IMG/VR virus record: IMGVR_UViG_3300024255_000034
Coordinates: 1-53,180 of that record
Direction: 5' to 3' (one strand)
DNA length: 53,180 nucleotides
Origin: a virus
Every line of letters begins with the position of its first letter. The stretch's first letter is position 1. Made by a program: the position numbers and the translations under genes. This document shows, piece after piece, positions 1 to 53,180 of this stretch. The notes beneath the pieces are model-generated. The model was not told the origin of the DNA. It worked only from the letters and a program-made list of their open reading frames with translations, and did not search any database.

Positions 1-120
1 GAAGGACATGACTGGTTATTTGAAAACAACTATGACTCATGGGATTGTGAACACTTCTTTGGACTGCCTTTAATTGCAGACGAAGTAGACCCCGACAACA
101 GATACAACACAAGGTTTTAA
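1..120 (+). CDS. C-terminal end of an unidentified protein (cut by window start)
   Basis: Frame 1 is open from base 1 to a TAA at 118-120 and gives 39 residues ending DPDNRYNTRF. The stretch is acidic and aromatic-rich. The next ATG follows at 122, so this is an operon neighbour of the gp33-like gene. In T4 the genes before 33-59-32 are rnh and dsbA, which makes an rnh-type product possible. The visible residues are too few to decide, and I assign no function. Confidence 0.6.
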   Translation, partial: EGHDWLFENNYDSWDCEHFFGLPLIADEVDPDNRYNTRF

Positions 121-121
121 T

Positions 122-367
122 ATGATATCAAGAAAAGAATTTACTGAAAAGGTAGAACGATTACTTTCACGAGGAAAAGGTGTTGATGTAATGGGTGCAA
201 TAGTTAGAGTTTGTGAAGAGAATAATTTAGAACCCGAAAGTGCTAAGAGACTTTTAACACCACCTCTTAAAGAGAAGTTGGAAGCAGAAGCACAAGGACT
301 AAACCTAATCAATCGTGGTAGGACTAGTCAAGGAACAATCACACGATTTTATGAGGAAAAGAAATAA
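122..367 (+). CDS. 33: gp33-like late transcription co-activator
   Basis: This 81-residue protein has the size and organisation of marine T4-like gp33, which bridges the beta-flap of host RNA polymerase and the sliding clamp at late promoters. What I see is an N-terminal MISRKEF start, a helical core (GAIVRVCEENNLEPESAKRL, about residues 25-44) and a C-terminal peptide QGTITRFY (70-77). That peptide fits the clamp-binding pattern Qxx(I/L/M)xx(F/Y)(F/Y). The position upstream of genes 59 and 32 matches the T4 order. The many TATAAATA promoters in this window would need such a factor. The assignment rests on remembered family pattern and synteny; an unrelated small clamp-binding protein is the main alternative. 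Confidence 0.6.
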   Translation: MISRKEFTEKVERLLSRGKGVDVMGAIVRVCEENNLEPESAKRLLTPPLKEKLEAEAQGLNLINRGRTSQGTITRFYEEKK

Positions 368-669
368 TGGAAATTAATGATATAGTCACGGTAGTGGCCA
401 CAAGTGGTGAATACATTGGTAAATTTAAAAGTTTAGAAAATGGTATACTGAATATTGAAGACCCTAGAATGGTAATCTCTCATCCAAACGGAGACGGTGG
501 AATGGGATTTGCAAGAGGGATTGCAGTCACTGGACAAGAAAATCCAAGTGAAGTTTCATTCAATGAATTCGTATTTGTTGTTGCAACAAACCAACCTATT
601 CAAGAAGCATACCAACAAGCAACTGGGTCTATAGTGACACCACCACAAACTCCTACTATCATAACTTAA
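367..669 (+). CDS. conserved small phage protein, possibly LSm-like beta barrel
   Basis: A 100-residue protein whose ATG overlaps the stop region of the gp33-like gene and whose TAA overlaps the ATG of gene 59. The first 75 residues alternate beta-type segments (DIVTVVATSGEYIGKF, GILNIEDPRMVI, GFARGIAVTG, EFVFVVATN). This is reminiscent of an SH3 or LSm-like barrel. The tail from about residue 76 is Gln/Pro/Thr-rich and probably disordered. I recognise it as a type of conserved hypothetical found beside genes 33 and 59 in marine T4-like phages. Its position suggests a part in replication or late transcription, but no function is known to me. The LSm reading is structural guesswork. Confidence 0.55.
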   Translation: MEINDIVTVVATSGEYIGKFKSLENGILNIEDPRMVISHPNGDGGMGFARGIAVTGQENPSEVSFNEFVFVVATNQPIQEAYQQATGSIVTPPQTPTIIT

Positions 670-1262
670 TGACCAGTAGGGAAGGATATGATGCATACAC
701 TCTTTATCTTGGAATAAAACTACACTTCTATTCCAAGGACTACGACTTTATAAAGTACAATGGTAAAGTAAAGAGTGACATCAATTCCTTTCTAAAACGA
801 AAAGATAAATTTCATTTTGGTAAGTTATTTAAAACTTACAAACAAGACTTACAAGATTTCTATATTGCAAATCTAAGTCTTAAAGACAGTTGGGCAGGAG
901 ACCTATTAGACAATGAATGTGAAAGAATTTATAAAGAATGGAAAAAGAGACAACAAAAATTGTCATATATGTATGAAACAGAACTCTCTGATATCCTACT
1001 TAAAAGAAGTATACAAAAGGTATTGGAAGTAAAGAACGGACAACACCCTATACTATTAAAAGAATACATGGCAAAGAGCATATCTTTAGAGACACTTTGT
1101 ATAATGGATTCTATTATCGGATTCAGTTCCGATTGGGAGAGACTAATATCAGAGAAGGTAGTCTACCCCGAAATACACATAAAGATTCAGAAGTATAAGT
1201 CTTTTGTAGACTTCGATTACACAAAATATAAAACTAAGACAATAGAGTTATGTCAGAAATAA
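669..1262 (+). CDS. 59: gp59 replicative helicase loader
   Basis: A 197-residue protein matching T4 gp59 (217 aa), which loads the gp41 helicase onto gp32-coated lagging-strand DNA at forks and recombination intermediates. Supporting features are the N-terminal GYDAYTLYLGIKLHFYSK..YDFIKYNGK pattern, followed by a very basic, almost entirely helical protein with many Lys, Tyr and Trp residues. It lies between the gp33-like gene and gene 32, as in T4. Translation is coupled: the start overlaps the preceding stop (TAATG), and the C-terminus overlaps the next gene by 13 bases. Confidence 0.85.
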   Translation: MTSREGYDAYTLYLGIKLHFYSKDYDFIKYNGKVKSDINSFLKRKDKFHFGKLFKTYKQDLQDFYIANLSLKDSWAGDLLDNECERIYKEWKKRQQKLSYMYETELSDILLKRSIQKVLEVKNGQHPILLKEYMAKSISLETLCIMDSIIGFSSDWERLISEKVVYPEIHIKIQKYKSFVDFDYTKYKTKTIELCQK

Positions 1263-1972
1263 CTATATTAGGAAACGGGCCTAGTAGAGAGGACTTTGAT
1301 ATCGACAATTGCACACATGAAGTATGGGGTTGCAATGCAATCTACAGGGACACTAATAAGTGTGACATAGTGTTTGCAGCTGATATGCCTTTACAAAAAG
1401 AGATTGTAGAGACAGGATATTATAAAGAAAACCTAGTATGTTTTGCTGACATTGAACCCCTTCCAATAGAAATGTTAGAGTTAATGTCTGCAGGTTTCAA
1501 CTACAGTCATGACGATATACGAATAAGTAAAAAGGATAATGACACACACTTCATTATTCAAGGTAATGAAACTTATACAGATTTTTTGGGATTAACAAAT
1601 CCCGAACTAATACTCACATACAATGACCCTATGTTTAGGAACTTGTTTACTGGAATGTCAGCATTAAGTTATGCTATGCAACAAAGTTATGAGACTATAA
1701 ACATGGTGGGATTTGATGCACTGGAAAGTGATATTTGTGATAATATTTATGAAGGTAGTGCTAACTACGGACATAAATATAGTACAGACTCAACTGTTCT
1801 TGATGTTCAGAGGAGTCAGTTCATAGCACTATTAGAATGGTACTATGGAAAAGGTTCAGTATACTGGAAAAACCCTCTTGACAAAGAGGATGAAATCAAG
1901 TATAATGAATTATCTTATTATGAAAGTAGTGAGAGATGGATTCTAGGTCAAGGCCTAGAGTCTTTAATATAA
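1250..1972 (+). CDS. Rossmann-like protein with GNGPS motif (DUF115/GT42-like)
   Basis: A 240-residue protein opening with ITILGNGPSRED, a glycine-rich nucleotide-binding loop after the first strand. Later it carries FTGMSALSYAMQQS and INMVGFDA. The pairing of an N-terminal GNGPS loop with a central 'G-x-x-AL-x-x-A ... G-x-D' element is shared by DUF115-type proteins and GT42 sialyltransferases, which use CMP-sugars. The same phage carries a CMP-Kdo synthetase at 9491-10201, but any link is inference. Alternatives are another nucleotide-sugar-dependent transferase or a methyltransferase-like fold. The gene overlaps the end of gene 59 and precedes gene 32, so it sits in the replication cluster without an obvious replication role. 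Confidence 0.45.
   Translation: MSEITILGNGPSREDFDIDNCTHEVWGCNAIYRDTNKCDIVFAADMPLQKEIVETGYYKENLVCFADIEPLPIEMLELMSAGFNYSHDDIRISKKDNDTHFIIQGNETYTDFLGLTNPELILTYNDPMFRNLFTGMSALSYAMQQSYETINMVGFDALESDICDNIYEGSANYGHKYSTDSTVLDVQRSQFIALLEWYYGKGSVYWKNPLDKEDEIKYNELSYYESSERWILGQGLESLI
1942..1959 (+). other. small hairpin before gene 32
   Basis: TCTAGG (1942-1947) pairs perfectly with CCTAGA (1954-1959) across a 6-base loop. It lies at the end of the upstream coding sequence and is followed by TCTTTAATAT. It could lessen read-through or set the 5' boundary of the gene 32 leader. The stem is short and there is no long U-run, so it is a weak terminator at best. Confidence 0.3.
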
Positions 1973-1983
1973 TGCGATATAAT
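1968..1983 (+). promoter_or_regulatory. possible -10 elements and AT-rich gene 32 leader
   Basis: Two TATAAT hexamers lie at 1968-1973 and 1978-1983, followed by an A/T-rich leader and a strong AGGAGA ribosome binding site before the ATG at 2006. I see no good -35. T4 gene 32 has middle promoters and a translational operator made of unstructured A/U-rich leader that gp32 itself binds. The unstructured, AT-rich leader here fits autoregulation, but that is inference. Confidence 0.35.
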
Positions 1984-2005
1984 TGTAATACAATAGGAGA
2001 ATACA

Positions 2006-2896
2006 ATGTCAAGTTTAGATAAACTAAGAGCAGCCATGGAAACTGCTTCACCTACAGAAGGTGCAAAAAAATCCTACGGAGACGATAGTTATTGGAAACC
2101 CGAACTAGATAAAACTGGTAATGGATTTGCAGTAGTTAGATTCTTGCCAACTCCCGAAGGAGAAGAGATGCCTTGGGTATCATACTTCGACCACGGGTTC
2201 CAAGGGCCAGGTGGCTGGTATATTGAGAAGTCTTTAACGACTCTTAATAAACAAGACCCTGTTTCTGAATACAATACCCAGTTATGGAATACAGGTATTG
2301 AAGCAAATAAAGAGATTGCACGTAAACAGAAAAGACGTTTACATTATGTGTCTAATGTCTATGTTGTTTCAGACCCTAAAAATCCTGCTAACGAAGGTCA
2401 AGTATTTAAATACAGATTTGGTAAAAAAATCTTTGAACAACTCAAAGAGGCTATATCACCTGCATTTGAAGATGAACAAGCAATCAACCCTTTTGATTTA
2501 AGGGAAGGTGCGAACTTCAAAATCAAAATTAGAAAAGTGGACGGTTACTGGAACTATGATAAATCAGAGTTCGATTCAGTTTCACCATTATTCGAAGATG
2601 AGGATAAGTTGAACACTACATATAGTTCTGCATATTCTTTGACTGGTATTATTGCACCAAGTGAATTCAAAACATACGAGGAACTCAAAGAGAAACTCGA
2701 TAGAGTGTTAGGATTAACTGGTTCAGTAAGTACATCAACTGCAGAGTCAGTTGCAGAAGACCTAGACGAAGTGCCTTGGTCTAATGTTAACACTGAGTCA
2801 GTTGCAGATGAACCTGTAATCTCATCAGTAGAATCTACTTCTGAAGGTGAAGAAGATGATGCGATGGATTACTTCAAAAAACTTGCTTCTGAATAA
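2006..2896 (+). CDS. 32: gp32 single-stranded DNA-binding protein
   Basis: A 296-residue protein matching T4 gp32 (301 aa), the cooperative ssDNA-binding protein of replication, recombination and repair. The N-terminal SSLDKLRAAME segment corresponds to the basic cooperativity domain. The core OB region carries the conserved ENEGKVFKYRFGKKI-type segment (here NEGQVFKYRFGKKIF). The C-terminal tail is acidic (SEGEEDDAMDYF) and is the interaction surface for gp59 and other replication proteins. The protein contains no cysteine, so the three Cys ligands of the T4 structural zinc site are missing. Where T4 has its Cys-rich loop, this protein reads DPVSEYN followed by a Lys/Arg-rich helix. A strong AGGAGA site precedes the ATG. 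Confidence 0.95.
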   Translation: MSSLDKLRAAMETASPTEGAKKSYGDDSYWKPELDKTGNGFAVVRFLPTPEGEEMPWVSYFDHGFQGPGGWYIEKSLTTLNKQDPVSEYNTQLWNTGIEANKEIARKQKRRLHYVSNVYVVSDPKNPANEGQVFKYRFGKKIFEQLKEAISPAFEDEQAINPFDLREGANFKIKIRKVDGYWNYDKSEFDSVSPLFEDEDKLNTTYSSAYSLTGIIAPSEFKTYEELKEKLDRVLGLTGSVSTSTAESVAEDLDEVPWSNVNTESVADEPVISSVESTSEGEEDDAMDYFKKLASE

Positions 2897-3085
2897 GTAA
2901 GTTTTTTAAACGGGGGTGTTGACATATCATTATGTGTCCTTGAATAGTCAACACCGAACTGATAACGAAGGAGTGGGGTTAATCAGTAAGGGAAAGATTC
3001 TTGGGGTCAGAGCGGAAGAATCGGTTAAGAGCGGGAATGCTGTAAAGTGAAGGGGCGACTTAACATCTAATTTAAAGAGAGAAAT
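2897..3085 (+). ncRNA. candidate structured RNA or leader upstream of bS21
   Basis: These 189 bases hold no credible ORF and are visibly richer in G than the neighbours. Four perfect stems follow in series: GGTGTTGAC (2915-2923) with GTCAACACC (2947-2955); ACTGAT (2958-2963) with ATCAGT (2982-2987); GATTCTT (2996-3002) with AAGAATC (3016-3022); GTTAAG (3024-3029) with CTTAAC (3059-3064). Loops contain GGAGTGGGG and GGGGTCAGAGCGG. The array ends about 20 bases before the bS21 start, leaving AAAGAGAG free as ribosome binding site. It could be a cis-regulatory leader for bS21, a gene 32 3' UTR or an independent small RNA. I recognise no known class. Confidence 0.55.
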
Positions 3086-3322
3086 ATGCCAGAAGTTAAA
3101 CCAAGAATAGATAGGAAAAGTAATAATGTTGAACCATTCGATAGAATGTTAAGACGTTTTAAAAAGATGTGTGATAATGCAGGTATTGTACAAGAGGTTA
3201 GAGATAGAAAGTATCACGAAAAACCTAACGATACTAAGAATCAAAGGAATCAAGATTTAAAAAGAAGGAAAAAGTTAAACAAGAAGAGAGAACAATCTGC
3301 TTCTTTTAGAAAGATAAGATAA
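3086..3322 (+). CDS. rpsU: phage-encoded ribosomal protein bS21
   Basis: A 78-residue, strongly basic protein (bacterial bS21 is about 70 aa). It shows the family signature: a short N-terminal strand, then [17 protein letters not shown] (about residues 18-34), then [13 protein letters not shown], and a Lys/Arg-rich C-terminal helix. bS21 sits on the 30S platform near the anti-Shine-Dalgarno end of 16S rRNA and affects initiation. Phage-encoded bS21 is known from marine phages, where exchange into host ribosomes has been proposed. Its position right after gene 32, preceded by a structured non-coding stretch, suggests controlled expression. It overlaps the next gene by one base (TAATG). Confidence 0.9.
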
Positions 3323-3516
3323 TGAGTAATTGGCATGGGGGAAAAGGTTCCAAGAGAAGGAACTCAAACGAAGAAGCCTATGCTGATAACTGGGAGAAAA
3401 TCTTTGGTAAAAAGAAACCCGAAATTAAAGTAAGAAAAGAAACACCGAGTCACGGTGCATCACAAGTCCATTCGGACAAAACAAAATACAATCGAAAGAA
3501 AATTAAGAGTACTTAA
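3322..3516 (+). CDS. small basic conserved protein (WHGGKGSKRR type)
   Basis: A 64-residue, highly basic protein beginning NWHGGKGSKRRNS, with a central YADNWEKIFGKKKPE and a polar Lys/Ser/His tail. Proteins of the 'GGKGS..R...Y..NWD.IFGKK' type are common small hypotheticals in T4-like and other marine phages. The function is unknown to me; charge and size suggest nucleic-acid or ribosome contact. It is translationally coupled to bS21 (ATG overlaps its TAA). Its last 14 bases overlap the convergent tape-measure-like gene, and no terminator is visible between them. Confidence 0.65.
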   Translation: MSNWHGGKGSKRRNSNEEAYADNWEKIFGKKKPEIKVRKETPSHGASQVHSDKTKYNRKKIKST

Positions 3517-5917
3517 CGTCTACTAGTCTAGCAGTATCATCAGGATTTCTGAAACTATGTCTACCAGTTTGTATTGTTGTATTTTTATTATTCACAACAC
3601 TAGTATTAATTGACCCTACACCATTACCATCTTGTGTAGCATTTGGTGACATTCCAAGATTTGAAGCATTCTTAAGAACAATTTCTGTAGGTGTTCCATC
3701 ATTCATAACACCCCTATACTTTTTAAGTGCAGACATCACCATCTTTTCTTTTTGTTCTTTGGAAGCATTTGAACTATCAATCATTGCTAATTCTTGTGTT
3801 AGGGATTGAGCTCCATTATCGAATGTTGCAATCTTATCTCCTGTTCTTCCTCCTATAACTGCCCCTGTTATACCAGTAAGTAAACTAGCAGCGAGAATAC
3901 CCCAACCAACAGGATTTGAACCCAGTACAACTGCGGCCGCGGCTGGTACGGCTGCACCTAAGAGACCACCTGCCCAACTACCAATACCACGTCCAGCACT
4001 ACCTCTTTTGTTTGCTTTTTCAGCACCTTCAACGGTCTTTAAATTGTCGCCAGATAATAATCCTTGATTCTCTAATGAGTCTATACCTTTACCATATTTG
4101 TTTTGGTCATATGCATCAAAACCATAATCTATTCCAGCACCTACGATTGGTAGTTTTGCAAAGGCACCTCTTGTAAATGATTTACTTAGTGCCATTTGTG
4201 AATTGGCCCTCTTCATAAGGTCTTGTCCTTGTTTAGAATCTATAAACAAATCCAACTGGTTTGGATTTATGTTTAACATCTTATTCAAATACTCGGGATT
4301 ACCTTTAAAGATATATCCCATCTTTTGAGACCACTTCTTGTAGAAATTAGTTCTTTTGTCTAATGTCCCATCACTGTTAAATAACCTATCAACTTTCTTT
4401 GCATCACTAGCATCAAAGTTATCTAGTTCTGATGTGAACGAACCTCGCATACCATATGACTCTGCACCTTCTGTTACTACCTCATCAGGTCTAACCACTG
4501 GTATGGAATTTCTATAAGTATCCATTGACCTACTAAGGGATGCACCTGCTTCCATACCAATTGCTACACCAGCATTAGAAACTGCTTCATTTGGGTTGAT
4601 GGGGTCAATTGGCGGTGGTCTTAATAGAGTAGGAGTGTCTTCATTATCAAAAAGTTTTGGAAGGCCGAAGGCGACCCCAACGCTACCTAGTATAGCAGCT
4701 ACCATTCCAAGTCTTCCACCTTTTGGAAGTTTTAGATTTTTTAACATGCTTCCTTTGGGTTTTCCACCATCTTTATTAGCATCAAATAATTGCTTAGATA
4801 TTTTATCATAACCAAAGTAACCTGCTAATGAACCAGCAAGAGGAAGAATAGCTTTTGAAAGGCCAGGAAGATAAGTGAGACTGTTCTTAGTGTTTTCGTC
4901 TCCACCTTTGATACTATTAAGACCACCGCCAATTACCAATGCTCTTAATAGTTTATTAGTTGTCTGAACACCCTCGTTGACTTCTTCAGTTTCTTTTAGT
5001 TCTTTCTTTGCAATTTTTATTGCAGGGTCTACTTCTTGACTATCTCCAGCAATTGAAGCTGCAATACCTTCACTAACACCACCAAAGGAGAAAGCACTAG
5101 CGATACTGCCAGACAAATCTTTGTTTCCAAATATCTTACCTACTGCATCTACCTTATCGACAACTGTATCTAAAGTTCCCAATAAATCAAAACCTGTAAG
5201 TTCTTTAAGTCCTTGACCGAACATAGTGAACTTAGTATCTTGTTCTGCAATTTCTTTTGATTGTTTCTCAACAGTCTCATTAAGTTTGTCCAAATTAGAT
5301 TTAGACTTATCTATTAAGTTCTTCTGTACTTCTAATTCTTCTCTCTTAGTATCAAAGATTTCCGTTTCAAACTTTAGAAGACTTGCAGATTGTTTTTTCT
5401 TTTCTTCTAAAAGTTCTTTATGTTTTTTCTCATCACCAAGACCTTCTGCACGGATACTATCAAATTCAAGTTGTTGTATTTTATCTCTGAAGTCTTTAAT
5501 CTTTTTACGGTTCTTAATTTCTGATTCTGCAATTTCTTGTTCTAGTGTCATTGCTTTTAATTGATTTAGATTATGTGTGTCTTGTGCAAGTTTAAGTTTC
5601 TCTACAAATCCAGTACTTCCACTAAGTCTATCTAATCCTTCTGAGAGTTTTTTATATTCTATTGTAGTTTTATCTACATTATCAGCAGTTGCTTTTACGA
5701 TTTTTTGGGTATAGTTCTGCAGTTCTTTAGCATTGGCGGCTGCCTTAAAAGAACCTTTAGTAGTTTCTCTTAAGTCTGCAATTGTCTTTGCAAGTGGAGT
5801 GTTAACCTCTTGTAAATTTGAGACGACAGTTTTAAATTTCTTACTAAACTGTTCTGTAGTCTTAGCAATTTCTTGTGCCTTTTGTTGCCTTAGTATGTTT
5901 ATGCTATCGTCTGCCAT
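3503..5917 (-). CDS. tape-measure-like tail protein
   Basis: An 804-residue protein. Residues 1-250 are charged coiled coil (for example KKHKELLEEKKKQSASLLK). Hydrophobic Gly/Ala-rich segments follow near 270-295, 345-375, 400-420 and 640-690, separated by polar linkers. A coiled-coil front with several membrane-active segments, last in an operon with gp26 and a frameshift extension, is the usual picture of a tail tape measure protein. T4's gp29 is 590 aa, so this one would be longer. No lysozyme or peptidase motif is evident. An AAGGA ribosome binding site precedes the start. Assignment is by architecture and context, not by clear sequence match; another internal tail or hub protein is possible. 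Confidence 0.5.
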   Translation of the reverse strand: MADDSINILRQQKAQEIAKTTEQFSKKFKTVVSNLQEVNTPLAKTIADLRETTKGSFKAAANAKELQNYTQKIVKATADNVDKTTIEYKKLSEGLDRLSGSTGFVEKLKLAQDTHNLNQLKAMTLEQEIAESEIKNRKKIKDFRDKIQQLEFDSIRAEGLGDEKKHKELLEEKKKQSASLLKFETEIFDTKREELEVQKNLIDKSKSNLDKLNETVEKQSKEIAEQDTKFTMFGQGLKELTGFDLLGTLDTVVDKVDAVGKIFGNKDLSGSIASAFSFGGVSEGIAASIAGDSQEVDPAIKIAKKELKETEEVNEGVQTTNKLLRALVIGGGLNSIKGGDENTKNSLTYLPGLSKAILPLAGSLAGYFGYDKISKQLFDANKDGGKPKGSMLKNLKLPKGGRLGMVAAILGSVGVAFGLPKLFDNEDTPTLLRPPPIDPINPNEAVSNAGVAIGMEAGASLSRSMDTYRNSIPVVRPDEVVTEGAESYGMRGSFTSELDNFDASDAKKVDRLFNSDGTLDKRTNFYKKWSQKMGYIFKGNPEYLNKMLNINPNQLDLFIDSKQGQDLMKRANSQMALSKSFTRGAFAKLPIVGAGIDYGFDAYDQNKYGKGIDSLENQGLLSGDNLKTVEGAEKANKRGSAGRGIGSWAGGLLGAAVPAAAAVVLGSNPVGWGILAASLLTGITGAVIGGRTGDKIATFDNGAQSLTQELAMIDSSNASKEQKEKMVMSALKKYRGVMNDGTPTEIVLKNASNLGMSPNATQDGNGVGSINTSVVNNKNTTIQTGRHSFRNPDDTARLVDVKYS

Positions 5918-5931
5918 GTCTTATTGTATCC

Positions 5932-6252
5932 TTATTTTTTACTAAATGCTTGAGCACCAAAGAAAGCTGCAACGATACCAGCAACAGCAATAAAGTATAC
6001 TCCTGCCATATCTCCTAGTATATCACCAGCCTTTTCATAACCAGCAAAGTTAGTTCCAATAACTAACACTGGATATAGTAACATACCATATAAAGAGTAC
6101 CATGCCATTTGTCTTTGTGCATCACGCATTGCATCTGCATCTTCTAACTCTTTACGTTTAAATTCTAAATACATTTTTTCTTCTGCTTTTGAAACTTTAC
6201 CATCACCGTTTGAATCTGCAGGGTGAAATGTTTTATTGTCTTCATCACTCAT
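5932..6252 (-). CDS. small membrane protein with EF-hand-like loop
   Basis: A 106-residue protein. Residues 8-20 read PADSNGDGKVSKAEE, a canonical calcium-binding loop (Asp at 1, Asn at 3, Asp at 5, Gly at 6, Glu at 12). A charged helix follows, then two hydrophobic helices: WYSLYGMLLYPVLVIGTNFA and AGVYFIAVAGIVAAFFGA. A similar EF-hand plus two-helix architecture is common in marine T4-like phages. The function is not established. Possible roles are a calcium-sensing virion protein used during DNA entry, or a holin-like protein. It lies between the gp26 frameshift product and the tape-measure-like gene, which favours a tail role. An AGGACA sequence precedes the ATG. Confidence 0.6.
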   Translation of the reverse strand: MSDEDNKTFHPADSNGDGKVSKAEEKMYLEFKRKELEDADAMRDAQRQMAWYSLYGMLLYPVLVIGTNFAGYEKAGDILGDMAGVYFIAVAGIVAAFFGAQAFSKK

Positions 6253-6297
6253 AATTTGTGTCCTCTATTATTATGAATCACTTACAAATAATCAAAA

Positions 6298-6486
6298 TTA
6301 ATTTTGTTGTTCTTGTCTAATCCTCTCTCGTTCTTCTTCTAAATGATTGACAAGAAGTTTTACATATATCTCCCTTTCCCATGGTATCATTTCTTCTAAT
6401 TCTGTTAATGAGTACTTGTGTTCCTGCATTAACTGAAAGTTAGATTGATAATAACCAACTAAACTTTCATGAGAAAGAGATATTAA
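6298..6486 (-). CDS. -1 frameshift extension of gp26 (tail assembly chaperone-like)
   Basis: No independent gene start is credible here, but the -1 frame relative to gp26 is open for 62 codons from the U-run at the end of gp26 to a TAA at 6300-6298. The peptide contains NFQLMQEHKYSLTELEEMIP and a Glu/Arg-rich C-terminal helix. This is the same kind of sequence as the small ORF that follows gp26-family genes in T4-like phages. Slippage on U UUU UUU would give a 295-residue fusion (gp26 233 + 62). The arrangement parallels the G/GT-type chaperones that precede tape measure genes in many tailed phages. Confidence 0.65.
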   Translation of the reverse strand, partial: LISLSHESLVGYYQSNFQLMQEHKYSLTELEEMIPWEREIYVKLLVNHLEEERERIRQEQQN

Positions 6487-7184
6487 AAAAAAGAGTTAAG
6501 TCCTTGTAGTACTCTCTCTTGTTTGGTACTACATAACTCACAAGTATACTCAACAGTTTCCTTCAATGAAGGTGTTTGTATGAAATACTCATTTACTTTT
6601 TCTAACTGTTCTAGTGTGAGAGACTCTACAAACTCTTTTAAGTCAGAACTTTGTACATCTTTACACTCATAAACTTCATTTTCGTCAAATACAGTTTCTA
6701 TACCATACATAACTGTTGCAATTAGACGGTCATCAGTGTCTTCTATGCCTTCTACTATGGATAATTCTCCAACTGTAGGGTATTTTAACACTAAACCTAA
6801 GTTATCTGTTAACATAAGTTTAGAATCTAGTGGATTTTCAGTAAGTTTAACTTCATTTAAGTTAATTTCTGTACTTCCACTACCTGTACAGTCTTCTTCT
6901 GCACATAAAAACTTAACTTTAGTAGTTTCACCTACAGATTTAGTTCTAATTTGTAAAAACAAGTACTCTAAATCAAATAAAGAAAGTTTATTTGCATCAA
7001 CTTTTCCAAAAGTCACACTTTCAATCAATTGAGTGAGTGCTTCTGCAATTTCTTTACCGTCTTCACTCTCTTTTGCAATCAAAAGATACTTCTGTTCTTT
7101 AACTAAGAAAGGTCTGTACTTAACTTCTCTTCCATCACTTAAATTGCACACATATGTTGGTGCAGCTTGGATTGGTAATCCCAT
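6483..7184 (-). CDS. 26: gp26-like baseplate hub/tail assembly protein
   Basis: A 233-residue protein of the T4 gp26 family. It has the N-terminal pattern LPIQAAPTYVCNLSDGREVKYRPFLVKEQKYLL, then a region naming whole-baseplate family features (LIESVTFGKVDANKLSLFDLEYLFLQIR). Four cysteines form two CxxC-like pairs (CAEEDC near 119 and CELC near 215), suggesting a metal site. It works in hub or tail assembly. GGAG lies seven bases before the start. Its stop sits directly after an eight-T run that allows -1 frameshifting into the downstream ORF. It lies between the gp54-like and tape-measure-like genes. Confidence 0.78.
   Translation of the reverse strand: MGLPIQAAPTYVCNLSDGREVKYRPFLVKEQKYLLIAKESEDGKEIAEALTQLIESVTFGKVDANKLSLFDLEYLFLQIRTKSVGETTKVKFLCAEEDCTGSGSTEINLNEVKLTENPLDSKLMLTDNLGLVLKYPTVGELSIVEGIEDTDDRLIATVMYGIETVFDENEVYECKDVQSSDLKEFVESLTLEQLEKVNEYFIQTPSLKETVEYTCELCSTKQERVLQGLNSFF
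6486..6492 (-). promoter_or_regulatory. slippery heptamer for -1 ribosomal frameshifting
   Basis: On the minus strand the end of gp26 reads CTT AAC TCT TTT TTT TAA. The heptamer T TTT TTT (6492 to 6486) is in the correct X-XXY-YYZ phase, and the zero-frame stop follows at once. A small hairpin, CTTTC (6477-6473) with GAAAG (6468-6464) around TCAT, begins eight bases downstream, a usual distance for a stimulator. Confidence 0.65.
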
Positions 7185-7202
7185 AATTTACTCCATATTT
7201 TA

Positions 7203-8264
7203 TTAACCACCAAATAAACTACTAAAATCTCTTAATGAGTCTTTTAGTCTGCTTACTTGTGAATCATATTTATTAAATCTCTTAAGGTATTTTTCTGCCC
7301 CATCGTCACCAAACTGGGCTGCAAGTCCTAGACCTTCTAAAATACCATCAAATCTTCTTCTACCACTATTTAGACCACTAGGATTGACCTTATTACTACC
7401 ATTGTATACACTATGTAAGTCTGATAAGTCGGCAACTAATTTTGCATCTTTATATTCTGTAGTAAAATGTTGGAATGCCATGGTGACTGAAAATAATAAC
7501 ATATCAGCACTATCCATTGATAGAGTTTGTGCTGTAATTGCTTTTGGAAATGCATTATGTAATGTATTTTTAACTGTTGTTGTCCCTTCACCCATTCTTC
7601 CGTCTCTTCTTAAATGTTCAATCTCAACACTTCCATGGTATGTAATAGGATATTGGAATACTGGAAGTTTATTTCTTTCGTGCGATACTGAACTATAGTC
7701 ACCGTCAGTTAAAGGTGCAGTATCAGTAGATACAATGTAATCCATCCATGCTTGTAATATTTTTCTATCTACGAAATCGGTATCACAATAGAATGATATT
7801 TCCATTTCATGCATGTCATTAACAACACCTGTTGGAACTATTTTAGTTTTTCCTACTGGAGAATACCCTTCAGTTTCTATTGTCCTTGAAGGTAACGAAG
7901 CATTTCTACATCTCACGCCTTCTAGTGAAAGACTTACACCTTTTGCGTTATTTCCAGCTGCTACACCCACACTTTCTATACCTAGTAATTCATCTTCAAA
8001 CTCTGTTTCAATTCGCCTTTGGTCAGTTCTAGTATTTTTACTTTTGTATAAAGTAGGCCCAAAGAAGTTTACTCTGAACTGGTTTGTCATTGCAGGAGTA
8101 GATAAGTTTGCCATTAATTTGTCTATAGAAAAACTTGGTCTTGAACTTATTCTTTTTGATTCAGCATTAGCTGCATCACTTCTTAGTCCTTCTTGTAATG
8201 CTTCAACATCTATCTTTGGTTGAACATCTTTGATACTTGGTATTTTATATTTTTTTATTTCCAT
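7203..8264 (-). CDS. 54: gp54-like tail tube initiator
   Basis: A 353-residue protein with the tail-tube fold pattern shared by gp19, gp48 and gp54. The middle holds RNASLPSRTIETEGYSPVGK and MEISFYCDTDFVDRKILQAWMDYI. The fold ends with FPKAITAQTLSMDSADMLLFSVTMAFQHF, close to the 'P..I....L.Y......FSV.FAY' tube strand motif. The order 'sugar-like loop - displacement strand - DF..RK..QAWMD' resembles T4 gp54, which starts tube polymerisation on gp48. gp48 itself is encoded at 11209. An N-terminal extension of about 45 residues and a helical C-terminal tail of about 80 residues are extra. It could instead be another tube-fold protein. The start overlaps the preceding stop. Confidence 0.6.
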   Translation of the reverse strand: MEIKKYKIPSIKDVQPKIDVEALQEGLRSDAANAESKRISSRPSFSIDKLMANLSTPAMTNQFRVNFFGPTLYKSKNTRTDQRRIETEFEDELLGIESVGVAAGNNAKGVSLSLEGVRCRNASLPSRTIETEGYSPVGKTKIVPTGVVNDMHEMEISFYCDTDFVDRKILQAWMDYIVSTDTAPLTDGDYSSVSHERNKLPVFQYPITYHGSVEIEHLRRDGRMGEGTTTVKNTLHNAFPKAITAQTLSMDSADMLLFSVTMAFQHFTTEYKDAKLVADLSDLHSVYNGSNKVNPSGLNSGRRRFDGILEGLGLAAQFGDDGAEKYLKRFNKYDSQVSRLKDSLRDFSSLFGG

Positions 8265-8863
8265 TAATAACTCTCTACTTTTATCCTACTATCTCTGTAA
8301 ACTGTATGTGCATTTGTACTTTTGGTAAATTCATAAGCTGGTAGTAAACTTACAATATCCCAATCACTGTATGGTACTTCTTTAATTTGTCCTTGTATTT
8401 CAGATGTAAGATATCTTTTAATACAAGGTCTTGCCCATTTCAACCTAGCAGACTTACGAATCAAATCATAACTCATTTGTATCCTTGTATCTTCTTCACT
8501 TTGACCGTCAAAGTCTCTAGTGTATCTTAATAATTCTGTTAATAATTCTACTCTTCTTAATGGATGAATGTAGTGTAAATTCAATCCATAAAATCCATCT
8601 GTTGTAAATTTAAATGGTATGACTAATGGAAATCTATCATAGTAAGGTAGTACATCTCTCCATTTTGCAATGTATGAAAACATGAACATTCCACCTATGA
8701 CTGGTCTATCCTTATCAATGTAGTTTTCAGAGTATTCTTCTCTTACTCTAGAGCTTATTTTCATAGACCCTATCGCACCTCTAAACCAGTTTAAGGATTC
8801 TTGCGATTGTCGTTTTAACTCAACAGGAGTCATTTCACTAAGACGTGTGACAAGATTAATCAT
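8264..8863 (-). CDS. conserved tail/virion protein with GLNLHYIHPLRR motif
   Basis: A 199-residue basic protein containing FKFTTDGFYGLNLHYIHPLRR (about residues 86-106) and YLTSEIQGQIKEVPYSDWDI near the C-terminus. I recognise this 'P....GF.GLN.HYL....R' family as widespread in T4-like marine phages, usually lying with tail genes, but I cannot assign a firm T4 number. It is cotranscribed with the gp54-like and gp26 genes. A perfect minus-strand late box TATAAATA at 8876-8869 lies five bases before the ATG, with no Shine-Dalgarno, so the predicted late mRNA is leaderless. Confidence 0.55.
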   Translation of the reverse strand: MINLVTRLSEMTPVELKRQSQESLNWFRGAIGSMKISSRVREEYSENYIDKDRPVIGGMFMFSYIAKWRDVLPYYDRFPLVIPFKFTTDGFYGLNLHYIHPLRRVELLTELLRYTRDFDGQSEEDTRIQMSYDLIRKSARLKWARPCIKRYLTSEIQGQIKEVPYSDWDIVSLLPAYEFTKSTNAHTVYRDSRIKVESY

Positions 8864-8868
8864 AATAC

Positions 8869-8876
8869 TATTTATA
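8869..8876 (-). promoter_or_regulatory. T4-type late promoter, predicted leaderless
   Basis: Minus strand TATAAATA followed by GTATT and then the ATG at 8863. With the last A of the box at -6 (T4 geometry), +1 is the A of the ATG. Confidence 0.7.
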
Positions 8877-8877
8877 G

Positions 8878-9504
8878 TTAAAAGGAATAATTTAGTAGAG
8901 ATTCTTCTGTAAATTTAATTTCTTTTACAGTTTGCATAACCTTAATACTGTTTGCATACATTTCGGGTCGGTCTTCTGAAACATGCATCTCAATCATGTT
9001 GGGTTTTATAACTGCAAACATATTATTACCACTCTTAGAATACAAACCTAACCAAGTATCAAAATCAAGTGTTTCGTTTGGGGTAGATTCTTTATCCCAT
9101 AGAACAAACTCTTGGTCTAACTTATTTAAATGTATGAGTGCATGAACTCTATGGGTGCCTGGATGTACAATCCACTTATCATCTTTCATGTAAGCTTGTG
9201 GAGTTGAGTACAACCCCTTAGTTCTAATCTCATTGATTAACCATATAAGTTTTGTTGCATGAAAGTTTTCGTTGTATTCATAGATATCCATTTTCTCTCT
9301 GAAGTTTTCTGCAACAACTGGTTCTAGTTCTTTGTTTTCTAGTAAATGTTTTGCTAGTCTTATGTGGTCTTCAGGTCTAGGTTCCCAATCGTTTTCTAGT
9401 GCTTCACCCAATGTGACTAATTTAGGTTTGACCACTAACCCATCAAATATTGTTCTGAGCTCGTCTATATCATTTTGGGTGTTTAAGTGCTTAATCTCTT
9501 CCAT
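8878..9504 (-). CDS. ParB-like 'HPG' domain protein
   Basis: A 208-residue protein whose core resembles the ParB/sulfiredoxin fold. HATKLIWLINEIRTKGLYS (about 82-100) matches the 'L..SI...G...P' element, and WIVHPGTHRVHALIHL (111-126) replaces the usual GHRR box. The same pair of elements occurs in the N-terminal half of the glycosyltransferase at 44824-46395, so the two are paralogous domains. No catalytic residues for the ParB-type nuclease or CTPase can be confirmed. It lies between kdsB and tail genes and ends just before a late promoter. A role as a nucleotide- or sugar-linked regulator is speculative. Confidence 0.45.
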   Translation of the reverse strand: MEEIKHLNTQNDIDELRTIFDGLVVKPKLVTLGEALENDWEPRPEDHIRLAKHLLENKELEPVVAENFREKMDIYEYNENFHATKLIWLINEIRTKGLYSTPQAYMKDDKWIVHPGTHRVHALIHLNKLDQEFVLWDKESTPNETLDFDTWLGLYSKSGNNMFAVIKPNMIEMHVSEDRPEMYANSIKVMQTVKEIKFTEESLLNYSF

Positions 9505-10201
9505 TTAAATATTCCTCTACTAGTTTTATATCGTTAGGTGTATCTACAGATAATCCGATATCATTAACCTTTACCATTTTAACTTTATGTCCATTCTCTA
9601 TGTATCTAAACATTTCTACATTCTCTCTTTTTTCAAACTCACCTCTAGTAAGTGTTGAGAACATTGATAACATGTCTCTACTGAATGCATACAATCCCAT
9701 TTGTTGATACGGTGAAATAGGTAGTCTAGAAAAATGAGTTGCGTAGTTGTCTTTATTGAATGAAACTTTAACAACATTTATATCACTGTTTTTATAATCC
9801 TGTTCTATTTTAACATATGCATTAGATACACTACCTAGTGTGTAAGACTCTATTAGTTTATCAATTGCGTCAGGGTCAATCAGGGGTTCGTCACCTTGAA
9901 TGTTAACATATATGTCTGCATCAAGTGTATCAAGTGTAAGTGCAATTCGGTCAGTACCAGTAGGGACAACATTATCAATCCTGATTACATTCAGGTCATT
10001 GTCATTACAGTAGTTCTCAATTCGGTCATCATCCGTAACCACGTAGACTTCGTCTAGTCTCTTCGACATGGATGCTCGGTCATAGACACGTTGTATCATT
10101 GGTTGACCACTAATCATTGCAAGGGGTTTACCCTCGAATCTAGTTGAGCCCCAACGGGAAGGTATTAGACCGACTGTATTGATTTTGCTTTGTTCCAACA
10201 T
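9491..10201 (-). CDS. kdsB: CMP-Kdo synthetase (3-deoxy-manno-octulosonate cytidylyltransferase)
   Basis: A 236-residue enzyme that activates Kdo with CTP to give CMP-Kdo and pyrophosphate for lipopolysaccharide core synthesis. Family motifs appear in order: LIPSRWGSTRFEGKPL (12-27), PMIQRVY (34-40), VVTDDDRI (54-61), TGTDRIA (81-87), VNIQGDEPLIDP (99-110), HFSRLPIS and SVDTPNDIKLV near the C-terminus. Length is close to bacterial KdsB (about 248 aa). The start overlaps the end of the HAD gene by 37 bases. Encoded with a HAD phosphatase, it could support sugar remodelling of host surface or virion. A related CMP-sugar cytidylyltransferase specificity cannot be excluded. Confidence 0.85.
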   Translation of the reverse strand: MLEQSKINTVGLIPSRWGSTRFEGKPLAMISGQPMIQRVYDRASMSKRLDEVYVVTDDDRIENYCNDNDLNVIRIDNVVPTGTDRIALTLDTLDADIYVNIQGDEPLIDPDAIDKLIESYTLGSVSNAYVKIEQDYKNSDINVVKVSFNKDNYATHFSRLPISPYQQMGLYAFSRDMLSMFSTLTRGEFEKRENVEMFRYIENGHKVKMVKVNDIGLSVDTPNDIKLVEEYLNGRD

Positions 10202-10743
10202 TCTACTTTACCGTATCCATATTCTGCATGTATGAAATCTACGCCTGATGCATCTGCACATTCTTTGTCTACTATCATGTCTCCAACATAGACTGCATCT
10301 TTAGGACTAGTATTACAATGTGCAAGAGTAAATAATAATTGGTCGGGTGAGGGTTTACCTCTTAATCCTTCAGTGGGACAACAGATAAAATCAAACTCAA
10401 CATCTAACTTAGATAAGATGTCGTGTGTTCTATCTTTATGTTTAGATGTGACAACTGCAAGTTTCTTTCCTTGTGACTTAAGGTGTTGTAAATGTTCTTC
10501 TACACCGTCATAAAACTTAATCAACTTACTATTCTTTGATGAGAACTTGTTATATTTTATCATTAACTCATCTTGGTCAGTAAGTATACCTATTTCAGTT
10601 AGTATATCTTTGAATGGTTTACCTATTAACTTGAAGTAATCTTTAAAATCTCTACCAGTGTTAAGAGAGTTGAATGACTTCTCCATGTTTTCTTTTGAAT
10701 CAATTAAGACTCCGTCTAAATCAAATATGTATAATGTCTTCAT
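10165..10743 (-). CDS. HAD-superfamily phosphatase
   Basis: A 192-residue enzyme of HAD subfamily I. Motif I is FDLDGVLIDS (7-16; nucleophile Asp8, acid/base Asp10). Motif II is VVTSK (97-101). Motif III Lys lies in GKPSPDQLL (129-137). Motif IV is YVGDMIVDKECA (152-163). The helical cap between motifs I and II resembles phosphoglycolate phosphatases. Directly upstream of kdsB in the same operon, it might dephosphorylate a sugar phosphate, functionally replacing Kdo-8-phosphate phosphatase, but its sequence is not KdsC-like, so the substrate is unknown. Its start lies next to the gp4 stop. Confidence 0.8.
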   Translation of the reverse strand: MKTLYIFDLDGVLIDSKENMEKSFNSLNTGRDFKDYFKLIGKPFKDILTEIGILTDQDELMIKYNKFSSKNSKLIKFYDGVEEHLQHLKSQGKKLAVVTSKHKDRTHDILSKLDVEFDFICCPTEGLRGKPSPDQLLFTLAHCNTSPKDAVYVGDMIVDKECADASGVDFIHAEYGYGKVECWNKAKSIQSV

Positions 10744-11171
10744 GTTAGGTGGTCTTCAGTTAATATTCTAAACTTCAATCGTCTATCGTTACAATACTCT
10801 TCTGCAGCTTTAAACTTTGCTTGATTGACAGCATAGGTTGCAATCTCATTGATGTATCGTTTGGTTTGTCGTTTAGGTTCCTTTGGGGGTTTAAGTTGCT
10901 TCTTGGGTTTAACTTCTATAATCTCTCTTATAGATTGTCCCTTATCGTTAACATACTTTATGTAAAAGTCAGGAAAGTATCTATGTACTTTTTTATCTAA
11001 AGGAGACTTATATGGAATGATAACTTCTTCACTACCCCATTCTATGATATTGGTATTAGTATCACAATAGACCATGAATCTTCGTTCCCATAAAGACCTG
11101 TATATTATCTTTGTGGGGTCTCCTTTGTATTTTTTATAGTTCTTTGGTTTAAACCTTCCGCTGTACGACAT
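10740..11171 (-). CDS. 4: gp4-like head completion protein (nuclease fold)
   Basis: I start this gene at the ATG giving MSYSGRFKPKNYKKY (144 aa), not at the upstream ATG at 11243. The family begins with YSGRFKPKNP, and a late promoter box lies inside the extra 24 codons. The body shows a TnsA/restriction-like nuclease pattern: YRSLWERRFMVYCDTNTNI, WGSEEVIIPY, HRYFPDFYIK and EIIEVKPKKQLKPP. The PD...(E)xK residues are probably catalytic. T4 gp4 (150 aa) joins heads to tails by finishing the head vertex. It leads the minus-strand operon, with its promoter at 11207-11200. Confidence 0.85.
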   Translation of the reverse strand: MSYSGRFKPKNYKKYKGDPTKIIYRSLWERRFMVYCDTNTNIIEWGSEEVIIPYKSPLDKKVHRYFPDFYIKYVNDKGQSIREIIEVKPKKQLKPPKEPKRQTKRYINEIATYAVNQAKFKAAEEYCNDRRLKFRILTEDHLT

Positions 11172-11176
11172 AAATA
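11169..11176 (+). promoter_or_regulatory. T4-type late promoter for gene 48
   Basis: CATAAATA (one change from TATAAATA) lies about 33 bases before the gene 48 ATG. Predicted +1 is near 11182, leaving a leader with an ACAGG ribosome binding site. The box overlaps the start codon of the divergent gene 4. Confidence 0.6.
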
Positions 11177-11199
11177 GATATGAATAAGTTATATACAGG

Positions 11200-11207
11200 T
11201 ATTTATA
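11200..11207 (-). promoter_or_regulatory. T4-type late promoter for gene 4 operon
   Basis: A perfect TATAAATA on the minus strand (11207 to 11200), directly before the ATG of the divergent gene 48. Predicted +1 is near 11194, giving a 23-base leader to the gene 4 ATG at 11171 with no clear Shine-Dalgarno. Confidence 0.7.
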
Positions 11208-11208
11208 C

Positions 11209-12402
11209 ATGGCATCAGTAAACAAATTTTTATCAAAACTCAATCAAGCATCTACAGCACTTAAGTCGGTTAAAGGTATATCGAGTAAAATATTTGGTAC
11301 AGGATACCAAACGAATGTATCTACACAAGAACAAGATGTTGAAATTGAAAGAAGAAGACTTCAAGAAAGAGCAAAAGCTTTAAAAAGTAAAAACATTGGG
11401 TTAAATATGATACCCAAATATGAAGCTAAAGTGAATCCTCAACTTTCAGCAACTGAATTGGTTTATCCAAAGGATAATCTTGTAGATAATTATATTCACT
11501 TTACAATTGAACCAAGAAAAGAGAGGGAAGGTTCACCAAGTGCATTATCATCTTCAAGTACAGAGATTTACCTATATGCTCCAAATGTAAAGAATGATGC
11601 ACCTTCCATTTCTTATAATAATGTTGATTTTGGAAACGTGCAGAGAGATATATTAAGTGGTGGACTTAATATTGCTGATATGGATGGTGGTATTAGTGCT
11701 GAACTAAAAGAGATGATAACGAAATTAGGCAATAGTATTGCATTGGGTACACGTAACTTTAAGGACGATAGAACATTTAATCCACAAAAGGAAGTTATGT
11801 TTGAAGGTATTCAGTTTAGAACTTATGATATGGCATTTCAATTTAGACCAAATAGTATAGAAGAGACAGAAGAGATTAACAATATCATATGGGCATTCAA
11901 GACTGCAATGTTGCCAGATACATTTCAAATGGCTCAAGGAATAGGTAAAGAATCAGAAAAATTTAGTGAAAACTACTTCAACTTACCCAATAATATCTTA
12001 ATAGAGTGGTACGGTACAATTAAACAGAAGATTGACGGATTTTTACCATCATTCATAACTAATGTATCGGTTCAATACAATGGTGGTAATAAACTGGAAA
12101 CCTTTAGTGATGGTATGCCTTTAGTTGTAGACATGACTCTTTCATTTGTAGAAAATGTTTTAATGACACAAGAAAATTATCAGAGTATTACTGCAAGTAG
12201 TAAAAAAGTAGACCTTAAACCATCTCCAAGTGCTAGAGAGATAAGAGATAATGCTAATGCAACATCTAACGAGGTTCAAAATAAAAAATCTAACATAGAA
12301 CTAAACATTCCAACATATCAAGACCCTGGCTACACAGCTCCTGATGGAACTAAATTTAAAGATGGTAAAATAATTTATCAAAGACCTTTTGGGGCTGGAT
12401 AA
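11209..12402 (+). CDS. 48: gp48-like baseplate tail tube cap
   Basis: A 397-residue protein (T4 gp48 is 364 aa). The typical tube-cap block is clear: NPQKEVMFEGIQFRTYDMAF, FQFRPNSIEETEEINNIIWAFK and a C-terminal tube-fold strand region (FSDGMPLVVDMTLSFVENVL). gp48 caps the baseplate hub and, with gp54, starts the tube. The N-terminus has a charged helical linker and the C-terminal 60 residues are polar and probably disordered. It heads the plus-strand baseplate operon and is followed by gene 53 after five bases. Confidence 0.85.
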   Translation: MASVNKFLSKLNQASTALKSVKGISSKIFGTGYQTNVSTQEQDVEIERRRLQERAKALKSKNIGLNMIPKYEAKVNPQLSATELVYPKDNLVDNYIHFTIEPRKEREGSPSALSSSSTEIYLYAPNVKNDAPSISYNNVDFGNVQRDILSGGLNIADMDGGISAELKEMITKLGNSIALGTRNFKDDRTFNPQKEVMFEGIQFRTYDMAFQFRPNSIEETEEINNIIWAFKTAMLPDTFQMAQGIGKESEKFSENYFNLPNNILIEWYGTIKQKIDGFLPSFITNVSVQYNGGNKLETFSDGMPLVVDMTLSFVENVLMTQENYQSITASSKKVDLKPSPSAREIRDNANATSNEVQNKKSNIELNIPTYQDPGYTAPDGTKFKDGKIIYQRPFGAG

Positions 12403-12407
12403 TAACC

Positions 12408-13145
12408 ATGGCAAACGAACTATATAAAAATTTTCCCGAAATACAATATACTTTATCTAATGGTAAAGTCGTTACAATAAAAGATTTCTTTAGAAAGGCT
12501 AGAATATCATCTTTCAGTCTTGATAAGGTTGTTGACTATGAATACTACGAATTAACCGAAGGCGAACGACCTGATGTAGCCGCATCTAAGATATATGGTG
12601 ACAGTGATTTACATTGGATTTTCTTTTTAGTTAATGACATGGAAAATTACTATGACTGGTATATGAGTTCAGAGACATTTGAAACACATATAGATTCTAA
12701 GTATGCTGGTCAATACTTAACCTTTGCAACAACTGATGATGTTGTACAATACCCTAATTATGATAGTCAAGGAAACTTACTAAACACTAGAAAATATCTA
12801 TTAGGAGAAAAGGTCGACACTACAAAAGGAACTGGACATATCTTAGAAGTAGACCCACTAAATAAAAGAGTTAGGGTAGAAAGAGGACAATGGGAACAAG
12901 GAGAAACCTTAGTTGGATTAAATAAATCATCTGTAATTACAAGTATTATAGAACCTAGAGATGTTATAGTACATTACGAAAATGTTGATGGAGTTAAAAC
13001 CAATGTTCCTACAGCTGGTTATACTAGTGTCTCTTTATGGCAAAACGAATACAATAAAAATGAAAACAAAAGGCGAATAAAAATAGTGAAACCATCTTAT
13101 ATGAATATAGTTTTACGAGAGTTTGAAACCTTAATGTCCAAATAG
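12408..13145 (+). CDS. 53: gp53 baseplate wedge protein
   Basis: A 245-residue protein (T4 gp53 is 196 aa). The conserved N-terminal block reads LYKNFPEIQYTLSNGK, then KDFFRKARI and YEYYELTEGERPDVAASKIYGDSDLHWIFFLVNDM. gp53 joins neighbouring wedges around the hub during baseplate assembly. A LysM-like C-terminal segment, as in some family members, is not evident. It lies between genes 48 and 27, as in other marine T4-like phages. Confidence 0.87.
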   Translation: MANELYKNFPEIQYTLSNGKVVTIKDFFRKARISSFSLDKVVDYEYYELTEGERPDVAASKIYGDSDLHWIFFLVNDMENYYDWYMSSETFETHIDSKYAGQYLTFATTDDVVQYPNYDSQGNLLNTRKYLLGEKVDTTKGTGHILEVDPLNKRVRVERGQWEQGETLVGLNKSSVITSIIEPRDVIVHYENVDGVKTNVPTAGYTSVSLWQNEYNKNENKRRIKIVKPSYMNIVLREFETLMSK

Positions 13146-13146
13146 T

Positions 13147-14541
13147 ATGGACAATCAATTAGGAAAAGTCAAAGTACGAGAAGTCACCATTCAATATGGA
13201 GACCAAGAAACCGACTTTGTTAATATAGTAAATCAAGTAAATTCAATTTCAATATATGAAAGTATATTCAGTAAACACCTTACTGGAAATGTTGTTGTGG
13301 TTGATGCAAGAAATCTAATCAATAACTTACTATTGACTGGTCAAGAGAATATAACCATTAATTGTGAAATGGCAGAGGGTGGAAATTCGGTAAACAGAAC
13401 CTTTAGATTATATAAAATTTCTAACCTTATAAGAGAGGGAGATTTAGTTCAGATATACACTATGCACTTTTGTGACCCATTGATGTATAGAAGTAAAGAA
13501 GAAAGAATAAGTCAAGCTCTTAGGGGTTCTCATACAGATATGATTGAAGGTCTTTTTGAAGAACTTAGTGGAGACTCTAATTTTATACCACTATTTACTG
13601 AATTTGAAGAAACACAAGGTGACAATCATCAATTCGTTGTACCAAATTGGTCTGTTAATAAAACATTAGATTGGTTAGTAAATAATAGTAATCCAACTAG
13701 CGAAGCTTCCTATAAAAACTCAATGTTTTTGTATCAGGACATGATAGGACAGTATCAGTTTAAATCTATGGATAACATGTTAAATGATACAGAAGAAGAT
13801 GTATTCCACCATGTTCCATACAATGCATTTACTAACGTAAGTTCCGAAGAACGTAATTTAGTTATACTAAGTTCAAATAAACCACAAGAGTTTGATACTC
13901 TTCGTGGATTGTCTACTGGTGCATACGCTTCACTATTAAAAGTATATGACCCTATTAGAAAACTAGAAAGTGTTAAAGAATATGATATTGAAGATACTAT
14001 TCAAAGGAGACAAGATGTCAGAGATGGTAATAGTATTCTTGCACAAGAAAATCCATTAACACCTCTCATAACAAAAGAGACTACATTTCCTAAACCACAT
14101 AAGTTAGAACAACCTACTACCATACTTCATGAGTATACCACAACTCATATGTTTGATAATAAAGATAAGATTGATGATGAGGAAGTTTTTATGGGTGTTA
14201 AACATACTGATAATAGTAAATTAGAAAGACATGCATTACTAGAAATCTTAAATCAAAATAGAATAGAGGTTGTCGTACCCTTTACTACTAAGATAAGGGC
14301 TGGTAAAAAGATACTATTAGATTTACCAAAAGGTGAAGTTAAAATAGGTAAAAGCAAAGGAATAGAATTTGATAATTATTACTTAATTACAGGAGTTTCT
14401 ATTCATATAGATAATGCGACTAAAGTGGGAACATGTAATTTAGAATGTTCAAAAGAAAGTAAACTATTATCAAAAATAGAACAAAATTATAGTCAAAAGG
14501 TGGCAGATATACTAACAGGTATGGAACCGAATAAATCATGA
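13147..14541 (+). CDS. 27: gp27-like baseplate hub subunit
   Basis: A 464-residue protein (T4 gp27 is 391 aa). The start KVKVREVTIQYGDQETDFVN and the block SISIYESIFSKHLTGNVVVVD are the marine gp27 hub pattern. The hub trimer forms the ring through which the gp5 spike and tape measure pass. The C-terminus (EFDNYYLITGVSIHID) looks like a hub tube-domain strand. It overlaps gene 5 by four bases, and the two products form a complex in T4, supporting the call. Confidence 0.78.
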   Translation: MDNQLGKVKVREVTIQYGDQETDFVNIVNQVNSISIYESIFSKHLTGNVVVVDARNLINNLLLTGQENITINCEMAEGGNSVNRTFRLYKISNLIREGDLVQIYTMHFCDPLMYRSKEERISQALRGSHTDMIEGLFEELSGDSNFIPLFTEFEETQGDNHQFVVPNWSVNKTLDWLVNNSNPTSEASYKNSMFLYQDMIGQYQFKSMDNMLNDTEEDVFHHVPYNAFTNVSSEERNLVILSSNKPQEFDTLRGLSTGAYASLLKVYDPIRKLESVKEYDIEDTIQRRQDVRDGNSILAQENPLTPLITKETTFPKPHKLEQPTTILHEYTTTHMFDNKDKIDDEEVFMGVKHTDNSKLERHALLEILNQNRIEVVVPFTTKIRAGKKILLDLPKGEVKIGKSKGIEFDNYYLITGVSIHIDNATKVGTCNLECSKESKLLSKIEQNYSQKVADILTGMEPNKS

Positions 14542-15584
14542 TACATTACTACGGAATAGTTGAAGATAGAAATGACCCTCTTGAAATAGGTAGAGTGAGA
14601 GTTCGTATCTATGGTATTCATACTGAGAACAAATCACTAATTGCAACACCCGACCTTCCATGGTCTCAAGTATTACTTCCAACAACCTCTGCAGGTCTTT
14701 CGGGATTTGGAACACAACATGGTTTAGTTGAAGGGTCAACTATTGTTGGGTTCTTTCGTAATGATGTTGATATGCAAGACTTTATTATCATTGGTTCTGT
14801 TGCAGGTATACCTTCAGAAGGTTATCGAAAAGATGCAAATGATAAGATTAAAAAAAGAACTCCTGATGAAGGTTTCAGTGACCCTAGACGATTAACCAAA
14901 GCTGATTATGATAAAACGGTTGACGGTAAAAATCCACCCGAAGTTAAAAGACCTTTTGGACTAGAACATGGATTAGACACTGCACCTATCAAACCAAAAA
15001 AATTAAAGTTAAAATATTCAGGAAAGGGGTCTTCATATGAGAATCCAAAACTTACTGAAAAAGATTTACCACTATATCCTTTATATACAGACGAATCAGA
15101 TGTATCAAAATATGCAAGAGGTGAGATAGAATATGATAAAGGTGGTGATAATGAGAAAGCTGGTGTCGTAGAATTAGGAGGAAGGGATACTTATTTTAAT
15201 TCTACTGTTATGAATCCACCTTCCAGTTTTCATGATATACCTTCACCTCAATATCCATATAACAAAGTTTATGAATCTGAATCGGGTCACATAATAGAAG
15301 TAGACGATACAAGAGATGCAGAAAGGATTGCAGTGGAACATAGAACAGGAACCTTCTTTGAAATACACCCTGATGGTTCTCAGGTTACTAGAATTGTAAA
15401 TGACAATTGGTATGCTGTATACAAAGACAATGAAATGTATGTTGGTGGTAATTGTAAAGTTTATGTAGAAGGAAATGCGAAGATAGAAGTTAAGGGAACA
15501 ACTGATATAGAATCAACAGGAAATCTATCAGTCGTTGCACCACAAATAAGTTTAGACGGTACAGTTATTAAGTTGAATTCATAA
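14538..15584 (+). CDS. 5: gp5-like central spike without lysozyme domain
   Basis: A 348-residue protein with two parts of T4 gp5 (575 aa). Residues 1-95 are the OB-fold (HYYGIVEDRNDPLEIGRVRVRIYG ... DFIIIGSVAGIP). Residues about 245-348 are a VgrG-like beta-helix, with SGHIIEVDDT, TGTFFEIHPDGSQ and short repeats (YVGGNCKVYVEGNAKIEVKG). The region between is a polar linker. It has no lysozyme fold and no Glu...Asp/Thr catalytic pattern, so cell-wall cleavage must be done by another protein or not at all. It is coupled to gene 27. Confidence 0.87.
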   Translation: MIHYYGIVEDRNDPLEIGRVRVRIYGIHTENKSLIATPDLPWSQVLLPTTSAGLSGFGTQHGLVEGSTIVGFFRNDVDMQDFIIIGSVAGIPSEGYRKDANDKIKKRTPDEGFSDPRRLTKADYDKTVDGKNPPEVKRPFGLEHGLDTAPIKPKKLKLKYSGKGSSYENPKLTEKDLPLYPLYTDESDVSKYARGEIEYDKGGDNEKAGVVELGGRDTYFNSTVMNPPSSFHDIPSPQYPYNKVYESESGHIIEVDDTRDAERIAVEHRTGTFFEIHPDGSQVTRIVNDNWYAVYKDNEMYVGGNCKVYVEGNAKIEVKGTTDIESTGNLSVVAPQISLDGTVIKLNS

Positions 15585-16666
15585 TGGCACTTATACTTCC
15601 AGTAATACCTCTAAGTCTTCCATGTCCCGATGGAACTATAATCAATCTACCAACAAAGGCAGACTTAGTCAATGCAATTGCAAAGATAGGAGATATACCC
15701 AGTCAACTAAAAGTTTATCTTGTAACGAATGCAAGTGAGATAACTGCAGAGGCAAGAGAACAGATTGAAAAAATTATCAAAGAAGTAGAAGACTTCATGG
15801 ACAAACTTGCAAATATCGCTTCTCCTTATTGGGATAAGGGAACAGTTCGTAATTGGGGTAAAGAGGCCAGAGAAGCAATAGAAGAACTATTACAAGAGTT
15901 TCATATCTACATCCCAGTAAAGATTATGGAATTGATTAGTAAGATTATTCCAGTGTCATTTACGGTCACTCTTTTAGGAATAAGTATAGATGTACTTAAA
16001 ATCTTAACCAAAGAAGAACAGACAAATATAAAAATCCAAATCGGTGCAAAGGTAGATACCTTTTATGCACTCATTCCTGATGAGTATAAATTATTTGACG
16101 GTGAGTTTGGAATAGAATGTAATGAGTGGAAAGCAAAAGTTATATGGAAGTATCTAAAAAGTGAAATTATGGATTGGGTGACTAACTCCATATTCAAGTT
16201 ATTTGATAAACTTATAGGTAAGTTTGAAGATATATGGAAAGCACTAAAACTTCCAAGTCTACCTGCTCTTTTTTCATTTGATTTGGGTGCATTAATTAAT
16301 CTATGGAAGGCACAAGCAAAAGCAAAGTTTGGGGAAAAGACTAAAGAGTATAGAGAGTATATTATAAACAAACTAGAAAGTTTAAAAATTGCTGGATTTG
16401 ACATACTTGCAATCATAGGTAGTAAGGTTGAATTAACTGTACAATCACTAGAAGATAAAATCAATGAGATAATTTCAGACTTTAGAGATTTTATAATTAA
16501 CTGGAAAAAGAAACTACTATTTGATTGGGTTAAAATTGTAGAAAAGTTCTTTAAAGCAATAGGACTTGGTAAGATATTTGATTTCATAAATCTAACATTT
16601 TGTGATTTACTAAAACTTGTAGGCTTTCCACAATCAATTGACATTTCACTTCCCAAGAACGTATAA
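15584..16666 (+). CDS. putative helical tail/hub structural protein
   Basis: A 360-residue, mostly helical protein starting LPVIPLSLPCPDGTIINLPT. Repeated amphipathic helices follow (KVYLVTNASEITAEAREQIE; EEVEDFMDKLANIASPYW), with Trp/Phe-rich hydrophobic stretches. Its place between gene 5 and gene 25 is shared by uncharacterised structural proteins in marine T4-like phages. It overlaps the end of gene 5 by one base. I do not recognise the fold. A hub-associated or second tape-measure-like protein would fit the helix content. It has no recognisable enzyme motif. Confidence 0.5.
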   Translation: MALILPVIPLSLPCPDGTIINLPTKADLVNAIAKIGDIPSQLKVYLVTNASEITAEAREQIEKIIKEVEDFMDKLANIASPYWDKGTVRNWGKEAREAIEELLQEFHIYIPVKIMELISKIIPVSFTVTLLGISIDVLKILTKEEQTNIKIQIGAKVDTFYALIPDEYKLFDGEFGIECNEWKAKVIWKYLKSEIMDWVTNSIFKLFDKLIGKFEDIWKALKLPSLPALFSFDLGALINLWKAQAKAKFGEKTKEYREYIINKLESLKIAGFDILAIIGSKVELTVQSLEDKINEIISDFRDFIINWKKKLLFDWVKIVEKFFKAIGLGKIFDFINLTFCDLLKLVGFPQSIDISLPKNV

Positions 16667-16669
16667 ATA
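16662..16669 (+). promoter_or_regulatory. T4-type late promoter for gene 25, predicted leaderless
   Basis: Perfect TATAAATA followed by GTATT and the ATG at 16675. With T4 geometry, +1 is the A of the ATG. No Shine-Dalgarno precedes the gene. Confidence 0.7.
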
Positions 16670-16674
16670 GTATT

Positions 16675-17094
16675 ATGGCACAATATGTTAACAATGGAAC
16701 AACAGTCGCAAGTGAGAACATTTACTCGGACTTAAACATTTCCTTTAAGGCACATCCAATTACGGGAGATGTGACAAGAACCACTGATGTTGATTCAGTT
16801 ATAAGGTCTATAAAAAATATAGTATCAACTAATGCATATGAAAGACCATTCAAACCAAATTTTGGTGCAGACATAAGGTCTATGTTATTTGAATTAGATA
16901 CTACCATGTTTGGTCAGGATAGGGTTGCAAAAAGAATTGCAAATAAAATAGAAACTTTTGAACCTAGAGTAAGTGATGTGAAAATATCATTAGACGAAGT
17001 AAACCGTAATGAACTAAACATGACAATTTACTTTAGAGTAATAAACAGTATTAATGTAGAAGAGATTCAGTACATATTGACAAGGACACGATAA
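16675..17094 (+). CDS. 25: gp25 baseplate wedge protein
   Basis: A 139-residue protein (T4 gp25 is 132 aa) of the gp25/TssE family. Diagnostic block: YSDLNISFKAHPITGDVTRT, then VIRSIKNIVSTNAYERPFKPNFGADIRSMLFE, with the conserved EPR triplet (FEPRVSDV). gp25 sits in the inner wedge with gp6 and gp53 and helps start sheath polymerisation. Its stop overlaps the ATG of gene 6 by one base. Confidence 0.95.
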   Translation: MAQYVNNGTTVASENIYSDLNISFKAHPITGDVTRTTDVDSVIRSIKNIVSTNAYERPFKPNFGADIRSMLFELDTTMFGQDRVAKRIANKIETFEPRVSDVKISLDEVNRNELNMTIYFRVINSINVEEIQYILTRTR

Positions 17095-18965
17095 TGGCTA
17101 TAAAAAGTTCACAATTAAACATAACCGATTTAGATTTTGATGATATATCAGTAAACCTTAGAAATTATCTTAAAGGACAAGACCAATTCAAAGACTATGA
17201 CTTTGATGGTTCAAACATGTCTGTATTAATAGACTTACTTTCATATGCTTCACACATTGGTGCAGTTAATACTAACATTGCAGCTTCAGAACTGTTCTTA
17301 GATTCTGCTCAAATCAGAAAGAACGTAGTGTCTCGTGCAAAGGATTTAGGATTTATTCCTCAATCAGAAACGGGGTCAACTGCAATTGTAGATATTACAC
17401 TTAATGACGTGAGGAATCCTGATGGAACTTACCCGACAACTACTGAAATGACTTTAAGTAGAGGTTCTATTTTTAACACTACCTTTGATGGTAGTACATA
17501 TTCCTTTGTGTGTCCAACTACAATAAAACCAATACAAAATGGTGATTCTTATGTTTACAATCAAGTAAACTTAGTTCAAGGAATATATGCAAGTGATACT
17601 TTCGTATATGATTCACAATTACCTAATCCTAAATTTGTACTAACTAACAACAGAGTTGATAAATCAAGAATACAAGTAAGTGTAAACTCAAATGGTGTTT
17701 CAACAACTTATGCATTATCAACTAATATCTCAACAATAACAACAGAGTCTACCGTCTTCTATGAACAAGAAAACGAAGATGGTTTTAGAGAAATATATTT
17801 TGGAGATGGTGTATTAGGTAAACAACTATTAGACGGTGACATTATAACTATGACTTATATTATAGTAGATAAGAAACATGCAAATGGTGCTAGAACATTT
17901 TCAATGTTAAACAATATTAATGGGTTTTCAAATACCACAATAACTGCCTCTTCAGTTGCTCAAGGTGGTGCAGAGAAAGAGTCTATAGATTCCATCAAGT
18001 TTAAAGCTAATAAGTTCTATACTTCACAAAACAGACTAGTCACATTGAATGACTACAAAGCAAAAGTCAGTGAGTATTATCCAAATGCAGACGCAGTTGC
18101 AGTATGGGGTGGTGAAGATAACAATCCACCTGAGTATGGAAAAATATTTGTTGCTCTAAAACCTAAGAACTCTGATTACTTATCCGATACTGAAAAAAGT
18201 AATGTTATTAAAAAGTTAAATGCATTGAACATGTTAACAGTTAGACCAACTATTGTTAACCCTGAAATTATTAAGATACTTATATCTTCAACATTTAAAT
18301 ATAACCCAAATGCAACTTCATTGTCAGAGGGTGAGTTGGAGACTGTAGTTACAAATGCAATCAACACATTCGATAATCAAAACTTAAGTAATTTTGATTC
18401 AATCTTTAGACACTCTAATCTTATAAAAGATATAGACAATTCAAACGATTCAATTCTTTCTAACACAACAAACATTAGATTGAAAAAATCTCAAAAAGTT
18501 TTTACAGACACTACAAGAGGTGTAGTTGTTGAGTTCGGTAATGGACTTTACAACCCACATGTAGGTCATGCAAAGGCTAGTGGTGGTATTTTATCCACTA
18601 CTGGTTTCAAAGTTTCAGGTGATTCAGTAAATACTCAGTATTTTGATGATGACGGTAATGGTAATCTAAGAAGATACTATCTATCGGGGTCAACAAGAAT
18701 CTATCAAGATAGTTCTGCAGGAACTGTAGACTATTCAACTGGAAAAATTTCAATCAATACTGTTTTCTTTACTTCGGTAGTAAATGTAGACAGTACGATT
18801 GACTTTACCGTTATCCCTAATAGTTTGGATGTGGTTGCAACTAGAGGTAATCTAGTTGATATCGACCAACAATCTATTACGGTGAAAGGTGAAATAGACA
18901 CCATCGCAAGTGGTGAATCAAGTGCTGGAGTTGGTTATACATCAACCTCTTCCAGTAGTTATTAA
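17094..18965 (+). CDS. 6: gp6 baseplate wedge protein (baseplate J-like)
   Basis: A 623-residue protein (T4 gp6 is 660 aa). The N-terminus QLNITDLDFDDISVNLRNYLKGQDQFKDYDFDGSN is typical of gp6, as are LIDLLSYASHIGAVNTNIAASELFLDSAQIRKNVVSRAKDLGF and the mid-protein YFGDGVLGKQL and SVAQGGAEKESIDSIK baseplate_J elements. gp6 dimers make the continuous inner ring of the baseplate. The C-terminal 130 residues are beta-rich and Ser/Thr-rich. It is coupled to gene 25. Confidence 0.9.
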   Translation: MAIKSSQLNITDLDFDDISVNLRNYLKGQDQFKDYDFDGSNMSVLIDLLSYASHIGAVNTNIAASELFLDSAQIRKNVVSRAKDLGFIPQSETGSTAIVDITLNDVRNPDGTYPTTTEMTLSRGSIFNTTFDGSTYSFVCPTTIKPIQNGDSYVYNQVNLVQGIYASDTFVYDSQLPNPKFVLTNNRVDKSRIQVSVNSNGVSTTYALSTNISTITTESTVFYEQENEDGFREIYFGDGVLGKQLLDGDIITMTYIIVDKKHANGARTFSMLNNINGFSNTTITASSVAQGGAEKESIDSIKFKANKFYTSQNRLVTLNDYKAKVSEYYPNADAVAVWGGEDNNPPEYGKIFVALKPKNSDYLSDTEKSNVIKKLNALNMLTVRPTIVNPEIIKILISSTFKYNPNATSLSEGELETVVTNAINTFDNQNLSNFDSIFRHSNLIKDIDNSNDSILSNTTNIRLKKSQKVFTDTTRGVVVEFGNGLYNPHVGHAKASGGILSTTGFKVSGDSVNTQYFDDDGNGNLRRYYLSGSTRIYQDSSAGTVDYSTGKISINTVFFTSVVNVDSTIDFTVIPNSLDVVATRGNLVDIDQQSITVKGEIDTIASGESSAGVGYTSTSSSSY

Positions 18966-18983
18966 TCGTTATGTAGAAAGTGG

Positions 18984-18998
18984 TCGGGAGTCCCCCGA
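18984..18998 (+). other. hairpin in the gene 6 - 19041 gap
   Basis: TCGGG (18984-18988) pairs with CCCGA (18994-18998) around a five-base loop, in a 75-base gap after gene 6. No U-run follows, so it is more likely an RNA stabiliser or weak attenuator than a terminator. Confidence 0.3.
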
Positions 18999-19040
18999 GT
19001 AGTTTCCCATTAATTTGGATTTTATAGGAGTAAAATTAAA

Positions 19041-19514
19041 ATGGCAGATAAAAAAATAAGTGCTTTAACAGCAGTCGCAGATTCAGAAATCGGTGCTGAT
19101 GATTTATTGCATATAGTAGATAATCCTGGCGGAACACCAGTAAATAAAAAAATGACAATTGGTCAATTGTTTGAAAATATCCCTACTCACCTTGCAGTAG
19201 ATGATATTACAACTTTGACTGCTACAGCAGCAAACCTTGCATCATCATTCGTATCAGCGATTGACTTGTCAGGTGCTAGTGCTTCAGTTGCATTTACTTT
19301 AGATGACGGTACAGATGTTGGTCAGATTAAAATCATTTATGCAAAAACTGAACCTGCAAGTTCATACAGTGCAAACATTGAAGTCACTAACTGGGGTTAT
19401 TCATCAACTTCAGGTACTGAAATAGTACTAGACTCACAAGGTGAAGCTGTGATTTGTATTTGGGACGGTTCTAAATGGTACCCAATTTCTGTTTTCGGTG
19501 CAACAGTACAGTAA
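19041..19514 (+). CDS. conserved virion/fibre-associated protein
   Basis: A 157-residue protein starting MADKKISALTAVADSEIGADDLLHIVDNPGG, an N-terminal block shared by many marine phage structural proteins. From about residue 55 it is beta-rich (SASVAFTLDDGTDVGQIKII ... SKWYPISVFGATVQ), like a small jelly-roll or fibre tip domain. Between gene 6 and gene 7 it is likely a wedge-associated decoration. It has a TAGGAG ribosome binding site. Exact role unknown. Confidence 0.6.
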   Translation: MADKKISALTAVADSEIGADDLLHIVDNPGGTPVNKKMTIGQLFENIPTHLAVDDITTLTATAANLASSFVSAIDLSGASASVAFTLDDGTDVGQIKIIYAKTEPASSYSANIEVTNWGYSSTSGTEIVLDSQGEAVICIWDGSKWYPISVFGATVQ

Positions 19515-19522
19515 AATAGAAT

Positions 19523-22500
19523 ATGAAAGAATATGCAACAGATAGTCTAAGTTCTAGACTTCCAAATCTCTTACCTGAATTTGTAAGAGAGGAAAGTCCT
19601 GCACTTGAGGCATTTCTAAAGTCATATTTTGAATACTTAGAAGCAGAGATAATTACATTATCTTCGCAATCAGTTCTTGATAATTTAAGTTTGGAAGATG
19701 GTATCGGAGACCTATTATTGGAATCCGATACCAGTTTTTCACCGACTTCAGAGTCATCTAAAATTATTACAGAACAATCAATTTTAAATCCAACATTATT
19801 AGCCTCTCCATTTACTAAAGGAGAATATGTTGTTGGTACTAAATCTAAATCCGTTGCAAGAATTGATATTGTAATTGAGGATAAGATTTATGTAAACACT
19901 ATATCAGGAAATGGTTTCTTAAAAGGAGAAACAATTACTGGTAGAGAATCAAAACAAACAGGTGTAGTTGGAAGTTTTAAACAGAACTCTGTTCTTGCAA
20001 ACAATAAACTATTAGACTACTCTGATATTGATAGAACCTCTGAAGAGTTTTTACAATACTTCCAAAATGATTTTATACCTTCATTAGATATAGGTTCTAC
20101 TGTTGACCGAAGGTTAACAATAAAACACATTAAAGATTTATATCAGACAAAAGGAACTGCAGAATCTGTACAGTTCTTAATGAGACTGTTGTATGGTCAA
20201 GACGCAACTATTAGATACCCCGACAATGAAACAATATATCTAAACGAATCAGACTATAGTCAAGTAAGAAGAATGAGGGTGGAAGTTGTATCTGCACCCC
20301 CACAACAAACAGATAGAATTATTCAGTATCAAGGTGATACTAAAATAATCGAGGCAGAATCAGTCGTAGAAAATGTATTTGTAGATTCTGTTGAAGAAAG
20401 AAAATATTCAATAGAGATTACAGATAATCATATTGGTAACTTTACACAAGGCTCTACCGTCACATTTATAGACCGTGATGGTATTACAGAATATACTGGA
20501 ACTGTTATAGGGGTTGTTAATGATGTATCAGACGAATCATCTTCGACCTACATATCGCATAATGATAGTGGGGACTTACTATTAGAAACAGGTGGTGGTT
20601 TATTACTAGAAGAATCATCAATAGGTTCATTGTATTCATTTAATGATAAGGTATTCTTTGCAGGTAGTAAGGATAACACGAATGCTTCAGAATGTCAAGC
20701 AAGAGTTGACGGTTTATCTAAAGGTGGTATTACAGAAATTTTCATTGAGACAGGTGGTCAAAACTATGAAGGTGGAGACCTAATTGTATTTGACAACACT
20801 GGAACATCAGGCGGTGGTGCAGAAGCGGTAATCGGTTCAGTAGGAGACGAAGTATTACTAGAAGGTGGTTCTACATTTGGACATTATGAAGTCACTGCAA
20901 CTGCAGGTCAAACTCTAGTGGGTGGGCCTGGTGTTAGAGACGACAATGGCAATCTAATTATATTCAACGATAATACACTTAAAGTTTTTGTTGATGATGT
21001 ATTACAAACACCAAACACATCATATACTGAAAGAGACTATTCACATAAAAACGATAGAGTGACATTTACTAATGCTCTTTCTGCTGGTCAGAGAGTTGAC
21101 ATGTATACTGAGTTCAATCAATTATTATATGAAGACGGAGAAGAGATAAACTTAGAAACTACTGTTGGTAATATTAGAAGTGTTAAAATATTAAGTGGTG
21201 GTGCAGGTTATGAATCAATTCCTACTGCATTCCCAGGCGGATACATTTACTTTGACGACCTTAGTGGATTTGTTTTAAATGAAGTTTTGACTGGTGGAAT
21301 ATCTAATGCAACAGCAACTATTATAAAAATAGAAGAAGATAAGAAACGAGTAGTTGTAAAAAGATTATCAACTGATACTGGTACATTCCAAAATGCTGAA
21401 ACAATCAATGGTGGAACATCTCTTACTGCACGTGCAAACACACAAGTAAGTGTTTCAAGTGGTACAGGTGGTAAGATATTCTGTTTCTCAGATGAGATTG
21501 GTGGAATTAAATCACTAAACATTATTGAACAAGGTAGAGACTATACAGAAGATTCAGTAGTATCAAACAAATCTGTATTCCCCATGTTGATTACTACACC
21601 AACTAATACTTTAAACAAAGGTGTGACCATTACAGGTCAATCATCAGGAACAACAGCTGAGATTGTTGACTATGATGCAGATAGACACATATTAAAGTAT
21701 ACAAATTTAGACGGACACTTCTTAATAGACGAAGTTGTCACATACCAAAACACCGACCAATTTGAGGTAATGAAATCCAACCCATTTAATGCAAGAGGTA
21801 AGTTTGGTGGTGAAGGTATAATACAAGAACAATTCTTAACAGACAAAGGACATATAAACGCATCTGCAACAAACCTTCAAGACAGTAGATACTATCAAAC
21901 TCATTCATATGTTATTAAGGTTGGAGAATCAATTAACAAATATAGGTCTGCAGTTAAAGACCTACTTCACCCTGCTGGACATATATTCTTTGGTGAGGTT
22001 GCATTAGAAAATTCAATTAGTGGACAAACAAGAACCTCTAAGTTCCAACCAACAATTATTATGGTAATGGAACCTGTTCTTTCTGTATCAAATGCTTTTG
22101 CAAATTCATTAAGAACATATCTCTTACATGCAGATATGTCTGCAACAGGCCCCGAAGGTGGTATTGGTCTATTGACGCTTGACGAAGCAGGACAACCTGT
22201 ATATAATACAGACCCTAGAACTGGTGGTGCAATAACAGAACCCAATACAGAATATGGTGACTCTAAAATGAGAAACCGTCATATGAACATTCTGAAGATT
22301 GTAAACAAATCTATACCTTCAGTTAGAAATGATAATGTAAGAGGAGTTGTTCGTTCAGTAGGTTCTATCAATCTAATGGACAATCAAGATACACTAGACT
22401 ACCATAATAGAAAATTTGTAGCCGCAGACCAAGGTAAAATAGTAGATTTGTATCAACCAAGTGAAGAAATTTTAGTAATGGAAGACGGAAGTAAGATAGA

Positions 22501-23050
22501 ACTTGAAGAAGAAGCATGTATCATGAGATTTGAAGAAAGAAGATTTGCAGAAGTCAAGGGAGAGGCTGGGGATAGAATTATATCTGAAGACAATGAGACT
22601 TTAATACGATTAGAATCTGCAACAACTACAGAAGAAATACAATATTTTGTATCAGAAAGAAATCCCGACCTAAATGATAAGTATACTCTATTTGAAAATG
22701 GAGATAGAATTGTATTTGAGGACGAAAGTGCAATGATTGATGAACAATCATCCGATTCTTCCGTACCTTCTACTACATTTGCATCGTTTGGAACAAACTT
22801 TAAATCCCTAAATACCATTACAGGACAAAGAATATACGATATATCATATTACCTAAAAGATGAAACTGATGGTGATGATATAGTATTAGAAGATGGGTAT
22901 GGAAACATTCTAAGTGAAGAGTCTAAACCCGAAGGTTTGAGAATTAGTGACTTAAATGATTACTATCCTAACCTATTCATTCCCGAATTTGAAAAAAGGG
23001 AGTTAAAAAGAACAAATATTACATATAGTGCATACATAAAGTCTGCCTAG
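19523..23050 (+). CDS. 7: gp7-like baseplate wedge initiator
   Basis: A 1,175-residue protein (T4 gp7 is 1,032 aa). The N-terminus (SSRLPNLLPEFVREESPALEAFLKSYFEYLE) and the block TIKHIKDLYQTKGTAESVQFLMRLLYGQDATIRYPD are the marine gp7 signature. gp7 binds gp10 and gp8 and starts wedge assembly. The rest is a chain of beta modules with repeated glycine-rich turns (ETGGQNYEGGDLIVFDNTGT). Several acidic 'LEDG/LLLE' repeats occur near residues 350-365 and in the last 200 residues. It is followed by a late promoter and gene 8. Confidence 0.85.
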   Translation: MKEYATDSLSSRLPNLLPEFVREESPALEAFLKSYFEYLEAEIITLSSQSVLDNLSLEDGIGDLLLESDTSFSPTSESSKIITEQSILNPTLLASPFTKGEYVVGTKSKSVARIDIVIEDKIYVNTISGNGFLKGETITGRESKQTGVVGSFKQNSVLANNKLLDYSDIDRTSEEFLQYFQNDFIPSLDIGSTVDRRLTIKHIKDLYQTKGTAESVQFLMRLLYGQDATIRYPDNETIYLNESDYSQVRRMRVEVVSAPPQQTDRIIQYQGDTKIIEAESVVENVFVDSVEERKYSIEITDNHIGNFTQGSTVTFIDRDGITEYTGTVIGVVNDVSDESSSTYISHNDSGDLLLETGGGLLLEESSIGSLYSFNDKVFFAGSKDNTNASECQARVDGLSKGGITEIFIETGGQNYEGGDLIVFDNTGTSGGGAEAVIGSVGDEVLLEGGSTFGHYEVTATAGQTLVGGPGVRDDNGNLIIFNDNTLKVFVDDVLQTPNTSYTERDYSHKNDRVTFTNALSAGQRVDMYTEFNQLLYEDGEEINLETTVGNIRSVKILSGGAGYESIPTAFPGGYIYFDDLSGFVLNEVLTGGISNATATIIKIEEDKKRVVVKRLSTDTGTFQNAETINGGTSLTARANTQVSVSSGTGGKIFCFSDEIGGIKSLNIIEQGRDYTEDSVVSNKSVFPMLITTPTNTLNKGVTITGQSSGTTAEIVDYDADRHILKYTNLDGHFLIDEVVTYQNTDQFEVMKSNPFNARGKFGGEGIIQEQFLTDKGHINASATNLQDSRYYQTHSYVIKVGESINKYRSAVKDLLHPAGHIFFGEVALENSISGQTRTSKFQPTIIMVMEPVLSVSNAFANSLRTYLLHADMSATGPEGGIGLLTLDEAGQPVYNTDPRTGGAITEPNTEYGDSKMRNRHMNILKIVNKSIPSVRNDNVRGVVRSVGSINLMDNQDTLDYHNRKFVAADQGKIVDLYQPSEEILVMEDGSKIELEEEACIMRFEERRFAEVKGEAGDRIISEDNETLIRLESATTTEEIQYFVSERNPDLNDKYTLFENGDRIVFEDESAMIDEQSSDSSVPSTTFASFGTNFKSLNTITGQRIYDISYYLKDETDGDDIVLEDGYGNILSEESKPEGLRISDLNDYYPNLFIPEFEKRELKRTNITYSAYIKSA

Positions 23051-23053
23051 TGT

Positions 23054-23061
23054 TATAAATA
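23054..23061 (+). promoter_or_regulatory. T4-type late promoter for gene 8
   Basis: Perfect TATAAATA followed by GTATTA, with predicted +1 near 23067. The leader contains a GAGGAG ribosome binding site (23075-23080) at normal distance from the ATG at 23091, so this promoter has a conventional leader. Confidence 0.7.
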
Positions 23062-23090
23062 GTATTAAATATCTGAGGAGATAAAGAAAA

Positions 23091-24554
23091 ATGGCAGCAA
23101 TTATAACAGAGAAGTTTCGTACACATAATGCGAAACAATTTAAAGAGGACTTCGGTGAAAGTGCCTCATCAACATACATTTTCATAGGTCGTTCCCATTC
23201 ATGGGCAGACGATACTTCCCCACCAGTTCCAGTAAACGGAACAAGTGAGGAAATGGATTCATTTTCAGATATGCTTTCTATGAAGAAAGTGTCTACTGCA
23301 GACGTTTCTCATGCATTAACAAGATATGATTGGACAACAGGAACTACATATGATGAATATGCACATGACATTAGTTCTTCAGAAACTTCATCAGGTTCAA
23401 GTGCAAACAACCTATTCAGTTCTAAGTTTTATGTTTTAACAGACGACTATAATGTTTACAAATGTATCAGAACAGGAAGAAATTCTTCAGGTGCAACAGT
23501 TGCTTCAACTGTAAAACCAACTGGAACAAGTGCAACAGACCTAGTGTATACCTCAGACACTGGTGCAGCTGCAGGATATATTTGGAAGTACATGTATACA
23601 GTATCTGCTGCTGATACAATTAAGTATGTTACTTCAGACTTTATCCCAGTAAAAACATTGGGTGCTAAAACTGCTGTTGCTGGTACAGGAACAAACGGTC
23701 AGTTAGGTTCAACTGCAACAAACGACTCATCTTCACTATGGGATGTAGAAAACTCTGCAACTTCAGGTGCAATCTACCATGTAAGAGTAGATAATGCTGG
23801 TTCAGGTTATACGCCTGGAACATATACTAGTGTTGCTATAGACGGTGACGGTTCAAGTGCAACTTGTTCAGTAACTGTTGGTTCTGGCGGTGGTATCACA
23901 TCTGTTTCAGTAACTACATCTGCATATGGTTCAGGTTATAAACGTGCATCTATTGATGTTGCAGGTATATCAGGAATCGGAAGTGGTTCAAGTGCAATAT
24001 TAACACCAATTATATCACCTATGAACGGACATGGTGCAGACCCAGTTGAAGAACTAGGTGGAAACTATGTAATCGTAAACTCAAGATTTGAGTTTAACGA
24101 AGGTTCGGGTGACTTCCCAACAGATAACGATTTCAGAAGAATAGGTTTATTACAAGACCCATTCAGTGCAGGAACAACAACAGTTGCAACTGCAACAACA
24201 CTTGGTGCATATTATAAGATGACATTATCAAGTGTTTCAGGACTATCCGTAGATGATATTATTCTTAATGCATCTTCAGACGGTAATGGAGTTGCAGTGT
24301 CAAGAATTATATCAATTAATGGTTCAGTTCTATCACACCAACCTATTGCAAATAGTGACGGTGGGTATGTAAACTTTGCACAAAACGATACTGTTTTTAA
24401 AAGTGGTGCCACCATTGGTAATGCTGATACAATAGATGCAACATTCCCCGAAGTTGAAAGATTTACAGGTAATATTCTGTATATTGAAAACAGGGGTGCT
24501 GTGACTAGAGCTGCAGACCAAATCGAAGATATTAAATTAATTATAGAAATGTAA
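23091..24554 (+). CDS. 8: gp8-like baseplate wedge protein
   Basis: A 487-residue protein (T4 gp8 is 334 aa). The opening AAIITEKFRTHNAKQFKEDFGESASSTYIFIGRSHSWADD is the typical marine gp8 N-terminus. YKCIRTGRNSSGATV and GYIWKYMYTVSAAD continue the family pattern. T4 gp8 is a wedge dimer bridging gp7 and gp10. The central glycine-rich beta region (DNAGSGYTPGTYTSVAIDGD and similar) explains the extra length. It has its own late promoter. Confidence 0.87.
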   Translation: MAAIITEKFRTHNAKQFKEDFGESASSTYIFIGRSHSWADDTSPPVPVNGTSEEMDSFSDMLSMKKVSTADVSHALTRYDWTTGTTYDEYAHDISSSETSSGSSANNLFSSKFYVLTDDYNVYKCIRTGRNSSGATVASTVKPTGTSATDLVYTSDTGAAAGYIWKYMYTVSAADTIKYVTSDFIPVKTLGAKTAVAGTGTNGQLGSTATNDSSSLWDVENSATSGAIYHVRVDNAGSGYTPGTYTSVAIDGDGSSATCSVTVGSGGGITSVSVTTSAYGSGYKRASIDVAGISGIGSGSSAILTPIISPMNGHGADPVEELGGNYVIVNSRFEFNEGSGDFPTDNDFRRIGLLQDPFSAGTTTVATATTLGAYYKMTLSSVSGLSVDDIILNASSDGNGVAVSRIISINGSVLSHQPIANSDGGYVNFAQNDTVFKSGATIGNADTIDATFPEVERFTGNILYIENRGAVTRAADQIEDIKLIIEM

Positions 24555-24559
24555 TTATC

Positions 24560-24576
24560 GGGGACTTAGTGTCCCC
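24560..24576 (+). terminator. hairpin after gene 8
   Basis: GGGGAC (24560-24565) pairs with GTCCCC (24571-24576) around TTAGT. The stem is GC-rich in an AT-rich genome and shares its GGGGACTTAGT half with the terminator at 39083-39111. No U-run follows, so termination would be partial. Confidence 0.4.
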
Positions 24577-24593
24577 ACAACAGGTTAAGGAAT

Positions 24594-27500
24594 ATGCCAG
24601 AAAAAACTGATTTAAATATAGCACCGTATTATGATGACTTTTCGGAAGATAAGAAATTCAATAAAGTTCTTTTTAGAGCGGGTCGTCCATTACAGTCTAG
24701 AGAACTAACTCAAACACAATCCATATTACAAAATCAAATTGAAAGATTTGGTTCTCATATGTTTGAAGAGGGGTCTTTAGTCACTGGTGCAGAATCGGAT
24801 GTAGATTTAGAAATATTTTATGTAAAGGTAAATTCTGCAAACCCAAATTCAAATGGTTCTGCAAATGTCGAAGACTACAGAACAACATTTCATAATAAAT
24901 TTCTAAGAGGTAAATCTTCAGGTGTTGTTGGTAAAGTATTTACTTCAAGTGAAGAAACAACTGATGATGCAATTACATTATTCGTAAAATTCCATTCACA
25001 AGGTACTGATGCAAATAACTCAGTAGTTTTTTATTCAGGTGAAGAATTACAAGAGTGTACATTAGGTGAAGATGGAACAGTCACTGTAAATAGTGCTAAT
25101 AATAATGAGTTTACAATTAAACCTAAAACAGATAGCCCAGTTGGTCGTTCTTCAATTGCAAGTATATCAGAAGGTATTATATTTGCCAGAGGATTCTTTT
25201 GTAAGGTTGATGCACAAACATTAATTTTAGAAAAGTATTCAGGTAAACCAACATACAGAGTAGGTCTAACAATTGCAGAAAGTCTTTTATCTTCTGCAGA
25301 CGATACAAGTCTTTTAGATAACTCTTCAGGTACAACAAACGAAAATGCAGCTGGTGCTGATAGACTTAAAATAGATTTTACATTATCTAAGTACACACTT
25401 GATACTGCTAATGATGTAGACTTTATAGAACTTGTCAGGGTCAATAAGGGTATTATAGAATTAAAAATCACTAGACCGATATACAATGAGATAGAAAACT
25501 CAATGGCACGAAGAACATTCGATGCAAATGGTGATTTCGTTGTAAGACAATTTACACATAGTTTAAGAGAACATTTAGACGACACTACAAACAGAGGATA
25601 TTATACTTCAACTAATGGTGGAGATGTAAATAAATTTGTAATGCAAGTATCGCCTGGTAAAGCATATGTAAAAGGATATGAGATAGACAAAATTGGAACA
25701 ACACCAATACCTTTCAGTAAGGCAAGGTCTACAGTCACACTAAACAACACAAACACTCCAGTCAGACTTGGAAACAAATTAAGAATTACAAATGTTCACT
25801 CTTTACCCGAGTTTGGTAACGAAAGTGGAGATGCAAGTATATCACCATTTAAAGAAGTAACACTTTGGGATACTACAATATCAAGTAGTGGAACAGAACC
25901 TACAACTGGAAAAATTGGTTTTGCAAGATTAAGAAATATAGACCTTCAAGAAGGTGTTGACTCAAGTAATGTATATACAGACGCAGCTGTTTGGAACTTA
26001 TACTTATTTGATATCAAAATGTTAACAAAACTAAGTGGTTCACTTAGTGGAACATTTACAGAAGGAGACCAAGTAGTTGGTGGAACTTCAGGTGCAACTG
26101 GTATTGTTTCATATACTACAACTGGTCAGTTATATGTTCATGACGTAGTAGGTACATTCGTAGTTAATGATGCAATCACAACTAATGGTACAACTAGTGG
26201 AACAACAACAGTCACTGCAGTAAGAAACTACAACATTGACCGTGCAAGAGGTATATCACAAGACCCAATAGATGCAGGTTCAACTATATTCACTGCAAAT
26301 GTTAAGGTAGACGCTTCTAAAGTTTTATTAGGAACATTGACATTTGGTACTAACACTGCAGTCACTGGTTTTGCAACATCATTCACAACAGAATTAAAAG
26401 AAGGTGATTTTATAGTAAACCCTGCAAGTGGTCAATCACTAGTAGTTGCAAGTGTCACTGATGATACTAACCTCGTACTTTCAAGTGCATCTTCAAGTGC
26501 ATATACAGGTAATGTTACAAGAAATCGTGCAACTTTATATAACCAAGACCAAACTGCTTCAGTATTTTCATGGCCAAGAGACTGGGTAAAAACACATTCA
26601 TGTGATTCTATTCAAGTAAGAAGACAACAAGTAGTTGATGTCTCAGGTGGTTCATTTACTATATCTACAGGTTCAAATGCAACCTTCGGTGCATTAAATA
26701 CCGATAACTTTACAATTGCAGTTGTAAATGCTTCTTCAGATGGAAGTGCATATGCTTTAGGAGACCTTTTAAACATAGAAGACTTAACAGGAACTGCAGC
26801 TTCAGATGGTGGTTCAGGTCAAACACTTACTAAATCAATTGCAAACAATAATGGTGCAAAACTTAAAATAACATTTACAGTTAACAGAACAAACCCAGCT
26901 TCTAGAAATAAGACATTGAGACAATCAAGATTACTTGGTGTTGAAAGTGCAAGAAGTGCTGGTGGATTCTTTGGTACTGCATATGATGATAAAGAAATTA
27001 CATTAGGTGTTGCAGACGTTCATAAAATTCATGCAATCTATGAAGGAGTAGGAGGAGCAACACCTCTACCACCTTCTTCATATTTCTCAGTAGATAGTGG
27101 AACCTTCCAAGTCTATGAAACAATCGTAGGACAAACTTCAGACGCACGTGCAATTCTTATTACATATAGTGGTTCACTTGCAACTTCATATTATAGAATG
27201 GTATCAGGTACATTTACAGAAGGTGAAAGTGTTGTTGGTCAAACTTCACTTGCAGTCGCAACAATTACTAGTGTATCACAAGGTTCACCCGATATCAAGT
27301 CTAGATTCTTCTTTGACAATGGACAAAGAGATGGGTTCTATGACCTTGCAAAAATTACAAGAAAGGTTGGGGAACCAGTTCCTTCAGGAAAAATACTAGT
27401 TGTATTTGATTATTTCACTTCAGATAGTGGAGACTTCTTTGATGTTGAGTCATATGACTCTATACCATATCAAGATATTCCAGTATACTCTCCAAGTAGA

Positions 27501-30500
27501 GTAGACTTAGGTGGTTTAGAACCCGATGGAACATTTGAACTTTCAGACGCAGTTGACTTTAGACCAGTTGTAGGACAAATTATTGGTACTTCAACATTTG
27601 GGACAACAAACACACAAGACCCAACTAACCCAGTAAACTTATCAAATTCTACAGAGGGTGCTGTTTATGCACCATTTGGATATGACACTGGTAGAGACTT
27701 CGGTTCTTCAAGAAGTGGTATAACTTCTACTGGTGCAAGTGCAAACGATACTCCAGTGACAGGTTCAAGTGTAGTTGGTGACATATCTTTTTATGTTGGA
27801 AGAATTGATAAAGTATTTTTACATAAGTCAGGGTCATTCCAAACGTCTTCAGGTATTCCTGCACTATCACCGACTAAACCAAAGGCTGTTGATGATGCAA
27901 TAGAATTATTTGAAGTTCAAATTCCTGCATATACTAAAAATTTAAAAAATATAAGGGTAAGAACACAAGACCATAGAAGATTTACAATGAAAGATATCGG
28001 TAAGATTAATAACCGTGTCACAAACTTAGAACGAATTACTGCATTATCTTTATTAGAAAGAGATACACAAACAAAACAAATTTTAGACGCAGACGGATTC
28101 GATAGATTTAAATCAGGATTTTTAGTAGATAACTTTAGAGGTCATAGAGTTGGTGATGTAAATCACCCCGACTATCAAAATAGTGTAGACACTAAACTTG
28201 GTGCAATGAGACCCAAGTCTTATTCACAATTCTTTGACATTGAATTTAATAGTGTATTATCATCAAACTTCCAAAAGACTGGAGACTTGATTACTTTACC
28301 TTATACACCTGAGACATATACAAATCAAGATAAGGCCTCAAGAACAATCAATGTTAATCCATATCATGTATTTAACTTCTTTGGAACAGTCAAGTTATCA
28401 CCCGAAACAGATATATGGAATGATACAGAACAATTACCCGAAGTAAGAATGAACAGAGAAGGAAACTTTGATGCAGTTCTTGCTGAAAATACAAACTCAC
28501 TAGGAACGGTTTGGAACTCATGGCAAACAACATGGGTTGGTGAACCTAATGTAGTATCAACAGAAGTGCAGGCCACTTCTAATGGTTCTTGGAGTGGAGA
28601 CCCAGCACAAGGTGGTGAATGGGTTGCAGGTTTATCCGTCACAAGAGAAGTCACTGAAACTGTAGAGACACAAACAAGAACAGGTGTTACAACAAGTGTT
28701 GTTGAAGACTTCGTAGAAACAAGAAACGATAGAGTTGTAAGTATAACAATAGTACCTTTCATGAGGTCTAGAACTATTGAGATAGATGCAACTAACTTAA
28801 AACCAAATACAAACCACTATTTCTTCTTTGACGGAATACGAGTTGATACATTTACTAAACCATTCAGTACAACATATTCACAAGACGGTGGAATCACAAC
28901 TACATCAGAATGTAAATCAGACGGTAATGGTAGACTTCGTGCATACTTTGAATTACCTAATAGTAATGCACAAAGATTCCCAACAGGACAAAGAGAACTA
29001 AGATTAACTTCTAGTTATTATGATTTATCAAACCCAGGCTCACAAGCGAGTGGTGTCTATCAGGCACAAGGTTTATTACAATCTAACCAAACAGAGATAA
29101 CATCTACAAGAAACGGTAGAGTGATATTAGAAAGAAACAATGGGACTAGACAAATAACTAGGGCTGGTGAGAGAATAAATGCACAAGTATTTGATACTGT
29201 ATCACCACCAGTACCACCAGTGCCAGAATTACCTATAATACCTGAGATTATACAAGACCCTGTACCAATCCCAACACCTCCACCATTCATTGCGGCACCA
29301 TTGCCAGCATTGGTTGAGCCAGAACCTTTCATTGCACCTCCAGTATTTATTCCTACTACAAGACAAATACTTGATATACCCGATAGACTAGAGGACAGAA
29401 GATTCTTTGATTTCCCATTAGAAAGAGGTTGGGGAGACCCACTTGCACAATCATTCTTAGTTGATAAATCAGGTGGCATGTTCGTGACATCTTTAGATTT
29501 ATACTTTGAGAAAAAAGATACAACATTACCAGTTTCTGTTGAAATTAGAAATATGGTAAATGGATATCCAGGCCAGACTGTAATACCTTTCTCAACAGTG
29601 ACTAAGAACCCAGGCGATGTAAACACTTCAACAGACGGTTCTGCAGTGACAACATTTACATTTGAATCTCCAGTTTACTTAGAAGAAGATTTTGAATATG
29701 CATTTGTTGTCTATTCTAACTCAAATGAGTATACTGCATTCATATCAAGAATGGGTGAGAAAGACCTCGCAACAAGTCAGACAATTTCAGGACAACCATA
29801 TGCAGGTTCATTATTTGTATCTCAGAATGCATCAACATGGACTGCAACACAAGAAGACGACCTTAAATTCCACATGAAGATTGCAAACTTTGATGTATCT
29901 AAGATACCAGTATTGAAATTTGAAAACAAAGCATTACCAGTTTCTACATTACAAACAAATCCTGTTGAGACATTTAGTGGTCAACAGTATGTAAAAGTTT
30001 ATAATTATACTCATGGTATGTACACAACAAATTCAAATGTGACCATTGCAGGAGTGACAGGCGATAAAGAGAATGGTGTATTAAATATTGCAACACCTTC
30101 AGTAAGTGGAACACCTAGTGATGGGACATTTAATGTGTCTCTTACTGGTGGAACAGGAACAGGTGCAACTGCAGAATTTACAGTCGCAAGTAATGTTATA
30201 ACTACTTCATACATAACAGACCCAGGCACAGGATATGCAACAACAGATACATTGTCTGCAACAAACTTTGACGGTGGAACTGCAGACTTAACAGTTGATA
30301 TAGATATAGTCGGAGATACACTAGGTGGAGTTCCAGTGGCCGCAATCAATCAAACATTTACTGCAGTTGCAAATATGGAAATAGATTCATTTACAGTAAT
30401 CCCCGATATATCCAGTTATGATGTTAAAACAACATACGCATCCAATGACTCAACAGTTGGTGGTGGAGAAAACGCAACTTCAACTAGAAACTATTACTAT

Positions 30501-31247
30501 GATACACTGCATACATTGATTCCAAGTTTAAATTATAACATGACTAGAATTAGTGCAAGTGTATTAACAACACCTATGAATTCACCTGAAGGATATAGTA
30601 ATGGAACTGCATACACTAAAAACACAACAAGTAAGTTTATCACATTAAATGATAATGTGTTCTTTGATTCACCAAGTGTGGTTGCATCTCCATTAAACGA
30701 AACTAATGAGATGTCTTCAGAGAAATCATTTACATGTACACTTCAATTACAATCTGTAAACGGAAATGTTTCACCAGTAATTGATGTTGGAACAATAGGT
30801 GCAATAGGTATTTCAAATAGAATTAATAACATTGATAGTTCTTCAGATGTACAAACAGGAACAGTCTATACTCCTTCAACAGAACCTGATGGAGATAATA
30901 ATGCAATGGTATATTGCACAAGAAAGGTTAATTTAAAAACACCTGCAACAACACTTAAAGTTATTTCAGATGTGTTTAGACCACCAACAACAGACATTGA
31001 AGTGTTGTATAAAGTTCTTAAGAATGATGAATCAACACCATTTGATGATTTAAACTGGGAGTATTTCAATACAACAGGAACGCCTGATACAACTGTAGAG
31101 GCAGACGCAAGAAACTTTAAAGAATACGAGTGGACTGTTGATGACCTACCCGAGTTTAGTGCATTCGCAGTTAAGATTGTTGGTAAAGGAACAAATAGTT
31201 CAGTAGTGCCTATGGTATCTGCATTAAGATGTTTAGGTCTTGCATAA
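24594..31247 (+). CDS. giant DUF4815-type baseplate/fibre structural protein
   Basis: A 2,217-residue protein. The N-terminus (NIAPYYDDFSEDKKFNKVLFRAGRPLQSRELTQTQSILQ) is the DUF4815 signature of large structural proteins in cyanophage and pelagiphage genomes. The first 1,400 residues form beta-rich modules. A proline-rich hinge near 1535-1590 (SPPVPPVPELPIIPEI) is followed by a second region (LERGWGDPLAQSFLVDKSGG) with jelly-roll-like segments, and a C-terminal domain ending VSALRCLGLA. Position after genes 7 and 8 fits the outer-baseplate/short-fibre role that gp9-gp12 fill in T4. Receptor contact is inferred, not shown. Confidence 0.75.
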   Translation: MPEKTDLNIAPYYDDFSEDKKFNKVLFRAGRPLQSRELTQTQSILQNQIERFGSHMFEEGSLVTGAESDVDLEIFYVKVNSANPNSNGSANVEDYRTTFHNKFLRGKSSGVVGKVFTSSEETTDDAITLFVKFHSQGTDANNSVVFYSGEELQECTLGEDGTVTVNSANNNEFTIKPKTDSPVGRSSIASISEGIIFARGFFCKVDAQTLILEKYSGKPTYRVGLTIAESLLSSADDTSLLDNSSGTTNENAAGADRLKIDFTLSKYTLDTANDVDFIELVRVNKGIIELKITRPIYNEIENSMARRTFDANGDFVVRQFTHSLREHLDDTTNRGYYTSTNGGDVNKFVMQVSPGKAYVKGYEIDKIGTTPIPFSKARSTVTLNNTNTPVRLGNKLRITNVHSLPEFGNESGDASISPFKEVTLWDTTISSSGTEPTTGKIGFARLRNIDLQEGVDSSNVYTDAAVWNLYLFDIKMLTKLSGSLSGTFTEGDQVVGGTSGATGIVSYTTTGQLYVHDVVGTFVVNDAITTNGTTSGTTTVTAVRNYNIDRARGISQDPIDAGSTIFTANVKVDASKVLLGTLTFGTNTAVTGFATSFTTELKEGDFIVNPASGQSLVVASVTDDTNLVLSSASSSAYTGNVTRNRATLYNQDQTASVFSWPRDWVKTHSCDSIQVRRQQVVDVSGGSFTISTGSNATFGALNTDNFTIAVVNASSDGSAYALGDLLNIEDLTGTAASDGGSGQTLTKSIANNNGAKLKITFTVNRTNPASRNKTLRQSRLLGVESARSAGGFFGTAYDDKEITLGVADVHKIHAIYEGVGGATPLPPSSYFSVDSGTFQVYETIVGQTSDARAILITYSGSLATSYYRMVSGTFTEGESVVGQTSLAVATITSVSQGSPDIKSRFFFDNGQRDGFYDLAKITRKVGEPVPSGKILVVFDYFTSDSGDFFDVESYDSIPYQDIPVYSPSRVDLGGLEPDGTFELSDAVDFRPVVGQIIGTSTFGTTNTQDPTNPVNLSNSTEGAVYAPFGYDTGRDFGSSRSGITSTGASANDTPVTGSSVVGDISFYVGRIDKVFLHKSGSFQTSSGIPALSPTKPKAVDDAIELFEVQIPAYTKNLKNIRVRTQDHRRFTMKDIGKINNRVTNLERITALSLLERDTQTKQILDADGFDRFKSGFLVDNFRGHRVGDVNHPDYQNSVDTKLGAMRPKSYSQFFDIEFNSVLSSNFQKTGDLITLPYTPETYTNQDKASRTINVNPYHVFNFFGTVKLSPETDIWNDTEQLPEVRMNREGNFDAVLAENTNSLGTVWNSWQTTWVGEPNVVSTEVQATSNGSWSGDPAQGGEWVAGLSVTREVTETVETQTRTGVTTSVVEDFVETRNDRVVSITIVPFMRSRTIEIDATNLKPNTNHYFFFDGIRVDTFTKPFSTTYSQDGGITTTSECKSDGNGRLRAYFELPNSNAQRFPTGQRELRLTSSYYDLSNPGSQASGVYQAQGLLQSNQTEITSTRNGRVILERNNGTRQITRAGERINAQVFDTVSPPVPPVPELPIIPEIIQDPVPIPTPPPFIAAPLPALVEPEPFIAPPVFIPTTRQILDIPDRLEDRRFFDFPLERGWGDPLAQSFLVDKSGGMFVTSLDLYFEKKDTTLPVSVEIRNMVNGYPGQTVIPFSTVTKNPGDVNTSTDGSAVTTFTFESPVYLEEDFEYAFVVYSNSNEYTAFISRMGEKDLATSQTISGQPYAGSLFVSQNASTWTATQEDDLKFHMKIANFDVSKIPVLKFENKALPVSTLQTNPVETFSGQQYVKVYNYTHGMYTTNSNVTIAGVTGDKENGVLNIATPSVSGTPSDGTFNVSLTGGTGTGATAEFTVASNVITTSYITDPGTGYATTDTLSATNFDGGTADLTVDIDIVGDTLGGVPVAAINQTFTAVANMEIDSFTVIPDISSYDVKTTYASNDSTVGGGENATSTRNYYYDTLHTLIPSLNYNMTRISASVLTTPMNSPEGYSNGTAYTKNTTSKFITLNDNVFFDSPSVVASPLNETNEMSSEKSFTCTLQLQSVNGNVSPVIDVGTIGAIGISNRINNIDSSSDVQTGTVYTPSTEPDGDNNAMVYCTRKVNLKTPATTLKVISDVFRPPTTDIEVLYKVLKNDESTPFDDLNWEYFNTTGTPDTTVEADARNFKEYEWTVDDLPEFSAFAVKIVGKGTNSSVVPMVSALRCLGLA

Positions 31248-31459
31248 TGTCTGAGTATATTAAAGTGGAAGGACATACATCTTTGTTAAGAGATTCCGAA
31301 TCTTCTGCAATTGTAAGTACAGACATGAGTGCATGGAGATTACAAAAACTTAGAAAAGATAACTATAAAAAACAGGTAGAAGAAATAAATAATATTAAGA
31401 GTGACATAAACGATATGAAAAACATTCTTACTCAAATAGTGGAAAAGATAAATGGCTAA
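31247..31459 (+). CDS. small conserved coiled-coil protein
   Basis: I start this at the ATG overlapping the preceding stop (TAATG), giving 70 residues: MSEYIKVEGHTSLLRDSES, a linker, then a charged coiled coil (KKQVEEINNIKSDINDMKNI). An upstream in-frame ATG at 31229 lies within the large protein and is less likely. Proteins of this kind ('MSEYIKV.GH..L.RD...AI') recur beside tail genes of T4-like phages. The function is unknown; trimeric coiled coil and context suggest a fibre linker or chaperone. It overlaps the next gene by eight bases. Confidence 0.65.
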   Translation: MSEYIKVEGHTSLLRDSESSAIVSTDMSAWRLQKLRKDNYKKQVEEINNIKSDINDMKNILTQIVEKING

Positions 31460-33245
31460 ACAAGTAGACCAATTCAGTACTTTAGAAGACTTCAGAAAAA
31501 CCTTTAATGAGGTTTCTACAGATGTTGGCGATATAGGTGGACTTAGAACTACAAGTCAAGGTACTATTGTAGACGCAGTAAACAGTATTGAAGACAAGTC
31601 CTTCTTTTTCCAAGAATTTATTTTTATTGCAACTTCAGGACAAACTACATTTTCAGGAACAGATAGTTTTGGTAATACACTAGAGTTTAAAAAAGATAGA
31701 TTACAAGTTTATGTAGAAAGAGACCATCAAATAAAAGATGATGATTATACAATCGGTGGATTTGGTGTATTAAGTGGAAACACTTATAGTCAGATTACAC
31801 TTGCTAGTGGTGCAACTGTTGGTGATAAGATTACTGTATATTCATACACTGGTTCATACTTAGGAGTCGCAGACTCAGGTGTTGCAACAGGGTTCTTTAA
31901 CCAAACTGCAGAAAATGTAATTTACAATAACAATGATAATGGACTTATATTTAATGAGACTTCTATTAATGCAACAACCACACTTTCAACAAGTGCAAAA
32001 ATAGAGTTTGACGGAAATGTATATCACCAAGATAATGTAACACTTGCAAGTGGAAAAACATTATCTGCACCAACACTTACAGACGGAACTATGTCTATTA
32101 ATAGTGGTGCAATAACTAGTGCAACAACTGGTTCATTTAGTAGTAATGTTGGAGTTGGTTCACTTACTTCTGCAGGAGATGTCGCAGGAACAACTGGTAC
32201 ATTCTCTTCAAGTATATCTGCAACTTCAGCTGTACTTTCTTCAGATTTAACCGTTACTGGGAATACTACACTAAACGGTAATGTTGACTTGGGTAATGCT
32301 AGTGGTGATACGATTAGCTTGACAGGTTCAGTAGATTCTGATATAATATCAGATACGAATAATACTCGTGCCTTAGGGTCTAGTAGTAAAAGGTGGTCAA
32401 CTCTATACTCAACAGATTTGAATGCAACAGGCACCTCCACATTGACTACAGTGGACATTAATGGTGGTAATATAGACGGTACAGTAATCGGTAGTTCAAC
32501 TGCAGCTGCAATTACTGGTACAGTAATTACTGCAAGTACAAATTTTGCTGGAGACTTAACTGGTGATGTCACTGGTACAGTTTCAGATATATCAAATCAT
32601 AATACAGGAGACTTGACAGAAGGGTCTAATTTGTATTATACTGATACAAGAGCAAACTCTGCTTTTGATACAAGACTTGCAACTAAAGATACAGCAAACT
32701 TGACAGAAGGCAGTAATCTATACTATACTGATGCAAGAGTATCAACAAGAACAGACACTATATTAAATCACTCTAATCATACTAACATTACCGTAAGTAA
32801 AGTTGGTGATGAGTTAAGATTATCTGCAACAGAAGACAATCTTGCAAATAATACTGCAGATGATTTAAGTGATATCAATTATACTTCAAACCCAACTGCA
32901 GGACAAATACTTGCATGGGATGCTAGTGCTGGATATTGGGAACCTGTAGACCCAAGTAATACTACAGATAATGTTTCTGAAGGTTCAAACAATAAGTATT
33001 TCTCAGACGATAGAATGAATGCAATTATAGATGTTGCAACTTCTAAAGGTCTTGTAAAAACATACGTGGACAATGCGAATGGTGGTGCTGATGACCCTTT
33101 AGATGGGACAATCACAATCGACCTAAATACCTCGAACGGATTAACCGTTAGTAGTAATTCTGTTCAGTTAGATTACGAGACTACAAGTACTGCACCTACT
33201 CAAGTAGGTAGTACTTCGACTGGACACTTATGGTTTGTGATATGA
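31452..33245 (+). CDS. tail fibre protein
   Basis: A 597-residue protein. The N-terminal region (DQFSTLEDFRKTFNEVSTDVGDIGG) probably attaches to the baseplate. The shaft has many Ser/Thr/Gly-rich beta repeats (TSAGDVAGTTGTFSSSISAT). Two copies of LTEGSNLYYTD-R and a related VSEGSNNKYFSDDRMNAI occur in the C-terminal third, a repeat common in marine phage fibres. The end (APTQVGSTSTGHLWFVI) is short and hydrophobic. It is probably a trimeric fibre for host contact. It is translated in an operon with its small upstream neighbour. Confidence 0.7.
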   Translation: MAKQVDQFSTLEDFRKTFNEVSTDVGDIGGLRTTSQGTIVDAVNSIEDKSFFFQEFIFIATSGQTTFSGTDSFGNTLEFKKDRLQVYVERDHQIKDDDYTIGGFGVLSGNTYSQITLASGATVGDKITVYSYTGSYLGVADSGVATGFFNQTAENVIYNNNDNGLIFNETSINATTTLSTSAKIEFDGNVYHQDNVTLASGKTLSAPTLTDGTMSINSGAITSATTGSFSSNVGVGSLTSAGDVAGTTGTFSSSISATSAVLSSDLTVTGNTTLNGNVDLGNASGDTISLTGSVDSDIISDTNNTRALGSSSKRWSTLYSTDLNATGTSTLTTVDINGGNIDGTVIGSSTAAAITGTVITASTNFAGDLTGDVTGTVSDISNHNTGDLTEGSNLYYTDTRANSAFDTRLATKDTANLTEGSNLYYTDARVSTRTDTILNHSNHTNITVSKVGDELRLSATEDNLANNTADDLSDINYTSNPTAGQILAWDASAGYWEPVDPSNTTDNVSEGSNNKYFSDDRMNAIIDVATSKGLVKTYVDNANGGADDPLDGTITIDLNTSNGLTVSSNSVQLDYETTSTAPTQVGSTSTGHLWFVI

Positions 33246-33246
33246 T

Positions 33247-34485
33247 ATGTCTGATGAAATTTATGTAAATATAGGAACTTCGTTCCAACAACCCTACCAA
33301 GGACAAGGACTTGCACAAGGTCGTACACCTGTTATAGCACAATATATTGCAAGAAAACCTGCAAATGCACAAACCCCTTTTACATATCAAAATAGACAAC
33401 CTGCAAGTGCAAGACAGCCTTCATCTGCTCAAACACCTTATATTGCAAATAGACAAACCCCTTCCATAGTTCAGGCAACTGCAAATTATCCATATATTGC
33501 ATCTGCACAACAGTCATATCCTTATATTGCAAATGCACAAACTACTACTCAAAATACAGGAAGAACACCTGTAATATATCAAGCAACAGGAAGAACACCA
33601 TTCACATATGCAAGACAAGGACAAACACCATATAGTGCAACTGGAAGATTACCTTCTACATATGAAACACAAGGTCAAACACCTTACAGTTTTCAACAGA
33701 GTTATCAACAAACATATGAAACACAAGGAACACAACCTTATACATTTAATGATACTGGACGACAACCTACGATATATCAAGCACAAGGAACACAACCATA
33801 TAGTTATCAACAGAATTATCAGACCCCAAGTATATACACTGCACAAGTAAGTACCAATAGTCAAGCAACATATCAACACCCGACTACATATCAACATCAG
33901 GCGCAGATAACTTATAGACACCCTACTAGTTCTCAGAGTGTATTTCAGACTCCAGTAATAGCACAACAACCTTATCAACATCCTTATACAGCTCAAACTC
34001 CTGCAAGTAAAGTTGGAAGACAACCTACAACATACACTTATCCCGACCCTGCAATTTGGGGCCCGTATCCAGTAACAGGTGGTTTATTATCTAGTTATGC
34101 TTACTATTATGAAGGATTTAGGTCTACAAACCCAGTTGCGCCAACACAATATGGTGATGGTTTTGGTTCAAGTCCTTGGCCTAATCTGCCAAGTGTTTAC
34201 ACACAAAAACAATATTGGTTGAATAGACCTACTAATTCTACTTTATCAGGAACACTAAATGTTGGAAACTTTTCACCAACAATAACACTTGGTAGTCAAT
34301 TTAATTATCTTCAAATTATTAAAAATGGAACCACTACAAATATACCTTATGCAACCTTTACACCAAATGGTGGGCCTATGGCACCACCATCTTATATGTG
34401 GAGTGGAAGTATGCCTATTATCACACAACAATTTCCAACTCATATAATTTTTAACGGTAATAGCGTCACATTAGCATTATTTTAA
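33247..34485 (+). CDS. Tyr/Pro/Gln-rich repeat protein with C-terminal domain (copy A1)
   Basis: A 412-residue protein. Residues 1-260 are low-complexity repeats built of short units beginning with Pro and carrying Tyr or Ile (PYIANRQT, PFTYQNRQ, PSIYTAQ, QPYTFND). Residues about 264-412 form a separate domain (YPDPAIWGPYPVTGGLLSSY ... HIIFNGNSVTLALF) almost identical to that of the protein at 42180-43595. No signal peptide, enzyme motif or known family is visible. Its place among fibre genes makes it a likely virion adhesin or fibre. The repeats superficially recall tyrosine/proline adhesive proteins. It is followed after 13 bases by copy B1. Confidence 0.6.
   Translation: MSDEIYVNIGTSFQQPYQGQGLAQGRTPVIAQYIARKPANAQTPFTYQNRQPASARQPSSAQTPYIANRQTPSIVQATANYPYIASAQQSYPYIANAQTTTQNTGRTPVIYQATGRTPFTYARQGQTPYSATGRLPSTYETQGQTPYSFQQSYQQTYETQGTQPYTFNDTGRQPTIYQAQGTQPYSYQQNYQTPSIYTAQVSTNSQATYQHPTTYQHQAQITYRHPTSSQSVFQTPVIAQQPYQHPYTAQTPASKVGRQPTTYTYPDPAIWGPYPVTGGLLSSYAYYYEGFRSTNPVAPTQYGDGFGSSPWPNLPSVYTQKQYWLNRPTNSTLSGTLNVGNFSPTITLGSQFNYLQIIKNGTTTNIPYATFTPNGGPMAPPSYMWSGSMPIITQQFPTHIIFNGNSVTLALF
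34037..34485 (+). repeat. 449-bp near-identical duplication, copy 1
   Basis: Aligns without gaps to 43147-43595 (offset 9,110). I count about 35 mismatches, so roughly 92% identity. It encodes the C-terminal domain of the A-type repeat proteins. Confidence 0.9.
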
Positions 34486-34498
34486 TGGAGGATAAGAA

Positions 34499-35407
34499 AT
34501 GGCAATAGGAAATACTCAACAACCGTATACTTTTCAATATCAGACTCCATATACGTTGCAGGTAACATCTCAACAACCTTATAGTTTTCAACAACCTACA
34601 AGACAACCAGTAAATGTTCAGAATATAAGACAACAGCCATATTCTTTTACTGCAAATAGACAAAACACTGCACAACAACCTGCAATTATTCAAGTATCAT
34701 ATCAAGCGAATAAACAAACAAGTGGAACAAGACCTATTGCAACAGCAACAAGAACTTATCCTTATATTGCAAATAAACAGAATCCATTTCCATTTATTAA
34801 TCAAGGTCAGGTAGCATATCCATTTATAGCAAGAAGACCTGCAACTACACCAGTTGCACAAGCACAAGCAAATTATCCATATATTGCAAATGCACAAACA
34901 CCGTATCCGTATATTGCACAAGCACCGTATCCTTACATTGCAAATGCACAACAACCATATCCATATGAGGCAAATGCACAACAACCATACCCGTACATAT
35001 CTCAAACTCCGAGTACATATGCAAGACAGGGTAGGACACCATTTACATATAACCGTCAGGCATCATACAGTTTTGAAACACCTGCAAGAACTCCAAGTAC
35101 ATATGTGAATCAACAACCTAGTATTTACCAACACCCTGTAATCTATAGAAATCCGTATATTGCTAATGCAAGACAACCTTCAACATATCAACATGCATAT
35201 CAATCATCTTATAGTTTACAACAAAATTATACTTTCCAACAACCATACACAACAACTAGAACAGTCGGCCCGATTGCAAAAGTGAAAGGTGTGTACAGAA
35301 ATAATGCTGGAACTGTAGAGAAGGTTGACGAGATTTATGTCAATGATAGTGGAACTTTGGAGAAAATACACCAATCAGTTCCAACTGCTCAATTCAATAA
35401 GGGTTAA
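34499..35407 (+). CDS. Tyr/Pro/Gln-rich repeat protein (copy B1)
   Basis: A 302-residue protein starting MAIGNTQQPYTFQYQTPY. About 245 residues of short Pro/Tyr units follow (YPYIANAQ, QPYSFQQ, TPSTYARQG). The C-terminal 50 residues change character: IAKVKGVYRNNAGTVEKVDEIYVNDSGTLEKI, a small beta-like module. The start is nearly identical in DNA to the gene at 43912, so the two are B-type paralogues. A GGAGGA ribosome binding site precedes the ATG. Probably a virion adhesin component; no recognised family. Confidence 0.6.
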   Translation: MAIGNTQQPYTFQYQTPYTLQVTSQQPYSFQQPTRQPVNVQNIRQQPYSFTANRQNTAQQPAIIQVSYQANKQTSGTRPIATATRTYPYIANKQNPFPFINQGQVAYPFIARRPATTPVAQAQANYPYIANAQTPYPYIAQAPYPYIANAQQPYPYEANAQQPYPYISQTPSTYARQGRTPFTYNRQASYSFETPARTPSTYVNQQPSIYQHPVIYRNPYIANARQPSTYQHAYQSSYSLQQNYTFQQPYTTTRTVGPIAKVKGVYRNNAGTVEKVDEIYVNDSGTLEKIHQSVPTAQFNKG

Positions 35408-35412
35408 AAAGG

Positions 35413-35420
35413 TATAAATA
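35413..35420 (+). promoter_or_regulatory. T4-type late promoter, nearly leaderless
   Basis: Perfect TATAAATA followed by GTATAT and the ATG at 35427. Predicted +1 is one base before the ATG. Confidence 0.7.
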
Positions 35421-35426
35421 GTATAT

Positions 35427-35759
35427 ATGGCTATACTTGCAAACATATTTATCGACCAAGGTGCTGACTTTTCAATCACTGTAGATGTCACGGACTCTTC
35501 AGGTGATGTATTAAACATGTCAGGATATTCTGCAGCTGCACAAATAAGAAAAACATATTCTTCTGCAACTGCAAGTGGAACATTCACATGTACCGTGCAA
35601 GAGGCGAGTGGTCAAGTGACCATGGCATTAACAGACACGCAAACAACAGCATTAGAAGCTGGTAGATATGTTTATGATATGACAGTCACCAGTGGTGGAG
35701 GAAACAAAACTAGAGTTGTTGAAGGTCAGGCAATTGTGACGCCAGGAGTGACAAGATGA
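35427..35759 (+). CDS. small beta-sandwich fibre/baseplate-associated protein
   Basis: A 110-residue protein: IFIDQGADFSITVDVTDSSGDVLNMSGYSAAAQIRK, then a beta-rich stretch ending RVVEGQAIVTPGVTR. This is a widespread phage structural type, similar in pattern to the N-terminal Ig-like domain of BppU-type receptor-binding proteins. It probably connects fibre components. It has its own late promoter and overlaps the next gene by four bases (ATGA). Confidence 0.6.
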   Translation: MAILANIFIDQGADFSITVDVTDSSGDVLNMSGYSAAAQIRKTYSSATASGTFTCTVQEASGQVTMALTDTQTTALEAGRYVYDMTVTSGGGNKTRVVEGQAIVTPGVTR

Positions 35760-36001
35760 GCAACATAAAAGGAACATTAAGTAGAGTTGCAACTATCGGT
35801 GGACGAATACAAGGACAAGGCAACCTTCGTGCAAAACAAGTAGCAATCGGTAATGCATCTTCATCTACAGATATATCAACTAAAAATTTAAACGAACTTG
35901 CAGATGTAAATGCAATAGAAACAGATGACGGACTTCTTTCATATGATGCCTCTTCTGATAAATGGACAACTACCACTTCTATAGATGGTGGAACATTTTG
36001 A
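35756..36001 (+). CDS. short fibre-like protein ending DGGTF
   Basis: An 81-residue protein: a basic N-terminus (NIKGTLSRVATIGGRIQGQGN), a fibre-type segment KNLNELADVNAIETDDGLLSYDASSDKW, and a C-terminal SIDGGTF. The end is shared with the protein at 36143-37771 (AIDGGTF) and, with one change, that at 39952-40182 (QIDGGTL). It may be a fibre adaptor, or a fibre head separated from its tip by the downstream leader. Function unknown. Confidence 0.5.
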   Translation: MSNIKGTLSRVATIGGRIQGQGNLRAKQVAIGNASSSTDISTKNLNELADVNAIETDDGLLSYDASSDKWTTTTSIDGGTF

Positions 36002-36142
36002 TTGTCTAAATACTAATACAAATCAAGGTTGTCGACATTGAGACAACGACCCACATTGTGAGTGGACAGAAATATATTATGGAATCACGACCCCGAAAGT
36101 GACGGGTCATTTAAAATAACACAATTTTTATAGGAAATAAAA
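36002..36142 (+). promoter_or_regulatory. 141-base structured leader between fibre genes
   Basis: No gene is visible. A late box TCTAAATA lies at 36005-36012. Downstream there are three small stems: GTTGTC (36028-36033) with GACAAC (36042-36047); CCAC (36051-36054) with GTGG (36062-36065); GACCC (36089-36093) with GGGTC (36104-36108). The leader ends with a TAGGAAAT site before the ATG at 36143. It looks like a structured 5' UTR. Confidence 0.45.
36005..36012 (+). promoter_or_regulatory. T4-type late promoter (TCTAAATA)
   Basis: One change from TATAAATA. Predicted +1 near 36018 would give a 125-base leader to the fibre gene at 36143. Confidence 0.5.
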
Positions 36143-37771
36143 ATGGCAACAGTAATTCAAATTAAAAGAAGTACAGGTTCAGCTGCTCCTTCAGTCTCAG
36201 ACTTAAGTGAAGGCGAATTAGCGTACGTTCAGGATAGGTCGAATGATGGTGCAAGTGCTAAATTATACATAGAATCAGTAGACTCATTAGGAGCTGCAGC
36301 TATTCACGAAGTCGGTGGTAAATACTACACGGACATCTTGGACGGTGCAAAAGCAACTCCAGCTAACCTTAAGGTTGGTAATGGTTCAACTGCTGGTGCA
36401 AGTGTACAATTATTAGAAGATTCAGACAACGGAACAAACTTCGTTGCATTGAAAGCTGCTGATACATTAAGTGCTTCAACAACATTCGTACTTCCAACTG
36501 CAGACGGTTCTGCAAACCAAGTAATTGGTACAGACGGTAGTGGAAACTTATCATTCTTATCAACAACATCAACACTAGCAGGTGCAACGGATTCAGATAT
36601 CTCATCTCCAACATCAGGACAACTACTTGTTCATGACGGAAGTAATTCTTTTGACAACGTATCAATGAGTGGTGACGTTACTATGGCATCTAGTGGTGCT
36701 GTAACAATCGCAAACGACGCTGTAGAAACAGCAATGATTGCAGACAGTAATGTAACAGTAGGAAAAATCGACTTCTTAGTAGACGAAGACAATATGGCTT
36801 CAGACTCTGCAGTTAAAGTTCCTTCTCAACAATCTGTTAAAGCATATGTAGATTCACAAGTAACAGCACAGGACTTAGACCTTGCTGGTGATTCAGGAAC
36901 TGGTGCAGTCGACTTAGACTCTCAGTCAATCACATTTGCTGGTGGAACTGGTGTGTCAACTTCTGTTTCAGGTCAAACAGCGACTTTCGCTATTGGTCAG
37001 GCAGTTGCAACAACATCTAACGTAACTTTCAACAACGTAGACGTTGATGGAACACTTACATCGGATGATATTACATCTACAAACATCAGTGTTGCAGGTA
37101 ATGCTACAATCACTGGAAACTTAACTGTACAAGGCACAACAACAACTGTAGACTCAACAACAGTTTCAATTGCAGACCCAGTGTTTGAAATTGGTTCAGA
37201 TAGTTCAGATGATAACTTAGATAGAGGTATTAAATTCAAATATAACGATGGAACTGCTAAACTCGGTTTCTTCGGTATGGACGAAAATAATCAAAAATTT
37301 GTTGCTCTTAAAGCTGCAACAGATTCTTCTTCAGTATTCAGTGGTACAGCAATGGACGCTGTATTCGGTGGATTAACAGTATCAAGTGTATCATCAACTG
37401 GTGATTTATCAGGTGCTGACCTTTCATTAAGTGGTGCAATTACAGGTTATGCTGGTTCAGCTCTTACTGCTGGTGAGTTATTCATTGCGAATGGTTCTAC
37501 TGGTGAAATGGAAGCTGCAGTTTTAACTGCTGGAGAAGGTGTAGATATTACTAATGCTGATGGTGCTATCACTATCGCTGGTGAAGACGCATCAACATCT
37601 AATAAAGGTATTGCAAGTTTTGCTTCTGCCATATTTGATGTTACTTCAGGTGCTGTATCTATTAAAGATGCAACAGCTTCAGTAAAAGGTATTGCTTCAT
37701 TTGCTTCTGATAATTTCACACTCACTTCAGGTGCAGTTGCAATTACAGCTATTGATGGTGGAACATTTTAA
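36143..37771 (+). CDS. tail fibre protein
   Basis: A 542-residue protein. The N-terminus MATVIQIKRSTGSAAPSVSDLSEGELAYVQD is the marine fibre head also found at 37809. VPSQQSVKAYVDSQV recurs in many phage fibres, as does TVQGTTTTVDSTTVSIADPVFEIGS (shared in form with 39126 and 40182). The shaft is Ser/Thr/Ala/Gly-rich. It ends AIDGGTF. It lies behind a late promoter with a structured leader. Probably a trimeric fibre; specificity unknown. Confidence 0.7.
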   Translation: MATVIQIKRSTGSAAPSVSDLSEGELAYVQDRSNDGASAKLYIESVDSLGAAAIHEVGGKYYTDILDGAKATPANLKVGNGSTAGASVQLLEDSDNGTNFVALKAADTLSASTTFVLPTADGSANQVIGTDGSGNLSFLSTTSTLAGATDSDISSPTSGQLLVHDGSNSFDNVSMSGDVTMASSGAVTIANDAVETAMIADSNVTVGKIDFLVDEDNMASDSAVKVPSQQSVKAYVDSQVTAQDLDLAGDSGTGAVDLDSQSITFAGGTGVSTSVSGQTATFAIGQAVATTSNVTFNNVDVDGTLTSDDITSTNISVAGNATITGNLTVQGTTTTVDSTTVSIADPVFEIGSDSSDDNLDRGIKFKYNDGTAKLGFFGMDENNQKFVALKAATDSSSVFSGTAMDAVFGGLTVSSVSSTGDLSGADLSLSGAITGYAGSALTAGELFIANGSTGEMEAAVLTAGEGVDITNADGAITIAGEDASTSNKGIASFASAIFDVTSGAVSIKDATASVKGIASFASDNFTLTSGAVAITAIDGGTF

Positions 37772-37808
37772 TTAATAGTTCGATTAACCAATTCAATAGG
37801 AGAGTAAA

Positions 37809-38633
37809 ATGGCAACAGTAATCCAATTTAAAAGAAGTTCGACTCAGAACCAAGTTCCTGCGACTAGTGATTTATCACTAGGGGAACTTGCTGTAAATAC
37901 TTACCACGGTAGGTTTTACACTGAAAAGAACGATGGAAGCGCTGCTGTTGTGGAAGTTGGGTCTAACCCAGCCTCTCTAACAATAAACGATGCATTAACA
38001 TTCCCAACCAGTGATGGTACAAATGGACAATTATTGTCCACTAACGGAAGTGGAACCCTAGGTTTCACGGACGCACCTTCTACTGGTGTCACTACATTTA
38101 CTTATAGTGTGACTGGAACCCAAACTCTATTCTCAGGTAATGACGATAACGGAACATCCTTATCGTATACACTTGGTTTAGAACAGGTTTACCTGAACGG
38201 TATTAAACTTGTTGTCGGAGACGACTATGCAAGAACTTCTACTAGTTCACTCACACTACAGGCAAATGCAGTTTCAGGAGATGTTTTGGAGGTAGTCGCT
38301 CAGACTTCGATTTCAAACTTAGTTCAAGGTTTCTTCACAACAAGTGAATTGACTGCAACTACGGCTGACCAAGTCTTGAGTTCAAACGCATCTGGCAATA
38401 AAGCAATTAAGTATGTCGTAATGGCATATCATGCTAGTGCTGGAACTCATGCGACTGAAGTATTATTAATTAACGATGGTTCAAATGCGTACTTTGTACA
38501 ATATGGTGATGCTTTCTCAGCATCTTCATTGTTCTCACTTTCGAGTGATATAAACAGTGGAAATATGAGATTGTTAGTAACACCTACTAATACAAATACT
38601 ACATTTAAAACCTTCCAAATTAGACTTTCATAA
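37809..38633 (+). CDS. fibre protein with shared C-terminal beta domain (1 of 3)
   Basis: A 274-residue protein. The N-terminus (ATVIQFKRSSTQNQVPATSDLSLGELAVNTYHGRFY) matches the fibre head at 36143. The middle (QVYLNGIKLVVGDDYART) is a common fibre module. Residues about 195-274 (KYVVMAYHASAGTHATEVLLI ... RLLVTPTNTNTTFKTFQI) are homologous to the C-termini of the next two plus-strand proteins. The domain is probably the distal tip or capsid/tail decoration unit. It is preceded by AGGAGAG. Confidence 0.65.
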   Translation: MATVIQFKRSSTQNQVPATSDLSLGELAVNTYHGRFYTEKNDGSAAVVEVGSNPASLTINDALTFPTSDGTNGQLLSTNGSGTLGFTDAPSTGVTTFTYSVTGTQTLFSGNDDNGTSLSYTLGLEQVYLNGIKLVVGDDYARTSTSSLTLQANAVSGDVLEVVAQTSISNLVQGFFTTSELTATTADQVLSSNASGNKAIKYVVMAYHASAGTHATEVLLINDGSNAYFVQYGDAFSASSLFSLSSDINSGNMRLLVTPTNTNTTFKTFQIRLS

Positions 38634-38643
38634 GGAGTAAAAC

Positions 38644-39054
38644 ATGGCGAAAACTAACGCATTTAAAATCGCTGAGTTGATTCGTGGTATACAGTTTGAT
38701 GTAGACAACGATGAGATTACGACTAATAAGAAAGTCAAATCGAAGGATAGGACATCAGGAAACGCAACAAAAACTGCAACTACAGAATTTGCACTCGATA
38801 CATTTGCTCACGCAACGTATAGAGCTGCAAGATATGTTGTTGCAATGTCAGAGGGAACTGATTTTCACTCTACAGAAGTTGTTGTTGTTCATGACGGTTC
38901 TGCAGTCACGTTAACTCAATACGGTACTATGAAATCTAAAAGTCTTGCAACATTTGATGCAGACATTTCAGGCGCAAACTTGAGACTACTATGCACACCT
39001 GCATCAGTTAGTTCAACAGTTGTAAAGTTTGATAGATTGACAGTAGACGCTTAA
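38644..39054 (+). CDS. short protein with shared C-terminal beta domain (2 of 3)
   Basis: A 136-residue protein. A charged N-terminus (NAFKIAELIRGIQFDVDNDEI) precedes the domain ARYVVAMSEGTDFHSTEVVVVHDGS ... RLLCTPASVSSTVVKFDRL, which is the same unit as in the flanking proteins. It has no fibre head of its own, so it may act as a free tip or copy-number variant. AAGGAG lies before the start, ten bases after the preceding stop. Confidence 0.6.
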   Translation: MAKTNAFKIAELIRGIQFDVDNDEITTNKKVKSKDRTSGNATKTATTEFALDTFAHATYRAARYVVAMSEGTDFHSTEVVVVHDGSAVTLTQYGTMKSKSLATFDADISGANLRLLCTPASVSSTVVKFDRLTVDA

Positions 39055-39082
39055 GCGAAATAAAATAAAATAAAATTATTTT

Positions 39083-39111
39083 AGAGGGGGACTTAGTCCC
39101 CCTCTTTTTTT
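39083..39111 (+). terminator. strong rho-independent terminator
   Basis: AGAGGGGGACT (39083-39093) is a perfect inverted repeat of AGTCCCCCTCT (39095-39105), forming at least an eight-pair stem around ACTTAGT. A seven-T run follows (39105-39111). It separates two fibre transcription units, and a late promoter follows at once. Confidence 0.88.
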
Positions 39112-39112
39112 G

Positions 39113-39120
39113 TATAAATA
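39113..39120 (+). promoter_or_regulatory. T4-type late promoter, predicted leaderless
   Basis: Perfect TATAAATA, then GTATT and the ATG at 39126. It begins two bases after the T-run of the terminator. Predicted +1 is the A of the ATG. Confidence 0.72.
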
Positions 39121-39125
39121 GTATT

Positions 39126-39869
39126 ATGGCAACTAAAACTAAGTTCTTTACCGATTTAGGATTTCAATCCTTAGATAACAGCACCGTAGACGGAGACTTA
39201 ACAGTCACTGGAAACTTTACTGTTCAAGGAACTAGTTTAACAATTGACTCGACAACAGTTTCAGTTACTGATTCTATGTTTGAACTTGCAAGTGGAAACA
39301 CTACAAGTGATATTATTGACATAGGTATATACGGAAACTATGATGACGGATTATCAGATGGTTCAAGTGAATTTACAGGTCTTTTTAGAGACGCAACTGA
39401 TTCAACTTGGAAATTATTTGATGGACTGGAGGTCGAGCCAGGAAATACAGTAAACATTAGTGGAACGGGTTATGCATATGCAGACTTTAAAGCTGGTGAT
39501 ATAGAAGCAACAGGTCAGTTAACTGCAGTAGGCCCACTCTCTTTAAGTAATTTGAGAATGGATGCAGACCAAAATTTAACAACAACTGCAACAACAGAAG
39601 TAGATTTAGATACATTTCCATTACTGAGTTATAGAAGTGCAAAGTATCATATACAAGCATCACAAGGAACTAACTACCATGCAACAGAAGTTATGGTAAT
39701 ACATAATTCTACCAATGCTTATTTCTCTCAATTTGGTGACATCTATACAAACAACTCACTTTTTAGTTTGTCGGTTGACACAAATTCAGGAAATGTTAGA
39801 CTAAGGGTCACTCCTGCTTCAGCATCTTCTACTGCATTCAAAATAAGTAGAAATTTATTAAAAGTTTAG
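39126..39869 (+). CDS. fibre protein with shared C-terminal beta domain (3 of 3)
   Basis: A 247-residue protein. The N-terminus (ATKTKFFTDLGFQSLDNSTVDGDLTVTGNFTVQG) is a fibre collar pattern, followed by SLTIDSTTVSVTDSMFELASG. The C-terminal 90 residues (AKYHIQASQGTNYHATEVMVI ... RLRVTPASASSTAFKI) are the third copy of the domain at 37809 and 38644. It is expressed from its own late promoter without leader. Probably part of the adhesin complex. Confidence 0.65.
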   Translation: MATKTKFFTDLGFQSLDNSTVDGDLTVTGNFTVQGTSLTIDSTTVSVTDSMFELASGNTTSDIIDIGIYGNYDDGLSDGSSEFTGLFRDATDSTWKLFDGLEVEPGNTVNISGTGYAYADFKAGDIEATGQLTAVGPLSLSNLRMDADQNLTTTATTEVDLDTFPLLSYRSAKYHIQASQGTNYHATEVMVIHNSTNAYFSQFGDIYTNNSLFSLSVDTNSGNVRLRVTPASASSTAFKISRNLLKV

Positions 39870-39901
39870 TAAAAAAACGTACTTTATGAAGAACAGTATC
39901 T

Positions 39902-39909
39902 TCTAAATA
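39902..39909 (+). promoter_or_regulatory. T4-type late promoter (TCTAAATA)
   Basis: One change from consensus. Predicted +1 near 39915 gives a leader of about 37 bases with an AGGA site before the ATG at 39952. Confidence 0.5.
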
Positions 39910-39951
39910 GTATGTAGATAAAGTAATTTTTCAAATAGGACACACGAAAAA

Positions 39952-40182
39952 ATGGCAACACAAAACAAATTTGTAGTAGAATACGGAGTCAGTGTTGGAA
40001 CCACTGAAGTAATCAATTCATCAGGTAAGATAGTTGCAGGTGCAATATCAGATTTAACTACTGATAATCTTGCAGAAGGTTCCGCTAAGTACTACGCAAA
40101 CTCATTAGTAGATACGCATCTTTCAGATGCATCTACATCAAAAACTCTGGCAAATGTTCAGATTGATGGAGGAACATTATAA
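39952..40182 (+). CDS. short fibre-like protein ending DGGTL
   Basis: A 76-residue protein with a fibre-head start (ATQNKFVVEYGVSVGTTEVINSSGK), one repeat NLAEGSAKYYANSLVDTHL and the C-terminal QIDGGTL. It looks like a miniature of the fibre proteins around it: head, one shaft repeat and shared tail end. Its stop overlaps the ATG of the next fibre gene by one base, so the two are made together. Perhaps an adaptor or head-only subunit. Confidence 0.5.
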   Translation: MATQNKFVVEYGVSVGTTEVINSSGKIVAGAISDLTTDNLAEGSAKYYANSLVDTHLSDASTSKTLANVQIDGGTL

Positions 40183-42137
40183 TGGCTGGAGAAAAGAATT
40201 TTAATATTAAAAATGGTCTATCCGTTGGTGGTGTAGAAGTTATAACTAGTGCTGGTGCTTTAACTGGTAGTGCAATAACAGAATCGATTGACGATAGAGT
40301 TAATAGTCTATTAACAGCAGGAACAGGTATTTCATTATCTTATGATGACGGTGCAAATACACTTACAATTAACGGACAACAAGGTGATATCACTGGTGTT
40401 AACGCTGGTGCAGGTTTAACTGGTACTGCAACTTCAGGTGATGCAACACTAAACATTGGTGCTGGTACAGGTATCACTGTAAATGCAGATGATATTGCAG
40501 TTAATATGTCTGCATTCGATACAGACGACCTTTCAGAAGGTTCGACAAACGAATATTTTACAGATGCAAGAGCAAGAGCATCAATTAGTGTAAGTGGAGA
40601 TTTGTCCTATAACTCTACAACTGGTGTATTATCATTCACTAATGATGCAGGTGATATAGAAAGTGTCACTGCTGGAGACGGTTTATCAGGTGGTGGAACT
40701 ACAGGTGCATTATCACTTGCAGTAAATGTTGACGATAGTTCAATCGAAACAAGTTCAGATGCATTACAAGTAAAAGCACTTGGTATTACAGATGCTATGT
40801 TGGCAGGTTCTATTTCAAACGGAAAACTTGCTAATAGTTCAATTTCAATCAACTCAAATGCAACTGCCTTAGGTGGTGCAGTCACACTGGATACTGGTGA
40901 TATATCAGAAAATGGAAATTTATATCATACTTCAGAAAGAGTTGACGATAGAGTAAATGCATTAATTACTGCTGGTACTAATATAACAACAACATATGAT
41001 GATACAGCTGGTACACTTACAATTAACTCTTCAGGTAAAACACAAGAAGAAATAGAAGACATTGTAAATGGATTAGTAGTTGGTGGAACAAACATCACTT
41101 CAACTTATGATGATACTGCAGGAACACTAACACTTGCTGGATTATCAGATGCAGATGTCAGAGGATTAGTATCTGCTGGTGGAGATTTATCATACAACAG
41201 TTCAACTGGTGCATTCTCATTTACAGAAAGAACAGATGCAGAAGTAAGAGGACTAATATCGGTAACAGATAACGCTGGAGACGGCTCACTTGCATACAAT
41301 AGTTCAACTGGTGCAATCACATATTCAGGTATCAGTGATTCACAAGTAAGAGGTAAATTATCAGTAACAGATTCAGGTGGAGATGGTTCACTTTCGTATA
41401 ATTCAGGTACTGGTGTAATAACATATACAGGCCCAAGTGCTTCAGAAGTTCGTGCTCATTTAAGTGCAGGTACTGGTGTTGGATTCAGTGGTGGTGCAAT
41501 TAGTATTGGACAGGCAGTTGGAACTTCTGATAACGTATCTTTTGGAGACCTTACACTTTCAGGCGACTTAACAGTTAACGGCACAACAACTACTGTTAAC
41601 ACTGCAACCCTTAATGTCTCAGATAACATTGTTGTTGTTAATAATGATGTGACTGGAACACCTAGTGAAGACGCTGGTCTTGAAGTAGAAAGAGGAACTT
41701 CTTCTAATGTGTCTCTACTATGGGACGAATCAGAAGACGAATGGACATTCGGTTCTTACAATGTTAAGGCATCTTCTTTTGAAGGTTCATTGACAGGAAA
41801 CGCTTCTACTGCATCTAGTGCTGCTCAATTAACGAGTGCAAGAACAATCAGTTTGGGTGGAGACCTTTCAGGTTCTGCTTCATTTAATGGTACTTCAGAC
41901 ATTACAATTACAGCTGCAGTTGCAGATGATTCACATAATCACACAATTGCAAATGTTGATGGATTACAGACTGCCTTAAACACTAAATATGAGAGTGGTT
42001 CTAATGCAACACTAGGAACAATAACAACTAGTAATACATCGAACTCAGGTGGATATGTGAGAAACATATATCAATCAACTTCATCTCCTACAGGTAGTGA
42101 TGGTGCAGTTGGTGATTTATGGGTTCTATACTCTTAA
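40182..42137 (+). CDS. tail fibre protein
   Basis: A 651-residue protein. The head (AGEKNFNIKNGLSVGGVEVITSAGALTG) is homologous to that of the preceding short protein. The shaft has repeated modules: AGTGISLSYDDGANTLTING, AGTNITTTYDDTAGTLTIN and GGTNITSTYDDTAGTLTLAG, and then 'DAEVRGLISVTDNAGDGSLAYNSSTGAITYSG' cycles. The end (STSSPTGSDGAVGDLWVLYS) is a compact tip pattern common in marine phage fibres. The terminator hairpin overlaps its stop codon. Confidence 0.72.
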   Translation: MAGEKNFNIKNGLSVGGVEVITSAGALTGSAITESIDDRVNSLLTAGTGISLSYDDGANTLTINGQQGDITGVNAGAGLTGTATSGDATLNIGAGTGITVNADDIAVNMSAFDTDDLSEGSTNEYFTDARARASISVSGDLSYNSTTGVLSFTNDAGDIESVTAGDGLSGGGTTGALSLAVNVDDSSIETSSDALQVKALGITDAMLAGSISNGKLANSSISINSNATALGGAVTLDTGDISENGNLYHTSERVDDRVNALITAGTNITTTYDDTAGTLTINSSGKTQEEIEDIVNGLVVGGTNITSTYDDTAGTLTLAGLSDADVRGLVSAGGDLSYNSSTGAFSFTERTDAEVRGLISVTDNAGDGSLAYNSSTGAITYSGISDSQVRGKLSVTDSGGDGSLSYNSGTGVITYTGPSASEVRAHLSAGTGVGFSGGAISIGQAVGTSDNVSFGDLTLSGDLTVNGTTTTVNTATLNVSDNIVVVNNDVTGTPSEDAGLEVERGTSSNVSLLWDESEDEWTFGSYNVKASSFEGSLTGNASTASSAAQLTSARTISLGGDLSGSASFNGTSDITITAAVADDSHNHTIANVDGLQTALNTKYESGSNATLGTITTSNTSNSGGYVRNIYQSTSSPTGSDGAVGDLWVLYS

Positions 42138-42156
42138 TTAGAGTATAGAATTTTTT
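42124..42156 (+). terminator. rho-independent terminator overlapping a fibre stop codon
   Basis: TTCTATACTC (42124-42133) pairs perfectly with GAGTATAGAA (42141-42150). The seven-base loop holds the stop codon TAA (42135-42137). Six T residues follow. The stem is AT-rich but ten pairs long. Confidence 0.75.
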
Positions 42157-42179
42157 AACTTTTTAAGGTAATATAGAAT

Positions 42180-43595
42180 ATGGCAACAGGGTCACAAAAG
42201 GTAAAAACCCCTTCGGGTTGGAATTCAACTCAGGGTGGTTGGGTAAAAACAGGTTCTACAACATGGAAAGCTGTTGACCAAATATATGTAAAAACACCTA
42301 CAGGGTGGAATGCTGCTTCAGGACAACAATCTGTTCAACAACCATACCCATACATTGCAAATAGTCAGACTCCATATATTGCTAATAGACAAAATCCTTA
42401 TCCGTATATCGCAAATGCACAGACCCCATATATCGCTAATGCACAAAATCCTTATCCGTATATTGCTAATGCACAAAGTCCTTATATTGCTGATGCTCAA
42501 CAACCATATCCGTATATAGCAAACAGTCAGACTCCATATATTGCTAATGCTAGACAACCTAGTACATATCAACATAGGTCGCCGTTTACATATCAAAATC
42601 CTTCAAATAAACAGTCACCTTATATTGCATCTGCACAACAGGCATATCCTTATATTGCATCTGCACAAGAACCTAATATTAGGTCAGCACAACAACCATA
42701 TCCGTATATTGCTAATGCTAGACAACCTAATACGTATAACCATAGGTCTCCATTTACATACAGAAACCCTGTAAATGGTCAAACACCTTATATTGCGAAT
42801 GCTAGAAGTCCAAGAGGATACAGAAATCCTGTAAATGGTCAAACACCTTATATTGCAAATGCTAGAAGTCCAAGAGGATACAGAAATCCTGTAAATGCAC
42901 AACAACCTAACATAAGGAATAGTCAAGCACCATTTACGTATAACGCTAGATATCCTGCAAATGCTCAGAGTCCTAGTAATAAACAAAGTCCTTTCACTTA
43001 TAACGCTAGATACCCTGCAAATGCTCAGTCACCTAGTAGTAGACAGAGTCCATTTACATACAATGCTAGATACCCTGCGAATGCTCAGAGTCCTAGTAGT
43101 AGTCAGAGTCCATTTACATATAGTTTCAGAAGTCCGACCACATATACTTATCCCGACCCTGCAGTTTGGGGCCCGTATCCAGTAACAGGTGGTTTATTAT
43201 CTAGTTATGCTTACTATTATGACGGATTTAGAAGTGCAAATCCAGTTGCGCCAACACAATATGGTGGTAGTTTTGGTTCAAGTCCTTGGCCTAATCTGCC
43301 AAGTCCTTACACACAAAAACAATATTGGTTGAATAGACCTAGTAGTTCTGTGTTATCAGGAACACTAAATCTTGGAAACTTTGCGCCAGGAATAACACTT
43401 GGTAGTCAATTTAGTTATCTTCAAATTATTAAAAGTGGTGTGACTACAAATATACCTTATGCAACCTTTACACCAAATGGTGGGCCTATGGCACCACCAT
43501 CTACTATGTGGAGTGGAAGTATGCCTATTGTCACATCGCAATTTCCAACTCATATAATTTTTAACGGTCAGAGCGTCACATTAGCATTATTTTAA
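42180..43595 (+). CDS. Tyr/Pro/Gln-rich repeat protein with C-terminal domain (copy A2)
   Basis: A 471-residue protein. Residues 1-55 carry a GW-rich module (KTPSGWNSTQGGWVKTGSTTW; IYVKTPTGWN). Residues about 56-320 are repeats such as PYPYIANAQTPYIANAQ, RNPVNGQTPYIANARSPRGY and YPANAQSPSNKQSPFTYNAR, with 20-aa periodicity. Residues 323-471 are the domain shared with the protein at 33247 (19 substitutions in 149). It is likely an adhesin on the virion. It shows no recognisable enzyme or export signal. The DNA repeats are 60-bp units in near-perfect copies, pointing to recent expansion. Confidence 0.6.
   Translation: MATGSQKVKTPSGWNSTQGGWVKTGSTTWKAVDQIYVKTPTGWNAASGQQSVQQPYPYIANSQTPYIANRQNPYPYIANAQTPYIANAQNPYPYIANAQSPYIADAQQPYPYIANSQTPYIANARQPSTYQHRSPFTYQNPSNKQSPYIASAQQAYPYIASAQEPNIRSAQQPYPYIANARQPNTYNHRSPFTYRNPVNGQTPYIANARSPRGYRNPVNGQTPYIANARSPRGYRNPVNAQQPNIRNSQAPFTYNARYPANAQSPSNKQSPFTYNARYPANAQSPSSRQSPFTYNARYPANAQSPSSSQSPFTYSFRSPTTYTYPDPAVWGPYPVTGGLLSSYAYYYDGFRSANPVAPTQYGGSFGSSPWPNLPSPYTQKQYWLNRPSSSVLSGTLNLGNFAPGITLGSQFSYLQIIKSGVTTNIPYATFTPNGGPMAPPSTMWSGSMPIVTSQFPTHIIFNGQSVTLALF
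42781..42900 (+). repeat. two tandem 60-bp coding repeats
   Basis: 42781-42840 and 42841-42900 differ by only a few bases. Each codes for 20 residues including TPYIANARSPRGYRNP. The repeat is in frame. Confidence 0.9.
42961..43140 (+). repeat. tandem 60-bp coding repeats (two and a partial copy)
   Basis: Units at 42961-43020 and 43021-43080 are close copies, and 43081-43140 is a degenerate third. Each codes for a variant of AQSPSNKQSPFTYNARYPAN. Confidence 0.85.
43147..43595 (+). repeat. 449-bp near-identical duplication, copy 2
   Basis: Gapless match to 34037-34485. Most of the roughly 35 differences change the amino acid. Confidence 0.9.
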
Positions 43596-43608
43596 TGGAG
43601 AATAATAA

Positions 43609-43896
43609 ATGTCAATAATAACACAAACAATAGATGGACAAGATTTTTATGTAAGAAGTCCACTTCCAACAGTCACATGTAATGGTGTGGATTATAGTGT
43701 ATCATGTACATTCCCACTTACGAATTACACTGTAGGTGGAAGTGTCGATACTGCAAATGCAATAGAACATTTTGAACTGTTGGAAACAGCAAGAATTAAT
43801 GAAGCAATAGTAGTTTCATACGGACTACCAGTAATAGAAGATGGCGTAGAAGTTTGGACTATAACAGACCAATACCCATACTTAACAGCGGTATAA
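43609..43896 (+). CDS. small unknown protein between repeat genes A2 and B2
   Basis: A 95-residue protein (QTIDGQDFYVRSPLPTVTCNGVDYSVSCTF, then GGSVDTANAIEHFELLETARINEAIVVSYGLPVIEDG, ending TDQYPYLTAV). It is beta-rich at the front and has a helix in the middle, with two cysteines (24 and 32). No family is recognised. It is inserted where the first A-B pair has only 13 bases, so it is specific to the second module. It has a GGAG ribosome binding site, duplicated with that of the first module. A partner or chaperone of the repeat proteins is possible. Confidence 0.5.
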   Translation: MSIITQTIDGQDFYVRSPLPTVTCNGVDYSVSCTFPLTNYTVGGSVDTANAIEHFELLETARINEAIVVSYGLPVIEDGVEVWTITDQYPYLTAV

Positions 43897-43911
43897 TAGG
43901 AAAATAAACAA

Positions 43912-44790
43912 ATGGCAATAGGAAATACCCAACAACCAAATATAGGAAATGCTAGACAACCTAATATTTATAGGAATCCCTTTACCTATAGGGTTCCGTA
44001 TATTGCCAATGCAAGACAACCTGTAATCTATAGGAATCCTTTTACATATAGGGTACCTTATATTGCTAATGCTAGACAACCTGTAATCTATAGGAATCCT
44101 TTTACATATAGAGTTCCGTATATTGCTAATGCTAGACAACCTAGTACGTATAACCATAGGTCTCCATTTACATATAGAAACCCTGTTGGATATCAGTTAC
44201 CGTTTACTTATAATAATAGACAACCATTTACATACAGAAATCCTGTTGGATATCAGTTACCGTTTACTTATAATAATAGACAACCATTTACATATAGAAA
44301 CCCTGTATCGGCACAAGAACCTAATATACGTAATAGTCAAACACCATTCACGTATGCAAGACAAGGTCAAACACCTTTCACATATCAACATAGAAGTCCG
44401 TTTACATATGCAAGACAGGGTAGAACACCATTTACATATCAAAATAGACAACCTGTAATTTATAGAAATCCTGTAAATGCACAAGAACCTAATATACGTA
44501 ACAGACAAACACCTTTCACATATCAGAACAGACAGCCTGGAACTTATCAGAGAACTGGTCAAACTCCATTCACTTATCAGAATAGACAACCTGTAACATA
44601 TGCAAGACAAGGTCAAACACCTACTACATATCAAAACAGACAACCTAGTACATATGCTAGACAAGGTCAGACACCTACTACATATCAAAACAGACAACCT
44701 GGCACATATGCTAGACAAGGTAGAACACCTGTTATCCGTTGGGACGGTGCATTACAACAAAACTGGCCAGGAACACCTATATCCTCTTAA
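43912..44790 (+). CDS. Tyr/Pro/Gln-rich repeat protein (copy B2)
   Basis: A 292-residue protein starting MAIGNTQQPNIGNARQPNIY, homologous to the start of the protein at 34499. Nearly its whole length is repeats of six- and eight-residue Pro-initiated units (PFTYRV, PYIANARQ, PVIYRN, together 20 aa), later TPTTYQNRQPSTYARQGQ (18 aa). The C-terminus is short: VIRWDGALQQNWPGTPISS. It is strongly basic through Arg. Its DNA contains nearly perfect 60-bp tandem copies. It is directly upstream of the glycosyltransferase and its hairpin-controlled promoter. Probably a secreted-in-virion adhesive or fibre component; no family is known to me. Confidence 0.6.
   Translation: MAIGNTQQPNIGNARQPNIYRNPFTYRVPYIANARQPVIYRNPFTYRVPYIANARQPVIYRNPFTYRVPYIANARQPSTYNHRSPFTYRNPVGYQLPFTYNNRQPFTYRNPVGYQLPFTYNNRQPFTYRNPVSAQEPNIRNSQTPFTYARQGQTPFTYQHRSPFTYARQGRTPFTYQNRQPVIYRNPVNAQEPNIRNRQTPFTYQNRQPGTYQRTGQTPFTYQNRQPVTYARQGQTPTTYQNRQPSTYARQGQTPTTYQNRQPGTYARQGRTPVIRWDGALQQNWPGTPISS
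43981..44280 (+). repeat. tandem 60-bp coding repeats in copy B2
   Basis: 43981-44040 and 44041-44100 are close copies, with a partial third at 44101. A second pair lies at 44161-44220 and 44221-44280. All are in frame. Confidence 0.88.
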
Positions 44791-44816
44791 ACACTAAATA
44801 AGTGTGAGAGGATATA
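44778..44816 (+). promoter_or_regulatory. hairpin with embedded late promoter that can hide the ribosome binding site
   Basis: TATATCCTCT (44778-44787) pairs perfectly with AGAGGATATA (44807-44816). Inside, ACACT (44791-44795) pairs with AGTGT (44801-44805). The 3' arm contains AGAGGA, the ribosome binding site for the ATG at 44824. A late box ACTAAATA (44793-44800) lies in the loop, with predicted +1 near 44806, so late transcripts lack the 5' arm. Confidence 0.65.
44793..44800 (+). promoter_or_regulatory. T4-type late promoter (ACTAAATA)
   Basis: Two changes from consensus, both in the first two positions. TAAATA is intact. See the overlapping hairpin. Confidence 0.45.
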
Positions 44817-44823
44817 ATATATT

Positions 44824-46395
44824 ATGGACAAATTAAAAACTTTAGAGCAAACAAAAGAACTTTTAACATTCCCCGAGTCATTCAAAGATTTAGACCATAG
44901 GTCTAGAAGAGATATAGACCAATGGCATTTAGGTGCAATAAACGACTTATCTAACATAGACGAAGACTCAGAATTTTTTAAGATTTTGGAATACATGTTT
45001 GAAAACATGCCTCCACTTAAATTATGTAAATGGTCTGATTTAGAACAACTTAGAAGAGACGGTAAACTAATTGGTTGGCAAGGTCTCAGATTTCAAGCAA
45101 ACTCATATCATAGATTCTTACCCGAAATTTATACATCAGGTTCCATTAATGAACATGGCGCTCCTTCTACAAAATTTGCAGTATCAGAACCTATAAATGA
45201 TAAAGAAGTTTATATTGGAGACTATGCAGGAGAAGAACTCGAAGAAGGGGATTTTGAAGCAGAAGACTTTCCAATTGCACTAAACTCAATGTATTATCAT
45301 AGTGCAAAAGCACATTGGTTAACTCAAAGTATACAAGAAGAGGGATTGTGGGCACCTATACAGGGTCTTACACAAATGTGTGGAGATAGAATACAATTAA
45401 TGATTCACCCAGGCTCTGTTCGTTCAGGTTGTTTTGAAGAAATGGAAGACCCAACTCATGAATTATTATTATGGGATTCACATGATATTATACCATCAAA
45501 TCCATTAACAGTCAAGCAATGTTTAGAGTACTGGCAAGATAAAGTTTGTAATGGGGTTAGGAAACCAAAGTACAAAGGTCTTTCTGCAATATGGACAATG
45601 GGAACTATAGAGTTCCAAGCAGACTTTAGTAATGTAGATTTTAGAAAGTATGTTTGGGAACATAGTGAAAAGGTCACTAAACTTGCAAAAGGAAAACCTC
45701 TCAATATTTACATTGGGTATGATAGTAGGCACAATGGATTAGAAAATGTATGTAAGGAATCTATACTAAAGTCTATAAAACAATCTATTGGGGGTGGAAG
45801 ACTTGTAAACTATAATAAGTTTATACCCGAAATTAAATTTTTAGATGTGTCTAAGATACCCGAATACAAAAGACCATATGAGAATCAATCCACATGGTTT
45901 ACATACAGTAGATTCTTAATCCCTTACTTAGAAAACTATGAGGGGTTCAGTTTGTTTATAGATGATGATTTCATTTTTAGTAAATCATTACTACCTATGT
46001 TTTACTATTTAAATACAGATGATGCAATTGCATGTATTAAGTATCCTCAAATAAAACATGATGAAACTAAATTTGACGGAGAAGTAAACATAGATTATCC
46101 ATGTAAGTTATGGTCTTCAATGATGTTCTTTAATAATGGACATGAAGACTGTAAAAAGTTAACACCCGAAGTTGTGAATACATGGACTGGAGCTCAATTA
46201 CACCAATTTGAATGGACTGATAAAATTAGTCCTATACCTGAAAAATATATATTTGTTGAAGGGTATGATAACCCTGATGTAAAGTGGGACTATAGCGGAA
46301 TCCATTATACTAGGGGAGGCCCGTGGATAAATGACATGGATTCTAGTCACATAAATAACTTAGAAGATTATAATAAAGTAAAAAATCTATTGTAA
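44824..46395 (+). CDS. GT8-like glycosyltransferase fused to a ParB-like 'HPG' domain
   Basis: A 523-residue two-part protein. Residues about 150-235 match the protein at 8878: YHSAKAHWLTQSIQEEGLWAPI and RIQLMIHPGSVR (HPG 195-197). Residues about 292-523 look like a GT-A glycosyltransferase of family 8 type: LNIYIGYDSR (293-302), WFTYSRFLIPYLENYEGFSLFIDDDFIF with a DDD metal site (380-382), and HYTRGGPWIND near the C-terminus. It would move a sugar from a nucleotide donor. Donor and acceptor are unknown. Adjacent repeat proteins and oxygenases suggest a virion protein as acceptor. Translation may be gated by the hairpin upstream. Confidence 0.6.
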   Translation: MDKLKTLEQTKELLTFPESFKDLDHRSRRDIDQWHLGAINDLSNIDEDSEFFKILEYMFENMPPLKLCKWSDLEQLRRDGKLIGWQGLRFQANSYHRFLPEIYTSGSINEHGAPSTKFAVSEPINDKEVYIGDYAGEELEEGDFEAEDFPIALNSMYYHSAKAHWLTQSIQEEGLWAPIQGLTQMCGDRIQLMIHPGSVRSGCFEEMEDPTHELLLWDSHDIIPSNPLTVKQCLEYWQDKVCNGVRKPKYKGLSAIWTMGTIEFQADFSNVDFRKYVWEHSEKVTKLAKGKPLNIYIGYDSRHNGLENVCKESILKSIKQSIGGGRLVNYNKFIPEIKFLDVSKIPEYKRPYENQSTWFTYSRFLIPYLENYEGFSLFIDDDFIFSKSLLPMFYYLNTDDAIACIKYPQIKHDETKFDGEVNIDYPCKLWSSMMFFNNGHEDCKKLTPEVVNTWTGAQLHQFEWTDKISPIPEKYIFVEGYDNPDVKWDYSGIHYTRGGPWINDMDSSHINNLEDYNKVKNLL

Positions 46396-46424
46396 TTTAA
46401 ACATAATTGAGGTATAATAACAGT

Positions 46425-46982
46425 ATGAACGCACTAATTTACACGGAAGACCAAAAGTTAATAATCAGAAAACCAAATGGTTTACAATACGAGTTTGCAA
46501 ATACAGACCAACCTGAACTTGGATTTGATTTTGATGTATTGGTATATGACGATATTGAAGTCATAATAGAAAAATGGGAAGATGGAAAGTGTTTTGACGA
46601 CCAAGTACAAAGGCCTGTCACTGGGGGTGAGAAAGAAATCATTGAAAACTATATTTCAAACTCTGAACCTCCTGTAGGAATAACATTAAATAATCAATAT
46701 GCACAAGACTTAATGAATCAACTTAAAGGAAACGTAGATGATTTTATGGGGAACTATGGTTTTGAAGACTTAACAGAAGTCACTTTTGCAGGTAGAGAGG
46801 GCTCTAATCACCCATATAGGTCTAATGCAAGAAGAGTAATGGAATACACTGATTCTCAGTATGTCATATATGACCAGTTAGTAAATGAAATATTTGCAAC
46901 TAGAGAAGACCATTTAAAAGATATACAAGAATATATAAACCAACTTCCTATAGCAAGTTTATTGCCTGACCACGAAAGATAA
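46425..46982 (+). CDS. unknown protein, possibly fibre-assembly type
   Basis: I start at the ATG giving MNALIYTEDQKL (185 aa). It is preceded by GAGG at normal distance; the TTG further upstream is unlikely. The protein is acidic, with IIRKPNGLQYEFANTDQPELG and FDVLVYDDIEVIIEKWEDG in the first half. It has a helical C-terminus (QYVIYDQLVNEIFATREDHLK). The pattern of an acidic N-terminal beta part and a late helix recalls phage tail fibre assembly chaperones, but I have no clear family match. It lies between the glycosyltransferase and an oxygenase. Confidence 0.5.
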   Translation: MNALIYTEDQKLIIRKPNGLQYEFANTDQPELGFDFDVLVYDDIEVIIEKWEDGKCFDDQVQRPVTGGEKEIIENYISNSEPPVGITLNNQYAQDLMNQLKGNVDDFMGNYGFEDLTEVTFAGREGSNHPYRSNARRVMEYTDSQYVIYDQLVNEIFATREDHLKDIQEYINQLPIASLLPDHER

Positions 46983-46985
46983 GTC

Positions 46986-47705
46986 ATGTATGATGACATA
47001 AAAGTCGTCCACATAGACGAACCTTTTAAAATAAAAGATTTACCACTTAAAGATATCTATGTCTTAGATAACTATCTAGCAACTGAACTACATCATCATT
47101 TTGATGATTACATAGTTGCTAATAACCTTTGGTCTAAAACTAATCAAGTAGGTAGTGGGAGTCCAACGGGTCTACCTCATCATAGTTTTTGGGGTGCAAC
47201 TTATTATAGAGAGGATATGAAATTGGAAAAAAATATGGATAAACTCCATACAGTATTTCCTTACTATTTAAACAGAAGACTACAAACAGAATTTGGATTT
47301 AAGTGGGAAAGATTTCAATACATGGGACTAAACTCACAAACACAAGGCCTACAAGGGACAACACACGCAGATTGTCAAGAGGAAGATGAATGGAATCTCT
47401 CATTCCTTTATTATACCAATAAGTTTTGGAATAAAGAGTGGGGTGGAACATTGAGGTTGTATAATGAAATGCAACAGGGATTAGACGGTAGACAAGAACA
47501 TATAGACAATCACCAAATTGCAGAAGTTGAGTTTAAACCAAACAGATTAATAATTTTTGACGGAAGGATACCACATGGTGCAGATGCACCCACTCCTTCA
47601 GCACGATATATAGATAGAAGGTCTCTTGTTTTAAGAGGGGACGAAGTAAGATTAGTAAAGGAAGAAGAATTTTTTCATGCCAACGATAGAATTTCACACA
47701 TATAA
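46986..47705 (+). CDS. 2OG-Fe(II) dioxygenase, prolyl-hydroxylase-like
   Basis: A 239-residue enzyme with the double-stranded beta-helix motifs of 2-oxoglutarate/iron dioxygenases. The HxD pair is in THADCQEEDEWNLSFLYYTN (H127, D129). The sequence KEWGGTLRLYN follows. The distal His is in IFDGRIPHGADAPTP (H197), and an Arg that may bind 2-oxoglutarate is in RYIDRRSLVLRG (207-218). The 'WGG.L.LY...' plus 'P.RL..FD....H' layout is prolyl-4-hydroxylase-like. The reaction would couple 2OG decarboxylation to hydroxylation; the substrate is unknown. The neighbouring Pro-rich repeat proteins are attractive candidates. Confidence 0.8.
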   Translation: MYDDIKVVHIDEPFKIKDLPLKDIYVLDNYLATELHHHFDDYIVANNLWSKTNQVGSGSPTGLPHHSFWGATYYREDMKLEKNMDKLHTVFPYYLNRRLQTEFGFKWERFQYMGLNSQTQGLQGTTHADCQEEDEWNLSFLYYTNKFWNKEWGGTLRLYNEMQQGLDGRQEHIDNHQIAEVEFKPNRLIIFDGRIPHGADAPTPSARYIDRRSLVLRGDEVRLVKEEEFFHANDRISHI

Positions 47706-48570
47706 TAAAGAAACACTTAAGGACTTTAAACCAGTTCTTGCTAGTTCTATATCACCTGATTGGTGGAAGAAAGCAAAAGTTGGTGAAATAGTTAGAGGAG
47801 TAGTTCAACAAACTATTCGTTCATGTCCTGCAATGGACGATTGGTTAAAAAGTGGTTGGTATCTACTTGCAAATAGAGATATTGAAGTTATAAATGGTAT
47901 AAGTAAACATGATTCGGGAAGTCCTACTACTGCAACTGCAGACCCACGCAATACTGCATACAATTCTAGTAGTCACCCAATAACACAAACACTAGACGCA
48001 TTTGAATACTTAGGTAGTGGTAAACCAGTTAAAGATGCATTTAAAATGAGAAACCCTTGGAATATCAAAACACCACCTGGCTATTCTTGTTTTTACCTAG
48101 ACCCATTCTTATTTCAGAATGACTACTTTGCAACTTGGCAAGGAATAATAGATACAGATGATTTTAATGTTGGAATGGATAATGCACAAATCATATTTTA
48201 TCCTAAAGTTGACCATTCTTTTGTAATACCAAAAGGAACTCCTCTTTGTCAAATCATACCATATAAAAGAGATACTTGGAATGCCTCATACGTTGTTAAT
48301 ACACATGAATCTTGGATAAAGAATCGTGCAACAATAACTTCAGAATTTGAAGATGAACCTACAAACAAATCTATGCAAGAGTGGTCTCAAATAACTAATT
48401 TTGAAGATGAGACTATAACTGGATTTGGTGGTTATAGGAGAGGTAAGTTTTGGAAACCAAAAGGTAAATTCTATAGTGAAGATACCCCACCACCCGAATG
48501 TCCTATGCATAAACAAACAGAAGATATACAGAGTGAAACACAATTGGAGTTTGATTTCAATGGCAGTTAG
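47677..48570 (+). CDS. DUF6065-like protein
   Basis: A 297-residue protein. It contains SCPAMDDWLKSGWYL (near 50-64), MRNPWNIKTPPGYSCFYLDPFLFQNDYF, GIIDTDDFN and IPKGTPLCQIIPYKRD. These form the pattern of the DUF6065 family, found in bacteria and phages and often next to 2OG oxygenases or glycan genes. Its Phe/Pro/Tyr-rich core is compatible with a cupin- or jelly-roll-like fold. The C-terminal 40 residues are polar and end in an acidic tail. It overlaps both flanking oxygenase genes, so all three are co-translated. No catalytic role can be assigned. Confidence 0.6.
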   Translation: MPTIEFHTYNKETLKDFKPVLASSISPDWWKKAKVGEIVRGVVQQTIRSCPAMDDWLKSGWYLLANRDIEVINGISKHDSGSPTTATADPRNTAYNSSSHPITQTLDAFEYLGSGKPVKDAFKMRNPWNIKTPPGYSCFYLDPFLFQNDYFATWQGIIDTDDFNVGMDNAQIIFYPKVDHSFVIPKGTPLCQIIPYKRDTWNASYVVNTHESWIKNRATITSEFEDEPTNKSMQEWSQITNFEDETITGFGGYRRGKFWKPKGKFYSEDTPPPECPMHKQTEDIQSETQLEFDFNGS

Positions 48571-49264
48571 ATTATTATTCCCAACTTTTGTATTTGAGAA
48601 AGATTTATTAGACCCTAGTTTAGACTCGAACAGAGGTATAGACCAAAATTATTTAGACCTTCTTGTAGATACTATGGATGGTATGAGAAGGAAAGACCCT
48701 CAAGGTAGAAGACTATCAAACGCATATACTGGTTGGCAATCACATGATGGTTGTGAGTCTAATCCTGCATTTCAAAAAATCATGAATAGAATACAAACTA
48801 TGTTTTATGATGAGATATGGCCTTTTCATGGATTAGACCGTAATAAAGCACAAATGCAAATAGGTAATTCTTGGGCAAACATAAATGATAAACTTGCATG
48901 GAACAAACCACACTTACATAATGGTTGTTGGTATAGTGGTGTGTTTTACATAAAAGCAGATGGTGATGAAGGTCATATTGAAATGATTGATACAAATCCT
49001 AAAGTTGTTTCAGATTTTCCTAACTCCCCAAGAACTCCTACTAGTAAGGGATATGAACCTAGAAGTGGTAAGTTAATCCTTTTTCCAAGTGGTCTCATGC
49101 ACATGGTAGAACCAAATCCAACTGATAAAGAAAGATACTCAATATCATTTAATATAGAAATGAAATATACTTCTTCTGAAGGACATAGTGGTAATATAGA
49201 TAACTATAATCCTGATGAATTTGTTTATAATATATCTCCAAATGGACAACTTATAACCGACTAA
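48560..49264 (+). CDS. second 2OG-Fe(II) dioxygenase (Pfam 2OG-FeII_Oxy_5 type)
   Basis: I use the ATG at 48560 (MAVRLLFPTFVFEKDL, 234 aa). The longer frame from 48425 would run inside the preceding gene. The family block is clear: NSWANINDKLAWNKPHLHNGCWYSGVFYIKAD (His118, His120), then SGKLILFPSGLMHMVEPN (His181) and ERYSISFNIE (Arg192). This class occurs repeatedly in T4-like cyanophages. Substrate unknown. The usual HxD acid is not at the expected place after His118, so iron ligation should be checked. It ends just before a late promoter. Confidence 0.78.
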   Translation: MAVRLLFPTFVFEKDLLDPSLDSNRGIDQNYLDLLVDTMDGMRRKDPQGRRLSNAYTGWQSHDGCESNPAFQKIMNRIQTMFYDEIWPFHGLDRNKAQMQIGNSWANINDKLAWNKPHLHNGCWYSGVFYIKADGDEGHIEMIDTNPKVVSDFPNSPRTPTSKGYEPRSGKLILFPSGLMHMVEPNPTDKERYSISFNIEMKYTSSEGHSGNIDNYNPDEFVYNISPNGQLITD

Positions 49265-49268
49265 CTAT

Positions 49269-49276
49269 TCTAAATA
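49269..49276 (+). promoter_or_regulatory. T4-type late promoter (TCTAAATA), predicted leaderless
   Basis: TCTAAATA followed by CTAGT and the ATG at 49282. The T4 start-site spacing falls on the A of the ATG. Confidence 0.55.
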
Positions 49277-49281
49277 CTAGT

Positions 49282-49542
49282 ATGGAAATAGTAATCGACA
49301 CTCACCTCTTATGGAACCTTATGATAACATTCGTGTTAGCACCACTAGGTTTTCTCATAAGAAATCTTTTGTCCGAACAGAAAAGAATAGATATACTTGT
49401 TAACAAGACAAGAGAAGAATTAGCAAAAGAATATGTTACCCGTGAAGAAGTAGAAATTGTGTCTGAAAGACTAATCGCTACTATGAACAGGATAGACGAA
49501 AAGATAGACCGTCTACAATCTAAGACTTACTTCCAAGAATAG
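49282..49542 (+). CDS. small membrane-anchored coiled-coil protein
   Basis: An 86-residue protein with one N-terminal hydrophobic helix (LLWNLMITFVLAPLGFLI) and a long charged coiled coil after it (KRIDILVNKTREELAKEYVTREEVEIVSERLIATMNRIDEKIDRLQ). Similar one-helix proteins precede gene 13 in other marine T4-like phages. It could be a small holin- or spanin-like protein, or a virion component. It has no second membrane segment or lipobox. Confidence 0.55.
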   Translation: MEIVIDTHLLWNLMITFVLAPLGFLIRNLLSEQKRIDILVNKTREELAKEYVTREEVEIVSERLIATMNRIDEKIDRLQSKTYFQE

Positions 49543-49554
49543 GTTCTAAATTCA

Positions 49555-49562
49555 TATAAATA
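49555..49562 (+). promoter_or_regulatory. T4-type late promoter for the neck/terminase operon
   Basis: Perfect TATAAATA followed by GTAGTAGACG. Predicted +1 near 49568 gives a short leader with ACAGGA before the ATG at 49594. Confidence 0.72.
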
Positions 49563-49593
49563 GTAGTAGACGCAAATTTACTACAGGATTACT

Positions 49594-50409
49594 ATGGCAG
49601 AACCAACATCAAAAAGTACCTTAAAAGACTATATAAAAAGGAAACTTGGAGCCCCAGTATTGGAGATTAATGTTGATGACGACCAATTAGATGATAGAAT
49701 TGATGAAGCACTACAATACTTTCATGAATATCATTACAATGGTTCTATCAAAACTTATCTAAAACACGAAATAACACAAGAAGAAATCAACTCATTTAAA
49801 ACAAATGATACACTTACTGGTTCTACTAGTGGAACACAAGCAATCGCAGGTCAGTCCTATGGTGAGAGTAAAAGTTATGTGACACTACCCGAACATGTGT
49901 TAAGTGTATTACGAATATTCCCATTTAATTCAGGACAAACATCTAGTATGTTTGATATACAATATCAGTTAAGACTAAATGACCTTTGGGATTTAACTTC
50001 CACAAGTGTTTTATACTATTCACAAGTACAACAACATCTTAAGTTAATAAATGATATGTTAGTAGGACAAATACCTATAAGATATAATGCACACCAAAAC
50101 AGATTGTATATTGATTATACTACTGCAAAACTAAATGCTGGAGAGTACATTATTATAGAATGTTATAGAAAGATAGACCCTGCAGACTTTACAGACATAT
50201 ACAATGATATGTTTCTTAAAAAGTATGCAACTGCATTAGTTAAGTATCAGTGGGGTGAAAACCTATCTAAGTTCCAAGGTATTGCATTGCCAGGTGGTGT
50301 GACACTTGATGCACAACAAATTAAAACAGAAGCACAAGAAGAGATTACAAGATTAGAAGAAGAGTCAAGACTGAATTTTGAAATGCCAGTCATGGACTTA
50401 ATGGGATAA
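49594..50409 (+). CDS. 13: gp13 neck protein
   Basis: A 271-residue protein (T4 gp13 is 309 aa). Diagnostic N-terminus: STLKDYIKRKLGAPVLEINVDDDQLDDRIDEALQYFHEYHYNG. YDLRLNDLWDLTSTSVLYYSQVQQHL and IECYRKIDPADFTDIYNDMFLKKYATALVKYQWGENLSKF follow the family. gp13 and gp14 close the packaged head and form the neck. It leads an operon with genes 14-17. Confidence 0.88.
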   Translation: MAEPTSKSTLKDYIKRKLGAPVLEINVDDDQLDDRIDEALQYFHEYHYNGSIKTYLKHEITQEEINSFKTNDTLTGSTSGTQAIAGQSYGESKSYVTLPEHVLSVLRIFPFNSGQTSSMFDIQYQLRLNDLWDLTSTSVLYYSQVQQHLKLINDMLVGQIPIRYNAHQNRLYIDYTTAKLNAGEYIIIECYRKIDPADFTDIYNDMFLKKYATALVKYQWGENLSKFQGIALPGGVTLDAQQIKTEAQEEITRLEEESRLNFEMPVMDLMG

Positions 50410-50412
50410 ATT

Positions 50413-51267
50413 ATGCCAACAAATGTATTTTTTAACCATGCAGTATCAACTGAACAACACCTTTATGAGGATTTAGTTGTTGAGTCGTTAAGAATGTATG
50501 GACACGAAACATTCTATCTACCAAGAGAAATTGTAGAGGAAGATTCAATTCTTGGAGAAGATGTGCAATCAACATTCGGTGATGCATATTCTGTAGAGAT
50601 GTATATAGAAAATACTGATGGCTTTGAAGGAGAGGGAGACCTCTTTAGTAAGTTTGGTGTATCTGTTAGGGATACTGCAACCTTTGTCATATCTTTAAGA
50701 ACATGGGAAAGATTCATATCATTAGACTCTAACCTTGCAACTTCAATGAGACCTAACGAAGGTGATTTAATACACTTCCCTCTTAGTGGTTCAATGTTTG
50801 AAATTAAATTCGTAGAACATGAGAATCCATTCTATCAAGTAGGTAAATTATTTGTATTTAAATTGCAATGTGAATTGTTTGAATATAGTGGAGAGGATTT
50901 TGATACTGGAACAAACGCAGACTTAGTAGAACTAGACCAAGCATATCAAGTTAAATTAACCATGTTTAATACTGGTAGTGGTAATTATACTGTTAATGAG
51001 AATGTCACTAAAGGTGGAGTTGTTGTTGGAGAAGTAGTTTCATGGTCTCCACAAAATCATTTATTATCCGTAAAAGATAATACAATAACACTTGCAGATA
51101 ATGATGTTTTAATTGGTGCAAGTTCAGCTGCAGAATACACTATTCAATCTATAGAAGATGTTCTAACATTCGGTAATGATGGAAATGCACAAAACAAAGA
51201 TTTTGAAGATACTGCAGACAACTACCTAGACTTCTCAGAAACAAACCCTTTCGGTGAGGTCACATAA
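50413..51267 (+). CDS. 14: gp14 neck protein
   Basis: A 284-residue protein (T4 gp14 is 256 aa). N-terminal pattern: FFNHAVSTEQHLYEDLVVESLRMYGHETFYLPREIVEEDSI, followed by FISLDSNLATSMRPNEGDLIHFPLSGSMFEIKFVEHENPFYQ. These are family hallmarks. It forms the neck with gp13. An inserted beta module near 185-255 is rich in Val and Asn. Its stop overlaps the ATG of gene 15. Confidence 0.88.
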   Translation: MPTNVFFNHAVSTEQHLYEDLVVESLRMYGHETFYLPREIVEEDSILGEDVQSTFGDAYSVEMYIENTDGFEGEGDLFSKFGVSVRDTATFVISLRTWERFISLDSNLATSMRPNEGDLIHFPLSGSMFEIKFVEHENPFYQVGKLFVFKLQCELFEYSGEDFDTGTNADLVELDQAYQVKLTMFNTGSGNYTVNENVTKGGVVVGEVVSWSPQNHLLSVKDNTITLADNDVLIGASSAAEYTIQSIEDVLTFGNDGNAQNKDFEDTADNYLDFSETNPFGEVT

Positions 51268-52319
51268 TGTTTGGTACATTTTTTTATAATGAGACAACAA
51301 AACGTGCAGTGTCTATATTTGGAACACTATTTAACAATATAACAATTAAAAAAATAAAAGGTGATGGTACTGTTTTAACAGAACAGAAAGTTCCTATATC
51401 ATACGGCCCTAAACAGAAATTCTTACAAAGACTTGCTGAAGAACCAAATCTAAATGATAACAATAGAACTGCAATCAGTTTACCTCGTATAGCATTTGAA
51501 GTTAGTGGTTATGAATATGATGCATCTAGACAGCAAAACAAACTTATAAGACATCAGAAGACTACCTTAGACACCGCTGACACGTCTAAAAGGTCTTACC
51601 AATACCAACCTGCACCCTACAACCTATCGTTCAATCTAAGTGTTTTGGCAAAGAATATGTCAGACGCATTACAGATATTAGAACAAATTTTACCATACTT
51701 TCAACCTGAATATACAGTCACAATGAAAATGATTGATTCAATGACTGATTATAGAGATGTTCCAATTATTCTAAATTCAGTATCTATGGAAGATACTTAT
51801 GAGGGTGATTTTACAGAAAGAAGAGTTATAGAGTATTCACTTTCCTTTACAATGAAACTAAACTATTTCGGGCCTGTTTACAATGGTAAAGTTATTAAAA
51901 ATGTTATTGAAAGAGATTACATTAATACTACAAGTGGTTTATTTACAACAAGTCAGATAGATAATTCAGGTCTAATAAAAGAAGTTAAACACTATGAACC
52001 TGCATTCGCAGAAACAACATCTACTGCAGTATCCAGTTCTACAACAATACCTTTTGCAACTGCAATAAATAATAGTATAAGTGTGGGTGATGAAGTATTT
52101 GGAACAAACTTAACAACCAATCCAACTATTTCAAGTATTGCAGAAAACAAACTATCGATAGTGGTTTCAGCTGCAGTGACATTAAACGCAACAACTAACC
52201 TAAAATTTGTAGGTTCAGTAGACCCAGGCGATACGTTCGTTGTTGCAGAAACAGTGACTTTTTATGATGATGGCACTCCTTCAACATTTACAGAAGATAA
52301 AGTGACCGATGCAAGTTAA
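51267..52319 (+). CDS. 15: gp15 tail sheath stabiliser
   Basis: A 350-residue protein (T4 gp15 is 272 aa). The N-terminal block MFGTFFYNETTKRAVSIFGTLFNNITI is diagnostic, followed by YGPKQKFLQRLAEEPNLNDNN and a tail-terminator core (YTVTMKMIDSMTDYRDVPIILNSVSMEDTYEGDFTERR). gp15 caps the tail so it can join the head. The last 80 residues (after about 265) are an extra Thr/Ser/Val-rich module not needed in T4. Confidence 0.88.
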   Translation: MFGTFFYNETTKRAVSIFGTLFNNITIKKIKGDGTVLTEQKVPISYGPKQKFLQRLAEEPNLNDNNRTAISLPRIAFEVSGYEYDASRQQNKLIRHQKTTLDTADTSKRSYQYQPAPYNLSFNLSVLAKNMSDALQILEQILPYFQPEYTVTMKMIDSMTDYRDVPIILNSVSMEDTYEGDFTERRVIEYSLSFTMKLNYFGPVYNGKVIKNVIERDYINTTSGLFTTSQIDNSGLIKEVKHYEPAFAETTSTAVSSSTTIPFATAINNSISVGDEVFGTNLTTNPTISSIAENKLSIVVSAAVTLNATTNLKFVGSVDPGDTFVVAETVTFYDDGTPSTFTEDKVTDAS

Positions 52320-52321
52320 TT

Positions 52322-52732
52322 ATGGCAAAAGATATAGACTCGAAATTAAATGATGTACTTGATATTTCTTCAGAAATAAAGAAAGAAACAACTCAAGTAA
52401 TCAAAAAACCACCCCAGTCAGACAATATTCAGACGGACTATAAGTACACTAGAGAAAATCTCTATGGTCTTGTAGAACGAGGACAAGATGCAATAGATGG
52501 CATTTTAGATGTTTGTAAAGAAACCGAAAATCCTCGTGCATACGAAGTTGCAGGTCAGTTAATTAAAACTGTAGGTGAAACTGCAGAGAAGTTACTAGAC
52601 GTTCAAACCAAATTGAAGAAGTTGGAAGATGAAAACGGAAGTGTTAAAACACAACATAATCATTTATATGTTGGTTCTACTTCAGAACTTCAAAAGTTCC
52701 TAAAGAAAGAAAGTAAAAAAGATGACGGTTAA
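52322..52732 (+). CDS. 16: gp16 small terminase subunit
   Basis: A 136-residue, mostly helical protein (T4 gp16 is 164 aa). The central motif YKYTRENLYGLVERGQDAIDGILDVCKETENPRAYEVAGQLIKTV is the marine gp16 pattern of a helical, ring-forming subunit. The C-terminus is lysine-rich (FLKKESKKDDG). It recognises packaging DNA and regulates gp17. It overlaps gene 17 by 11 bases. Confidence 0.85.
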   Translation: MAKDIDSKLNDVLDISSEIKKETTQVIKKPPQSDNIQTDYKYTRENLYGLVERGQDAIDGILDVCKETENPRAYEVAGQLIKTVGETAEKLLDVQTKLKKLEDENGSVKTQHNHLYVGSTSELQKFLKKESKKDDG

Positions 52733-53180
52733 TAAGAATGAAGGTTATCTTGGAAATAATCTTATCAAAAGAGCGGGTATTGAAACTCAATACGCAAAAG
52801 AAGAATTAGATGAATATCTAAAATGTTCTAAAGACCCTTGTCATTTCATTGAAACCTATACACAAATTATTTCACTTGACGAAGGTATGGTACCTTTTAA
52901 ACTTCGTGGGTATCAAGATAAGTTAATTAATCACTACAACGAATCTCGTTTTAGTGTGGTTCTCGCATCACGTCAGAGTGGTAAATCAATCACTTCTTGT
53001 GCATATCTATTATGGTTTCTATTATTTCACCCCGAAGTGACTGTTGCAATCCTTGCTAACAAAGGTGCAATTTCAAGAGAGATGATTGCACGTCTTGTCA
53101 CTATGTTAGAGAGTGTACCATTCTTTTTACAGCCAGGTGTTAAGATTCTTAACAAAGGGTCTATTGAATTTGCAAATGAT
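52722..53180 (+). CDS. 17: gp17 large terminase subunit (N-terminal part)
   Basis: The first 153 codons of the packaging motor; the gene runs off the window end. The ATG at 52722 lies within the end of gene 16. The N-terminus (DEYLKCSKDPCHFIETYTQI, about 30-49) is followed by FKLRGYQDKLI (Q-motif region, about 59-69) and the Walker A loop SRQSGKS (83-89). The ATPase strand VTVAILANKGAISREM follows. The nuclease domain lies outside the window. Confidence 0.96.
   Translation, partial: MTVNKNEGYLGNNLIKRAGIETQYAKEELDEYLKCSKDPCHFIETYTQIISLDEGMVPFKLRGYQDKLINHYNESRFSVVLASRQSGKSITSCAYLLWFLLFHPEVTVAILANKGAISREMIARLVTMLESVPFFLQPGVKILNKGSIEFAND

What the first reader, a model, noticed from the sequence alone, without database searches (positions are those of the whole stretch)
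3086..3322. Phage-encoded ribosomal protein bS21
A full-length, intact bS21 with all core residues. Phage bS21 genes are known from marine phages, but their effect on host translation is largely unresolved. Here it is coupled to a small basic protein and has a structured upstream region, and several late genes look leaderless.
Basis: partly seen in the sequence, partly recalled or inferred. Interest (0 to 1): 0.6.

Follow-up and report, generated by a model that had tools for sequence, protein, structure and literature searches.

The report
Conserved phage RNA beside bS21 gene
The ribosomal-protein gene in this marine phage is real and of a known kind, but just before it lies a strongly conserved folded RNA, found in more than a hundred related viral contigs and matching no catalogued RNA family, which in sister phages has its own late promoter and is therefore probably an RNA gene in its own right.

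Summary
The bS21 gene (3086-3322) is real, full-length in its core and under purifying selection. Phage-encoded bS21 is already published, so that part is ordinary. The 189 nt between gp32 (ssDNA-binding protein) and bS21 hold a structured RNA of about 160 nt (2912-3071; hairpins P1-P4, P0 in front). Across 53 distinct relatives its pairs covary strongly: 98.5% of cells paired, covariation score 0.600 against 0.167 shuffled. It has no Rfam match even at E=10. A sister clade, linked by reciprocal covariance-model hits, keeps the RNA directly after gp32. There it lies behind a T4-type late promoter (TATAAATA, 42 of 42 distinct copies), often ends at a convergent gene, and bS21 lies about 2.6-3 kb upstream. 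So it is not a bS21 leader. Best reading: a phage-specific structured noncoding RNA, expressed late at least in that clade, probably trans-acting. Its function is unknown. 16S mimicry and anti-Shine-Dalgarno pairing were tested and not supported. A link to bS21 is only a lead: cultured relatives HTVC008M, Mosig and Melnitz carry bS21 without the RNA.

The parts
2006..2896 (+). gp32-like single-stranded DNA-binding protein; invariant upstream neighbour of the RNA
   Evidence: PF08804 E=3.1e-37; phrog_224 E=8e-105
2876..2907 (+). P0 hairpin: gp32 C-terminal codons pair with the sequence after the stop codon
   Evidence: in 92 distinct clade-1 sequences the own-pair helix averages 9.2 bp against 7.3 bp for mismatched partners
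2912..3071 (+). conserved structured noncoding RNA (P1-P4)
   Evidence: alignments A1/A2 of 53 sequences, covariation controls, CM R1 hit 105.9 bits (the window was in the training set), R2 (sister-clade model) hit E=0.0095; no Rfam hit
2915..2955 (+). P1 stem-loop
   Evidence: 53 of 53 relatives fold a stem of at least 6 bp here, with 50 distinct 5' strands
2958..2987 (+). P2 hairpin with GAAGGAGUGGGG loop (most relatives: CGUGGA...GGGG)
2988..2995 (+). conserved unpaired linker AAGGGAAA between P2 and P3 (GAGGNAA in the sister clade)
   Evidence: near-invariant columns
2996..3022 (+). P3 hairpin with conserved GCGG on the 3' side
   Evidence: 6 of 7 pairs with two-sided changes
3024..3064 (+). 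P4 hairpin with CGGG / GCUGUAA / GGGG internal loop; a U-tract follows in many relatives, not in the window
   Evidence: 6 of 8 pairs with two-sided changes; T-run lengths 2-7
3086..3322 (+). bS21 (ribosomal protein S21)
3322..3516 (+). small basic protein of unknown function, start codon overlaps the bS21 stop
   Evidence: only a sub-threshold DUF7230 match; no relative in the public phage records; WHGGKG motif within 1.9 kb after the RNA in 130 of 169 clade-1 placements, redundant records included

Best explanation
Besides an ordinary phage bS21 gene, the locus carries a structured noncoding RNA of about 160 nt that belongs to this phage group. SHOWN: it is an evolved RNA structure on the + strand, it follows gp32 in the loci found, and in the sister clade it has its own T4-type late-promoter sequence and is not a leader of bS21. 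INFERRED: it is made as a discrete transcript late in infection (sister clade) or as a stable 3' product of gp32 transcripts (window clade, where no late promoter is seen), and it works in trans. GUESSED: its conserved purine-rich internal loops bind a protein, the RNP acting during late phage gene expression; phage bS21 and the 30S subunit are candidate partners, not shown ones.
For: Covariation: 98.5% of cells paired against 76.9% shuffled, score 0.600 against 0.167; with partners slid 1-3 columns the score is 0.10 or less. P1: 53/53 stems with 50 distinct strands. RNA rather than DNA element: one P3 pair is G-U in 28 of 53 sequences, which is A/C on the other strand. Homology of the two clades is reciprocal: R1 finds 8 sister-clade RNAs at the right place and strand (E 0.001-1), R2 finds window-clade RNAs (E to 4e-5; window 0.0095). 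Promoter: TATAAATA upstream in 42 of 42 distinct sister-clade copies, shortly after the gp32 stop. Convergent next gene ending about 200 nt past the gp32 stop in eight of nine sister-clade loci inspected. bS21 about 2.6-3 kb upstream there. Mean folding z = -2.97 over 53 sequences.
Against: No expression data of any kind; all RNA-bearing phages found are uncultured. In the window's own clade no TATAAATA precedes the RNA, and the U-tract is absent from the window. Trans action and any protein partner are not shown. A 3'-UTR role for gp32 mRNA (stability, termination) could also explain permanent linkage to gp32. Sister-clade covariation is thinner: 4 of 13 pairs with two-sided changes. Cross-clade model hits are mostly weak (E 1e-5 to 1).
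Confidence: 0.68

Rival explanations
1. The RNA is a cis-regulatory leader of bS21 (for example autoregulation by bS21 binding, as with other ribosomal-protein leaders), with P4 and its U-tract as terminator or attenuator.
For: In the window clade it lies 35-75 nt before bS21 in most loci; a U-tract often follows P4; bS21 has an RNA-binding precedent, OLE RNA (PMC12054373).
Against: Sister clade: same RNA, bS21 about 2.6-3 kb upstream, a convergent gene downstream in most loci inspected, own late promoter. Window clade: in several loci a gene sits between RNA and bS21, an N6/N4 DNA methylase where identified; in others a TTGACA-TATAAT-like promoter lies directly before the bS21 ATG. No resemblance to E. 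coli 16S (mean z 0.2).
Confidence: 0.1
2. The RNA is the 3' UTR of gp32 mRNA: a stabiliser, exonuclease block or terminator for a very abundant messenger.
For: Adjacent to gp32 in essentially every locus; P0 includes gp32 codons; U-tract after P4 in many relatives.
Against: In the sister clade the late promoter lies between gp32 and the RNA; loop nucleotides are more conserved than stems, which a plain terminator does not need; cultured relatives have short simple sequences there instead.
Confidence: 0.15
3. DNA-level element (origin, recombination or packaging site) that happens to form hairpins.
For: It lies among replication genes and its position is fixed.
Against: G-U pairs are common and strand-specific; in the sister clade a late promoter is aimed through it.
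Confidence: 0.04

Closest known systems
Phage-encoded bS21 (pelagiphage HTVC008M AGE60443; Mizuno 2019 PMC6375957; Chen 2022 PMC9723584)
   Same: Same PF01165 family, same broad group of T4-like marine phages; HTVC008M, Mosig and Melnitz all carry one.
   Different: Those three genomes have no match to window-clade model R1 and only weak, chance-like matches or none to R2, not after gp32; their bS21 lies elsewhere. My tblastn with the window protein missed the HTVC008M copy, so 'no hit' there was not absence.
OLE RNA, which binds bS21 (PMC12054373)
   Same: A structured noncoding RNA for which bS21 is a shown partner; suggests what an RNA-bS21 complex could look like.
   Different: OLE is about 600 nt and found mostly in Bacillota; no Rfam match here even at E=10, and no excess of anti-Shine-Dalgarno pairing.
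Structured noncoding RNAs already seen in phages (tmRNA and glutamine riboswitch of Melnitz/Mosig, PMC9004378; GOLLD, PMC12286853)
   Same: Structured RNAs carried by phages; the Melnitz tmRNA lies in the same gp33-gp59-gp32 neighbourhood.
   Different: No Rfam match; no tRNA/tmRNA found in the window or in the RNA-bearing loci scanned.

Membership tests
Ribosomal protein bS21 (PF01165) | match over the curated Pfam cut-off | tested here: met
   48.6 bits, cut-off 27
Ribosomal protein bS21 (PF01165) | incorporated into the 30S subunit | not testable with these tools
   shown in the literature only for the HTVC008M homologue (PMC6375957)
T4-like phage | gp32, gp59 and late-transcription coactivator gp33 together | tested here: met
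   PF08804, PF08993, PF16805
Ribosomal-protein leader for bS21 | lies in the 5' UTR of the bS21 transcript in all members | tested here: not met
   sister clade: bS21 about 2.6-3 kb upstream of the RNA; convergent gene downstream in eight of nine loci inspected
Ribosomal-protein leader for bS21 | resembles the protein's 16S rRNA site | tested here: not met
   local sequence alignment to E. coli 16S at shuffle level, mean z 0.2 and -0.3; a purely structural mimic is not excluded
Any Rfam 15 family | covariance-model match | tested here: not met
   none at gathering score or E<=10 over 2850-3150; none at E<=1 in five relatives
Independent phage noncoding RNA gene | own promoter | tested here: inconclusive
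   TATAAATA in 42/42 distinct sister-clade copies; none found before the RNA in the window clade
Independent phage noncoding RNA gene | expressed as a discrete transcript | not testable with these tools
   no transcript data available

The most novel reading that the evidence does not exclude
A new class of phage noncoding RNA that assembles with phage bS21 or the 30S platform to redirect late translation, for instance of the leaderless late messages that these phages seem to make.
Probability: 0.12. Interest if true: 0.85.

Novelty: new variant of a known kind. Interest (0 to 1): 0.6.

Why it matters
Phage bS21 genes are widespread in aquatic viruses, and what they do to host translation is unresolved. 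The pelagimyophage survey PMC7029224 concluded that S21 is in no specific gene cluster and suggested that no other viral factor is needed. Here a large uncultured group keeps a conserved structured RNA within about 3 kb of bS21, which gives a concrete, testable candidate for such a factor, or, if the two are unrelated, an undescribed family of late phage RNA with a defined structure to assay.

Tried and rejected
16S mimicry: an 11-nt match to E. coli 16S (AAAGCGTGGGG) in some sequences looked tempting; alignment scores are at shuffle level. Anti-Shine-Dalgarno pairing: duplex energy no stronger than shuffles, mean z +0.3 and +1.1. 'RNA and bS21 always occur together': dropped as proof, because HTVC008M, Mosig and Melnitz have bS21 without the RNA and the first searches were seeded on bS21. 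Second copies of the RNA in L049/L051/L062/L079: short regular-expression matches, which on inspection lack the rest of the RNA and look like coding sequence. Bacterial homologues: a loose pattern in 84,980 species genomes gave 7 hits, only one real by model (L434), and it is a phage-like stretch in a Sphingobacteriales MAG, so no host RNA was found and host assignment stays open. Isolate phages by DNA similarity to the RNA: only chance-level hits. Rfam: nothing. CsrA-type GGA titration was considered by eye and dropped because GGA is not kept in P3; not computed.

Full report
The observation. The ORF at 3086-3322 is bS21: Pfam PF01165 at 48.6 bits (cut-off 27), PHROG 'ribosomal protein S21', sequence matches to solved bS21 chains, and purifying selection against relatives (dN/dS 0.08-0.29 where dS is above zero). 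Its stop overlaps the start of a 64-aa basic protein (TAATG). The neighbours gp33, gp59 and gp32 make this a T4-like phage. The record is a 53-kb virus contig. Phage bS21 is published, including incorporation of the HTVC008M protein into E. coli ribosomes (PMC6375957) and late expression in other phages (PMC9723584). This part is ordinary.

The upstream region. The 189 nt between gp32 and bS21 do not fold remarkably on their own (z = -0.93). A bS21 search of viral contigs gave 80 relatives, and in most of them the gap is a conserved multi-hairpin sequence. A second, RNA-only pattern search, not seeded on bS21, again returned loci with the gp32 C-terminal signature just upstream; bS21 followed 14-75 nt later, or about 0.8-0.95 kb later where a gene is inserted, except in seven placements where my ORF search found none (six of those have under 0.8 kb of sequence downstream, and the seventh record does carry bS21). 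The one insert I identified is an N6/N4 DNA methylase (L003).

Structure. On 53 distinct sequences, 98.5% of cells of P2-P4 form standard pairs (76.9% after shuffling 3' letters), 16 of 23 pairs change on both sides, the covariation score is 0.600 (shuffled 0.167), and sliding the 3' partners by 1-3 columns drops it to 0.10 or less. The structure was derived from these sequences, so the slide control is biased in its favour; the shuffles do not keep relatedness. P1 folds in 53 of 53 with 50 different 5' strands. Mean folding z is -2.97. P0, which uses gp32's last codons, also pairs better with its own partner than with others' (9.2 against 7.3 bp). The loops (CGUGGA...GGGG, AAGGGNAA, GCGG, CGGG, GCUGUAA, GGGG) are more conserved than most stem positions. 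No Rfam family matches.

The sister clade. A gp32 search and a second one with a sister-clade gp32 brought in more distant phages (window against sister-clade gp32 about 57-62% identical). Some carry a diverged version of the RNA after gp32; others have an ordinary short terminator. The window-clade model R1 finds eight of the diverged copies at E 0.001-1, all at the expected place and strand; the sister model R2 finds window-clade copies down to E=4e-5 and the window itself at 0.0095. A pattern scan then gave 42 distinct sister-clade copies. All 42 have the T4 late-promoter octamer TATAAATA upstream, 85-112 nt before the conserved GAGG; gp32 lies directly upstream in 41 (the other contig is cut). 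In nine loci I inspected, the next gene was convergent and ended about 200 nt after the gp32 stop in eight. Where the contig reaches far enough, bS21 lies about 2.6-3.1 kb upstream of the RNA, between gp33 and gp59 in the one I read gene by gene (L254). So the RNA cannot be a bS21 leader in that clade, and has what looks like its own promoter.

What it most likely is. I conclude that it is a noncoding RNA proper to this phage group. That it is an evolved + strand RNA is shown: strand-specific G-U pairs are common. That it is a discrete late transcript in the sister clade is inferred from the promoter sequence. That the window clade makes it from gp32 transcripts is inferred from the lack of a late promoter there. 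That it acts in trans, through a protein bound at its purine-rich loops, is a guess. bS21 is a candidate because it stays close by in both arrangements and because it has a known noncoding-RNA partner elsewhere (OLE RNA, PMC12054373). Against weighting that much: bS21 is reported as core to pelagimyophages (PMC7029224), and HTVC008M, Mosig and Melnitz have it without the RNA. Seven RNA-bearing records lack a bS21 match; they are 5.5-20 kb fragments, and I take them to end before the expected place, which I checked for some of them only.

Limits. No expression data; no cultured RNA-bearing phage; E-values of session models are rough; many viral contigs are fragments and near-duplicates, so 'over a hundred' counts contigs, while distinct copies are about 92 in the window clade and 42 in the sister clade. 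Literature was searched only in the open-licence library held; I found no description of this RNA there, which does not prove that none exists.

Noticed in passing
window 8264-8863 (-), 16675-17094 (+), 35427-35759 (+), 39126-39869 (+): Late-promoter octamer TATAAATA only 5-6 nt before ATG and no Shine-Dalgarno motif (for example gtataaatagtattATG): probable leaderless late messages.
   Followed up: partly
L024, L036, L055, L070, L076, L078, just upstream of bS21: A TTGACA/TATAAT-like promoter a few nt before the bS21 ATG, suggesting leaderless bS21 messages separate from the RNA in some relatives (read by eye).
   Followed up: no
L003 3100-3999 and similar inserts in L042, L060, L074: An N6/N4 DNA methylase gene sits between the RNA and bS21 in part of the window clade (identified by Pfam in L003).
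   Followed up: partly
L052, L060, L126 within P2: P2 carries an extra apical stretch or hairpin in some relatives; L101 has lost P1 and the P2 G-run.
   Followed up: no
L314, L316: Minimal versions of the RNA (reduced P2, then P3 and P4) directly behind TATAAATA.
   Followed up: partly
L434 (contig JAAXIF010000105.1): A phage-like stretch with gp32, the RNA, a methylase-like gene and bS21 lies on a 121-kb contig binned in a Sphingobacteriales MAG; a weak host hint or a binning error.
   Followed up: no
L280 1404-1477 (HTVC008M): A tRNA-Gly gene is predicted just upstream of the bS21 of pelagiphage HTVC008M.
   Followed up: no
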